Part shown: positions 1 through 40,157 of the stretch, piece after piece
Position numbering within the stretch: position 1 is the first letter of the stretch
How the letters are laid out: the number at the start of each line of letters is the position of its first letter
Source of the DNA: a virus
Strand: one strand, 5' to 3'
Length of the DNA: 40,157 nucleotides
Virus record (IMG/VR): IMGVR_UViG_3300006174_000003
Span: 1 to 40,157 of that record
Made by a program: the position numbers and the translations under genes
The notes under the pieces: model-generated
Database searches by the model: none
Told to the model about the DNA's origin: nothing
The model's input: only the letters and a program-made list of their open reading frames with translations

Positions 1-1
1 G

Positions 2-586
2 CACTACAAAGAGCTCACACAGGTCATCATAGATGGTGGCCTGTGGGAGCCGTACGGGCAGAAGCCAGACCAGATCGTCTACTCTGCAATGTCACAGGAC
101 ATAAAGAGGCGTGGCGAGTGGTCTGCATTCCGTCTTATAAACACAGGCGACAAGAAGACCGGCGGAGTATTCTGCTCGTCGAATGTCAAAGGTGTCGAAG
201 AGGTCGCCAAAGATTTGGGCGAACTTACTGTGTCACAACCATCAATCAGACGTAAAGGTGACACAGACAAGGATGTGCAGCGGCGCATCAGCATGCTTGA
301 GGCGAACGCAAGGTGTGGAAACTGCACACACATAGAGTACATAGGCCCCGAGAAGTACGCCATGCGGTACGGCGCATGCAATGCGTGGCCAAACAGTGGC
401 CAGCCATACGTGTTCAACCATCAGGAGCCATGCCCACTGCACAGGAAAGCAAGCCTTGAGCTTATGGAGGCAAGGCAGCGTGACAGGGATGCCAACAAGA
501 TGATACTCATTGAGCATGGCATGTTGCGCATAGATAGTGATGCCAGAGTGGTATCGAAAGTGAGAAAGAACAATGCCATTAGGTGA
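2..586 (+). CDS. HARE-HTH domain protein with C-terminal zinc-binding cysteines (5' partial)
   Basis: The frame is open from base 2, so the gene starts left of the window. The translation before the first internal ATG (position 89) matches the HARE-HTH winged-helix domain: it begins HYKELTQVIIDGGLW, continues with a stretch of the type SAMSQDIKRRGEWSAF, and ends RLINTGDKKTGGVF (about nt 2-175). HARE-HTH domains are known from eukaryotic chromatin proteins and bacterial restriction or modification proteins, and have been proposed to sense modified DNA. The C-terminal half has a regular CX2CX17CX17C pattern followed by PLH, which suggests one bound zinc ion. The 3' end overlaps the next gene by 14 nt, so both are probably translated together. 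Its position upstream of nucleotide-modification genes fits a DNA-binding role on modified phage DNA, but that is inference. The domain call is fairly sure; the function is not known. Confidence 0.75.
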   Translation, partial: HYKELTQVIIDGGLWEPYGQKPDQIVYSAMSQDIKRRGEWSAFRLINTGDKKTGGVFCSSNVKGVEEVAKDLGELTVSQPSIRRKGDTDKDVQRRISMLEANARCGNCTHIEYIGPEKYAMRYGACNAWPNSGQPYVFNHQEPCPLHRKASLELMEARQRDRDANKMILIEHGMLRIDSDARVVSKVRKNNAIR

Positions 587-1022
587 CGACTGGGACAAGC
601 CAGACGCCGAGATAGATGCTCGGCAAGAAGACAAGGAAGACGACGGGCAATTTACCGTGATCATGAGGCCGGGCCAGCCTGTGCAGATACTCACGCCAGA
701 CGGCGTTGACCTGCAGAAGGATGGTGTGCACGAGGTGTTCTGGCGTGCAGCTGGAGACGGCTCCAACCAGCTTACAGTGGTGCTTGAGGACCCTACTGTT
801 GAGCTTCACGTGCCGGCCAACAGGGTGCTTGTAGGAGATATGCGGTGCATATGTGGTATCAACTGGTGGACCGGTAGTAGTATTGCCACATGGAAAGAAG
901 GGGAAGATGCAGGTGCATTGCACCTTGCCATACTTCAGTTTGGTAGGCACCATGCTGACTACTGCCCTCGGTGGGTTGAACCTGACGTAGATGAAACAGA
1001 AACCGAAAGCGATGGGGTATAA
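573..1022 (+). CDS. Hypothetical protein, acidic
   Basis: This 149-residue protein is not one I recognise. The N-terminus is very acidic (many Asp and Glu in residues 1-25). A middle section rich in beta-prone residues follows, then a CIC pair with nearby tryptophans (RCICGINWW), and an acidic C-terminal tail. It starts 14 nt inside the preceding gene, which points to translational coupling in the left operon. Its downstream neighbour starts 6 nt after its stop. The ATG at 573 is chosen because it gives the longest frame and sits just after the purine-rich GAGAAAG. No signal peptide or membrane segment is visible. Confidence 0.7.
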   Translation: MPLGDDWDKPDAEIDARQEDKEDDGQFTVIMRPGQPVQILTPDGVDLQKDGVHEVFWRAAGDGSNQLTVVLEDPTVELHVPANRVLVGDMRCICGINWWTGSSIATWKEGEDAGALHLAILQFGRHHADYCPRWVEPDVDETETESDGV

Positions 1023-1028
1023 TAGATC

Positions 1029-1250
1029 ATGGAAGACGGATTAAAAGAACTGATGGAAATGCTGAGACCACGGCATAAGAAGGTCGCACTCATGGGTGAA
1101 GACAATGGTTGGTATGTCATGGTGCAGGTATGGGAGAACAAAGACTCAATTGCATCTGTAGCAACACCTAAGTGGATACCACTTAGTGGTATGATGCCAC
1201 ATCCAGAGTCGGCGGTCATGGATGCATTGCATAAAGAGGAAACAAGATGA
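1029..1250 (+). CDS. Small hypothetical protein
   Basis: This is a 73-residue unknown protein. It starts with an amphipathic acidic/basic helix (EDGLKELMEMLRPRHKK), followed by a short beta-rich stretch with several tryptophans (DNGWYVMVQVWENK). Its TGA stop overlaps the ATG of the polymerase gene (ATGA at 1247-1250), so translation of the polymerase is probably coupled to it. No family is recognised. The tight packing in an operon and the absence of a competing frame support it as a real gene. Confidence 0.65.
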   Translation: MEDGLKELMEMLRPRHKKVALMGEDNGWYVMVQVWENKDSIASVATPKWIPLSGMMPHPESAVMDALHKEETR

Positions 1251-4200
1251 AGTTCGCACACCTGCACGGGCATAGTACGTACAGCTTCTTAGACGGCTAT
1301 GGTACGCCCGCACAGATAGTGTCTCGCATGAAGGAGATAGGCCACTCGTGCTGCTGCATGACGGACCACGGCAACATCTATGGGCATGTGCCGTTCCAAA
1401 AGGAGATGAAGAAAGCGGATCTGCGCCCGTTGTTTGGTTGTGAGTTCTATATCGTCGACGACCTAACGAAGCGCGACAAGTTCAACCCATCTCTCGGCGC
1501 AGACGGTTTCCCACATGTGACCGTGCTCGCGGCTAATCAGCAGGGGTACGAGAACCTTATTCGCCTTGTGACAATCGCGTCTGGTCCTGGGTTCTACTAC
1601 AAGAGCCGTATAGACTGGCAGACATTGGCCAAGTATCAAGAAGGGCTTGTCGTGCTAAGTGGGTGTGTCGGAGGATATCCGTCACGGCTTATCAACGAGA
1701 AAGGTGTAGAGGCGGCATGGCATTTCATCGCAGAACAACAACAGCGGATAGAGCGGTTCTACGTAGAACTGATTCCAGAACCTGGCCTAGACATATCAGA
1801 GAATACCATACTGCCTTTAATGGCTATAGCAAAGGATCTAGGGGTGCAGACTGTAATGACCGCAGATGCACATTTCCCGAGGCGCGAGGATCACGAGTAC
1901 GAAGACATAATGGTCTGTATTGGTATTGGCAAAAAGATGGCCGACCAGTCACGTACACTTCGCCTCCCAGAATACCAGTACTATTGCGACGCCGACGAGC
2001 TATTGGAGCGTGGCCGACTCTGTACAGGGTTGGTCAGGCCACGCCCGCAATGGGATCTGCATGATCTTGAGATAGAACGTGAGTTGATAGAGGCCATAGA
2101 GCGGACGGCGGATATAGCCGAGACGCTGCAGGTAGAGATACCAATGGCCAAGCCAGTAGCGTTCTTCGCGCGCAAGCCCGAAGAAGACCCGGCGGATATA
2201 CTCAAGGTGTGGGTAGAAGAGGGCATAAATGCACGCAAAGAGCAAGGTATCCTTCCTATTGAAATGGAAGACGTGTATCGTGAACGTGCCGATAGAGAGT
2301 TCAAGGTCATTGCAGGCAAGGGGTTCGCGGATTACCTCCTTACAATCACCGACATTGCCCGGTGGGCCAAGAAGCAGAATACTCTTGTCATGTGCCGTGG
2401 GTCCGCAGGTGGTTGCCTACTGCTGTGGCTACTACAATGCTCGGAAACGGATGCTATACGTCACGAACTTTCGTTTGAAAGGTTCTATGACGAAACCCGT
2501 AATGATCCGCCAGACGTCGATATGGATTTCGAAACATGGTTCCGTCCTAAGGTCATTGAGTACATCTACAGCAAGTACGGGTATGACAAATGCTCTCAGG
2601 TTGCGGCGCTTACATTACTTCGTGCCAAGAATGCAGTACAAGATGTGGCAAATGTTTTCGGAATACCTGATACTGAGTATGCACCTCTATCTGCAGAACT
2701 TGACAGCAAAGATGATGATGTCGACAAACAGATCGACGGGATCACCGATCCGAAAGCATTGGATGTATTGGTGCGATACCCAGTTCTCAGGAAAGCGTCA
2801 CGTCTTGTCGGCCAAGTCCGCAACACGACGGTTAACGCCGCCGGCTTCATCATATCGTCCGAGCCTTTGAACAAGGCCATAGCCACGATAACTAACGGGC
2901 AAGACGTGCAATTTTCGTCGGTGGACAAGCATGGTGCCGCAGACATAGGACTGATGAAACTAGACCTGCTTGGTGTCGCTGCGTTCGATGTGATTGGTCA
3001 TGCAATACGTAAGATGGGAATGAGTTTTGACAACCTGTATCGTATGCCTGTCGGCGACCAGAGAGACATGGATCAATGGGATGATTTTGGTGGGCCATAT
3101 TGTAAAATAAATGGCATTGATAATATGCCATGGAAATCTGCATATGATCTTGTTGGTAAGAAATCTGTTGTTGGTGTATTCCAAATAGATGGTGCCGTAA
3201 TGATGGTAGCAGAAAAGGCTGGCCTTGACAGGTTCGAAGAGCTGTATGCCGCATCCGCCCTGTGCAGGCCGGGTGCGATGAACCACGTGCCAGAGTACGC
3301 CAAGAACAAGAAGTCGGCCGCAGAGTTCGAGGCATACCTCGCCAAGCTTCACCCGATAGCAAGAGACATAGTCAAGTCCACATATGGCATACTCGTGTAC
3401 CAGGAACAGGTCATGGCCATATGCCGGCTGATGGGCAAGATGCCGTGGCCACAGATACACAAACTTAGAAAGAGGATTGCGTCTGCATCGTTCCATGGCT
3501 TCGCACTTGGTCCAGAGTACAGTGATGACTTCTTCCGTGGCTGCGAGGAGACCGGCGTCTCTCGCCGAGAGGCAGAGTTCTGGTGGGAGGCGATCAAGGC
3601 ACATGGTATCTACTCGTTCAACAAGAGCCATTGTGTCACGTACGGCATAGTAGGGTACTGGATGTTGTGGTTGAAGGCAAACCATCCCGAGGCGTACTAC
3701 GAGTCGTTCCTGCAAGTTGAAGGTGAGTCTAATACGACGAATGCCATACTGCAGAAGCGACTTGTCAAGGAGTACACCGCCGGTGGTGGCAAGATGCTTA
3801 TAGTGGACCCGGCCACATCACGTGAGTCGTTCCATTCGCCAAGGCCAGGTTTGATAGTCGGTGGCTGGGGCAACCTGCGTGGCATAGGCAAGAACACCGC
3901 GGCACAGATAATGGCCAAGGGCCCGTTCCAGGGTTGGGCAGACTTCCGCGAGAAGGTACCACAAAGCCTGTACTACAAACTGTTTGAGACAGGCATGACG
4001 GAAGAAAGAGATCCTGACATACATGGCATGATAGAGCTCGCGTCGTGGATACCAGTGCCAGCCACAGGACCCAAAGAACTTGCGGCGATATCAAAACACA
4101 AGAACATGATAAGGCCTGGCAAGGTACCCAACAGGCCTGTGGACGGCGATATTGTTGTGTGTGGGTACCTGACTGCCAAGCACAAGCGTGGTCGTACTGG

Positions 4201-4402
4201 TCAGTTCCGTGGTGAGCAGATAGACTATGTGCTAGAGGACGACACCGGCATGATAATTTTGCGCGTAAGCCGCAAGATGTCCTCGACGATAGGACAACGG
4301 CTGAAGAAGCAAAAGATGGGTGACTACCTGGCGGTCCGCGGGTGGTGGCCCGGTGAGTGTATGTTTGTTAAAGAATATGTAGTGATATCAACAAGAAACT
4401 AG
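1247..4402 (+). CDS. dnaE: DNA polymerase III alpha subunit-like (DnaE-type, family C) with PHP domain
   Basis: This is a 1,051-residue replicative polymerase that synthesises phage DNA. The N-terminal PHP domain keeps what I recognise as the full metal-binding set: H7, H9, D16, H41, E66, H90, C140, D207 and H209. An active PHP 3'-5' proofreading exonuclease is therefore likely. The family C palm has D423 and D425 in PPDVDMDF and D573 in KLDLLG as the catalytic acids. Other DnaE signatures are MCRGSAGG (382-389), VGVFQIDG, LCRPGAMNHVPEY, YGILVYQEQVMAICR and the FNKSHCVTYG motif. The C-terminus (about 950-1051) carries an OB-fold-like segment (GDIVVCGYLT, then VLEDDTGMIILRV). At 1,051 residues it is slightly shorter than the E. 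coli enzyme (1,160). No clamp-binding motif is obvious. The ATG overlaps the previous stop and follows a GAGG ribosome site. Confidence 0.95.
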   Translation: MKFAHLHGHSTYSFLDGYGTPAQIVSRMKEIGHSCCCMTDHGNIYGHVPFQKEMKKADLRPLFGCEFYIVDDLTKRDKFNPSLGADGFPHVTVLAANQQGYENLIRLVTIASGPGFYYKSRIDWQTLAKYQEGLVVLSGCVGGYPSRLINEKGVEAAWHFIAEQQQRIERFYVELIPEPGLDISENTILPLMAIAKDLGVQTVMTADAHFPRREDHEYEDIMVCIGIGKKMADQSRTLRLPEYQYYCDADELLERGRLCTGLVRPRPQWDLHDLEIERELIEAIERTADIAETLQVEIPMAKPVAFFARKPEEDPADILKVWVEEGINARKEQGILPIEMEDVYRERADREFKVIAGKGFADYLLTITDIARWAKKQNTLVMCRGSAGGCLLLWLLQCSETDAIRHELSFERFYDETRNDPPDVDMDFETWFRPKVIEYIYSKYGYDKCSQVAALTLLRAKNAVQDVANVFGIPDTEYAPLSAELDSKDDDVDKQIDGITDPKALDVLVRYPVLRKASRLVGQVRNTTVNAAGFIISSEPLNKAIATITNGQDVQFSSVDKHGAADIGLMKLDLLGVAAFDVIGHAIRKMGMSFDNLYRMPVGDQRDMDQWDDFGGPYCKINGIDNMPWKSAYDLVGKKSVVGVFQIDGAVMMVAEKAGLDRFEELYAASALCRPGAMNHVPEYAKNKKSAAEFEAYLAKLHPIARDIVKSTYGILVYQEQVMAICRLMGKMPWPQIHKLRKRIASASFHGFALGPEYSDDFFRGCEETGVSRREAEFWWEAIKAHGIYSFNKSHCVTYGIVGYWMLWLKANHPEAYYESFLQVEGESNTTNAILQKRLVKEYTAGGGKMLIVDPATSRESFHSPRPGLIVGGWGNLRGIGKNTAAQIMAKGPFQGWADFREKVPQSLYYKLFETGMTEERDPDIHGMIELASWIPVPATGPKELAAISKHKNMIRPGKVPNRPVDGDIVVCGYLTAKHKRGRTGQFRGEQIDYVLEDDTGMIILRVSRKMSSTIGQRLKKQKMGDYLAVRGWWPGECMFVKEYVVISTRN

Positions 4403-4410
4403 GAGATACA

Positions 4411-5709
4411 ATGGGAGAACTTGGCAACATAAGAAAGCTCTCGGAGCTTGAGAAACTTAGGGTAACATCATTCAAGGTGTTCGAAGAATGCCCCCACACG
4501 TGGGCCGCGCAGTACCTTGGCACGACCAAGGGCGAGGACTCAAAGTACTCCAAGATAGGCACGGCCGCGCACAAGATCATAGAGAACTTCCTGCTGGACC
4601 TGTTCGAGCTGCCGAAGCCCAACGAAGACCAGGCCGTATATATTGCACTGTCTGACGAAGAGAAGAACAAGATCAACACAAAGCAGTGGGCGATCATACC
4701 AGAAGAGGAGCAAGAGAACCTCCAAAAATACCTGGAGACGTATGTAACGATGCAGGAAGAGGGGTATGTTCTACTCGCACTAGAGCATGAAATGATCATA
4801 ACCATACCAGGCTTCCCCGTGTCAATCATCGGCCACATGGACGCTATATTCCTGACGCCTGGCGGATGGATACTGATCAACGACCACAAAACCAACCGCC
4901 AGTACAACAAGCAGAAGTGGTGGAGTGAACAGTTCCAGCAGCTTCTGTACGCGTGCATGGCACGCATCATGTACCCCGGGAAGAACGTGAGGTTCCGGAT
5001 AGGGTACCCGAACATACCACTCGGCGAAGACGAGAAGAACTATGTCGATTGGGAGACAGACGCCAAAGATGACATGGCACTTACAGAGAGGCTCATGAGG
5101 ATGTGGGCCTCCGCCGAAGAGTATGAACTCAATGGTGTGTGGCCCAAGGTCGTCAATGACAACTGCCGTTGGTGTCCGCTTCGCTCTCATTGTAATACCT
5201 ACGACATGGCCACATCCGACTTCACAAGGACACTTGAGAGGCGCACGACCGAGTGGTCCACTGGCGAGCAACTTGAGTTTGCAAAGACGTGTGCCAAACT
5301 CGTAGCCAGCAAGATAGCCGAGCTAGAAACAAAGCTGTCCGAGGAGATAGGTCAGGAGGGCAACAAGATACGGCAGGGTAACAATGTCTGGTGGCTTGAG
5401 ACCAAAAGCAAACGTGTGCTTGATGCCAGAACAGCACTACGGCTCATAAGCGAGCAGGTGCGGCGGGTGCCAGACCTCGGGCCGGTCATGACAGAGTTTA
5501 TGGACGACGTCTTCAGTGTCAAGGTCACAGGCATTGACAAGTTGACTAAGTCTACCAAGGCATTTGGTGAACTTAGCAAGGCGATGAAACTGCAGAAGAA
5601 TTCCAAACCGACACTTTTGACAGAGCCATCTGTCAAGTTCGCCAAGGAAGTCGAAGGGCCAACGCTGGCCAAACTACTAGAGGGTACAGGAGAAGGGGAA
5701 CCATTTTGA
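4411..5709 (+). CDS. Cas4/RecB-like PD-(D/E)XK exonuclease with probable Fe-S cluster
   Basis: This 432-residue protein has the PDDEXK_1 nuclease layout: SFKVFEECPHTW near the N-terminus, H54 in GTAAHKIIENF, D144 in GHMDAIF, the D158-H-K160 catalytic pair, and Q175 in FQQLLYACMA (QxxxY). Four cysteines, C27 and C252/C255/C261 (CRWCPLRSHC), match the arrangement that holds a 4Fe-4S cluster in Cas4, AddB and Dna2. The likely role is 5'-3' or end-directed DNA exonuclease in phage recombination or replication. The C-terminal 150 residues are helical and include a segment that resembles a phage Cas4 extension of unknown role. It follows the polymerase by 8 nt with an AGGAG site. No CRISPR array is nearby, so an adaptation role is unlikely. 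Confidence 0.85.
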   Translation: MGELGNIRKLSELEKLRVTSFKVFEECPHTWAAQYLGTTKGEDSKYSKIGTAAHKIIENFLLDLFELPKPNEDQAVYIALSDEEKNKINTKQWAIIPEEEQENLQKYLETYVTMQEEGYVLLALEHEMIITIPGFPVSIIGHMDAIFLTPGGWILINDHKTNRQYNKQKWWSEQFQQLLYACMARIMYPGKNVRFRIGYPNIPLGEDEKNYVDWETDAKDDMALTERLMRMWASAEEYELNGVWPKVVNDNCRWCPLRSHCNTYDMATSDFTRTLERRTTEWSTGEQLEFAKTCAKLVASKIAELETKLSEEIGQEGNKIRQGNNVWWLETKSKRVLDARTALRLISEQVRRVPDLGPVMTEFMDDVFSVKVTGIDKLTKSTKAFGELSKAMKLQKNSKPTLLTEPSVKFAKEVEGPTLAKLLEGTGEGEPF

Positions 5710-6239
5710 ACATAGTTGAGATTATAGAAGGTCTGCACCCACAAGATGTCGGCATGGGTTTAAACACCCGTGCCGCACTTGGTGTCATAGAAGAGGTGGG
5801 TAACCTCGCTGGCTCGCATCTAATGGCACTTAATCAGATGGAGTCTTACGATAACAAGTGGAAGATCATACTTGGCATACAAGGGTTCCTTGGCCAGCTT
5901 GCACTCGCCGAGATGAAACGTGGTGGTGACAATGATCGTGCATGTGCGACCATAGAATGTGATGCATTGTGTGCAATTGGGCAACTGCTTGAGTTATACC
6001 AATCAGGCTACAAAGGCAGTACACAGAACATGTTCGAAGACATATGGGTTGGCACGAACATCAAAGATGGTCCATCATATCCAGAGACGACCGGACAACC
6101 AACGATACGCGCATCAGATGCCGTCATAAAACTTACACAGTATGCATCATGTATACAAGAGAACTTTCACGCGACGCTTGTGAACAGGGTGTATGAGCAG
6201 TTAAGTGACAGAGAAGGTGACGGGCAACACGAAGAATGA
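5706..6239 (+). CDS. Hypothetical protein, possibly MazG-like
   Basis: This 177-residue helical protein has a TTG start that overlaps the preceding TGA (TTGA, 5706-5709), preceded by AGGAGAAGGGG. An alternative start is the ATG at 5752. Residues about 22-45 (RAALGVIEEVGNLAGSHL) resemble the EExxE helix of all-alpha NTP pyrophosphohydrolases, but the second acidic helix typical of MazG is not clear, so this is only a suggestion. The stop overlaps the ATG of the following aGPT-PPlase-like gene (ATGA, 6236-6239). Its place beside nucleotide-metabolism genes supports a nucleotide-related role. Confidence 0.6.
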   Translation: MNIVEIIEGLHPQDVGMGLNTRAALGVIEEVGNLAGSHLMALNQMESYDNKWKIILGIQGFLGQLALAEMKRGGDNDRACATIECDALCAIGQLLELYQSGYKGSTQNMFEDIWVGTNIKDGPSYPETTGQPTIRASDAVIKLTQYASCIQENFHATLVNRVYEQLSDREGDGQHEE

Positions 6240-7120
6240 ATCACAATGTAAAACTTGAAGGCCCGGACTGGGATGCATTCTTCGGGTTTGTGTACGAGCG
6301 TGCAATGATACTATTCCGCCGAGAGTGTGGCATGGCGCGACCGTGGACCGACGACCCTATACTACAGGTGGGCAAGTTCGGCAACGTGTGGCGTAAGGTA
6401 GATAAAGGTACAGAATGGGAACTTCGTCTATTGGATGATAAGGATAAATATGAACAGGCGAAAAGTATCCTTACATATCGACACAATCTCATACCATGGA
6501 CAACCATATCTATACTTGGTAATGTAGAATTTGCCTATGCAGATGAACACATACAAGGGCCTATCTTCTCAGATGTCATAAAGATATATGAGGGCATGAA
6601 GGTCAAGCCAGAAGATGCCACACGTGAGGACTGGTTCAACTATGCACTGCAGCATGCAGATGATGTGAACATTGGCCTGCACAGGTTCGTCAACAACTGC
6701 CTACTAAGGACGGACGACCCAAGGTACGTGATGGCGATGATCATGGACATGTTCCCATTGCTCGGCGAGTTCAAGTCGTACGAGGTGTTCACGTCACTAA
6801 CATACTGCGACTGGTTCCCCTATGACGAGAACTCATACCCGCATGTTGGTCATGGGTCACTGGAGTACCTTAGGCGCCTGACCAACGACTGGTACACCAG
6901 GGACGACCTAATGTGGCTGTATCTTGTCGAACTGGCGCCGAGGGTGAGGCGAGTGCTTCACAAGATGGACATGCCATGGCCGACACGTCTCGGCGGCCTG
7001 TTCACATGCAGGACCTTCGAAGACTGCATATGCGAGTGGCGGAAATACGACCAAGTCAAGCATGGGCTGCGAGACAACAAGCCGTGGCCCGATAACCTAA
7101 GGAGATGGGACGTTGAGTGA
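6236..7120 (+). CDS. Alpha-glutamyl/putrescinyl thymine pyrophosphorylase-like protein (HMUDK helical domain family)
   Basis: This 294-residue protein shows the signature of the aGPT-PPlase / 5-hmdU DNA kinase helical domain family: YERAMILFRR (20-29), PWTDDPILQ (36-44), KFGNVWRKVDKGTEW (47-61) and, later, LLGEFKSYEVFTSLTY (175-190) followed by HVGHGSLEYLRRL. Family members have a DNA-glycosylase-like helical fold and are found in phages with hypermodified thymine, where they are proposed to act on (pyro)phosphorylated 5-hydroxymethyl pyrimidine in DNA. Here the domain stands alone, with no P-loop kinase fused. Local base composition falls near 6400-6570 and returns later. The gene overlaps both neighbours by a few bases. 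The family call rests on motif recognition; the substrate is unknown. Confidence 0.8.
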   Translation: MNHNVKLEGPDWDAFFGFVYERAMILFRRECGMARPWTDDPILQVGKFGNVWRKVDKGTEWELRLLDDKDKYEQAKSILTYRHNLIPWTTISILGNVEFAYADEHIQGPIFSDVIKIYEGMKVKPEDATREDWFNYALQHADDVNIGLHRFVNNCLLRTDDPRYVMAMIMDMFPLLGEFKSYEVFTSLTYCDWFPYDENSYPHVGHGSLEYLRRLTNDWYTRDDLMWLYLVELAPRVRRVLHKMDMPWPTRLGGLFTCRTFEDCICEWRKYDQVKHGLRDNKPWPDNLRRWDVE

Positions 7121-7664
7121 AACACAGACAAGGGATTATACTATCCCTGACAATATAATAGACATGCAACAGATGGTGCATAACTTCATGGTGGCAGGTG
7201 AGCAGATAGTCGGGTATAGCCCGGGCCTGCGAGACCAGCTACTGCGGATACGTCTGATGAGTGAGGAGTCGGCCGAGACTTGTCGCGCAGTATATAATGG
7301 CAATGTCACTGAGGCGATAGATGGTCTTTGCGATATACTGTATGTCGTACTTGGCACGGCTGTCGCATTTGGCATAGACATATACCCATTCTTTGCTGAG
7401 GTGCACAGATCTAACATGGCAAAGATCGACAGTGTGACCGGCCACCTCGTCAAGGATGAGTATGGTAAGGTCATAAAGCCGAAGGGATGGACACCTCCTG
7501 ACATAGCCGGTGTATATCAGAAGGTGTACGGCTGCAGCATAGACACCGCGCAGGTTCAGGAGCAGTCGCATGACGAGGAATGGATGAGTGTGATACGCCT
7601 TGCCAAGGCGAGTGGCCTTCGACCGGCAGACATTGCACATTACATAATCAAGAAGGAGGGTTAG
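7113..7664 (+). CDS. MazG-type nucleotide pyrophosphohydrolase
   Basis: This 183-residue protein has a clear all-alpha NTP pyrophosphohydrolase core: the EESAETCRAVYNG helix, then AIDGLCDILYVVLGTAVAFG with the second acidic pair (ExxD), then EVHRSNMAKI and the KPKGWTPPDI ending typical of the phage phosphoribosyl-ATP pyrophosphohydrolase-like group. Such enzymes hydrolyse (d)NTPs to (d)NMPs and pyrophosphate and can remove an unwanted nucleotide from the pool. The start is TTG at 7113 with AAGGAG eight bases upstream, overlapping the previous stop. The extra C-terminal 50 residues (from about 130) are helical and not recognised. The nucleotide substrate cannot be read from sequence. Confidence 0.85.
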   Translation: MSETQTRDYTIPDNIIDMQQMVHNFMVAGEQIVGYSPGLRDQLLRIRLMSEESAETCRAVYNGNVTEAIDGLCDILYVVLGTAVAFGIDIYPFFAEVHRSNMAKIDSVTGHLVKDEYGKVIKPKGWTPPDIAGVYQKVYGCSIDTAQVQEQSHDEEWMSVIRLAKASGLRPADIAHYIIKKEG

Positions 7665-8198
7665 TTGGAAGACAACAAAGAATTGCCATTGCCTTTCTGT
7701 GGTGACTGTGGCAAGAAATTTACTGCCATACCAAGGTATGGCCAATCAATAGCCATATGTGGTAATAAAGACTGTAAAGACTTTGGTAAGGACAAAGGTT
7801 TTGCTGGTGCATTCGACTGGACACAACATACAAATGTTGTTGAAATAAAAAGAGCTGTTAATCTAGAAGGTGTTGGTCCAGATGCACCAACACTTGATAA
7901 TGGTATAGAAAGTCATTCACCATACAGATTTGATCTAATGCCACCACTTGCAATGGCTTCTATTGCAAAAGTACTTGCACATGGTGCAAAGAAATATGGT
8001 GACTGGTCTTTCTTAGACCTACCATCACAGTCATCACTTAACCATATGCAACAACATGTATATGCATATATAAGTGGTGACCTACAAGAAGGTGACCATA
8101 TAGAACATGCAAGACATGCTGCATGCCGTGCGGTGATGTGGCTCGAGCTTCTTGAGCGTGAGCGGCTAGTCAACGAGGCAAGAGAGGAGCCATTCTAA
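7665..8198 (+). CDS. Zinc-ribbon plus dATP/dGTP diphosphohydrolase N-terminal-type domain protein
   Basis: This 177-residue protein starts at TTG 7665, five bases after AAGGAGG. Residues about 12-40 contain FCGDCGKKF and ICGNKDCKDF, a small zinc ribbon. Residues about 85-165 match the DUF5664 / dGTP_diPhyd_N family: SPYRFDLMPPLAMASIAKV, then HGAKKYGDWSF, HMQQHVYAYISG and HIEHARHAACRAVMWLEL. That family includes MazZ-type dATP/dGTP pyrophosphohydrolases linked to 2-aminoadenine DNA in cyanophage S-2L. The stretch 7680-8130 is visibly richer in A and T than its neighbours, with A/T in most third codon positions, which suggests recent acquisition. Whether it acts on purine nucleotides here is inference. 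Confidence 0.75.
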   Translation: MEDNKELPLPFCGDCGKKFTAIPRYGQSIAICGNKDCKDFGKDKGFAGAFDWTQHTNVVEIKRAVNLEGVGPDAPTLDNGIESHSPYRFDLMPPLAMASIAKVLAHGAKKYGDWSFLDLPSQSSLNHMQQHVYAYISGDLQEGDHIEHARHAACRAVMWLELLERERLVNEAREEPF

Positions 8199-8605
8199 TG
8201 GCGACACCAATACCTGACGACGCCATCGTGCAGGTCAACCGGTACATCTGGAAAGGCTGCATAGGCGTCGTGCAGCACACAGACAAGCAGAAGTTCGGCA
8301 CGGTGCCAAACTACTTCGTCGACCTTACAAGGTACGGCGTACTATGCTTCAAGCACGAGGAGCTAATCGTGCTGACGGATGAGCAGCTTGAGACGGGTGA
8401 GCTGCCGCTTGAGATAGTCGACCCGCACATGGCACTCTTCCAGTTCGAGCTTCGCATGAAGCAGCAGTGGAAGAGACTGATCGACGAGGACATCGAGTTC
8501 CTGCACAAAAGGATTAAGGAGTGTGAAGAAGGTGGCACGTTTACGCACGCAGATCGAGATAGATTACGCGCGACTGCATCTCGCTACGATCTGGGGCTTG
8601 GATAG
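8198..8605 (+). CDS. Hypothetical protein
   Basis: This 135-residue protein is not recognised. The N-terminal 65 residues are beta-rich (DAIVQVNRYIWKG, then GVVQHTDKQKFGTVPNYFV) and could form a small SH3-like barrel. The C-terminal half is helical and charged. The ATG overlaps the TAA of the preceding gene. Its last 74 bases lie under the start of the deaminase gene in another frame. It is conserved in operon position only as far as this window shows; no function is proposed. Confidence 0.7.
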   Translation: MATPIPDDAIVQVNRYIWKGCIGVVQHTDKQKFGTVPNYFVDLTRYGVLCFKHEELIVLTDEQLETGELPLEIVDPHMALFQFELRMKQQWKRLIDEDIEFLHKRIKECEEGGTFTHADRDRLRATASRYDLGLG

Positions 8606-9038
8606 CTCCAGAGACCCGGAGTGGGCCATAGGCGCCATACTCGTACACGAAGACGAGCGACAGGTTAGCATGGGATACAACGGTCTGGTCCGCGGCGTTC
8701 CGGAGATACCCGAGAACTGGGAGAACAGGTACAAGAAGAAACTCGTTGTGCACGCCGAGAGAAACGCAATGATGTTTTCCCAGTTCGATATGAGGGGATC
8801 TACCCTGTACGTGCCGCTTAAGCCGTGTTCGTTCTGTCTCGGCGACGCCGTCAACAACGGGATAAAGCGTGTCGTGTGGCTTAAGGACCCAGCCGGTGGT
8901 GCGTCAGAGGCGTACTACGGCCCGGAGTGGGACGAGTTCGCCAAGCTTGTAGACTGCTGCGAACTACCCATGGACATGCGGTCAGAAATACTCCTAGAGT
9001 CCTACGGGCTTGATGGATCAATAAGAAGGAAACGATAA
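8532..9038 (+). CDS. dCMP deaminase-like (cytidine/deoxycytidylate deaminase family)
   Basis: A zinc-dependent deaminase of about 168 residues. The catalytic HAE motif is in VVHAERNAMMF and the zinc-binding PCxxC is in PLKPCSFCLGDAVNNG, both in the order and spacing of dCMP deaminases. SMGYNGLVRGVPE is the substrate-loop segment of the family. It would convert dCMP to dUMP and so feed the thymidylate synthase-fold enzyme encoded immediately downstream. The start is uncertain. GTG 8523 is only one base from the AAGGAG at 8516-8521, so GTG 8532 (10 bases away) is preferred. The stop overlaps the ATG of the next gene (TAATG). The gene is nested over the last 74 bases of its upstream neighbour. 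Confidence 0.88.
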   Translation: MARLRTQIEIDYARLHLATIWGLDSSRDPEWAIGAILVHEDERQVSMGYNGLVRGVPEIPENWENRYKKKLVVHAERNAMMFSQFDMRGSTLYVPLKPCSFCLGDAVNNGIKRVVWLKDPAGGASEAYYGPEWDEFAKLVDCCELPMDMRSEILLESYGLDGSIRRKR

Positions 9039-9997
9039 TGCTTGGTATGATTGAAGCGGACAGCATGGACGACCTGTACGCAGGTCTGTACAACATAGTG
9101 GCATCTAATGGTATGGACTATTCGCCGAGAGGTAAGGCCTGCATTGAGTTGCGGCCATTCGTATTCCAGATAAACATGCCACAGTACGGGTTATATACCG
9201 GCCGAAGTCGGCGACTTAACTACAGGTTCCTTGCCATAGAGACGCTATGCTACCTGTCTGGTATAAGCGGCAACTTGCACACACAACTCATACTCGATGC
9301 CAACAAGAACATGGCATTCGCCGTCAACCCAGAGACACAACTGTTTGATGGTGCATATGGCCCTGCACTTCGACAGTCTATGGGTGTAGTCATAGACACA
9401 CTCAAGAAGGACCTGTACTCAAGGCAGGCGGTCGCGTCTATATGGTCGTACACGACCGCCAAGTCGCATGTCGCGGGCGACAGCAAGGATGTGCCATGCA
9501 CATGTCTGCTGCAGTTTCTCGTAGAGAAGAACAGGCATGGTGGAAGTGACATGCTGTCCATGAATGTGTACATGCGGAGTAACGACCTCAACTGGGGCTC
9601 GCCGTACGATGTGGCAGCCTTCTGTATCATACAGACGTTTGTTGCTGACATACTCGGCCTTGAGTATGGGTACTACAACCACATGGCCGGCAGCCTGCAC
9701 TTCTACGAGGATGGCAACTCCGATGGTGAGAGGCCACCAACAATAGCGGATCCATCCGTGGAGAGGTGGATACCAGAGTTGCACCTGCCAAGCATAGCTA
9801 ACTGTGACATATCCTCATGGGACGAGATTGAGGATGTGACGCGCGACATGTGCGAGCACATACTCCTGCAGAGAAATGCTGGCGTCGACTGGAAGGATGT
9901 CGAGTTGATCACCAGCAAAGTCCATGGCATACAATTGATGCAGAAGACATTCCAGGACCTTATCCGTTTTAGACACGAGAAGATTGAGAAGCCATGA
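9038..9997 (+). CDS. Thymidylate synthase-fold enzyme (TS / dCMP or dUMP hydroxymethylase family)
   Basis: This 319-residue enzyme transfers a one-carbon unit from methylene-tetrahydrofolate to C5 of a pyrimidine nucleotide. TS-fold landmarks are YGPALR (107-112), RQAVASIW (129-136), the nucleophile C154 in DVPCTCLLQF, RSNDLNWGSPYD (180-191), and H221-x-Y223 in GSLHFYE. The position that is Asn in classical thymidylate synthases (in PFN) is Asp191 here (PYD). Asp at this place is the hallmark of T4-type dCMP hydroxymethylase and is also seen in some phage TS-like proteins. The product could therefore be 5-hydroxymethyl-dCMP, 5-hydroxymethyl-dUMP or dTMP. It lies directly downstream of the deaminase. 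The family assignment is confident; the product is not. Confidence 0.9.
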   Translation: MLGMIEADSMDDLYAGLYNIVASNGMDYSPRGKACIELRPFVFQINMPQYGLYTGRSRRLNYRFLAIETLCYLSGISGNLHTQLILDANKNMAFAVNPETQLFDGAYGPALRQSMGVVIDTLKKDLYSRQAVASIWSYTTAKSHVAGDSKDVPCTCLLQFLVEKNRHGGSDMLSMNVYMRSNDLNWGSPYDVAAFCIIQTFVADILGLEYGYYNHMAGSLHFYEDGNSDGERPPTIADPSVERWIPELHLPSIANCDISSWDEIEDVTRDMCEHILLQRNAGVDWKDVELITSKVHGIQLMQKTFQDLIRFRHEKIEKP

Positions 9998-10521
9998 GAG
10001 AGGCAGATCTGTATGCACCTATAATCAGGGGTGCACACAAGGTGGGTGTCACACTGTGGCACCCACAGGAGTCGTCTGGCAAGGCGCCATTCGACCTTGC
10101 GGGCATTGTGTCTATGACACAGAGTCTTGTGCCAAAGTCAAAAGACGAACCGACTGTCATGGCGTTTGGCCTAGCCGTTGCCGCCGAGGTAAAGCTGGTC
10201 AAAGCCCCGCCACGGATTGAGGGGGAGCCTATTCCGTGGCGTGACTTTCGCCCGCATCAGGTCACCTATCTCAAGGAATACGCCAAGGCAGGTGGCCTAT
10301 CCCTTGCAATGATCTATTACGAGGCGGTAGCAGATCTGGTCTGCTACGTCTTGAAAGGCGAGGAGGACTTCCTGCTGGATCTTCCGTCAACATGCCTAAG
10401 GCATACACACATGAAGTCCGTGTCAGGTGTTGAACCCCTACCTTATTATGAGGGGTGGGAACGTATAGCTTTACTGTGGGCCACTATCCACTCTACTAGA
10501 TCAGGGCCTGATGGCTTCTGA
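9994..10521 (+). CDS. RecU-like Holliday junction resolvase / PD-(D/E)XK nuclease
   Basis: This 175-residue protein has a RecU/Hjc-like catalytic arrangement: D34 in APFDLAG, E65 and K67 in AAEVKLVK, and Q89 after PWRDFRPHQ, followed by GGLSLAMIYYE, which resembles the GG-x-aliphatic strand of RecU. It is expected to cut four-way or branched DNA during phage recombination, or to debranch DNA before packaging. It is the last gene of the left operon and overlaps the TS-like gene by four bases (ATGA). A bidirectional hairpin follows at 10532. RecU proteins are usually somewhat longer, so a more general VRR- or Hjc-type nuclease is possible. Confidence 0.75.
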   Translation: MREADLYAPIIRGAHKVGVTLWHPQESSGKAPFDLAGIVSMTQSLVPKSKDEPTVMAFGLAVAAEVKLVKAPPRIEGEPIPWRDFRPHQVTYLKEYAKAGGLSLAMIYYEAVADLVCYVLKGEEDFLLDLPSTCLRHTHMKSVSGVEPLPYYEGWERIALLWATIHSTRSGPDGF

Positions 10522-10531
10522 AGCAGACAGT

Positions 10532-10557
10532 AGGCCAGGGTTGTTAAATCCTGGCCT
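10532..10557. terminator. Convergent hairpin terminator
   Basis: AGGCCAGG (10532-10539) pairs perfectly with CCTGGCCT (10550-10557) around a 10-base loop, followed by TTCT. It lies between the last plus-strand gene (stop at 10521) and the last minus-strand gene (stop at 10574), so it could stop transcription from both sides. The T tract is weak. A second, imperfect hairpin (CACTC/GAGTG at 10571-10586) follows inside the end of the minus-strand gene. Confidence 0.6.
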
Positions 10558-10573
10558 TCTATCATACCCACAC

Positions 10574-10876
10574 TCAAGCCAGAGTGGGGAAGTTTTCCGT
10601 GATGCACTCGTCGATCAACGGCAGAAGCTGTGCCTGATAGTCGGCATTCTCCCATCCGAGGTCTACCTCGAAACCCATGAAACCCAAATGCACGCGAACA
10701 GCATGCTTCAAATCACCATCTACCTCGGTGGCCAATTGTGTAAGTGTATAGTTCGGGAAGCGCTTCTGGTCTGTAATGACCATAGCATTAACGTACTTCT
10801 TGACGTTCCCAAGTAATACCTCTTCCAGCATTGGGAGCACTGTTCCCTCCACTGTCTTCAATGTATCATTGTTCAT
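10574..10876 (-). CDS. Hypothetical protein at end of structural/lysis operon
   Basis: This 100-residue protein is not recognised. It appears mostly alpha-helical at both ends, with a central beta-prone part (VRVHLGFMGFEVDLGW). A good ribosome site (AGGAG) lies about ten bases upstream of the ATG. It follows the endolysin gene by 13 bases and is the last gene of the minus-strand operon. It has no signal peptide or membrane segment. A role in lysis timing or virion function cannot be judged. Confidence 0.7.
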   Translation of the reverse strand: MNNDTLKTVEGTVLPMLEEVLLGNVKKYVNAMVITDQKRFPNYTLTQLATEVDGDLKHAVRVHLGFMGFEVDLGWENADYQAQLLPLIDECITENFPTLA

Positions 10877-10889
10877 TGTATCTTATCTC

Positions 10890-11432
10890 CTAAGACTGTA
10901 GGTCAAAATACTGGCGAGCCGCATTATCACGATTAAGCCAGCCCCGCAGAAACTGCGCGTCATGCGGGTAGTGTGACGCGAGATATTGGTAGAAACCATC
11001 CATACGTGTGATCTCTGCAAGTGCCATGTTGGCAGGATGCATCGTTGTATGGATTGCATTGCTAAGTGCTGGTGTCCATTGTGTGGTACCATCATTTATA
11101 CCGAACACACCCTTAAGCACACGGATTTCTTCACCAATGCCAGCATTGACAGCTATATTAAAGCTGACACCAGCCATGGGCCATGGCATACCATTACAGT
11201 GGCCAGCGATCCAGTACTTGTCATAGTATATCTCGTCACGTTCGTCGTCCGAGATATTCCTCACAGACTGCAATGGTTGCCCTTGCTCTCTGCGCCATGT
11301 GTCGTATTCCGACTGTATGATACCCTCCATGGTCGGGCCACCATTGTCGCCTGGTACATTGGACCATCCGCCCTCCTCGGGCAGAACGAAGGCCAACGCC
11401 TTCTTGAAGTACGGGTCTGCTATGTTAGCCAA
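10890..11432 (-). CDS. Endolysin, glycoside hydrolase 108 family
   Basis: This 180-residue muramidase cuts peptidoglycan to release progeny. The N-terminal EEGGWSNVPGDNGGPTMEG is the GH108 catalytic motif, with E20 as the likely acid. The C-terminus contains RGWLNRDNAA, which resembles the family's peptidoglycan-binding end. There is no signal peptide, so export needs the holin. The start is probably TTG 11432: the strong GGAGGT lies seven bases before it, while the upstream ATG 11447 overlaps that ribosome site and has none of its own. The gene overlaps the end of the holin gene by eight bases, the usual order in a lysis cassette. Confidence 0.88.
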   Translation of the reverse strand: MANIADPYFKKALAFVLPEEGGWSNVPGDNGGPTMEGIIQSEYDTWRREQGQPLQSVRNISDDERDEIYYDKYWIAGHCNGMPWPMAGVSFNIAVNAGIGEEIRVLKGVFGINDGTTQWTPALSNAIHTTMHPANMALAEITRMDGFYQYLASHYPHDAQFLRGWLNRDNAARQYFDLQS

Positions 11433-11706
11433 CTGGTGTACCTCCATCTGTCGGCGTCGTTGAAGACACCGTCTCTGTTGTGGTGGTTACCGCCGAAGCA
11501 GATGCCACATTACCCACAACATTTGCATTGACAGAGTGGCCAAGCAGCATCAACACTGCACCGGCAAGTGACACTACACCTGCCATTATAGTGCCATATT
11601 TTGATGGCACTATGCCTTGTAAGATCTGCGAGTTTTGCACAACCCATGTCAGGCCGACGACGACTAGACCTAGCCATGTCGCGCCTTTAGGTAATACGGT
11701 CTTCAT
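11425..11706 (-). CDS. Putative holin, two membrane segments
   Basis: This 93-residue protein has two likely membrane segments (about residues 10-26, WLGLVVVGLTWVV, and 38-58, YGTIMAGVVSLAGAVLMLLG) and a Thr/Ser-rich soluble tail. The size, topology and position directly before the endolysin fit a holin that forms the lesion through which the muramidase escapes. The ATG at 11706 is chosen over 11715: GAGGAGG lies nine bases before the former and touches the latter. The gene overlaps the upstream gene by about 20 bases. Confidence 0.75.
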   Translation of the reverse strand: MKTVLPKGATWLGLVVVGLTWVVQNSQILQGIVPSKYGTIMAGVVSLAGAVLMLLGHSVNANVVGNVASASAVTTTTETVSSTTPTDGGTPVG

Positions 11707-12109
11707 CAAATTCATCCTCCTCGTCTTGTTCGTTAAGTTCTAGTTTAAGTTGTTCTGATGTATCCATGGCATTTATAAGTGACCTTATGTTACCATGGTC
11801 TTCATCTAGACCATTTAATTTGTTGATGATCTTCGCATAATGTTCGGCTGTCAACTTCCACATATTGCGTTCTTCAATCAACTTAACTACCTCTGGTGGC
11901 AGTGTGTGATCATCGGGTATGTATATTACACCATCAAATTCTTCGAGACGTTCTTTTATTTCTGACCACTCACTATGAGCCCGCTCACTACGCTCCTGCC
12001 GTTGTTTTTCCGCATCCCTCTTGTCAAGAGATTTGCGCACCTCCTTGGCGATGTATATAAATATGGTGCCTGCTACACCAGCTATCCCCCTCATTACTTC
12101 GACGTCCAA
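11687..12109 (-). CDS. Single-span membrane protein with charged coiled coil and acidic tail
   Basis: This protein of about 140 residues has one N-terminal membrane segment (GIAGVAGTIFIYIAKEV), then a strongly charged helix (KRDAEKQRQERSERAHSEW), a second helical part, and an acidic C-terminus. The topology recalls inner-membrane spanins or holin accessory proteins, and the location is in the lysis region, but no spanin partner with a lipobox was found. The start is uncertain. TTG 12109, eleven bases after GGGAGG, is preferred; ATG 12094, overlapping the upstream stop, is the alternative. A longer frame to 12181 would run through the neighbouring gene. Confidence 0.65.
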   Translation of the reverse strand: MDVEVMRGIAGVAGTIFIYIAKEVRKSLDKRDAEKQRQERSERAHSEWSEIKERLEEFDGVIYIPDDHTLPPEVVKLIEERNMWKLTAEHYAKIINKLNGLDEDHGNIRSLINAMDTSEQLKLELNEQDEEDEFDEDRIT

Positions 12110-12612
12110 GGTATTTTTTTCCTCCCGTGGCTCCAGTATGTCCAAAGACCCATCCCACCGAAAAGGAATATGTAGTACCATGCTAACAATGACTCACGCA
12201 CATTGAGTAAAAGTATCACCCCTGATACTACAAAATACATAGAAACTACGAGTACAATCTCTTTCCTTATACGTGGAAGGTATAGCATGAATGATGATAT
12301 ACCCATAGTTGTTAACAGTATAAGTATACATGTGTACAACTCATCACCAAATACTTGCTTCATACCTAGATACACCATCGGCGATGCACCTTCATGTGCG
12401 AACACAAGTCTATGGATAAGGTTCAACAAGGTGGCCATGACTATTACTACTTCTGGTGTGTCAACATCACCTTTGAACCATAAGAACTTTATCCTTTGTA
12501 CAGTATGTATTTTGAATGCCTGTGTGTTCTTTTCAAGCAGTTCTTTTATGTTTTCTTCAATCATACGTACACGACGTGTATCTCTGTTAATTGTCATACT
12601 GTTCCCTGCCAT
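12094..12612 (-). CDS. Multi-span membrane protein of unknown function
   Basis: This 172-residue protein has a soluble charged N-terminal helix (residues 10-45) and about four hydrophobic segments: VVIVMATLLNLIHRLVF, LYTCILILLTTMGISSF, IVLVVSMYFVVSGVILL and WYYIFLFGGMGLW. It ends in a basic tail. It lies between the tail tip gene and the lysis genes, and could be a second holin, an antiholin or a superinfection protein. The ATG follows AGGAGAGGG and overlaps the end of the tail tip gene by 19 bases. The local DNA is AT-rich compared with the structural genes. Confidence 0.7.
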   Translation of the reverse strand: MAGNSMTINRDTRRVRMIEENIKELLEKNTQAFKIHTVQRIKFLWFKGDVDTPEVVIVMATLLNLIHRLVFAHEGASPMVYLGMKQVFGDELYTCILILLTTMGISSFMLYLPRIRKEIVLVVSMYFVVSGVILLLNVRESLLAWYYIFLFGGMGLWTYWSHGRKKIPWTSK

Positions 12613-15284
12613 TGGTATCCCTCTCCTACGCTTGATATATGACTGTACTGATGCACCTTTATGTACACAGTTGCCTGTGGCGAACCGAAGTCTGTTGTCT
12701 GATCTGCTGCACTGTATGAGTATGTTGGTGACGAGAAACTCGCGCCACGAACAAGTGTCGAGTATGTGCCATCGGTGTATATGCCTATACCATATTGTAT
12801 TGGTTCATCTGCTGCACCTACACTGTATGGATAATACCCATCAAAACGTTTTCTACCGGTCCATGTTATAGTCAGGTTACCTGGTATATCACGTGATCCT
12901 GACAGATTTGCAACCCTGTATGGTCTAAGTTCTGGTGCGTCAAGTGTCACAGTCTGTGGTGTTACACCAGAAAGCGACTGACCAGGAAACACGAACTTGA
13001 CAAGTATATTGCTACCCAGTGCCGGGTCACCGCCGAGAGGTGGTGGGAACAGCACCTGCATGCCAAGCGAGGACTCTACAAGCACGGCTATCTCGCCTGT
13101 CGAGTGTGTCGACATGAACGGGTCAGTGCCACGCTGACCACGTAACAGGTTAGATATTTCGTACGTGTCTCCAGATATGTGTGTCGCAGTCTCAAACTGT
13201 ACTATCTCATTGTTGATCCATAGTGCATTCGTGCCATTTGCCAGGTCTGCCATAGAGCAAGACTCCAACTGTTGGCCAGGTACAGCGAGTGTGATCTGCA
13301 GTGTGTTGGTTGTGTCCATCATCGTGTAGTCGGACCATGTGCCAAGTGCAGACAGGCAATTACCCATAGTCGATGGTATGCCTTTGCTGCCACGGAAATC
13401 ACCATTGCCCAATCCACCTATGTCACCAAATGCACGTTGGTAACTTGTACCACCATCCATAGATATATATACAGTACAGCGTCCAGGTGTAGATGCCTGA
13501 GTCCATGCTGCAGCCAGCCACAGATGCACCTCGTTCTGTTTGGCGATAGTGTCATTAAATGCATTTGACTGGAATGCAAGTGCCATGTTAGTTGAGCCAA
13601 GTGAACCACTTGAACCGTTACCACCTGTCGGCGCACCCTGTATATACTGGAACAATGGTGACCAATCATCAAGTACAAGAGACAACTGTGATATACCTGG
13701 CATAGCCATGTTGCTCTGTATTACTCTTGTTCTCTTGTTGAGACCACCATGTGGTATGAACAATACATCTGATGGTATCAGATCTGAATTCCGTTGTGAT
13801 ACCTCTACACTAAATGAGTCTTGTTCAACCCATGCGGTATAAAGCAGTGACTCTGCAAGTTGTCTGGCGAACGTATCATCCATGACCATTGGGAACGTTA
13901 TCTGTTGAACATTCTGCATGTCACTCTTAGTTGTACGTATCGCCGACTGAGATGCCTGCAGAAAGTTGCGTGCAATTGGGTTCGAGTTCCATTGGAAGTA
14001 TGTCACCTGTACACATGATGGTATTTCCCAATCCTGTTGTCTTTTATATTTAACAGGTATTGTATCACTATCGAGACCACTGCCAGGGCTCCAATTAACC
14101 GCACCAAGATCATCTATAGACAGTGTTCTTGTAGGTGATGCACCACGTGGTATCCACCTAATTAGACCATCTGTCTCTACTATATCGGCGAACAGTGCCA
14201 TAGCCAATGGTTCTACAACAGCTTTACCCATTTGTCTAGTAGGATTAATGTAGCCAAGTATAGCATCTGTTGCAGATGAAAAATCATAGTCAACATGTTT
14301 GCATGTACATGCTGGTGCAGGTGATGCACCGGTAACAACTGTCCAACCTGTCAGTGGTATCTGTGACCATGTGCCACCAGACGCTTGGTACAACTTTGTG
14401 CCACCAACAGTTGCTGCTATTACCCAGTCATCTGTAGCATCATCGAAGTACAACATGTTTGTACCATTGGTATATACAAGGCTACCATTCACATCATGGA
14501 ACGATGTGAATGTATATGCACCATTGGCACCACTTGTACCAGCTGTTGCCATTGTCCATATTGGTGCAGCAAGGCCACACTGTGCGGCAACATCAGTCAT
14601 AATGTCCGCAGAGATTGTACCAAAGCCTGTTGTCTCAAACTGTATATTCGGTAACCTGTTGCCATAGTTGGTCAGGTCTACATTTTCAAATACGACATAT
14701 GCATACCCGCGATATGCAGGACTTGTCTCACCATTTGCGGCGAGTACAGATGTCATGAATGCATCTGGTGTCTGCAACTCATCGCCGAGGTAGATGCCTG
14801 ATATGGTCAGCCCGGCCGATGTGTTCGGCGTCTGTGTGGTGTCATATACGACCTGTTGATTGAACAGTATCTTGTCGATCGACTTCAGAGGGCCACGACC
14901 AACAAGCACAGCGAATGAAGATGTGTATGTGTAGACGGTCGTGTTGTTCGATGGTCCACCCTTGCCACCGCCGCCACCACTCTTGTGCTCTACAAGGTCT
15001 GTTGCCCATATTACCTGCCCGGCTGTGCGTGTGTCCTTCCAGAACCATGGTATGAACGTGCCATATGACGACGAGGTTACCCGTAAGTCATCAAGTTTGC
15101 CGAGTGAGTTAGCCGGCATAGAAGGGGGGAAGAGGAGCCCACCGACTACTGTGCCGATACTCCAGCCCCACATAGCACCTTGGGCGGGGTTGGCCACATC
15201 CACAACAGCCCCTATGGCAGCACCTATCACACCAAAGACTACCGTTGCACCACGTTGGTTTCTTTTGTGTCGTCTTTTTAACAA
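12594..15284 (-). CDS. Tail tip / host-specificity protein (GTA gp15-like, Phage-tail_3 family)
   Basis: This 896-residue protein forms the distal end of the tail and probably contacts the host. The N-terminus has a hydrophobic stretch (VVFGVIGAAIGAVVDV), followed by a Gly-rich section and the characteristic YGNRLPNIQFE motif near residue 210 that marks the GTA TIM-barrel / Phage-tail_3 family. The C-terminal third is beta-rich and includes repeated Thr/Ser/Tyr-rich strands that may bind receptors. It uses a TTG start (15284) after AGAGGAA and overlaps the NlpC/P60 gene by seven bases. The order DUF2460, DUF2163, NlpC/P60, tip protein supports the assignment. Confidence 0.88.
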   Translation of the reverse strand: MLKRRHKRNQRGATVVFGVIGAAIGAVVDVANPAQGAMWGWSIGTVVGGLLFPPSMPANSLGKLDDLRVTSSSYGTFIPWFWKDTRTAGQVIWATDLVEHKSGGGGGKGGPSNNTTVYTYTSSFAVLVGRGPLKSIDKILFNQQVVYDTTQTPNTSAGLTISGIYLGDELQTPDAFMTSVLAANGETSPAYRGYAYVVFENVDLTNYGNRLPNIQFETTGFGTISADIMTDVAAQCGLAAPIWTMATAGTSGANGAYTFTSFHDVNGSLVYTNGTNMLYFDDATDDWVIAATVGGTKLYQASGGTWSQIPLTGWTVVTGASPAPACTCKHVDYDFSSATDAILGYINPTRQMGKAVVEPLAMALFADIVETDGLIRWIPRGASPTRTLSIDDLGAVNWSPGSGLDSDTIPVKYKRQQDWEIPSCVQVTYFQWNSNPIARNFLQASQSAIRTTKSDMQNVQQITFPMVMDDTFARQLAESLLYTAWVEQDSFSVEVSQRNSDLIPSDVLFIPHGGLNKRTRVIQSNMAMPGISQLSLVLDDWSPLFQYIQGAPTGGNGSSGSLGSTNMALAFQSNAFNDTIAKQNEVHLWLAAAWTQASTPGRCTVYISMDGGTSYQRAFGDIGGLGNGDFRGSKGIPSTMGNCLSALGTWSDYTMMDTTNTLQITLAVPGQQLESCSMADLANGTNALWINNEIVQFETATHISGDTYEISNLLRGQRGTDPFMSTHSTGEIAVLVESSLGMQVLFPPPLGGDPALGSNILVKFVFPGQSLSGVTPQTVTLDAPELRPYRVANLSGSRDIPGNLTITWTGRKRFDGYYPYSVGAADEPIQYGIGIYTDGTYSTLVRGASFSSPTYSYSAADQTTDFGSPQATVYIKVHQYSHISSVGEGYQWQGTV

Positions 15285-15721
15285 GTTGATATTCCTCTAA
15301 CCCTGAACACATCTACAATTCTCTTCCGCCACTGTGGTGTTATGTCATGCTCAGAAACTGCATTTGCAGTCTGGTATGAGTGCAACATTTTCTCATTGCC
15401 TGTGTAGAAACCTATGTGCTGTTCTGCACCTGCTATGCTAAATAACATAACATCACCAGGTTTCCACAGGTCACCTTCTACACGATCACACCATGTCTCT
15501 ACCTCTGCACGCATTACACCATTTGGCATGACACGCGAATAGTCTCTCTTGTCATATGTAAAACCCATTACCTCACGAAGCACACATATGATGAGACCAC
15601 AGCAGTCTACACCATCACCATTGTTACGGTCTCTGCCCTTCTTGCGACCTGTGTGATAGAATGGTGTGTACAACCATGTACGTGCCTCTTTGACAATGTC
15701 ATCACCAGTAAACTTGTTCAT
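15278..15721 (-). CDS. NlpC/P60 family peptidase, tail-associated
   Basis: This 147-residue cell-wall peptidase opens the peptidoglycan during DNA entry. The catalytic cysteine is C40 in GVDCCGLI. The histidines are H102 in EQHIGFY and H114 in MLHSYQ, and the KPGDVMLF strand before H102 is typical of the family. It is equivalent to GTA gp14 and sits between the DUF2163 hub protein and the tip protein. The ATG overlaps the upstream stop by four bases (ATGA). No signal peptide is present, as expected for a virion enzyme. Confidence 0.92.
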   Translation of the reverse strand: MNKFTGDDIVKEARTWLYTPFYHTGRKKGRDRNNGDGVDCCGLIICVLREVMGFTYDKRDYSRVMPNGVMRAEVETWCDRVEGDLWKPGDVMLFSIAGAEQHIGFYTGNEKMLHSYQTANAVSEHDITPQWRKRIVDVFRVRGISTC

Positions 15722-17040
15722 GCGCCTATACCTACCTTGAGTATCAGATCGGTGCCTGGTATGTGTGGGAAGCCCCTGAAGTTATTTATGTTATTCCATT
15801 TGTTGGCACATGTCGTATCAAGTAGGTCACAACCTGCAGTCACATATGCTGTGTCACCTGGTGATACAGGATATGGGAATGCATCACCAAGCAACAGCAG
15901 ATCACTCGCACCAGCAGGTGAACCAGACAGTGTCAATACCAGATCCTGTACATATACATCTAGAAGATGCTGTGCCTGATCATTGTGCAACTGCAAGCCA
16001 CATGTCATAGTACCACCACCTCCACTTGCAAGCGTGTTTATAGCCGCAAGTGATGGGCTCTCAAGTGTTATGTTGTTCTGGAATATACCACTCCAACTTT
16101 CTTGATCAAGCAAATATTGATTGCCAATCGGTACCTGCACATACAGGTTGACAGTACCTTGTTGTATCTGTGACCTAAGGTTCCATGAACCTTGGTAAGA
16201 TAGATATGCAGAACTCCATGTGCCCGATGGTATAGGAAATGTGAAGTATGTACCTATCATAGATAACCAACCAACTGTAAGGTTGCTGTTAAATGGAACG
16301 CCACCAGGCGATGATGGTGACGATATGACATTATTGCTTAGGTATGATGATGGATCACCATGTACTTTTATCTCACGTGTTATGCCAGCATTGGCACCAG
16401 TGATGAACTGTATCTTACCATATGTGTAATAGTTGAGCACAGACACTATGCCAGACATATACATAGATGTCTGGTCTGGTACCGATGTAACAGTGCCAAC
16501 ATATCTAACTGGGTGACCAGATGTATCCATACCACCAACAGTGTCGAATTTGCACCTATGGTCGCCGAAGAACTTTACCATGCAGGTAGGGTTGATCGTC
16601 TCGCCAATCTGTTGGCTCATCAACTGTGTCAGTGATCGTAGTTCAACTATGTACTTGTTGCCTGCGGTCTTGAAATCACCAAGGGTACCAGACAATGGTA
16701 TCATGTTGCCGATCGTCAGGTCGTCTGGATTGACCATGAATATGGACAGACGCGACTTGTCATATTTGCCTGCGAATATATCTGCATCAGTTATGGAGTC
16801 GCTCATTATGAGACCTGTGACTTCCATGTTGTCTACACCGGTACCAACATTTGCGACTATAGGTGAACCTGACACGGCAGACTGATGCTCATATGTTACA
16901 CCATCAAATACTATGTCAGAGTCCCATGTAGTGAAACCCATGACAGTAGAGTTCGTCAATACCAGTTTGACACATATTGCACATTGCATTGTCTCACCAT
17001 TAAGGTAAGCCTTGAATGCTTCTGTTATATCTCTTGGCAT
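15718..17040 (-). CDS. DUF2163 family tail hub protein (GTA gp13-like)
   Basis: This 440-residue protein belongs to the baseplate-hub DUF2163 family. Its N-terminus starts with a short helix (ITEAFKAYLNGE) and then a beta domain (VMGFTTWDSDIVFDGVTYEH). The central NPTCMVKFFGDHRCKFD, with two cysteines, is the family signature; in relatives such cysteines can bind a metal cluster. Residues about 200-380 look like an insertion, beta-rich and with a carbohydrate-binding character, not seen in short DUF2163 members. It follows the DUF2460 gene by two bases. The confidence reflects the motif and the conserved gene order. Confidence 0.88.
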   Translation of the reverse strand: MPRDITEAFKAYLNGETMQCAICVKLVLTNSTVMGFTTWDSDIVFDGVTYEHQSAVSGSPIVANVGTGVDNMEVTGLIMSDSITDADIFAGKYDKSRLSIFMVNPDDLTIGNMIPLSGTLGDFKTAGNKYIVELRSLTQLMSQQIGETINPTCMVKFFGDHRCKFDTVGGMDTSGHPVRYVGTVTSVPDQTSMYMSGIVSVLNYYTYGKIQFITGANAGITREIKVHGDPSSYLSNNVISSPSSPGGVPFNSNLTVGWLSMIGTYFTFPIPSGTWSSAYLSYQGSWNLRSQIQQGTVNLYVQVPIGNQYLLDQESWSGIFQNNITLESPSLAAINTLASGGGGTMTCGLQLHNDQAQHLLDVYVQDLVLTLSGSPAGASDLLLLGDAFPYPVSPGDTAYVTAGCDLLDTTCANKWNNINNFRGFPHIPGTDLILKVGIGA

Positions 17041-17042
17041 TG

Positions 17043-17711
17043 TTAGTCTCTTATCTCTACTATATTGATCGAGTCAATACTACGTATAGTCGTTGCCTCT
17101 TGTACAAACTTCATCTCGTCTACATCGAACCTTGCATGTATGTGGAACTGGCCGCTCCATGTCATCTGTTGTGTGTTATATGTCGATGGTGACTCAAGTG
17201 TCACTACACCAGATGTATAGTCAATTGTATAACCATTAGATCCCATGCCACCTTCGACAAGTGCATTGCCAGATCCATCACGTATGATTATTGTACCTGT
17301 AATAGGTTTGCTTATTTTACGCACCTTTGTGTAAGAACCAAATGCATAAGATTTATACATTTGTAATGGGCTGGTGCCATCACATGGTAACTTAGTCGGC
17401 TGTAAAGGTGTAGGTGTCAAATAACCCATGGGTGTATTCGAACCTACACGATAGTCATGGTAGTCAGACCAGTCAAGGAACCTGAAACTGTCAAGTCTAC
17501 CCTGTACAAGATTAAACAACGATGTTAGATCATACATCTGTTCGGGCTTCTTCAATGTGTATGCAACATCCCACTTGTAACGTGGTAGTCGCCACAGTGC
17601 TGCACGTTGCTCTACGCCAGAGCCAGTGACTGTCACCAATGTATTGAACGTTGGGCCACCGGCCGTGCCTTGGCTTATATCTGTTGGAAACAAAACATCT
17701 ATGAATGTCAT
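17043..17711 (-). CDS. DUF2460 family distal tail protein (GTA gp12-like)
   Basis: This 222-residue protein forms the ring between the tail tube and the hub. The sequence starts with FIDVLFPTDISQG and continues with RWDV-type residues (RLPRYKWDVAYTLKK) and FRFLDWSDYH, all typical of DUF2460. The second half contains TGTIIIRDGSG and YTSGVVTLESP, the beta-hairpins of the family. The ATG overlaps the stop of the tape measure gene by one base (TAATG), indicating coupled translation. Confidence 0.9.
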   Translation of the reverse strand: MTFIDVLFPTDISQGTAGGPTFNTLVTVTGSGVEQRAALWRLPRYKWDVAYTLKKPEQMYDLTSLFNLVQGRLDSFRFLDWSDYHDYRVGSNTPMGYLTPTPLQPTKLPCDGTSPLQMYKSYAFGSYTKVRKISKPITGTIIIRDGSGNALVEGGMGSNGYTIDYTSGVVTLESPSTYNTQQMTWSGQFHIHARFDVDEMKFVQEATTIRSIDSINIVEIRD

Positions 17712-20700
17712 TATCTATCCCTGTTCAATGCACGTCTTGCATTAGTGGCAGACTGGTATCCAATCTGTCCCTCTGTATTCCTGAACTGTTGTGGGTTCTG
17801 CACACCTGTTATGTTAAAGTATTGATGTATATGTGTATCACCAACAGACGCGGCTGTAGAACCAGGTGATGCACGACCAGGGCCACGCATACCCGGACCC
17901 ATATTGTCTATGTGCATATTGCCCTGTTCATCAACAGTTAGTCTCTCTGCCTTGTTCTCACCAACTATATATGATTTACCTTTTTCCATCGGACTACCTG
18001 TTGCAGCCGTGACTGATCCAGGGCCACTACTGAAACCTGTAGATGTACCACCACCACTAGATGCACCACCGCCACCACCTCCGGATGCAGCACCACCAAT
18101 GGCGCCGAGGATAGATGGCAACTGGTTCATCATAAGCTGCAGGAACTGAGACTCTAACCACTTGACCGCAAGTTGGAACAGCATGTTCTCAAAGTCCTGC
18201 ACTACACCATTAAAGAAGCCCTTGAACCCATGCTGCCGTAGGTTCTCAAGTGACTTGCCAAATATGTCAGCAGTCTGTGACATGACCTCTGACAGTATAG
18301 ACTTTATGTCGGCAGTCTGTCTAAGATGTTTGATAGTATCCTGTTGCTGTTTATCCATCGCTTTCCAGGCCGATGCAGATATCTTTATGTCACCGACTGA
18401 GTGTATATATGACTCACTCATGGCGTCATTAGCTTCTTTAACCTTCTGCATTATCTCGGCGACATCTTTAGATGTCTTGTCAAGTGCATCATTGGCGGCT
18501 ATCTGTTTGTATGTTGCCTCAGCTGCTGCAAGCATTGCGGCCTGGTTCTTGACCTGTGATGGATCATTGAATATGTCTTCGTATTGCTTCTTGAAGTTAT
18601 CCATGAACTCATCGTGTTTGCCCTGTGCTTCACTGTTTCCACCACGATCCTTGTTAAGCGTATTAACAGAGTCATCAAGTTTGCCAGACAGATAACTTCT
18701 GTACTTGCTTAGTTCATCGTTTTGCTTCTTCTGTTTCTCAGTGTCATCTGCAGTCGCCTTTGCAAACGCAACATTGGCGGCATATATGTCGCCGAGGATG
18801 TGGGCCACATCTTCGCCTGTGGCGACGAATACTTTAAGTTGGTCGATCGTTTGGCCAAGATCCATGTGGCTAAGCATGGTCAATGCTTTATTGCCAGTTA
18901 CACCTGTAAACTTCTTTAGTGCATCTGGATCTTCAGCAAGCTGCATGGCAAATTGATCTTGTGGTGTATCGCTTTTCTTACGTGGTTCATTTACATACTT
19001 TAACAGGTCTTTCTGTTGAGAGTTCGTAGCACTATTTTTATCGTATATATCTTGTGCATTTGCACTGGCAAGTAGCTGCTGAATGAGTGTAAAGAACTTC
19101 TTCATCAGTTCTGACTGTGGTGTGTCGACTGGCATAGGTGCCACACCACCCTTTGGTACCTGTGTTGGTGTTATACCAACCTTCAGATTACCAGACATGT
19201 TAGCAATGTCTTGTGTACTTGGCAGTCTTGGACTACCAGCCTGGTGGTACAAATGTGCGTACTTGCCACCAGGATTAACAAGATCAATGATCATCTCTTC
19301 AAGGTGTTTGTGATCTGTAGCAGAGTCTAATACCTTTCGCTTCTGTATCTGGAAGTCAGCGGCATCTGCTTCTTTCTTGGCATCTACATACTTCTTGGTC
19401 TCATCATTAAGTTGTGCTTGTGCATATGACTGTGCAAACAATGCATCAGCAGCCGACTTGCTGTACTTTGCAAGTTCAGCGAGCTTACCATGTTGTCTAT
19501 CCCACATTATCTCTGCTGCACTACCCTCATGTGATATGTCAAAGTATGCCTTGCCTAGATCATACAGTTGCTGTTGTGCAGCCTTAAGTGCAGCATTGTA
19601 TGCACTAACCTTAGACTTGGCAGCACTATCATCCCCATCATTTGCTGTGTTCTTTGTCTGATTGTGTGCCCATGGTTCATGATTTTCTTTATTGTTTATG
19701 CTAGGTAACTTAGGATGCAATGCATCATATGTATCTTGCATAGACTTTTTGGTCTCTGCATTAAGTTGTTTGTTAGCGGCTATTGCAGCAAGCATTGCCT
19801 GTCTTGCCTTGGCAAGATCCTGCATAGATGCCTTCTGCATGTTAGGTAATACATCTTGTTTTCCACTCTGTGAGAATGGTGCATATGTATCTGTCTGTGT
19901 CGTGTATGGGCTACCATAGCCAGGTTCACCTGGCTGTGCGATATGCTTAGTAAATGTAGGTGCTGGCACATATCCATGTGTCAGTGACCATTGTGATTGT
20001 TGTATAACCTGATTGTTCTGATCATACTGTTGTGCACGATTAGCATTGTCAGTCTGTAGTGCTTGTGCAGCTGCAAGTGCAGCAGCTGCCCTCATCTGTA
20101 CATAACTATTGGTGGCCTTGTCAGCAGCATCTGCAACAACACCAAGTATTTTACCTTGTGCATCGAACCCACTTATAAGATCCGGATTAAGTGCTAGTAT
20201 CTGATTGAGTATACTATGTGTATCTTTACCTGCAGCATGTAGGTCATTGTATCTCTTGACAAGTTCAACGACCTGTTTGGCATGTAGAGATGCCTGCTCT
20301 GCATTAGCAGCATGTGCCTTGGCCTGTGTCACCATACTCTGTGTGACAACTTCTGCTGTGTCATCTAGTGTATGTAACTTTAAATTGGCTATATATAATG
20401 CAGTACCAAATACTGCAACAGCTGCAAGTACAGGTAATATTGCAAGGCCAAATGATGCAAGACCAGCCAACAATCCAGGGCCACTAAGTGCTTCGGCGGC
20501 CACACCCATCGTAATAAGTGCGGTTCTAAGTTGTGCAATACCTATTACAAGTTTGCCGACTGTACCAACAAGTATAAGTGCAGCACCAGCAAGTGCTATA
20601 AACTTAACATCATTTTCTTTGGTACTCTCTGACAGGCCATTGAAATCCTTGAACAACACATTCACACCACCAATGATTTTGACGATAGATGGTGTAAGTG

Positions 20701-22312
20701 CATTCGCAATAGTTGATGCCAGTATGGTACCCATGTTCTGAACGCGACCAAGTTGATTGTTCAGATTGGCAAGTGATTGCTGGTACATCGCATTAACTTG
20801 TGATCCTCTGTCAAGAGAGTCAACAAGATGTTGGTAGTTATTCTCAAAGTCTTGGAAACCAGTACCGGTTGCAATCAGTGCACCTACAGTACCACGCAGA
20901 TTTGGGAACACTTTCTCTGCAAGGTCTGGTGCGGTCTGTACATTTAGTTTGGCACGTTGTGCCTTGTTAAGCTTGTTGAATGCCTCGACGACCTTATCGA
21001 ATGTACCACGTAGACCATTGGCCCTTAGTCCAATGTTGGTAAAGTCCGCAGGCAGATCGACACCGGTCATCTTGTGCAACAATGCGAGTTCCTTGCGGAC
21101 TGCTGCCGATGGCTGTGTGATCTTCTGTATGTCATTTCTTAGCTGTGTAGCAGCCTGTGAACCAGACAGGCCATGCTGTGTGAACGTGATAAGTGCGGCA
21201 TTTGCCTCTGTGAAAGATATACCAAGGTTGGCGGCCGTCGCATACAACTGACCACCAACATCAATCATCTGCTGCATTGTCAATGTGGATCGTCGACCAG
21301 TCTCTATCATTTCTGACATAGTCTTATCGAGACCCGCTGGTGTACGTGGCAGATTGAACTCTTTAGTGGCTTTGGCCAAAAGCTCTGCTGTGTCAGCAAT
21401 GTTCGTACCTGTAGCAATGGACCCCTTCATTGCGGTACGTAAGCCATTGGCCGCCTCGGTCGCCGAGAAGGTATAGTCTGTGAACAGGCGGAAGCCGTGG
21501 GCGAGTTCGTCCATATTGGCACCACCTTCAACACCTAGTTGTTCCACTACTGCATTCATGAATTGAATGTTCTTTGTGGACAACATGGTATTGTGTGCCA
21601 TATTGGTTAACATCAAGTTGAAGTCTGCACCGACCTTAGTGCCAAGTGCGAGACCACCTGTTATGACAAGACCACTAACAAGTGCCGTACCTGCCACAGC
21701 ATTGAGTGCTCTTGTTCTATGTTCTGCCGCATCCTGTTGGCGTCGTAATGCCATGGCTGTAGCCACATCATTAGATGCATCTACTGACTCTTCAAAATTA
21801 CTTGCACGTGATTTAATATATGCACTCTTAGAAGATGCGGCTTTCGCCGTCGCAGCATACTTTGCTTCACGTACATTTAATTCATCAAGTGCGGCAGTTG
21901 CACGTTTTGCTTCAATCTCCATTGCCTGAAGGTCTTTTACAGCTGCTGCTAAATCTTTACGTGCCTGTACTATACCAGTACGGCTACCTTTTGGTTGGGC
22001 CGCCAATGTGGCTACACGTTGTGCCTGTAATTCTTTAATCTGTCTCGCAATGTCTGCCTGTTGCTGTGCACTAAATGCTGCATTCATCGCAGCACCACGC
22101 CGCTGGCCCATTGCATTCTGCATTATGAATGCAGTCTGTGCCGTACTGTCAAGTCTAGCGGCCTGTGCACGCATGGCGGCAACAGTGGCTGTGGTCTGCT
22201 GACCACGTACCTTAACTTGGTTTAGACGTGCATCAACCTCGTTCATACCTAGCTTGAACTGTGTTAGGTCTGCACCTACCTGCGCTATTAGGTTTGCCAC
22301 TGTTATCGACAA
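17711..22312 (-). CDS. Tape measure protein
   Basis: This 1,533-residue tape measure protein sets tail length. At about 0.15 nm per residue the tail should be near 230 nm. The N-terminus is coiled coil (residues 1-170). A TP901-type tape-measure domain follows, with signatures such as TMQQMIDVGGQLYATAA and FTQHGLSGSQAATQLRNDI. Hydrophobic membrane segments include IALAGAALILVGTVGKLVIG and GLASFGLAILPVLAAVAVFG. The remaining part is helical with Gly-rich spacers near the C-terminus (SGGGGGGASSGGG). The start is TTG 22312, immediately after the TAA of the frameshifted chaperone product, with AGGA eight bases upstream. Confidence 0.95.
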   Translation of the reverse strand: MSITVANLIAQVGADLTQFKLGMNEVDARLNQVKVRGQQTTATVAAMRAQAARLDSTAQTAFIMQNAMGQRRGAAMNAAFSAQQQADIARQIKELQAQRVATLAAQPKGSRTGIVQARKDLAAAVKDLQAMEIEAKRATAALDELNVREAKYAATAKAASSKSAYIKSRASNFEESVDASNDVATAMALRRQQDAAEHRTRALNAVAGTALVSGLVITGGLALGTKVGADFNLMLTNMAHNTMLSTKNIQFMNAVVEQLGVEGGANMDELAHGFRLFTDYTFSATEAANGLRTAMKGSIATGTNIADTAELLAKATKEFNLPRTPAGLDKTMSEMIETGRRSTLTMQQMIDVGGQLYATAANLGISFTEANAALITFTQHGLSGSQAATQLRNDIQKITQPSAAVRKELALLHKMTGVDLPADFTNIGLRANGLRGTFDKVVEAFNKLNKAQRAKLNVQTAPDLAEKVFPNLRGTVGALIATGTGFQDFENNYQHLVDSLDRGSQVNAMYQQSLANLNNQLGRVQNMGTILASTIANALTPSIVKIIGGVNVLFKDFNGLSESTKENDVKFIALAGAALILVGTVGKLVIGIAQLRTALITMGVAAEALSGPGLLAGLASFGLAILPVLAAVAVFGTALYIANLKLHTLDDTAEVVTQSMVTQAKAHAANAEQASLHAKQVVELVKRYNDLHAAGKDTHSILNQILALNPDLISGFDAQGKILGVVADAADKATNSYVQMRAAAALAAAQALQTDNANRAQQYDQNNQVIQQSQWSLTHGYVPAPTFTKHIAQPGEPGYGSPYTTQTDTYAPFSQSGKQDVLPNMQKASMQDLAKARQAMLAAIAANKQLNAETKKSMQDTYDALHPKLPSINNKENHEPWAHNQTKNTANDGDDSAAKSKVSAYNAALKAAQQQLYDLGKAYFDISHEGSAAEIMWDRQHGKLAELAKYSKSAADALFAQSYAQAQLNDETKKYVDAKKEADAADFQIQKRKVLDSATDHKHLEEMIIDLVNPGGKYAHLYHQAGSPRLPSTQDIANMSGNLKVGITPTQVPKGGVAPMPVDTPQSELMKKFFTLIQQLLASANAQDIYDKNSATNSQQKDLLKYVNEPRKKSDTPQDQFAMQLAEDPDALKKFTGVTGNKALTMLSHMDLGQTIDQLKVFVATGEDVAHILGDIYAANVAFAKATADDTEKQKKQNDELSKYRSYLSGKLDDSVNTLNKDRGGNSEAQGKHDEFMDNFKKQYEDIFNDPSQVKNQAAMLAAAEATYKQIAANDALDKTSKDVAEIMQKVKEANDAMSESYIHSVGDIKISASAWKAMDKQQQDTIKHLRQTADIKSILSEVMSQTADIFGKSLENLRQHGFKGFFNGVVQDFENMLFQLAVKWLESQFLQLMMNQLPSILGAIGGAASGGGGGGASSGGGTSTGFSSGPGSVTAATGSPMEKGKSYIVGENKAERLTVDEQGNMHIDNMGPGMRGPGRASPGSTAASVGDTHIHQYFNITGVQNPQQFRNTEGQIGYQSATNARRALNRDR

Positions 22313-22522
22313 TTAACTTTTCCTAGCCCTCTCGTATTCGGCGTAGCTTTCGGCAGACTGTGCCATTAAAGCTCTTTGTCGCCACATCATTGGTTTGAGC
22401 TCCAGCTCCCACGGGGCAACACCGAGATAACGTGCTGCCCGCATGGTAAGGTACCATGATGGTGCCTTCCCGGCCCTACCGTTTAGGCAAAGGAACTTTC
22501 TGAGTTGGAGCTCTTCATTTCC
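22313..22522 (-). CDS. Tail assembly chaperone, -1 frame extension (GT part)
   Basis: This frame has no start of its own but stays open from the slip site to TAA at 22313-22315 and encodes about 69 residues. It contains LQLRKFLCLNGRAGKAPSWY and, after it, LTMRAARYLGVAPWELEL, MMWRQRALMAQ and EYERARKS. This is the typical composition of the C-terminal half of GT-type tail assembly chaperones, which bind the tape measure protein. Joined to the first 174 codons of the upstream frame it would give a product of about 243 residues. The gap would otherwise be an unusual 167-base non-coding stretch in a tightly packed operon. Confidence 0.85.
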   Translation of the reverse strand, partial: GNEELQLRKFLCLNGRAGKAPSWYLTMRAARYLGVAPWELELKPMMWRQRALMAQSAESYAEYERARKS

Positions 22523-23043
22523 CCCGGGGATAGTTGCTCCCCGACAGCCTTGACGATATCCACCATAACATTGACAGGCACGTCTATAAGACCCTGTGTA
22601 GTCACAGGCACGATCTTGCTCTCGAGCAATGGTTCGCCGTCCTCGAAGACCTGCTCAAGCACATAGACGAACCACTTCTCTTCGCCTTCGGCGAACTCAT
22701 GGTCTACCTTTGCCTGTGGCCATTCACCTATCTTGCCACCACGACCATTTATAACAAATCGCCGAGGGCCAAGGTATGGTGCCTTGAAGTTCTTGTCGAC
22801 TTCACCTGTCTCTTCGCTCTTGATGTAATCCCACACTTCATATTCGTTGGTGAGATCCCATGTGGCTATGAGTGGAAGCATCATGTCGATCATTGCGTGG
22901 CCTGCGCCAAGGTTGGAGATTTGTGACTCTTCTTCCAGCCGTGGTGTATAGGCATGCGAGAAGTATGTGACGTTAAGTACGTCGTCACCATAGTTTACCT
23001 TAAGTTCGCGTGTCTTCGACTTAAGTTTTTTGAGTGTAGGCAT
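22483..23043 (-). CDS. Tail assembly chaperone (G-like)
   Basis: This 186-residue protein lies between the major tail protein and the tape measure gene, the invariant position of lambda G-type chaperones. The sequence starts PTLKKLKSKTRELKV and contains a beta-rich middle with LGPRRFVINGRGGKIG. The C-terminal end (after codon 174) is short and Ser-rich (EMKSSNSESSFA), as expected for the unshifted product. The ATG follows GGGGAGG six bases upstream. In the family, most ribosomes make this product and a few percent shift to the GT form; that ratio is not readable from sequence. Confidence 0.85.
   Translation of the reverse strand: MPTLKKLKSKTRELKVNYGDDVLNVTYFSHAYTPRLEEESQISNLGAGHAMIDMMLPLIATWDLTNEYEVWDYIKSEETGEVDKNFKAPYLGPRRFVINGRGGKIGEWPQAKVDHEFAEGEEKWFVYVLEQVFEDGEPLLESKIVPVTTQGLIDVPVNVMVDIVKAVGEQLSPGEMKSSNSESSFA
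22522..22528 (-). promoter_or_regulatory. Programmed -1 ribosomal frameshift site CCCGGGG
   Basis: On the minus strand the sequence reads TCC CCG GGG GAA in the chaperone frame. C CCG GGG is a canonical X XXY YYZ heptamer (X=C, Y=G, Z=G). A -1 shift places the ribosome in a frame that runs open to TAA at 22313-22315, just before the tape measure start. I see no obvious strong stem downstream. Confidence 0.8.
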
Positions 23044-23075
23044 TTGTACCTCCCCGATACAATTAAAGTTTACAC

Positions 23076-23096
23076 CGGGCCGCTGCCTGCGGCCCG
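23076..23096 (-). terminator. GC-rich hairpin between major tail protein and chaperone genes
   Basis: CGGGCCGC (23076-23083) and GCGGCCCG (23089-23096) form an eight-base-pair perfect stem with a five-base loop. It lies just after the major tail protein stop (23107) and before the chaperone ribosome site. There is no clean T tract, so it probably lowers readthrough or protects the upstream mRNA end, which would help make far more tail-tube protein than chaperone. Confidence 0.5.
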
Positions 23097-23106
23097 ATGT
23101 GGTATG

Positions 23107-24393
23107 TTAGAGTGCTGTTAGCTCGACATCGATTTCGACACGTACAGCATTTCCACCCATGAGGGTTGGATCCAATATGAGTGTAGACTCATACGCACCT
23201 GTGTAGACACCATTGGTATCCTGCTTGGGTCCGGCGATTACCTTTACTGCTTCGGTGATCTTGAAGCGGTGACGGAAACCAGACTCGATCGACGGGCCGC
23301 GGATCTCAATGACACGGTAGATGATCTGTCCGGAACGAAGGTAGCCAAGAACGGTCTGCCCATTGGTATCCTGTGCCATTGTCATCTTCTGTGTCCACTT
23401 GGTCTGTGCAGACTCAACAGTGTTAGAGAATGAGTCTACACTGTCGTCAAGTGTGATTACAGGTGTCTGTCGATCCGTGCATCCCCATTCCATGTCGAAT
23501 ACACGTTTCTGTCGTTGTAGACCAACAAGAGAGGTACCAAGGAAGATACCAACGTCACTGGAGTTCATCGGCATTGATGGTTTATCGGTGATGTCTGTAA
23601 GTGGAGTAACCGTGAATGGATCTACACCTTTGACACCGATGAAGTTACCAGTCTTCGTCATTTCCTTCTCACTCATCTTTAGCATGAGTGCAGTCGGTGT
23701 CAACTGTCCGATCTGCTGACCGAAGTTGGCGATACCAGGTGCACCCTTCTCGAGTGTATACGTCTGAAGTGATGCCTCAGGTCCGAATGGTATCATATCG
23801 AATGTGAACCGCCGAGTATTGGTAGCCGTGTAAGCAACAGCGAGTGTCGGTAGTGGTGTACCTGTTGGGTTGGATAGTACAAATGTACCAGTAGACAACC
23901 ATGCGACACCAGATACAACATATGATGGTGCTGCACCAGTTACCGTTACATTACCAACACCAACATTGGTAAGTGCACCAATCGCCGCCTGTAATGCACT
24001 TGCATTCGCGAATGAGGCCGCCGCGAGTGTGGTCGTTACAGCACTACCATTGATATGTGTAGTAACATCGAAACCGATGGTACCAGACGCATTGCCAACA
24101 TTCCATGTGTTGGATACTGGTGTGCTAATGGCTGGTGAACAAAGTAGTCCGGAGAACAGGTATGCATCATCATAGTAAGCCATGTGGCCGCCGATGGTAC
24201 CGGTGGTGTACTCCTTGCCATGTGATGTGTCAGTGTCGAACTTGGATCCCTGCACCTTTATCTCGCGGATATCAGGGGTTATGTCCGGCATGAAGTCCGT
24301 CTCCATGAGACGGAATGTTGCGGCGCCTGTGACGCCAGGGGTCGTCTCTACAAATAGCTGCGACCCCTCGTATACTGTAGCTCTTTCGTTCAT
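23107..24393 (-). CDS. Core major tail protein from internal start (proposed)
   Basis: An in-frame ATG at codon 487 of the long gene is preceded by GGGAG five bases upstream (GGGAGACCACATG). It would yield a 428-residue protein beginning NERATVYEGSQLF, close to normal size for a tail-tube subunit plus a C-terminal domain. If used, the tail tube would be built mostly of short subunits with some long, lectin-bearing ones. This is inferred only from the ribosome site, the domain boundary and the composition change at the same place. Confidence 0.5.
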   Translation of the reverse strand: MNERATVYEGSQLFVETTPGVTGAATFRLMETDFMPDITPDIREIKVQGSKFDTDTSHGKEYTTGTIGGHMAYYDDAYLFSGLLCSPAISTPVSNTWNVGNASGTIGFDVTTHINGSAVTTTLAAASFANASALQAAIGALTNVGVGNVTVTGAAPSYVVSGVAWLSTGTFVLSNPTGTPLPTLAVAYTATNTRRFTFDMIPFGPEASLQTYTLEKGAPGIANFGQQIGQLTPTALMLKMSEKEMTKTGNFIGVKGVDPFTVTPLTDITDKPSMPMNSSDVGIFLGTSLVGLQRQKRVFDMEWGCTDRQTPVITLDDSVDSFSNTVESAQTKWTQKMTMAQDTNGQTVLGYLRSGQIIYRVIEIRGPSIESGFRHRFKITEAVKVIAGPKQDTNGVYTGAYESTLILDPTLMGGNAVRVEIDVELTAL

Positions 24394-25851
24394 GTGGTCT
24401 CCCGTCGTTGTTGTGATCGTGACTGGCCCAATGCCAGCCGGTAAGAGACTCTCGTTTCCCGAGGAGTCGAGCGCCGTTAGCGCATAGTAATAGGGTTGTA
24501 ACTCTGTTAGCGAGTGTGTATCTATATACGGTGATGGAAATACATCTGCACCGATTAGGTCATAACTGCCGCCGAAGGATGTTGCCCTATATACATTTAT
24601 TCCAACCGTGTCATCAACAGGTGTGTATGTTATTGTTATACTCATCATCGGCCCTGTTGATGGTGTGAGTAATACACCTGTTGGTGGAGGTGGTGCCGTC
24701 GTAACATCACTAGTTGGTGTGCCGGGTATAGTAGTCATACCATCGATTGCTACTATCCTAAATATGTAAACTGTATCACCAGTTAAAGTATTGTCTACAA
24801 CTGTCGTGCCTGGTACAACATGTGTTAGATCTGTTGCCCATACAGTAGGTGCAGATGCAAGTGCTTTCTGCAGGTTAAGTTGTGAATATGTGCCACCCCA
24901 GTGTGGTACAGTGAATGATACCTGTGTGTCATTTATCGTCACAACTGTTGGTGGGTTTATTGGTGCCTGCATAGACAGTACACCAAACATATGTGTCACC
25001 TTAAATGATGGATCATCTCTGTATGACATTATACCAAACTGATGTGTTAGTTTGAATATGGGGTCATCACTGTAAGATGCCACACCAAATTGGTGTGTTA
25101 TATTTAATGCAGGTGTACCTAACTCAGATACAATACCAAACTGTTGTGTCACATCAAGATTTGCAGCGGCAGTTATGGTTGTTGTAAGTGGGCCACTAGG
25201 TGTGAATGCACTAAAATATACAGCATTTCCAACTGTTAATCTTAGATCATCTATGTACCCTTGGAACGGAAATACAACACTTAATCCTGGTTTACCACGT
25301 CCAACATAAAATGCATTTCCTACATTATATGGTATCGTCCATCCTGCTGGTACATTTTGTGTAGATCCAAATCCACCATCTATATAAAATGTGAATGTAT
25401 CTGTAACACGTGTTATCGCTATATGGTGCCATGCACCAGGTGCAGGTTGTGGGCATGACACATTTAAAGGCCAACCAGCATTATCTTCTGCATGTGGCGA
25501 TGCAACAAAATGGAAATTAGATCCATCTGTATACATTGCCCAACATGTACCATCTGTTGTACCACGATTATCAAACGGTATCATTGTACCGCCTGCAGTG
25601 AAGTATATCCAGAACTCTAGGCAAAAATCATTGTCGCCAAGTTGGAAGTCTTCAGAGTACGGAAATGATACAGCATCACCAGTGTCACCTGATGGGTTAA
25701 GCGATACAGCACCACTGAACTCAGCTATGGCGTTTTGTATAGCGGCCGAACCAAGTGCTGTGCCAACATGGCCAGATGCACTACTATCTGTAAATGTAGT
25801 ACTGCCATCCGCACCATCGAAGTGGCATAGCAGTTTTACGGCCGAAGACAT
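23107..25851 (-). CDS. Major tail protein with N-terminal LamG and FN3 extension
   Basis: This 914-residue protein is far longer than usual tail-tube proteins. Residues 1-215 are a LamG/concanavalin-like domain (LLCHFDGADGSTTFTD, then WHHIAITRVTDTFTFYIDG and GYIDDLRLTVGNAVY). Residues about 230-300 hold four 17-residue repeats around THQFGIMSYRDDP. Two fibronectin III-like domains follow (about 300-390 and 390-480; the second has GINVYRATSFGGSYDLIG and YYYALTALDSSGNESLLP). The tail-tube domain starts near M487 (MNERATVYEGSQLFVE) and reaches the end. LamG and FN3 modules on tails often bind cell-surface or environmental sugars. The ATG follows AAGG. The base composition of the N-terminal part is AT-richer than that of the tube part, indicating a mosaic gene. 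Confidence 0.85.
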   Translation of the reverse strand: MSSAVKLLCHFDGADGSTTFTDSSASGHVGTALGSAAIQNAIAEFSGAVSLNPSGDTGDAVSFPYSEDFQLGDNDFCLEFWIYFTAGGTMIPFDNRGTTDGTCWAMYTDGSNFHFVASPHAEDNAGWPLNVSCPQPAPGAWHHIAITRVTDTFTFYIDGGFGSTQNVPAGWTIPYNVGNAFYVGRGKPGLSVVFPFQGYIDDLRLTVGNAVYFSAFTPSGPLTTTITAAANLDVTQQFGIVSELGTPALNITHQFGVASYSDDPIFKLTHQFGIMSYRDDPSFKVTHMFGVLSMQAPINPPTVVTINDTQVSFTVPHWGGTYSQLNLQKALASAPTVWATDLTHVVPGTTVVDNTLTGDTVYIFRIVAIDGMTTIPGTPTSDVTTAPPPPTGVLLTPSTGPMMSITITYTPVDDTVGINVYRATSFGGSYDLIGADVFPSPYIDTHSLTELQPYYYALTALDSSGNESLLPAGIGPVTITTTTGDHMNERATVYEGSQLFVETTPGVTGAATFRLMETDFMPDITPDIREIKVQGSKFDTDTSHGKEYTTGTIGGHMAYYDDAYLFSGLLCSPAISTPVSNTWNVGNASGTIGFDVTTHINGSAVTTTLAAASFANASALQAAIGALTNVGVGNVTVTGAAPSYVVSGVAWLSTGTFVLSNPTGTPLPTLAVAYTATNTRRFTFDMIPFGPEASLQTYTLEKGAPGIANFGQQIGQLTPTALMLKMSEKEMTKTGNFIGVKGVDPFTVTPLTDITDKPSMPMNSSDVGIFLGTSLVGLQRQKRVFDMEWGCTDRQTPVITLDDSVDSFSNTVESAQTKWTQKMTMAQDTNGQTVLGYLRSGQIIYRVIEIRGPSIESGFRHRFKITEAVKVIAGPKQDTNGVYTGAYESTLILDPTLMGGNAVRVEIDVELTAL

Positions 25852-25860
25852 GCTTTTACC

Positions 25861-26937
25861 TTATATAGTTCGCTTGATGCCAATTTGTAGTGGTGCACCA
25901 CCATTCACACCCGTATTGAAGTCTTCTTTGACCCATGCAGCACTTGTCCACGGGTTGACACAGAAGTATCTACGTGCAACAGAATATATGTCGCCAGTAG
26001 GTGCATATATATCATGTGTATCATACTGATTGTCTGCAGGTGTACCATCACCAAATGTTACAACACCAGCGGCTATACCAGCATCATCCTTGGCGGTAGC
26101 TGTGACAATGCTAAGACACTTAATGACAGCGGCTGTGGTCGGTACACCACCCTGTTCATACATATCTATTAGACCAACAGTTGGTGCGGCATTATATGTT
26201 GTATTGTCATCAAGGCCAGTAGGATCCTGTATGTTCTGTACATTTGTATTTGAACCTGGGTTAGGTGTCATCTGTGTCTGTGCACCATTTGTTGTAAAAC
26301 CCATGTAGTACATTCTCTGGTCACCGTCGAAACCTTTGTTCTTTGTATTCGACGGGTCTATCGGATCATTCACATCATCATTGACATAAATATCTTGTAC
26401 CTGATGGTGGAAACCAGAACCATTATCGGCGACGATAACAGCTGTGTTACATGGTTGTGTCAAATTCCATGATGTATGTGCACCTGTCAAACTGATAAGT
26501 GTCTCACCATTTAGTTTGAGTGTGGCTGTACCAGATGAACCAGTATCGTTTAGGCCACCATACTCAATGTAATTCCATACACCAACCGCTAATAAACCTG
26601 CTGTACTTGTGAATAGTGTGGTCGTATTAATAGATCCAAGTTTAAGTGCACCACTTGACGTAACCTGTAGACACAAGCCAAATTGGCTCAAACTGTTTAA
26701 TAGGTATGCAACATTTGAACCTCCACCAAACTGTAGTACCTTCATTGCAAAACCAAGGTAGTTAGTGAAACTGGTAGCATTTCTAAATGGCACGGCGACA
26801 CTATTGTTATCCACAAGTTGTGTACATGGACCATTAGACCAGCGGCCACCAGTTGCCTGATATGTAGCATTGTACTGTAGGTATCTACCAGGATTACTGG
26901 ACGCATAATAACCAAGCGGATCATCAAACACTCTCAT
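25861..26937 (-). CDS. Putative virion decoration or minor tail protein with ConA-like domain
   Basis: This 358-residue protein lies between the tail terminator and major tail protein genes. Residues about 1-205 look like a lectin-type jelly roll: WNYIEYGGLNDTGSS, then ATLKLNGETLISLTG and a closing VQDIYVNDDVND strand. The rest is Gly/Asn/Thr-rich and beta-prone. The start is ATG 26937, seven bases after AGGAG, rather than the longer frame to 26970. It overlaps the TAA of the preceding gene closely (TAAAATG). A sugar-binding tail decoration is a reasonable inference given the LamG domain in the next gene. No exact family is recognised. Confidence 0.7.
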   Translation of the reverse strand: MRVFDDPLGYYASSNPGRYLQYNATYQATGGRWSNGPCTQLVDNNSVAVPFRNATSFTNYLGFAMKVLQFGGGSNVAYLLNSLSQFGLCLQVTSSGALKLGSINTTTLFTSTAGLLAVGVWNYIEYGGLNDTGSSGTATLKLNGETLISLTGAHTSWNLTQPCNTAVIVADNGSGFHHQVQDIYVNDDVNDPIDPSNTKNKGFDGDQRMYYMGFTTNGAQTQMTPNPGSNTNVQNIQDPTGLDDNTTYNAAPTVGLIDMYEQGGVPTTAAVIKCLSIVTATAKDDAGIAAGVVTFGDGTPADNQYDTHDIYAPTGDIYSVARRYFCVNPWTSAAWVKEDFNTGVNGGAPLQIGIKRTI

Positions 26938-26938
26938 T

Positions 26939-27430
26939 TTACACTCCTGATGTAACTGTACAATACACACCGCCGAGGTGATACCATGTCGTATTGTTGA
27001 CGGACTCTGATACTTTTATGACCATGTGCCGCAGGAACCTGTACACATACACGCCATTACCAGTGTCAAGCGTGATATCAAAATTCACTATAGCATTGTC
27101 AACCGCATCCATATGCCGCTTGATTGGTCCGTATCCATTACCACTACCACATACCTTGATAAAGTACACGGCGTCTTGTATGGACCTGTAACCACCAACC
27201 GCATTTATGTCAACATTGCTAGTGGTACCAAACACTATGAATGGCGATGGTGTTGACAATGGTGCTATGTCTGCAAATATAACAGCATTCGCATTAGTCG
27301 CACCGGATGGGAACCGTGGGTCATTGCCCGGGTTACCAGTGCCAAGAAACCCAAATGCCGCCTGCACATCCGGATCATTCTGTAGTGTCTCGACTATCAT
27401 CTTGTCGATAGACATTATCTCTATCGGCAT
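26939..27430 (-). CDS. Putative tail terminator / tail completion protein
   Basis: This 163-residue protein sits where lambda gpU-like terminators lie: after the HK97 gp10-like protein and before the tube genes. It begins with a helix (IDKMIVETLQNDPDVQAAFG), then shows PFIVFGTTSNVDIN, YFIKVCGSG and a C-terminal YHLGGVYCTV strand, as in DUF3168/terminator folds. It would cap the tail tube and join it to the head. The assignment is by position and fold pattern, not by a diagnostic motif. The ATG overlaps the previous stop (TAATG). Confidence 0.65.
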   Translation of the reverse strand: MPIEIMSIDKMIVETLQNDPDVQAAFGFLGTGNPGNDPRFPSGATNANAVIFADIAPLSTPSPFIVFGTTSNVDINAVGGYRSIQDAVYFIKVCGSGNGYGPIKRHMDAVDNAIVNFDITLDTGNGVYVYRFLRHMVIKVSESVNNTTWYHLGGVYCTVTSGV

Positions 27431-28104
27431 TATTTTATCTCCGCGGCTGATAGTGCCGCCGAACCAATAGCTGCTGTCAATCTTGGTGTCATCTGCGACC
27501 TAGCCCAATTCACGGCGGGTGTCAAGAATGGCTGTGCTCTATTTCGTCTGGTGCCATATTCTACATATCCAGCATAGAATGCAGATGCACCAATTGTGAC
27601 AAAGAATGTATCACGTGAGACACCACCCATTGGTAAGATGCTTCTTACATCATCTTCAAATGACTGATATCCTTGTGAACCTAGGTGTGCAAACTCACCT
27701 TCATGTGTCACAGTCGTCTTCAGTTCACGCATGTAATCGTAACTGGTCTTTGCATAGCGTGCTCTCTGTGTCCTCTCGCTGATATGTTTGTTACCAGTGA
27801 TGAAGCTCAGCTTTTCGTTCCTTTCAACAGCAGCACGTGCAGATCGCCTGAAACCAAGTGACGTTCTATTGCCCATTCGCCCTGTGGTGGTTGCCGCATA
27901 TCCACCAGCACGGGTGACATATATAGATGCCCTAAGAGCACCAGTCTTGACTGGTGCAAGTCCTCTTGCAAGGTCACGGGTTTCCTGTCCCAGTTCGAAC
28001 AAGGTATTCTGTACTGCAATTTCCACCTCTTTAGTCATGCCAGCGATGTTGGCACTCCTTACTATTGTTTGTGATAATACAAGACTATTTGCTGTATCTG
28101 CCAT
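27430..28104 (-). CDS. HK97 gp10-like head-tail / neck protein
   Basis: This 224-residue protein carries the gp10 family pattern: ARGLAPVKTGALRASIYV near residue 45 and FYAGYVEYGTRRNRAQPFLTP near residue 180, with a basic middle section. Such proteins act in head-tail joining or as a tail-completion factor. It is longer than the typical 120-150 residues because of a central insertion (about 80-160). The ATG overlaps the stop of the upstream gene by one base. Confidence 0.85.
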   Translation of the reverse strand: MADTANSLVLSQTIVRSANIAGMTKEVEIAVQNTLFELGQETRDLARGLAPVKTGALRASIYVTRAGGYAATTTGRMGNRTSLGFRRSARAAVERNEKLSFITGNKHISERTQRARYAKTSYDYMRELKTTVTHEGEFAHLGSQGYQSFEDDVRSILPMGGVSRDTFFVTIGASAFYAGYVEYGTRRNRAQPFLTPAVNWARSQMTPRLTAAIGSAALSAAEIK

Positions 28105-28484
28105 TATATTACCTTGAAACAGTAGTACTGAGACGTTGCACCGTTTTGCTTGTTGTTGTATGGCACATCTATTTGGAACGTATCTGTGTTACCATTGTCA
28201 TTAACAACCTCTATAAAATCAGACGGTTGTATATTTGTTCCCCATGGGAACACGATTATATGATTACCATGTACTTCTTTAGCACCTGGTACCTGGTCTA
28301 CCTGTGGTGTTCTTATGATCGGTTGTACTATACAGCGTATACCAGTGGCAGCCACATTTCGTGCATCAGACTTAGAACCATAACCATCATCGACAAGTGT
28401 GGTCCTCATGATGGTTGCAGTTGCATCCATCACAACATCTGCAGTTATTCTCATAGCGGCTATAGCCATCTTAGAAAGTAACAT
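28104..28484 (-). CDS. Putative head closure protein
   Basis: This 126-residue protein lies between the connector and gp10-like genes. The N-terminal helix is followed by a beta-rich body with HGNHIIVFPWGTNIQPSDFI, which resembles the small barrel of phage head-closure (SPP1 gp16-like, Hc1) proteins. The start is ATG 28484, which abuts the upstream stop. An alternative is ATG 28469 (MAIAAMRITA). The ribosome site is weak, so expression may rely on coupling. The assignment is by position and fold pattern. Confidence 0.6.
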   Translation of the reverse strand: MLLSKMAIAAMRITADVVMDATATIMRTTLVDDGYGSKSDARNVAATGIRCIVQPIIRTPQVDQVPGAKEVHGNHIIVFPWGTNIQPSDFIEVVNDNGNTDTFQIDVPYNNKQNGATSQYYCFKVI

Positions 28485-29309
28485 TTACATCCACTGGTTC
28501 TTCCGACCGTTTTCCCACAAGAATTCGGATACATCATCACCCCACAAACGATATAGTGGGTGGCAATTATTGTTGCGACTAAGTTGTTGTCGTGCATTCC
28601 TGCGTGTACCAGATATCTGGAACAATGGGAAGTTGACAAGATTGTTGTCATCTTCGGCGGTGAATGAACAGCTCATGATCAACTCACCAGCCTGATCTAT
28701 CCATTGTTGCTCAACAGGATCAAGTGGTTTTGCCGCACGTGAACCAAGTTCTGCAAAGTTGTATTTGTCTGTGCCAATCTGCACACTGGTAAGCTCACCA
28801 GATGCATATGTCTTTGGCACTAGTGGTCTAAGGTAGGCACATGTTACAAGTGCAAGTGCCTGATCAAAAATGTTGGCATCAACAGATGGGACAGAGTCAT
28901 ATGTCGTAAGAACATCTGACAGTCGCCTTATCATCAATCTGTTAACGAAACAAAGTGTGGAGTCCAATGGTGCATCAGGAAGTGTATCAACTGTTGCAGA
29001 TAGTCTCTCACGTATGAACCTGTGTATCTGTGTCACAGGTGCGAAATAGTCGTCCTGCTCAATTATCGTCTGCCCATCAGATGTCACTAGGTTCCAATAG
29101 ATGATGTATGAACCACCTTCTGGGAACGACACTAACGCCGAAGAGGTAGGTGTCTGTGATGCACCAGGTACAGATCCTGCATAGGTAACTGTCGAGCCAC
29201 TTGTTGGAAGTGTGGCAACCACGGCCACGGATACAGGCGTGACCACATCTGGCACAGTTGTGAACATGTGAGATAGTAGTATTGTCGCGCCTTTTTGTAC
29301 CGTGGTCAT
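28485..29309 (-). CDS. Head-tail connector with N-terminal Ig-like domain
   Basis: This 274-residue protein has two parts. Residues 1-95 are beta-rich and Ig-like (TPVSVAVVATLPTSG, then FPEGGSYIIYWNL). Residues about 100-230 are helical, with RFIRERLSATVDTLPDAP and SVDANIFDQALALVTCAYLR, similar to the helical head-completion adaptors that dock under the portal. An Ig-like domain on a connector is unusual. It starts 12 bases after the preceding gene, and its position supports the connector call. Confidence 0.65.
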   Translation of the reverse strand: MTTVQKGATILLSHMFTTVPDVVTPVSVAVVATLPTSGSTVTYAGSVPGASQTPTSSALVSFPEGGSYIIYWNLVTSDGQTIIEQDDYFAPVTQIHRFIRERLSATVDTLPDAPLDSTLCFVNRLMIRRLSDVLTTYDSVPSVDANIFDQALALVTCAYLRPLVPKTYASGELTSVQIGTDKYNFAELGSRAAKPLDPVEQQWIDQAGELIMSCSFTAEDDNNLVNFPLFQISGTRRNARQQLSRNNNCHPLYRLWGDDVSEFLWENGRKNQWM

Positions 29310-29320
29310 GGTCGTTGTTC

Positions 29321-29812
29321 CTACTTGATGTTACTTGCCGGTGGCTTAGGGGCCTGCTCGGTACCGTTGGTTGTGTTCGCTGGTGGAAGCTGTGATGCCT
29401 TCAGTGCCTCTAGTTCCGCCTGTGCCGCTAGGTTTGTTGCCTGTGCGGCCTCAAGTTCGCGTAGAAGTCTTTCGTTGTCATTGATCGCATTAGCCGCCTG
29501 TGCAGTGGCAGCATCTGCTTTCGCACGATGGTAGTTAACGTCTTCCTTCTCTAGCTCTTCTGGTGTCTTGCCATCGCAGTTGACGTACTTATTGTTAACA
29601 ATCATCCAGCCAGCCGGGTCCGCACCTTCTGGAAGCTTATTAAGTGGTACAGAGTTAGGCATAGCGGATGTGTTTAGAAAACGCCCTTGCCCAATACCAC
29701 TGCCGGATGCGACCTGTGCAGCCTCCACAGGTGACAACTGTATGTCTGATGCCTTTGCCTGTGTAGGTATCTTGTCTGGTGTAAGTTCTACATTCTTTAT
29801 TTCGTCGGCCAT
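29321..29812 (-). CDS. Coiled-coil virion-associated protein of unknown function
   Basis: This 163-residue protein lies between the major capsid and connector genes. The N-terminal half is polar and disordered. Residues about 95-145 are an Ala/Glu/Leu-rich coiled coil (NDNERLLRELEAAQATN). The tail is Pro/Thr/Asn-rich. The ATG 29812 follows AGGGGG six bases upstream; a longer frame to 29848 lacks a ribosome site. It could be a head protein or a head-tail adaptor component. No family is recognised. Confidence 0.65.
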   Translation of the reverse strand: MADEIKNVELTPDKIPTQAKASDIQLSPVEAAQVASGSGIGQGRFLNTSAMPNSVPLNKLPEGADPAGWMIVNNKYVNCDGKTPEELEKEDVNYHRAKADAATAQAANAINDNERLLRELEAAQATNLAAQAELEALKASQLPPANTTNGTEQAPKPPASNIK

Positions 29813-29831
29813 TTGTTTCCCCCTGTCTGCA

Positions 29832-29857
29832 GATCTGCCGCCCTGCAACGGCAGATC
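29832..29857 (-). terminator. Hairpin after the major capsid gene
   Basis: GATCTGCCG (29832-29840) and CGGCAGATC (29849-29857) form a nine-base-pair perfect stem with an eight-base loop. It follows the capsid stop at 29873 and precedes the next ribosome site. It lacks a T tract. It may reduce readthrough or stabilise the highly needed capsid mRNA, in the same way as the hairpin after the major tail protein gene. Confidence 0.5.
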
Positions 29858-29872
29858 CGCTAGTCGTCATCG

Positions 29873-31036
29873 TTAGATGATGTATGGTGGTGTGTACGAT
29901 CCAGCAGATGTGATCTGCAGAACCGCCGCACCGATGCGGTTCTGAACCGCCACGTCGAACTCACGCTGGTAGCCACGTGCACGCAATGGGAACTGATCGA
30001 ATTCATAGACCAGTTCGAGGTCACCGTTACCGATGCCAACAGAACCACCCATGATGGAATTCGATGATCCACCGATCTGCTCAGGACCGGTACCACGCAC
30101 ACGAAGTGCGAGTGGTTTGCGCTGGTTGGCCTGGTAGCAGAGCAATAGGTTCATCGGAACCCATGGCTTGATCCAGACTTCGGTACCATTGAAGTACCCA
30201 ATCAAACGGTCATATGGACTGGAGATGTCCAATGCACGTCCTGGTGCCTGCGTCTGTAGTATAGAACCTACAATTGACGCCGGTAGCAGTGGAACGAACA
30301 CAGTCGTCGGCATCGCACGGAATGCAGCTTCCTGACCCTGGTGGATACAGATATATGCATCACCAGTGTTGTGGTGCTCGATAACTTCAAGTACCAATGC
30401 GGCGACCGAGTACTGGTCACATGTGGTTGATACATGATAATGGTTCATGCTCGTTGGGAACACTTCGCCATTAGGTCCGATCGGGATCGGGAACGATGTA
30501 TCATTGTTCTGCAACGCCTTAACTGGAAGGGTTGCACTGTCAATAATTCTATCGTAGAAGGTGTAGTTAACCCCCCCGAAGAATGCCCGTTTGATCTGTC
30601 GCTGGATGCGTCGCACGTCAGCGGTAAGTAGTGCAGTCACCTGTGCGGCGAATTCTTGCACTTCGATGTTTCGGAAGTAGTCACGAGTCCATGCAAGCGA
30701 CGCACCATACTTCCTAAGTGGGAAGCCGATGTTTGCACCGTTTGATATCTTCTGTGGTTGTGTCGTACCGAATTGGTCGACTTCTTCCATCTCCATCTGG
30801 TCGAAGCCACCTGTCCTTCGCAGGCGATTGGTGGTCACCTCGACGAACGGAGTAAGCAGTTCAGCCAGAATGCGGTTGTGTGCGATGAATGCATCGTTCA
30901 CTACCTGCCACACATTGTCTTCCCCGAAGGATGCGACTGTTCCCTGCGCAATACGCAGAGATTGTAGTGTATCCTGTGTTTCGAGTGTGCCGAATGTGGG
31001 GACACCAACCGTATAGTTGCCGGCGCTGTAGCCCAT
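29873..31036 (-). CDS. Major capsid protein
   Basis: This 387-residue protein lies in the canonical slot after the protease/scaffold and decoration genes. It has a probable long helix (FGEDNVWQVVNDAFIAHNR), then GFPLRKYGASLAWTRDYFRN, a helical stretch (VQEFAAQVTALLTADVRRIQ) and a C-terminal domain with the ARGYQREFDVAVQNRIGAAV segment. These features match the HK97-fold capsid in order, though the sequence lacks a short diagnostic motif. The ATG follows AAGGGAAGG. It should be one of the most abundant virion proteins. Confidence 0.85.
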   Translation of the reverse strand: MGYSAGNYTVGVPTFGTLETQDTLQSLRIAQGTVASFGEDNVWQVVNDAFIAHNRILAELLTPFVEVTTNRLRRTGGFDQMEMEEVDQFGTTQPQKISNGANIGFPLRKYGASLAWTRDYFRNIEVQEFAAQVTALLTADVRRIQRQIKRAFFGGVNYTFYDRIIDSATLPVKALQNNDTSFPIPIGPNGEVFPTSMNHYHVSTTCDQYSVAALVLEVIEHHNTGDAYICIHQGQEAAFRAMPTTVFVPLLPASIVGSILQTQAPGRALDISSPYDRLIGYFNGTEVWIKPWVPMNLLLCYQANQRKPLALRVRGTGPEQIGGSSNSIMGGSVGIGNGDLELVYEFDQFPLRARGYQREFDVAVQNRIGAAVLQITSAGSYTPPYII

Positions 31037-31074
31037 TTGTTTACCTTCCCTTTATAACTTTCTAACGCCGGTGC

Positions 31075-31548
31075 TTAAACCGATCGTGTTCCCCATAGGC
31101 GAATTCGACTGTCATCAAGGATGACACCAACCGTTGGTGCACCGCTGTATGGTGGTGTCGTGTCCAGTCCACCCGGTACGGTCGCCGAGAGATAGACATA
31201 CACTGGTCCGGTCGCACCATTTAGGAAGGTGCTCACGAACCCTGTGCCGTATCGCCAGTCAGAGTCGTCGATGATAGTCAACGCATCTGCCTGTCCGGCC
31301 TTCGCATCCTGTGCGGCGAAACCGATACAGATTGCAAGTACACCTGCACCACCGGATGCGTCACACTTGACTACCTGCATGATCGGCACACCAGCCGTGA
31401 TTGCACTACTATTGGGTGCCAGTGTCACCGCATCGCCAGCGGCGATGTCTGCACCTACGATGAACCCCGAACCCCGCCTCTGATGTACGTCCAGAGGCAT
31501 AGAAATCGGGGTGGGTTTCTGACCTGTTATTTTAGTTACTGCCGCCAT
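31075..31548 (-). CDS. Putative capsid decoration / head-stabilising protein
   Basis: This 157-residue, Gly/Ala-rich, beta-prone protein lies between the protease/scaffold and the major capsid genes, where lambda D-like or other head decoration proteins are encoded. It shows repeated short strands: GAGVLAICIGFAAQDA, GPVYVYLSATVPGG and APTVGVILDDSRIRLWG. It has no signal peptide. The role is assigned by position and composition. Its ATG follows AAGGG with a seven-base spacer. Confidence 0.7.
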   Translation of the reverse strand: MAAVTKITGQKPTPISMPLDVHQRRGSGFIVGADIAAGDAVTLAPNSSAITAGVPIMQVVKCDASGGAGVLAICIGFAAQDAKAGQADALTIIDDSDWRYGTGFVSTFLNGATGPVYVYLSATVPGGLDTTPPYSGAPTVGVILDDSRIRLWGTRSV

Positions 31549-31563
31549 TTATTCACCCTTCCC

Positions 31564-32205
31564 TTACATTCCGTAAATGCCAGTGCCGCGTAGGGCCTGT
31601 ACATTGTGCTGGACGCGCTCCTCGTCGGTCGGTTGTGCCTGGCCGCCAGAGTCTGCGACTGCCCCTGTTACTTTCGGCTTCGGCACTGCTGTGGTGCGAC
31701 CCACTTGTGGATGCTCACCAGGTGCCGTCGTACGTGCCATCGGCGTGCCGGCAAGTGGCTCCATGAGTCCCTTGTCGACTGCGATTGCTTCATACTGGCG
31801 GGCCATCCCGCGAAGTAGAGCCAATGGCTGTGCGTCTATTACATCTGCAGCCTGCGCTCCAATTTCTTGGCCAAGGGCGACAACCGCCATGGCCTTCGTC
31901 TGTTTGCGCAAAATTGCAATGTATTCATCCCCGGTAGTGGCCCTGTTGATAAGTGCCGTCAGATGTTCCGGGGTGGTTATACCAGCGCTCGCGGCGGATG
32001 CAAGGAATGCGGCCTGTTCGCTAGTAAATGCGGCAACCATTGGTGCCGGTGCAGCGGGCTGTGCAGCAAGAGCCGTCGCCGGTTCTGTTAGTGCCGCTGG
32101 TGCCTGCGCAACAAGTAATGCGGCTGACGCTGTGCCGTCCGCGTCAGTCTCCAACCATCGTCTGACGTCCGATACATCGGCCGTCACTTCAGTTTCTCCT
32201 GCCAT
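31564..32205 (-). CDS. Nested scaffold protein (internal start in protease gene)
   Basis: An in-frame ATG at 32205 is preceded by a strong AAAGGAG eight bases upstream. It would produce a 213-residue protein starting AGETEVTADVSDVRRWLE, composed of the Ala-rich region and a helical C-terminal part. This is the arrangement of lambda Nu3 within gene C. Scaffold proteins guide capsid assembly and are needed in excess over the protease, which such a start would provide. It is inferred from the ribosome site and family architecture. Confidence 0.7.
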   Translation of the reverse strand: MAGETEVTADVSDVRRWLETDADGTASAALLVAQAPAALTEPATALAAQPAAPAPMVAAFTSEQAAFLASAASAGITTPEHLTALINRATTGDEYIAILRKQTKAMAVVALGQEIGAQAADVIDAQPLALLRGMARQYEAIAVDKGLMEPLAGTPMARTTAPGEHPQVGRTTAVPKPKVTGAVADSGGQAQPTDEERVQHNVQALRGTGIYGM

Positions 32206-33135
32206 CTTTGCTTCTCCTTTGGAAACCGGTTTACGTGCCGGCCTTGTCGGAGCGTCAAGTGCTGCAGCATGTGCTGCACCTAAGCTCTGGATTGTGTCGA
32301 CCAGTCCGAGCTTTTTGGCTCTACCTGCGACGAATACGTCACCGGTGGCGACACTGGCCATCGCCTTCTCGTCTAGATTGCGTCCCTTGGACACAGCCTT
32401 TACAAACAAGCCCATGAAGTCATCCGCACGCTTCTGTGCGGCTGCAAGGTGCTCGTCTGAAACTTCCATACCATGGCCAGCACCTTTAAGTGGCCCTGTT
32501 GTAATCCATGTCTTCTTGATGCCACGCTGCTTGTCATAACCAGTCGTGTCGGTGAGACAACAGATTATGCCGATCGACCCTACAAGTGCATTAGAGTTCG
32601 CAGATATCGATCTACACTGCGATGCAACAAGGTAGGCTGCAGATGCACCGGTGTCCTCTATGTATGCGTCGATCGGTTTGACACGATTAATGGCCCATAC
32701 ACACTGTGCAAGGTCGAATGCACCACTTACGTCACCACCAGGCGAGTCGATCACCAACATTATTGATCGCACAGACTTGTCTTCGGCAGCCTGCATAAGT
32801 GCTGCCTCTGTCGCCTTGGTAGAGACACCACCAAACATCGCCTGCATAGACGTTGCCTGCTTCGTCATCATGCCGGCCATATTGACATATGCGATACCAT
32901 CAAGTATCTGATATGGCTTGCGACGCTTGCTTGTGTCTTCCTGTGCTGCCTCTATGGCATCCGCTTCTGCTGCACGAGCCGTCTCGCGTCGTGCTTCCAT
33001 TATCTCGGCCGCACTGGCATTACATATGACACTCTCAATGCTGTCAGCATATACACGGTCGACAAGCCAGAATTGGCCAACCGCACGCACCATTAGCATT
33101 CTGCGTGACAACAATCCTTGCTCATCGATCTGCAT
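31564..33135 (-). CDS. S49 family capsid protease fused to scaffold
   Basis: This 523-residue protein matures the prohead. Residues about 75-280 are an S49 (SppA-like) protease with IDSPGGDVSG (129-138), nucleophile S165 in DTGASAAYLVAS and likely general base K217 in TTGPLKGAG. The 52-residue spacing equals that of S147 and K199 in B. subtilis SppA. Residues from about 310 are a low-complexity, Ala/Pro-rich and helical scaffold region. The gene overlaps the portal stop by one base (TAATG). As in lambda C/Nu3, the scaffold part also has its own start (see the nested gene). Confidence 0.92.
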   Translation of the reverse strand: MQIDEQGLLSRRMLMVRAVGQFWLVDRVYADSIESVICNASAAEIMEARRETARAAEADAIEAAQEDTSKRRKPYQILDGIAYVNMAGMMTKQATSMQAMFGGVSTKATEAALMQAAEDKSVRSIMLVIDSPGGDVSGAFDLAQCVWAINRVKPIDAYIEDTGASAAYLVASQCRSISANSNALVGSIGIICCLTDTTGYDKQRGIKKTWITTGPLKGAGHGMEVSDEHLAAAQKRADDFMGLFVKAVSKGRNLDEKAMASVATGDVFVAGRAKKLGLVDTIQSLGAAHAAALDAPTRPARKPVSKGEAKMAGETEVTADVSDVRRWLETDADGTASAALLVAQAPAALTEPATALAAQPAAPAPMVAAFTSEQAAFLASAASAGITTPEHLTALINRATTGDEYIAILRKQTKAMAVVALGQEIGAQAADVIDAQPLALLRGMARQYEAIAVDKGLMEPLAGTPMARTTAPGEHPQVGRTTAVPKPKVTGAVADSGGQAQPTDEERVQHNVQALRGTGIYGM

Positions 33136-34946
33136 TATACCACCATCCTTGTGAACTGTATCTCGCTAAACCCACGATTGTTAGTTGTTTCCTTGTCCTG
33201 TCCATCCTTGTTAGGGTTCTGTGGCACGTTCCGCTTACCGGTGTTGTCCTGGTGACGTGGCCCCTTCACAGCACCACCTGGTCGCCGCGAGTCTGACGAG
33301 GCTGTTGGAGACGTCACACCCTGTGGGTCTGTAGCATCTATGAGTGGCTCTATCACCCCGGGTTGTGCCTCGCTTACGGCCGCATGCCCAGTTATCGTAT
33401 GCGCACCCTCATCATGCGTAATATACCCAAGTTTCTCTTTGTTCGTCTCATTGAGTATACGTACCGCCTCAGTGTTAGCTTCAACGAGCGAGTCATTCGT
33501 CTTGATCCTGTCATAGTCTGCGCGGACTGTAGATGTTGAACCACATAGTCGCAGGTGCATATTGGATGCCCATATGACGAGCTCTGCTATCAGTCCACGC
33601 ATGTTCTCCAGGCCTTCGACATATATCGTCCATTCCACCGAGGTGAACTGTGTGACACTGTCACCGACGCCGAGAAGTGTTGGAAGTGTCTTAAGTGCCT
33701 GTACGATCCTCGATCGCAGGAATTGCAGGATGCCTTCAAGGCCCTGCCAACCACCGGGCTGCAAGTTGTCCACCTTGCCAGAACCCGCGGTCACGATGTT
33801 GTCTGACGAGTTCAACTGTCCTACATAGGCTACTATCTCTTGGAACCGCTGGTTTACCCAGTCCGCAGCCTTCTTCGGGTCCGATATGCGATACACTTCG
33901 ATAGCAACGCGGTGTAGTGCCTCCAGGTCCACTTCTACCTTGAGCCTCGGCCACGCAGCGTTGTGCACCGCGTCTCGCAGGTCCTGTATGAGTGCCAGGT
34001 CTGCCAGTGCCTCTGATAGGACCGTCGAATATGGCGCACGCCCGTACGGGTCGTCTACAAGTGGGTCTACCGATCGCCACGTAAATGTTTCCGGATTTAA
34101 TGGAATGTATGCTCCGCCTAGTATTGCAGGCATACCCGCCGGCCCCTGTGGTGCGTTCGGTGGTGGTGTAGGTAGTGGTTGTTGTCCAACGGCGAACACA
34201 CCTAAACCCGCCGGGAACCGTTGTCGCTGGTACGGCCATAGGTCGTCATTCCTATTCCAACGCGCGAAGTAGATCGAGAGGCTGTCGACTGGCCAGAGCC
34301 TGTGGACGCCTTTGGTCGGTGGTCCTGGGACTGCTTCTTGACAGACAAGACCTGTGAAAAGCGCCTGCATCGCCTGCTGCACCATGAACCCGTTAAGTCC
34401 GCCGATTTCGGGCGGGAGGTTGCCCCAGAAGTTGTCGACAAGTTGTTGACCCTCAAAGTCAGGTTCTGGCGCAGTGCCAGGTGTCTTCGGTTTGGACCAC
34501 ACGGACAGCGAGAAGCCTTCACGCGGGCACATAAGGCGAAGTGCATTCCACACGGCGAACCCTACCGAAGGGTGTATGTCAGGCAACAGACTGAGCAGTC
34601 GCATAGGGTACGTCTGTGCGTACTCTTGTATCTGTTCAGATGTCTGACCAAACAACGGATCGACGATGGCACGTCGAGCAAGTACGCCAGTGCCGCCAGA
34701 GGCGTATGGCGTCCATCCGCGAGGCTCAGTCTGTCGTATACCCCTGGGTGTTGCCCCAGGTGCATTCGGATACCCGCGCGCATCCCCAGGAGGACCCTGT
34801 TGAAGCACACCGGCCGGATCATTTGCTACAGGACTAGAGGCCGGTGTTGGTGGCCCTGCCTGCGTGTTACCTGTTCCCGTAGCGGCCCCACGACCCCCAC
34901 GACCAGCCCCACGCGTCCCTCGCCTCGTTTTGCGGCCCTCGGCCAT
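33135..34946 (-). CDS. Portal protein
   Basis: This 603-residue protein forms the DNA channel at the capsid vertex. It sits between terminase and protease. The first 90 residues are Gly/Arg/Pro-rich and probably disordered. The core contains WRSVDPLVDDPYGRAPYS, a long helical section (DLRDAVHNAAWPRLKVEVDL), and LLGVGDSVTQFTSVEWTIYV, which fits the tunnel-loop/wing region of DUF935-like portals. The C-terminal 80 residues are polar. The ATG 34946 follows GAGGGAAG and lies 80 bases inside the terminase gene in another frame; a later start is possible, because the first part is low-complexity. Confidence 0.85.
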   Translation of the reverse strand: MAEGRKTRRGTRGAGRGGRGAATGTGNTQAGPPTPASSPVANDPAGVLQQGPPGDARGYPNAPGATPRGIRQTEPRGWTPYASGGTGVLARRAIVDPLFGQTSEQIQEYAQTYPMRLLSLLPDIHPSVGFAVWNALRLMCPREGFSLSVWSKPKTPGTAPEPDFEGQQLVDNFWGNLPPEIGGLNGFMVQQAMQALFTGLVCQEAVPGPPTKGVHRLWPVDSLSIYFARWNRNDDLWPYQRQRFPAGLGVFAVGQQPLPTPPPNAPQGPAGMPAILGGAYIPLNPETFTWRSVDPLVDDPYGRAPYSTVLSEALADLALIQDLRDAVHNAAWPRLKVEVDLEALHRVAIEVYRISDPKKAADWVNQRFQEIVAYVGQLNSSDNIVTAGSGKVDNLQPGGWQGLEGILQFLRSRIVQALKTLPTLLGVGDSVTQFTSVEWTIYVEGLENMRGLIAELVIWASNMHLRLCGSTSTVRADYDRIKTNDSLVEANTEAVRILNETNKEKLGYITHDEGAHTITGHAAVSEAQPGVIEPLIDATDPQGVTSPTASSDSRRPGGAVKGPRHQDNTGKRNVPQNPNKDGQDKETTNNRGFSEIQFTRMVV

Positions 34947-36498
34947 GCGTCTTCCCTCTTCCGGTCTTTCGCGGTAAAGATACTATATGGTTGGTTGGAG
35001 ACTCAGACGCAGCAAATGGCACGTCCTTCGCCTTCAGATCCTTGTCGAATATACCATCCAGGAAGGCTGCAAGGTACTTCCAGCAGTCCATGCCATGGTC
35101 GTCTTCCATGACAGGCACGTCCTTCTTACCCTTGGACTCATCCCAGACATAATTGTTAACTTCCTGCGCGGTGCAGGTCGGCTTCATAGCCGTCGAAAGT
35201 TCTTTGTCTTGGTCGCCATACCAGTTGGCACCATGTCTAATAAGGAACCGGGCCAAACCATCGCCAGCGTCCTTAAGCCTCTGCTCTACAGCCTGGATGC
35301 CACCGGTTATGTTCTTAACCGCATTTATAGTGCGGAAGCCTGTGTACCTCTCGAATGTTGCCCTGCCCTCAGCGTCATGGTCCGCAATGACTACATAGGG
35401 CAATGGGTCGATACTGTCGCCGATAGGGATGTGGCCACCCTGCTCATCCCATCTCCAACCTGACGCCTCTAGTGCATCCCTTGAGAAGTCTTCTACCAGC
35501 ATCCTGGTCTTGTAAAGCTCCTGGTACATCCAGGCCCGACCGTCGCTGTCTATCGCCCACTTCTGCAGACACATCGGCACCGTGAAACCGAAGTCGATAA
35601 CCCAGATACGTTTCCAGGACGCCGGCGGTAGGCCACCATTCTCGCTCCATGCTGGTCTACGAGGACCAGGCACCGCAGAGGGCCACATATGGCGCTCGGG
35701 GTCGAAGCTCTCGTAAACCAGACCCTCAGCACCAGCCCAAAGGCCCAGTCTGAGGCGTTTGTAGCGGTGACCCGTAAGTGCATCAAGTACTGCGAAGTAC
35801 GCCTTGCCGAACTTGGTTTGTCTTCCAATGCGTCCATCTGGCGATACCTGTGGCCACTCGTCACACTGTGTGACCCCCGCCGGTGCCTCCTCCCAAAGCG
35901 TAGGGTTATCTTCATGTGTCGACCTAAGTAGCCGCCATCTTCCATTTAGTGACGACTGGTGTATCCAGTGCTCCGGTGCACCAGGGTTGCAGTCGAACAA
36001 AAGTTGCTGGTACGGTATGACACCGTTCCTAAGGCGGGAGGACAACTTCTCAACATCGTCAAGTTCACACTCGAGTGCCTCTTGCATGTAGATGAAGTCA
36101 TACTCTGTGGACATTATCTTGTCGGGCTTGTCCAGGCCCCTGATGTCTATGGTCGACCCGTTAGGGTAGCGGTACTGCTGGCGGTGCGACCGTCGTATAG
36201 ATGATGCGTTGATCGGGTGCCCCTCTGGTAGCACCTTGTCCTCGTAGGTGAACAGCACCGACTCCGACATCGACTCGCGCGTCTTACGAACGAACAGTAT
36301 GCGGCAGCCCGCGTACTTCTCAGCCAGGATGTGCGCCTTCTCTATGCACCCGCGGCTCTTGCCAGTTCCGGCCGGCCCGCAGACACCGATTATGGTGTCC
36401 TTCGCGTACAGCACGTCCTTGACCGAGCCAAACGGGCGGAACGCCCGCTGGCCCGGTTCCGCCACTATTCGCTTGGGTGGGTCAAGTGTTGCTGTCAT
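34867..36498 (-). CDS. terL: Terminase large subunit
   Basis: This 543-residue packaging motor has a Walker A motif, GPAGTGKS (41-48), and Walker B with catalytic E140 in YDFIYMQEA. The nuclease domain starts near WVIDFGF (D302), continues with VVIADHDAEG (D373), and ends with DHGMDCWKYLAAF, as in RNase H-type terminases. The C-terminal tail is Gly/Trp-rich (WGWSWGSWGRYG) and overlaps the portal start. The ATG overlaps the upstream stop (ATGA). It pulls DNA into proheads with ATP and cuts it. The packaging type (cos or pac) is not readable here. Confidence 0.95.
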   Translation of the reverse strand: MTATLDPPKRIVAEPGQRAFRPFGSVKDVLYAKDTIIGVCGPAGTGKSRGCIEKAHILAEKYAGCRILFVRKTRESMSESVLFTYEDKVLPEGHPINASSIRRSHRQQYRYPNGSTIDIRGLDKPDKIMSTEYDFIYMQEALECELDDVEKLSSRLRNGVIPYQQLLFDCNPGAPEHWIHQSSLNGRWRLLRSTHEDNPTLWEEAPAGVTQCDEWPQVSPDGRIGRQTKFGKAYFAVLDALTGHRYKRLRLGLWAGAEGLVYESFDPERHMWPSAVPGPRRPAWSENGGLPPASWKRIWVIDFGFTVPMCLQKWAIDSDGRAWMYQELYKTRMLVEDFSRDALEASGWRWDEQGGHIPIGDSIDPLPYVVIADHDAEGRATFERYTGFRTINAVKNITGGIQAVEQRLKDAGDGLARFLIRHGANWYGDQDKELSTAMKPTCTAQEVNNYVWDESKGKKDVPVMEDDHGMDCWKYLAAFLDGIFDKDLKAKDVPFAASESPTNHIVSLPRKTGRGKTHGRGPQNEARDAWGWSWGSWGRYGNR

Positions 36499-36770
36499 GT
36501 TCCGTCACGTATCGCCGCGTCGTAGAATATCATGAAGTGGGCATGCGCCTCTTGTGCGACCTGCGAGATTTTCAGTGGTTGGTCGTACTGTGTGGTGCAT
36601 GGGAATTGCTGTGTGTGCCCGCCGGACTCGTGGACGATTGACACAAACCAATTGGTCTCGTACCAATCGTCCTCGTTCGACTGTGTTATGCCGATGTTCT
36701 CGGCAAGCACGCGCCAGTTCTCACGCGTCGAGCCCTTCAGGTCCCACTGTAGTTTTTTGGGTGCTGCCAT
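36495..36770 (-). CDS. Small hypothetical protein between terminase genes
   Basis: This 91-residue protein begins AAPKKLQWDLKGSTREN and has a Trp-rich middle (DDWYETNWFVSIVHE) and a helical end. It is not recognised. The start is ATG 36770, five bases after the upstream stop; a longer frame to 36806 lies over the preceding gene. It may be a packaging accessory or a virion protein. The tight packing supports it as a gene. Confidence 0.6.
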   Translation of the reverse strand: MAAPKKLQWDLKGSTRENWRVLAENIGITQSNEDDWYETNWFVSIVHESGGHTQQFPCTTQYDQPLKISQVAQEAHAHFMIFYDAAIRDGT

Positions 36771-36775
36771 GGTTA

Positions 36776-37162
36776 TTAAGCGGGCACTACCACGTAGTTG
36801 ACCCATCCCTCGATGTTGCCAGTCACGGCCGAGAGCTTCAGGTCGTCGCCAGGAAGCGTCTGGAAGTACCCCTCGTTGGCGATGGGCACCTGCAACTCGC
36901 CGTCCGCGCCAAGCTCGAGGGTACCGGTAAGCGCGGCAGAGCCGGTCGAGGTCTTAAACGTCGCGGTCGAGTTTGCCGCCGAGCAGGTAAGGACAAATCC
37001 TACTACGAGGATGATCTGTGCCGGTGCGCTCTGGAAACCTGTGCCAGGGCCACCCGCGACCGCTGGGATGCCAGCGACGATTGTGACGGTCGCCGCAGCC
37101 GCCACCGCGATGGGCGCGGACTTAACCTTGTTGTATCCATTAAAACGTGGGTCGAATGTCAT
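36776..37162 (-). CDS. Hypothetical protein, beta-rich, possible virion component
   Basis: This 128-residue protein is rich in Ala, Thr, Val and Gly, with short strands (AAAATVTIVAGIPAVAGG, FVLTCSAANSTATFKTS, GTLELGADGELQVPI). It looks like a jelly-roll or TNF-like head-fibre or decoration domain. Its location between small and large terminase genes is unusual for a structural gene. The ATG follows GGAGG nine bases upstream, so expression should be good. No family is named. Confidence 0.65.
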   Translation of the reverse strand: MTFDPRFNGYNKVKSAPIAVAAAATVTIVAGIPAVAGGPGTGFQSAPAQIILVVGFVLTCSAANSTATFKTSTGSAALTGTLELGADGELQVPIANEGYFQTLPGDDLKLSAVTGNIEGWVNYVVVPA

Positions 37163-37188
37163 CTTAGTGGGCCTCCACCCGTCATGTG

Positions 37189-37872
37189 TTACATATCATC
37201 TAAGTCAATGCCGATGTAAAGTTTCTTAATTACCGTTGACTCTGACTTTTCAGTCCACTGGCCAATTTCCTGGGCCAGCTGTTTCGACAAGGCCGCCTCC
37301 GTGTGGAGTGTGGCGGTGTCAACAACGTACTCGTCGATTATCTCGGCGTTCTTGCCGGTGCCTATCTGACGCTTCTGATGCACGACTATGCCGGACCCGC
37401 CACCAGGTGCAGCCGCAAGATCCTCGTCGAAGTCTATGCCGTACGCCTGGGACTCCGCACGCGACGAGCCTGCAGCCGCACGCTCCTCTATGACGCGGTG
37501 TATGCGGTCCAGACGGTCAGCCAGGCGGCGCGCACGCTCGGTCTTCCGCTGCATGCCAATGTCGGCCGCTTCTTCCCAGTACCGCTGCTTGACCTGCTCC
37601 ACGGCCTTGGCGAACGCCGGCTTGTGCATCCAGTTCCATATCGTGTTGGCGGTCACGCCGGCTGCAAGCGCGACCTGCGCGCGCGTCCAGCATCCCTCGG
37701 CGAGCATTGTGGCAGCAAGGGTGGACTTTGGCGTCCAGTCGAAGTCGGCGGGTATCGGCCATATGACGTCGCCCTCCCTTGTGCGTATGTGCGTTGTTGC
37801 CTGCGCCGGCGCCGCTTGGTCGTCATACGCCAGTGCGCCCCAGTCTATTCCGCCCGGCTCCAAAGGGTCCAT
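37189..37872 (-). CDS. terS: Terminase small subunit
   Basis: This 227-residue DNA-recognition subunit of the packaging motor has a helix-turn-helix at about residues 62-85 (TRAQVALAAGVTANTIWNWM), followed by FAKAVEQVKQRYWEEAADIG and a long coiled-coil stretch (RARRLADRLDRIHRVIEERA). The C-terminus is mixed and may contact the large subunit. It is the first gene of the minus-strand operon. The ATG 37872 lies at the predicted transcription start, so the message would be leaderless; TTG at codon 4 is an alternative. Confidence 0.85.
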   Translation of the reverse strand: MDPLEPGGIDWGALAYDDQAAPAQATTHIRTREGDVIWPIPADFDWTPKSTLAATMLAEGCWTRAQVALAAGVTANTIWNWMHKPAFAKAVEQVKQRYWEEAADIGMQRKTERARRLADRLDRIHRVIEERAAAGSSRAESQAYGIDFDEDLAAAPGGGSGIVVHQKRQIGTGKNAEIIDEYVVDTATLHTEAALSKQLAQEIGQWTEKSESTVIKKLYIGIDLDDM

Positions 37873-37877
37873 GCCTC

Positions 37878-37906
37878 ATTATACCATGTGTTGGGCGGGA
37901 AGTCAA
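37878..37906 (-). promoter_or_regulatory. Sigma-70 promoter for the minus-strand structural operon
   Basis: Read on the minus strand: TTGACT (37906-37901), a 17-base spacer, and TATAAT (37883-37878). The predicted start is at about 37871-37872, on the A of the terS ATG. I see no other promoter of this quality between here and 10574, so this may drive all head, tail and lysis genes. Confidence 0.8.
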
Positions 37907-38093
37907 CTGGCGAGAGAAAATAGTTTGTTAGGGGTTGGGCGCTGTGTGAGCGACATCAACGTAGGTCCCAAAAAACTCATGTGTGCTAAACCAAGGACCG
38001 TCCGGAGGATTTCATTCATTTCTCTATATATAGATCATGGGGTCGTTCATATGAAATAGAAAAAATCTTCATTGATTTTTCTTCAAAAAATCA
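37907..38093. other. Intergenic part of control region, no gene seen
   Basis: This is the left part of the divergent control region. It contains no convincing gene on either strand and is moderately AT-rich toward its right end. Apart from the minus-strand promoter before it and the plus-strand promoters after it, I see only short AT tracts and no clear hairpin. Confidence 0.5.
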
Positions 38094-38122
38094 TTGACAT
38101 TCATTTCAATCTATGATATCAT
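38094..38122 (+). promoter_or_regulatory. Upstream tandem promoter P1
   Basis: TTGACA (38094-38099), a 17-base spacer and TATCAT (38117-38122). The spacer ends ATCTATGA, as does the second promoter 202 bases downstream. The first transcribed bases carry CAATGATC and two TGATCA palindromes, a probable regulator site. Confidence 0.75.
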
Positions 38123-38130
38123 CTTATCAA

Positions 38131-38390
38131 TGATCAATCATGATCATTCATCATAGAGTCAAGAAATTCTCTATTGATTATTCTATCTCACCATGATCAA
38201 ATCATCATAGATATGATTGATCATTCTTCGAACCTTGATAATTGAATATCGATCATTCATTGAAAAAATGATCATAAAGATTTTTCTGAAATCTATTGAC
38301 GATTTCAAAAATCTATGATATAATGAATTCAATGATCGAGATCGAAACAAACTTGATCGATCAATCTCAATCATTGATCAATCGTGATCA
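38131..38390. repeat. GATC / TGATCA-rich cluster
   Basis: Twelve GATC sites occur in 260 bases, seven as TGATCA (at 38131, 38141, 38194, 38218, 38269, 38375 and 38385). About one GATC would be expected by chance. The cluster surrounds the two promoters and reaches the ribosome site of the next gene. It could be operator sites for a repressor, or an origin-like region. Confidence 0.7.
38296..38324 (+). promoter_or_regulatory. Downstream tandem promoter P2
   Basis: TTGACG (38296-38301), a 17-base spacer and a consensus TATAAT (38319-38324). It shares AATCTATGATAT and the following CAATGATC with P1, as if the unit had been duplicated. Transcription would give a leader of about 95 bases before the ATG at 38426. 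Confidence 0.85.
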
Positions 38391-38425
38391 ATGATATTAT
38401 CTTAATCTCGAAAGGATTAAAACAA

Positions 38426-38860
38426 ATGTCGAACGATATCAAGTCCATAGTGGACTCATCCAAGTTGATTGAATTCATCAACAACCTCCCCCTGGCTCGT
38501 CAGATCCCTGTCGACAAGAGGATGACTGTTGAGATGACCAATCCCGAAACTGGAAAGAAGTTCGTCCCCAAGACTAAGGCGGTCGAGGGTATCGAAGAGG
38601 ATCGCTCAATCACCTGGTCCTTCGCCAACTTCACTTCGAGTGACGATATTCGATGGAAGATGTTGGCCAAGAAGGCGAATATCACCGCGGCCGAACTCGG
38701 GGCCCGAATAATCATGGGCTGGTTCGAGGACAACCGTGAGGCCATCTACGAGTTCTGTGGGGATGTCAATGAAGTCGAACTATCCGAGGAGGATATCGAC
38801 AAGAAGATGAAGGCCCTTCAGAAACAGATCGAGAAGTTGACTTCCCTACGGTCCAAGTAG
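38426..38860 (+). CDS. Hypothetical protein, probably highly expressed
   Basis: This 144-residue soluble protein is not recognised. It begins NDIKSIVDSSKLIEFINNLP. A polar middle has KKFVPKTKAVEGIEEDR, then SDDIRWKMLAKKANITAAE, and a charged C-terminal coiled coil (LSEEDIDKKMKALQKQIEK). Codon choice differs from the rest of the phage: ATC is used for most isoleucines, whereas the other genes use ATA heavily. Two strong promoters, AAAGGA nine bases before the ATG, and a stable hairpin after the stop all point to high expression. It may be an early takeover or DNA-binding protein; that is inference. Confidence 0.8.
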   Translation: MSNDIKSIVDSSKLIEFINNLPLARQIPVDKRMTVEMTNPETGKKFVPKTKAVEGIEEDRSITWSFANFTSSDDIRWKMLAKKANITAAELGARIIMGWFEDNREAIYEFCGDVNEVELSEEDIDKKMKALQKQIEKLTSLRSK

Positions 38861-38866
38861 TCGACC

Positions 38867-38894
38867 GGTCCCTCTGGGGAAATCCAGAGGGACC
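38867..38894 (+). terminator. Long stem-loop after the highly expressed gene
   Basis: GGTCCCTCTGG (38867-38877) pairs perfectly with CCAGAGGGACC (38884-38894) around a six-base loop, seven bases after the stop. No T tract follows, so it may be a partial terminator or an mRNA-stabilising end that lets some transcription continue into the next small gene. Confidence 0.55.
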
Positions 38895-38923
38895 ATTCCC
38901 AAAAAATTCGCCGAGGAGTAAAC

Positions 38924-39052
38924 ATGCTAGATGAACACGATGATAAGTTCCCGCGCCAGGTGGCAGCGATCGCCATACTCGCGGCCGTGGTCGGGGTCAT
39001 AATCCTCGCGCTGCTACTCGACATGGCAAAAATGCCGCCATTGTCCTTCTGA
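38924..39052 (+). CDS. 42-residue single-span membrane protein
   Basis: This short gene starts at ATG 38924 with GAGGAG seven bases before it. It encodes LDEHDDKFPRQVAAIA followed by a hydrophobic segment of about 20 residues (ILAAVVGVIILALLLD) and a short tail (MAKMPPLSF). The charged N-terminus and a single span suggest insertion in the host membrane. It lies between a stem-loop and a strong terminator, in the same unit as the gene before it. A superinfection-exclusion or lysis-control role is possible, but no family is recognised. Confidence 0.7.
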   Translation: MLDEHDDKFPRQVAAIAILAAVVGVIILALLLDMAKMPPLSF

Positions 39053-39060
39053 CCCAGGAT

Positions 39061-39097
39061 AAGCCCGCATACATCAGTACTGCGGGCTTTTTCTTTT
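39061..39097 (+). terminator. Rho-independent terminator
   Basis: AAGCCCGCA (39061-39069) and TGCGGGCTT (39081-39089) form a nine-base-pair stem with an 11-base loop. The run TTTTCTTTT follows directly. It closes the unit started by P1/P2. Confidence 0.92.
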
Positions 39098-39110
39098 CGA
39101 ACTTCATCAA

Positions 39111-39426
39111 AGCGCTAGGCGCCGCAAGGCAGGGCGCTGGGCGCCAGACACCATCTTTTTAAGCGCTGAGCGTATGTATTAAGCGCTAAGCGCTAAGCAT
39201 TAATATAAAGCGCTAAGCGCTAACATTAAGCACCCATATAAAGCGCTGAGCGTTAAGCGCCTGTTCAAGCGCTGAGCGTACAGCATACCTCACAAGTTGT
39301 CGCCGAGACACGGCCAAAGCGCCAAAGGCTGGCCCGATACAGCGCTCAGCATGCCCAAATAGACTGCGACGTATAGATAGATCGGTCCATATAGACAGCG
39401 TAGTCTACTTTAAAGCGCTAAGCGCT
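39111..39426. repeat. AGCGCT palindrome array
   Basis: There are eleven exact AGCGCT palindromes at 39111, 39162, 39182, 39189, 39209, 39216, 39242, 39268, 39341, 39414 and 39421, with near-copies (AGCGTT, AGCGCC, AGCGTA) between them. Three copies are the 13-mer AGCGCTAAGCGCT (39182, 39209, 39414), and three more are AGCGCTGAGCGTW (W = A or T). Two further AGCGCT lie at 39868 and 40115. The stretch has no gene. It resembles iterons or clustered operator sites. Confidence 0.85.
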
Positions 39427-39453
39427 ATATAACTATTGACATCATATATGTGA

Positions 39454-39482
39454 TTGACATTTTTAACATTATGTGGTATAAT
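39454..39482 (+). promoter_or_regulatory. Consensus sigma-70 promoter
   Basis: TTGACA (39454-39459), exactly 17 bases, TATAAT (39477-39482): a full consensus match. It follows the last AGCGCT pair by 28 bases and gives a very short leader of about 13 bases before the ATG at 39502. Confidence 0.9.
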
Positions 39483-39501
39483 AGACTATAGGAGAATAAC
39501 A

Positions 39502-39840
39502 ATGAGTATCAAGTTCATACCAGCATTAAAAATAGATGATATATGTAATACGACAGGGCACAAGACATATCTAGATGATCCAACATCACTTAATGATACA
39601 CTAGAAAGATTTGGTGTTAATGCAAGAAATATAGTATCTTTTAAGTTGTATAAGAAAGGATTGATCACCGCTGTTATAATCAAGAGTAAATTTAACAAGC
39701 ATTATAGATATATGCTATTGTTAGACAATGATAATAGTAGCTGTGAATTGAGAACATATGTATACAAATCAAATACTGAACGTGCACTTGCCAACATCTT
39801 CGGTATACATCACATCCAACTACAGTGGTATATAATATAA
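39502..39840 (+). CDS. Hypothetical protein, AT-rich gene
   Basis: This 112-residue protein is not recognised. It begins SIKFIPALKIDDICNTTG, has a central basic/hydrophobic part (VSFKLYKKGLITAVIIKS, then NKHYRYMLLLDNDNSS) and ends FGIHHIQLQWYII. The gene is clearly richer in A and T than the rest of the window. AGGAG lies seven bases before the ATG, and a consensus promoter lies right upstream. The AGCGCT array before it may control it. A small early or takeover protein is a reasonable inference. Confidence 0.75.
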   Translation: MSIKFIPALKIDDICNTTGHKTYLDDPTSLNDTLERFGVNARNIVSFKLYKKGLITAVIIKSKFNKHYRYMLLLDNDNSSCELRTYVYKSNTERALANIFGIHHIQLQWYII

Positions 39841-39874
39841 AGAATATTATATATATTAAGACACATGAGCGCTT

Positions 39875-39911
39875 CAGTGAACTTAATCGACTTTTCATCT
39901 AATGTTCACTG
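39875..39911 (+). terminator. Inverted repeat after the AT-rich gene
   Basis: CAGTGAAC (39875-39882) and GTTCACTG (39904-39911) form an eight-base-pair stem with a 21-base loop, 35 bases after the stop. The stem sits beside another AGCGCT (39868-39873). It may end the transcript or bind a regulator. Confidence 0.4.
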
Positions 39912-40157
39912 ATGGTAGTATACCAGGAAAATACCCCCTCTCTCACACACACATAGCGTCATAATAATCATTACTAACTAAAATATATAACATATACACA
40001 CCTATGATTTGAGAGGGGGGGCACTATCCTGGGATAGGGCCATCATCAAACTGGCATCAAGTGTATATGAATATTCACGTTGTCACAACGATGTCGTTTG
40101 TCGATCATTTTTAGAGCGCTGAACGTTCATAGTTATGTAATTTTGTTTTTGTTGATG
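39912..40157. other. Non-coding end with long inverted repeat
   Basis: No gene is supported. CCCCCTCTCTCA (39934-39945) and TGAGAGGGGGGG (40010-40021) are inverted copies with one mismatch, which is a G:T pair. Outside them CCAGGA (39923-39928) faces TCCTGG (40027-40032). Between the arms are 64 AT-rich bases. One more AGCGCT lies at 40115. The window ends within this region. Confidence 0.6.

Follow-up and report, generated by a model that had tools for sequence, protein, structure and literature searches.

Sequence features suggest that a cluster of genes in a DNA fragment from an uncultured phage most likely produces 5-hydroxymethylcytosine (5hmC). In the best explanation, which we hold with slightly better than even confidence, the cluster would make 5-hydroxymethyl-dCMP, 5hmC would enter the phage DNA, and a helical protein of the HMUDK_hel family would select this base for further modification. 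The fragment is IMG/VR record IMGVR_UViG_3300006174_000003, of which the complete 40,157 nt (positions 1 to 40,157; subsequently designated the window) were analyzed. A preliminary description had listed genes for an HMUDK_hel homolog, a MazG-type enzyme, a dGTP_diPhyd_N protein, a dCMP deaminase and a thymidylate synthase (TS)-fold enzyme with Asp at the base-recognition position. All of these genes are present on the plus strand (Table 1), and ribosome-binding sites are mostly good. The ORFs overlap or abut. A 135-aa ORF within the series had no match in Pfam or by tblastn in phages. The dCMP deaminase gene may start at 8523 or at 8532, with a good ribosome-binding site close by.

Table 1. 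Features of the cluster and their positions in the window.
Feature	Position	Strand	Evidence or remark
177-aa ORF, probably helical	5706..6239	+	overlaps HMUDK_hel gene start by 4 nt
HMUDK_hel (PF18723) protein, 294 aa	6236..7120	+	Pfam E 3.8e-24
MazG/PRA-PH type nucleoside triphosphate pyrophosphohydrolase	7113..7664	+	PF01503 E 1.5e-14; phrog_671 E 3.4e-33
dGTP_diPhyd_N (dATP/dGTP diphosphohydrolase N-terminal-type) protein	7665..8198	+	PF18909 E 1.2e-16; phrog_801 E 8.8e-13
135-aa ORF within cluster	8198..8605	+	
dCMP deaminase	8523..9038	+	PF00383 E 2.4e-14; phrog_174 E 2.4e-27
TS-fold enzyme, predicted dCMP 5-hydroxymethylase	9038..9997	+	PF00303 E 6.2e-17
Asp191 codon (GAT), base-selecting residue	9608..9610	+	from alignments

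By its diagnostic residues, the TS-fold enzyme is predicted to be a dCMP 5-hydroxymethylase, as the preliminary description had supposed. The nucleophile Cys154, the catalytic Glu68 and the sugar contacts His221 and Tyr223 are all present. Asp191 occupies the column of Asp186 in the CMP 5-hydroxymethylase MilA, which is the closest PDB sequence (E 6.4e-16), of Asp179 in T4 gp42 and of Asn177 in E. coli ThyA. The positions concerned with cytosine and deoxyribose are Asp191, Ser181 and Arg129 in the window, as compared to Asp186, Ala176 and Lys133 in MilA; the published determinants are Asp for cytosine and Ser plus Arg for deoxyribose (PMC5175136, PMC6400193). Exchange D179N in T4 gp42 lowers kcat up to ~3600-fold, indicating that Asp is decisive for dCMP, and the C-terminal tail that is critical for TS is missing from gp42 (PMC6400193). 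Likewise, no obvious TS-like tail is seen at the C-terminus of the window enzyme. Asn is found in the base-selecting column of SPO1 gp29, a dUMP hydroxymethylase, and of the corresponding proteins from M6, Sonora and Goe26.

By profile and predicted fold, the 294-aa protein belongs to the HMUDK_hel family. It scored 86 bits against PF18723 (cut-off 25; E 3.8e-24), and its AlphaFold2 model reached a pLDDT of 88.9. When the model was compared with viral structures (BFVD), a check suggested in the preliminary description, the best match was the 5-hmdU DNA kinase of SP10 (probability 1.00, TMq 0.75), which places the protein inside the HMUDK family; the matches comprised this kinase and proteins of phiRSL1, Lucky3 and phiW-14, all with probability 1.00 and E-values of 8e-8 to 5e-6. 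When columns with the same residue in at least 90% of 75 HMUDK_hel rows are regarded as conserved, the protein keeps 14 of 18 (R22, D40, F48, N50, R53, D56, R82, F179, G205, G207, C266, E267, K270, Y271) and departs at V114, S187, H206 and Y211. The predicted fold is all-helical and may resemble that of HhH DNA glycosylases, and we propose the protein as a recognition subunit for 5-hydroxymethylpyrimidine DNA. The model aligned with the 8-oxoguanine DNA glycosylase MjOgg (Z 9.5) and the 5-PmdU glycinyltransferase PUGT (Z 9.4) over 179-211 residues, a Z-score near 9 being weak for an all-helical model; Foldseek E-values exceeded 0.5, and the HMUDK_hel alignment, run as a profile against the PDB, gave no match at E 10. 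Single-sequence searches of viral contigs yielded no close relatives of the helical or the TS-fold protein.

A partner enzyme acting on the selected base was sought throughout the window. In ORFs of at least 60 aa in all six frames, the P-loop motif GxxxxGK[ST] occurred in the terminase only, and neither kin1 nor kin3 had a match, in agreement with the earlier remark that no kinase is visible. The possibility of a P-loop kinase concealed in an unannotated frame was accordingly rejected. An amino acid:DNA transferase (ADDT) was not detected in the window at E 1e-5, nor was a TAGT glycosyltransferase (PF20691) in its 40 kb. These enzymes, as well as the kinase part of the 5-hmdU DNA kinase holoenzyme, may lie off-contig: the record begins inside a HARE-HTH-like gene, lacks end repeats, and could not be extended at the left end through an exact 25-mer match. 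A gene missing from the window may therefore still be present in the phage.

Absence of a kinase is commonplace in the family and not an oddity. Among ~100 HMUDK_hel relatives and their loci, the helical protein occurs together with the TS-fold enzyme in nearly all cases, often without a kinase and often beside a TAGT glycosyltransferase. In 50 records selected for lacking a local kinase, PF18748 was detected elsewhere in one and PF18751 elsewhere in one. The helical gene directly adjoins the TAGT gene in 13 of the 27 deduplicated loci with both, and kin1 in 9/14, being fused to kin1 in Goe26. Such arrangements are expected if the catalytic partner is exchangeable.

The tree of the helical protein tracks the Asn/Asp state of the hydroxymethylase more tightly than the partner type. 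The Asn/Asp state changes only 4 times (shuffled mean 13.8; 0/500 as low), while the partner state, whose labels are noisy where records are fragments, changes 20 times (shuffled mean 36). When the comparison is confined to the 47 rows for which both traits are known, 2 Asn/Asp changes (shuffled 8.4) compare with 8 partner changes (shuffled 15.7). Clustering of labels on a tree can, however, reflect common phage ancestry rather than function. The window sequence sits on a long branch within a clade supported at 100/99, all four members of which are accompanied by Asp-type hydroxymethylases, with a partner of known type absent. Asp-type enzymes and dCMP deaminase, again without a known partner transferase, characterize the loci of this clade (G001 [L022], L023-L025 and G005 [L029]). 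G001 (46 kb) has overlapping ends and appears complete; neither there nor in the 73.6-kb G005 was a transferase or kinase of the searched families detected. Both encode MazG as does the window, the MazG-type protein of which is 38% identical to that of G001, and in addition a C5-cytosine methyltransferase homolog and a thymidylate-kinase-like protein, neither of which was seen in the window.

Hypermodification of thymine by a kinase and a transferase is a pathway already worked out. The 5-hmdU kinase systems of M6 and relatives, SP10-like Goe26, Sonora and phiW-14 likewise combine HMUDK_hel with a TS-fold hydroxymethylase, and M6 and Sonora share dCMP deaminase with the window. However, they possess a P-loop kinase, separate or fused, an Asn-type dUMP hydroxymethylase and in several cases an ADDT, whereas the window has an Asp-type enzyme and neither kinase nor ADDT. 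TAGT phages such as LuckyBarnes also carry HMUDK_hel without a kinase, but in LuckyBarnes the TS-fold enzyme is of the Asn type, and two TAGTs are present. T4 gp42 resembles the window enzyme in its base-selecting Asp and in its catalytic Cys and Glu; no HMUDK_hel protein is known from T4. Its 5hmC is glucosylated by GT-B enzymes (PMC13216743). Pairing of HMUDK_hel with an Asp-type enzyme is not unique to the window: the cultured Microbacterium phages BouleyBill, Koji and Neferthena, which belong to another HMUDK_hel clade, have both together with MazG. Unlike the window, BouleyBill and Koji add Ploopntkinase3 and Neferthena a TAGT glycosyltransferase. Of the earlier suggestion of a new cytosine-hypermodifying pathway, the cytosine part is supported by the residues and the all-Asp clade, while the pairing itself is not new. 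The helical protein has hitherto been associated with thymine modification; these data suggest that it also serves cytosine chemistry.

In the proposed mechanism, the MazG-type enzyme would yield dCMP out of dCTP, and the Asp191 enzyme would hydroxymethylate dCMP with methylene-tetrahydrofolate as donor. Host or off-window kinases would phosphorylate 5-hydroxymethyl-dCMP further, giving the triphosphate that the phage DnaE uses, while dCMP deaminase and the dGTP_diPhyd_N protein, a probable nucleotide-pool enzyme, would tune the remaining pools. The helical protein would bind replicated DNA via its putatively glycosylase-like fold, pick 5hmC and hand it to a transferase, which may be encoded off this fragment or be of an unrecognized type. 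The genes themselves, the diagnostic residues, the family assignment, the predicted fold and the association on the tree are results of the analysis; we infer the enzyme activities, the direction of flux, the recognition role and the existence of further modification.

Further modification may not happen, considering that no transferase of the searched families was detected in the window, G001 or G005. In this case, plain 5hmC would replace cytosine, and the helical protein would have a different function on 5hmC DNA, such as protection or repair, or be a remnant of former hypermodification. The absence of a known kinase or TAGT from these three sequences fits this explanation, as does phage AXL_3: its dCMP cluster is similar, and no HMUDK_hel protein was detected close to it. 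Nevertheless, we regard it as unlikely: the helical protein retains the invariant polar residues of its family even in a divergent clade, which speaks against a remnant, and in many relatives it is accompanied by a transferase. The preliminary description had alternatively considered a thymine pathway with missing parts, leading from 5-hydroxymethyl-dU via a kinase to a transferase as in M6, SP10 and phiW-14, with the kinase off-contig and Asp191 misleading. Indeed, the left end of the contig is truncated, dCMP deaminase would furnish dUMP, and the HMUDK_hel proteins of characterized phages belong to thymine pathways (PMC6449724). This explanation is disfavored by the dCMP-type residues, in view of the kcat loss of gp42 D179N (PMC6400193), by the parting of Asn- and Asp-type partners with so few changes on the tree, and by the exclusively Asp-type nearest relatives, making it improbable.

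Asp at the base position would suit any enzyme acting on C5 of dCMP, and methylation and hydroxymethylation are inseparable by sequence. Xanthomonas phage Xp12 reportedly has a dCMP methylase making 5-methyl-dCMP. Xp12 DNA is fully 5mC (PMC7653180). That the window enzyme is such a methylase, giving phage DNA with 5-methylcytosine, nonetheless appears very improbable, as its nearest PDB sequence is a hydroxymethylase, a TS-like tail is not obvious, and its HMUDK_hel partner is known from hydroxymethyl-based systems. The cluster might finally serve ordinary nucleotide-pool metabolism for fast replication, with HMUDK_hel present by chance. MazG, dGTP_diPhyd_N and dCMP deaminase are common in phages not known to modify bases, and genes for MazG and dCMP deaminase are widespread in phages without base modification. 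But an Asp-type enzyme is unexpected for usual dTMP synthesis and the helical protein accompanies the TS-fold enzyme too regularly, so that we give this explanation the least credence.

A wider reading, which we put forward tentatively and consider rather doubtful, is that HMUDK_hel proteins are not components of kinases in particular. They would instead form a common subunit that selects hydroxymethylated pyrimidines in DNA and is fitted to either uracil or cytosine. Its catalytic partner would have been exchanged several times, among two kinase families, TAGT glycosyltransferases and perhaps further enzymes. The clade of the window would use this subunit on 5hmC with a chemistry that we regard as undescribed because a complete-looking member lacks known kinase and TAGT. 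If true, a subunit common to kinases and glycosyltransferases would supply a partner for solitary TAGT enzymes, which have been flagged as potential novel transferases (2026 paper, PMC13216743). A counterpart of thymine hypermodification starting from 5hmC would, if true, represent a new branch of the arms race between phages and restriction as well as new DNA-modifying enzymes. The cultured Microbacterium phages make the shared-subunit and cytosine reading testable already.

Of note, the 177-aa ORF upstream of the HMUDK_hel gene appears MazG-like by eye only; it had no significant Pfam or PHROG match and no tblastn match in phages, and its single-sequence structure model was uninformative, with a pLDDT of 37. 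In a search for a recurrent third partner in loci without kinase and TAGT, L026, L031, L032 and L090 were seen to share a ~350-aa protein encoded close to the helical gene; it had no significant Pfam match, and nothing is claimed for it. Position 65 of HMUDK_hel is mostly N/D/H versus L/R/Q/M/A between the Asn- and Asp-type clades, a suggestive but unproven difference.

All five enzymes from which the preliminary description had assembled a base-modification module are present in the window, with profile scores exceeding the curated cut-offs. The gene cut at the left contig end shows that the record is incomplete, and since end repeats are absent from the 40,157 bases of this IMG/VR virus record and its left end lies inside that gene, the window is probably a fragment.

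Features of the window and of other loci (L numbers)
Position	Strand	Feature	Remarks
2-586		Truncated gene, HARE-HTH-like N-terminus	Left contig end; E 0.0018, 19 bits, below curated cut-off of 25.9
Left part of window	+	DnaE-type polymerase, PD-(D/E)XK exonuclease, reported cluster	Replication and nucleotide genes
5706-6239; 8198-8605		Two further ORFs of the cluster run	No assignment by Pfam or phage matches
6236-7120	+	294-aa helical protein	HMUDK_hel
9038-9997	+	TS-fold enzyme	Asp191
Most of remaining window	-	Lysis, tail, head, terminase genes	Structural labels other than terminase and lysis from reading of translations
37873-40157		AT-richer end region, perhaps regulatory or origin	GC 41% vs 49-54% elsewhere; many short AGCGCT-type palindromes, few long ORFs
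L003:4367-5179; L008:8354-9172; L009:8938-9747; L017:5426-6292		Phage "thymidylate synthases"	Base-selecting residue Asp
L115:6088-8185; L109:9524-12368		Methyltransferase homologue and thymidylate-kinase-like protein	Adjoin dCMP cluster (G001, G005)
L029:13719-15269		Asp-type hydroxymethylase gene	Split at catalytic Pro-Cys by intein-like insert with HNH endonuclease
L047:9995-11658		Helical protein and TAGT glycosyltransferase genes	Share 4 nt; Asn-type hydroxymethylase follows
L026:10835-11884		~350-aa protein	No significant Pfam match

In the profile search, HMUDK_hel (PF18723) and not ADDT was the sole family match of the helical protein. A predicted model (mean pLDDT 88.9), which was built from a 58-sequence alignment of relatives, groups in Foldseek searches of BFVD with named HMUDK_hel proteins, among them the SP10 5-hmdU DNA kinase. 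Profile and fold matches thus uphold the family originally proposed. VIA-align returned Z-scores of 9.5 against 8-oxoguanine DNA glycosylase and 9.4 against the 5-phosphomethyl-dU glycinyltransferase PUGT. For a model made up entirely of helices such scores are modest, and no PDB match was significant by Foldseek alone, so the glycosylase likeness of the predicted fold is a lead.

The TS-fold enzyme carries Asp at the position of E. coli ThyA Asn177, and the published cytosine determinants are Asp186 in MilA (PMC5175136) and Asp179 in T4 gp42 (PMC6400193). Deoxyribose enzymes possess Ser and Arg, while the ribose enzyme MilA, the top PDB sequence match, has Ala176 and Lys133 (PMC5175136); the window enzyme combines the cytosine Asp with the deoxyribose Ser and Arg, i.e. 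all are in the dCMP state. Across ~100 loci the base-selecting column holds Asn or Asp, with Asn in SPO1 gp29 and the M6 enzyme. Judged from these residues, cytosine is very probably the base handled, and the sequence is compatible with methylation as well as with the predicted hydroxymethylation. The Asp-type "thymidylate synthases" of four phage loci are probably dCMP hydroxymethylases as well. No description of HMUDK_hel together with a dCMP hydroxymethylase was found in the literature searched, which lay outside the primary thymine-pathway papers. The combination itself is already on record for cultured Microbacterium phages, whose database annotations read thymidylate synthase and pyrophosphorylase or hypothetical protein.

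When the base state (Asn or Asp in the hydroxymethylase of the locus) is mapped onto a tree of 75 helical domains, duplicates removed, it requires 4 changes (shuffled mean 13.8; 0 of 500 as low), and again 4 on a slower, 70-row tree. The state of the partner (kinase, TAGT or none, the latter being unreliable where the record is a fragment) requires 20, with a shuffled mean of 36. For the 47 rows with both traits known, base state changes twice (shuffled mean 8.4) and partner state 8 times (15.7). Both traits are clustered, and base is conserved more than partner. This fits a base-recognition role of the helical protein, but clustering is equally to be expected where phages share ancestry. The window forms one group with L022, L023 and L029 (support 100/99, albeit on long branches), and all four members carry an Asp-type enzyme (L022's record reads MRSSDAWLGIPYD).

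dCMP hydroxymethylation is established for Asp-type enzymes among the relatives (PMC5175136, PMC6400193), and 5-hmdU DNA kinases phosphorylate the base within DNA, further modification occurring afterwards (PMC6449724, PMC7653180). What the analysis shows directly is which genes are present, the residues, the family, the predicted fold and the association on the tree; beyond this, we propose that MazG would supply dCMP, 5hmC would enter phage DNA, and the helical protein would select it for a transferase.

Regarding this transferase, the whole records of L022 and L029 (G001 and G005) contain neither known kinase family and no TAGT. G001 looks like a complete 46-kb genome because its ends overlap by 121 bases. 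Both records encode HMUDK_hel, the Asp-type enzyme, dCMP deaminase and MazG, and further carry a thymidylate-kinase-like protein, whose long C-terminal extension is unassigned, and a C5-cytosine methyltransferase homologue. Neither of the latter two was found in the window; each is a candidate partner, and also a candidate gene of the missing part of the window's genome. In phages AXL_3 and ct3Et533, methyltransferase, NTP-PPase and thymidylate-kinase-like genes likewise adjoin the dCMP cluster.

The preliminary description had remarked on an absent kinase, and indeed no match to the known families was found in the window. This is not anomalous, since whole-record searches of 50 relatives without a local kinase detected PF18748 in one, PF18751 in one and TAGT (PF20691) in 27. 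An alignment query with the helical protein had yielded 402 relatives in viral contigs, of which 80 were kept, plus 7 close to Microbacterium phages. Local profiles detected the helical protein in 100 loci, the TS-fold enzyme in 98, TAGT-like glycosyltransferases in 36, HMUDK kinase in 21 and Ploopntkinase3 in 12, counts that include a few phage references lacking the helical protein and some near-copies. Transferases of more than one class seem to partner the HMUDK_hel family. Helical and TAGT genes are neighbours in 13 of 27 deduplicated loci that have both, and the arrangement of L047 is seen in many contigs. The ~350-aa protein of L026, likewise encoded close to the helical gene in L031, L032 and L090, could be another partner.

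Follow-up and report, generated by a model that had tools for sequence, protein, structure and literature searches.

A putative tail-tube gene of the virus studied here probably gives rise to two products from two in-frame starts, a plain short subunit and an N-terminally decorated minority form, so that the tail would be studded with additional domains. The window, i.e. the complete 40,157-base IMG/VR virus record, harbors a 914-residue ORF on the minus strand, reading from 25851 to 23107. An earlier sequence-only reading had noticed the ORF at this place; it exists, and its strand is the minus strand. Initiation at codon 487 would yield a tube subunit of 428 residues, which would probably be the major form. 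Initiation at the upstream start would yield the 914-residue form, in which an exchangeable adhesin-like cassette sits on an FN3-like stalk, N-terminal to the same tube subunit. This cassette would comprise a LamG domain and repeats in the window and another domain in a relative, L002. With the long form as a minority of the subunits in the tube, the siphophage tail would carry surface-binding domains, which may help the phage to stay on the host surface. The features concerned are, in the direction of transcription:

26939-27430, minus strand: gp17-like tail completion protein (PF11367, E 5e-5, 23.9 bits, slightly below the cut-off of 24.5)
25861-26970, minus strand: extra structural gene of 369 aa, phrog_2448 (PHROG), absent from the relative L002
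25859-25862, minus strand: AAGG ribosome site for the long form; it overlaps the TAA that ends the preceding gene, and the TAAGG arrangement is the same in L002
23107-25851, minus strand: long ORF of 914 aa (decoration plus tube), from translation; the frame is also open in L002 (952 aa)
25237-25683, minus strand: LamG/concanavalin A-like domain, residues 57-205 (Pfam PF13385, phrog_24074)
24961-25185, minus strand: four degenerate repeats of about 18 residues, residues 223-297 (translation, by eye)
24394-24960, minus strand: FN3-like segment, residues 298-486 (match to PDB 3mpc; 41% identity to L002)
24399-24403, minus strand: internal ribosome site GGGAG (sequence; L002 counterpart AAGGAGG)
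24391-24393, minus strand: internal in-frame ATG, codon 487 (L002 counterpart TTG, codon 524, one alignment column off)
23107-24393, minus strand: putative tail-tube domain and short product of 428 aa, residues 487-914 (61-62% identity to L002; gene position)
22483-23043, minus strand: putative tail assembly chaperone (position; 55% identity to L002)
17711-22312, minus strand: tape measure protein (phrog_1533, E 1e-24)
L002, 14258-17116: fused ORF of the relative, 952 aa, no stops

The N-terminal half of the long form was analyzed for its domain content. The LamG domain proposed from the sequence was confirmed by PF13385 (E 3.4e-14, 53.7 bits against a curated Pfam cut-off of 27.6). The match to phrog_24074 (E 8e-29) spans residues 4-219 and extends beyond the LamG core. 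This domain may bind sugars. The repeats described between LamG and FN3 are visible in the translation as four degenerate copies of the pattern x(V/I/L)T(Q/H)(Q/M)FG(I/V)xS (xVTxQFGVxSY or THQFGVxSY type) at residues ~225-295, and are undetectable as repeats at the DNA level. No counterpart of these repeats was seen in L002. The FN3 segment of the same proposal fared less uniformly: residues 385-469 match the 'Fn3-like protein' of PDB 3mpc with an E value of 0.0011, but the Pfam search gave no match to an FN3 family.

The window contains a GTA-like siphophage structural operon. Its head part consists of the small and large terminase, portal, protease, a small gene in the head-decoration position and the capsid protein (phrog_3990). 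These are followed by connector genes, an HK97 gp10-like protein, the gp17-like tail completion protein, the 369-residue gene and the 914-residue ORF, and then by a small gene in the chaperone position, the tape measure and the GTA-type distal tail and hub genes. The latter occur in order downstream of the tape measure (phrog_4271, phrog_778, phrog_2913), and the hub matches GTA TIM-barrel proteins of Rhodobacter phages. The tail genes of the window and of GTAs presumably run in the order tube, chaperone, tape measure, DUF2460-, DUF2163- and NlpC/P60-like genes and hub. This tail gene order is shared with GTA-like tails (RcGTA; roseophage R4C, PMC10276861). In contrast, the plain putative tube gene in L022, a distant GTA-like locus, encodes only 216 aa.

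Residues 487-914 are putatively assigned as tail tube from gene position. The ORF lies between the tail completion gene and the chaperone and tape measure genes, the position of the tube gene in SPP1-type operons; it ends with the tube domain, and 63 nt separate its stop from the start of the next gene. Position thus speaks for the tail-tube label of the sequence-only reading, whereas Pfam, PHROG and PDB sequence searches with the tube domain gave no match. Two-row alignments were the input for AlphaFold predictions of the tube and the full protein, which gave a pLDDT of 29 and no usable fold. A family search with the putative chaperone was likewise without match. The 369-residue gene immediately precedes the decorated tube ORF. 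Translation of this gene probably begins at an ATG, codon 12, rather than at the listed GTG. Tetraselmis virus S20 and Sphingomonas phage Kimi contain weak relatives, which lie close to the tape measure gene or directly behind it.

Two IMG/VR contigs, L002 and L003, were reached via the capsid protein (78% identity). Of 11,160 bases, a single one distinguishes these contigs, which come from two metagenomes and were counted as one phage. The genes of L002 are co-linear with those of the window (portal 70%, capsid 78%, tube 61-62%, chaperone 55%, hub 52% identity), and the 369-residue phrog_2448 gene is missing. Because the 952-residue ORF is the sole gene between tail completion and chaperone in L002, the tube should lie within it. 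This ORF aligns with the window from residue ~300 to the end with 56% identity, i.e. 41% in the FN3-like segment (tblastn 2.5e-33) and 61-62% in the tube. LamG is absent from L002, and for the first ~300 residues of its ORF, Pfam, PHROGs and the phage collection returned no match. As the LamG part is replaced while the FN3-like and tube parts align, stalk and tube are kept and the outer cassette has been exchanged. Both the cassette exchange and the conservation of the FN3–tube fusion between two diverged phages can be read directly from these alignments. An assembly error or artificial fusion was ruled out, since the same open-frame fusion occurs in two independent assemblies of the relative. 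No other lineage with this tube was found among phages, plasmids, viral or genome contigs, which leaves two independent lineages. Alignments of tube, capsid, tape measure, portal and hub, used as queries, retrieved only L002/L003 and distant GTA-like loci without this tube. PF18906 was found in none of the four compared phage records and could not serve as a bridge, and the profile match of the 607-residue gene in the tube position of Sphingomonas phage Kimi was not significant. LamG relatives in viral contigs reside in other long or unrelated proteins, with no fusion to this tube seen.

The internal start was assessed in both phages. As the sequence-only reading had put it, a GGGAG motif with a 5-nt spacer precedes an in-frame ATG at codon 487. 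The DNA at the junction reads ACGGGAGACCAC-ATG in the window and CAAGGAGGCTTTACA-TTG in L002, whose site (AAGGAGG, 7 nt, TTG) differs from the window DNA and is stronger, with the same arrangement. Codon 487 shows the strongest anti-SD pairing (-7.4 kcal/mol) among the 32 in-frame ATG, GTG and TTG codons of the window ORF. The same holds for codon 524 among 41 such codons in L002 (-11.4 kcal/mol), where the value equals that of the capsid gene's site. Taken alone, the window site is not significant: it was matched by 457 of 3000 synonymous shuffles locally (15%) and by 1848 of 3000 anywhere. Across the genes of the window, 11 of 543 internal start-like codons, codon 487 among them, do as well. 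The L002 site was matched by none of 3000 shuffles locally and by 17 of 3000 anywhere; the only one of 379 internal start-like codons in L002 to reach -11.4 is the junction site itself. In a joint test of the two genes, scored by their best pair of aligned start sites, 6 of 1500 null trials were as good. Thus the internal site stands above chance through its conservation in L002 and not through the window statistics alone. Local RNA structure is low at both junctions, each of which falls within the least structured ~4% of codon positions. The excess of synonymous conservation between window and L002 is highest at the junction, but its P value is 0.28 after correction. The proposed internal start is supported by these comparisons, as L002, with a different N-terminal domain, keeps a ribosome site and a start within one codon of the domain boundary.

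A change in base composition had also been reported to coincide with codon 487. The change is real but gradual rather than sharp: GC3 is 0.24-0.27 in residues 1-385, 0.41 in 386-486, 0.61 in 487-575, 0.32 in 576-680 and 0.51 in 681-914. Given this gradual course and GC3 values of 0.35-0.41 in other tail genes of the operon, a composition boundary at codon 487 was set aside as weak evidence. In L002, the junction has the lowest GC3 of 941 windows in the gene. This dip fits a translation start, because low GC3 in early codons marks most gene starts of this GC-rich phage: in all seven tested, codons 2-8 have a GC3 below that of the whole gene, in one case by only 0.01. As a positive control, the internal Met of the L002 protease/scaffold gene lies at the lowest of 516 GC3 windows. 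Residues 576-680 (23812-24126, minus strand), the low-GC3 stretch within the tube domain, look like a putative inserted domain, similar in idea to domain 2 of YSD1.

Tubes that mix plain and decorated subunits are known. In SPP1, gp17.1 and gp17.1* form a mixed tube at 3:1, in which the minority form carries a C-terminal FN3 domain added by a +1 frameshift (PMC8718954, PMC6316719). The window resembles SPP1 in that one tube gene would give plain and FN3-decorated isoforms sharing the tube domain, the window isoforms being predicted from sequence. In contrast to the 87 C-terminal residues of SPP1, the predicted decoration comprises 486 N-terminal residues and depends on two in-frame starts. Since C-terminal decoration by programmed frameshift defines the SPP1 scheme and the decoration of the window ORF is N-terminal and in frame, the ORF was not filed under it. 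The MTP/TpeX proteins of lactococcal 936 phages share a long tube extension with carbohydrate-binding modules on part of the subunits and exchangeable extension subgroups, but their extension is C-terminal and frameshift-dependent (PMC6669499). Lambda gpV, T5 pb6 and YSD1_22 display Ig-fold decoration outside the siphophage tube, in YSD1 together with an inserted domain, whereas these are C-terminal single Ig domains in one tube protein, with no isoforms described there (PMC8718954). No report of an N-terminally LamG-decorated or dual-start tail tube was found in the literature searched, itself only part of the whole.

The N-terminal attachment bears on where the long form would be placed. In T5, inter-ring contacts involve the N-terminus of the tube protein, and tubes no longer form when it is deleted (PMC8718954); an N-terminal fusion could thus disturb assembly. 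This concern would ease if the long form were a minority or confined to one place. The short form might therefore build the tube alone, with a few long copies acting as a whisker or adhesin at a single site, such as a neck collar or the first or last ring, rather than being scattered. The sequence evidence is the same as for scattered decoration, the steric and inter-ring roles of the T5 N-termini make scattered fusions awkward (PMC8718954), and neck-borne binding modules are known in 936 phages (PMC6669499). However, the sequence contains no signal that would target one site, and the tube part of the long form is identical to the short form. We regard this placement as unlikely.

A further alternative is that the long form alone matters and that the internal site is left over from a time when the tube had a gene of its own, before this was joined to an adhesin gene upstream. 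The window site, which by itself lies within chance, and the different front cassettes of the two phages would fit such a past fusion. However, an unused site should decay at 61-62% protein identity and a tube-part GC3 of 0.48 in the window versus 0.95 in L002, whereas the boundary carries a strong site in each phage, of differing sequence, and that of L002 is improbable under its codon usage. This alternative is considered improbable.

The long start is conserved as well: the TAAGG...ATG arrangement is kept in both phages although the preceding genes differ. Its anti-SD pairing is weaker (-4.0 in the window and -6.2 in L002) than that of the internal site, which suggests that the short form would be the major product; the TTG start of L002 would offset this somewhat. 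That the long ORF is hardly used, with the short tube protein as sole functional product and an upstream adhesin frame lacking a stop by chance, would agree with the weak long start but is very improbable. In both lineages the frame runs open from the FN3-like part into the tube, the FN3-like part shows conservation, and TAAGG-ATG is retained at the long start; any product of the upstream start would still include the tube part, as no stop intervenes. The reading of one tube gene with two starts, the most economical one, fits the ORF, its domains and fusion, both starts and the strong internal ribosome site as they stand in the DNA of two diverged phages. Since L002 keeps the ribosome site and start at the same boundary despite its different N-terminal domain, both forms are likely made.

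A comparable arrangement is found in phage lambda, where a strong in-frame internal start within the longer C gene yields Nu3, a separate protein that corresponds to the C-terminal part. The window ORF likewise has a second start in its own frame, and this start and its ribosome site recur in the relative, but C/Nu3 is a head protease/scaffold and not a tail tube. In the head protease gene of the window (31564-33135, minus strand), codon 311 is an in-frame internal ATG preceded by AAGGAG, and the aligned Met of L002 is codon 298; judged from sequence, this gene likely holds a C/Nu3-like nested scaffold gene. Codon 345 of the DUF2163-like tail gene (15718-17040, minus strand) is another internal ATG in frame, and its anti-SD pairing is very strong (-10.6).

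More generally, display on the tube may be set by dual in-frame initiation, with an exchangeable N-terminal adhesin cassette on a fraction of the subunits, as the mirror image of the C-terminal frameshift of SPP1 and 936 phages; we give this generalization an even chance. In the known two-form tubes decoration is C-terminal and produced by frameshifting, and here the same outcome would seemingly be reached at the other end by an internal start. If true, partial tube decoration would have arisen along at least two different routes of translation, which would speak for selection on partial decoration itself, and this gene would offer a testable case for the tolerance of tail tubes to large N-terminal cargo.
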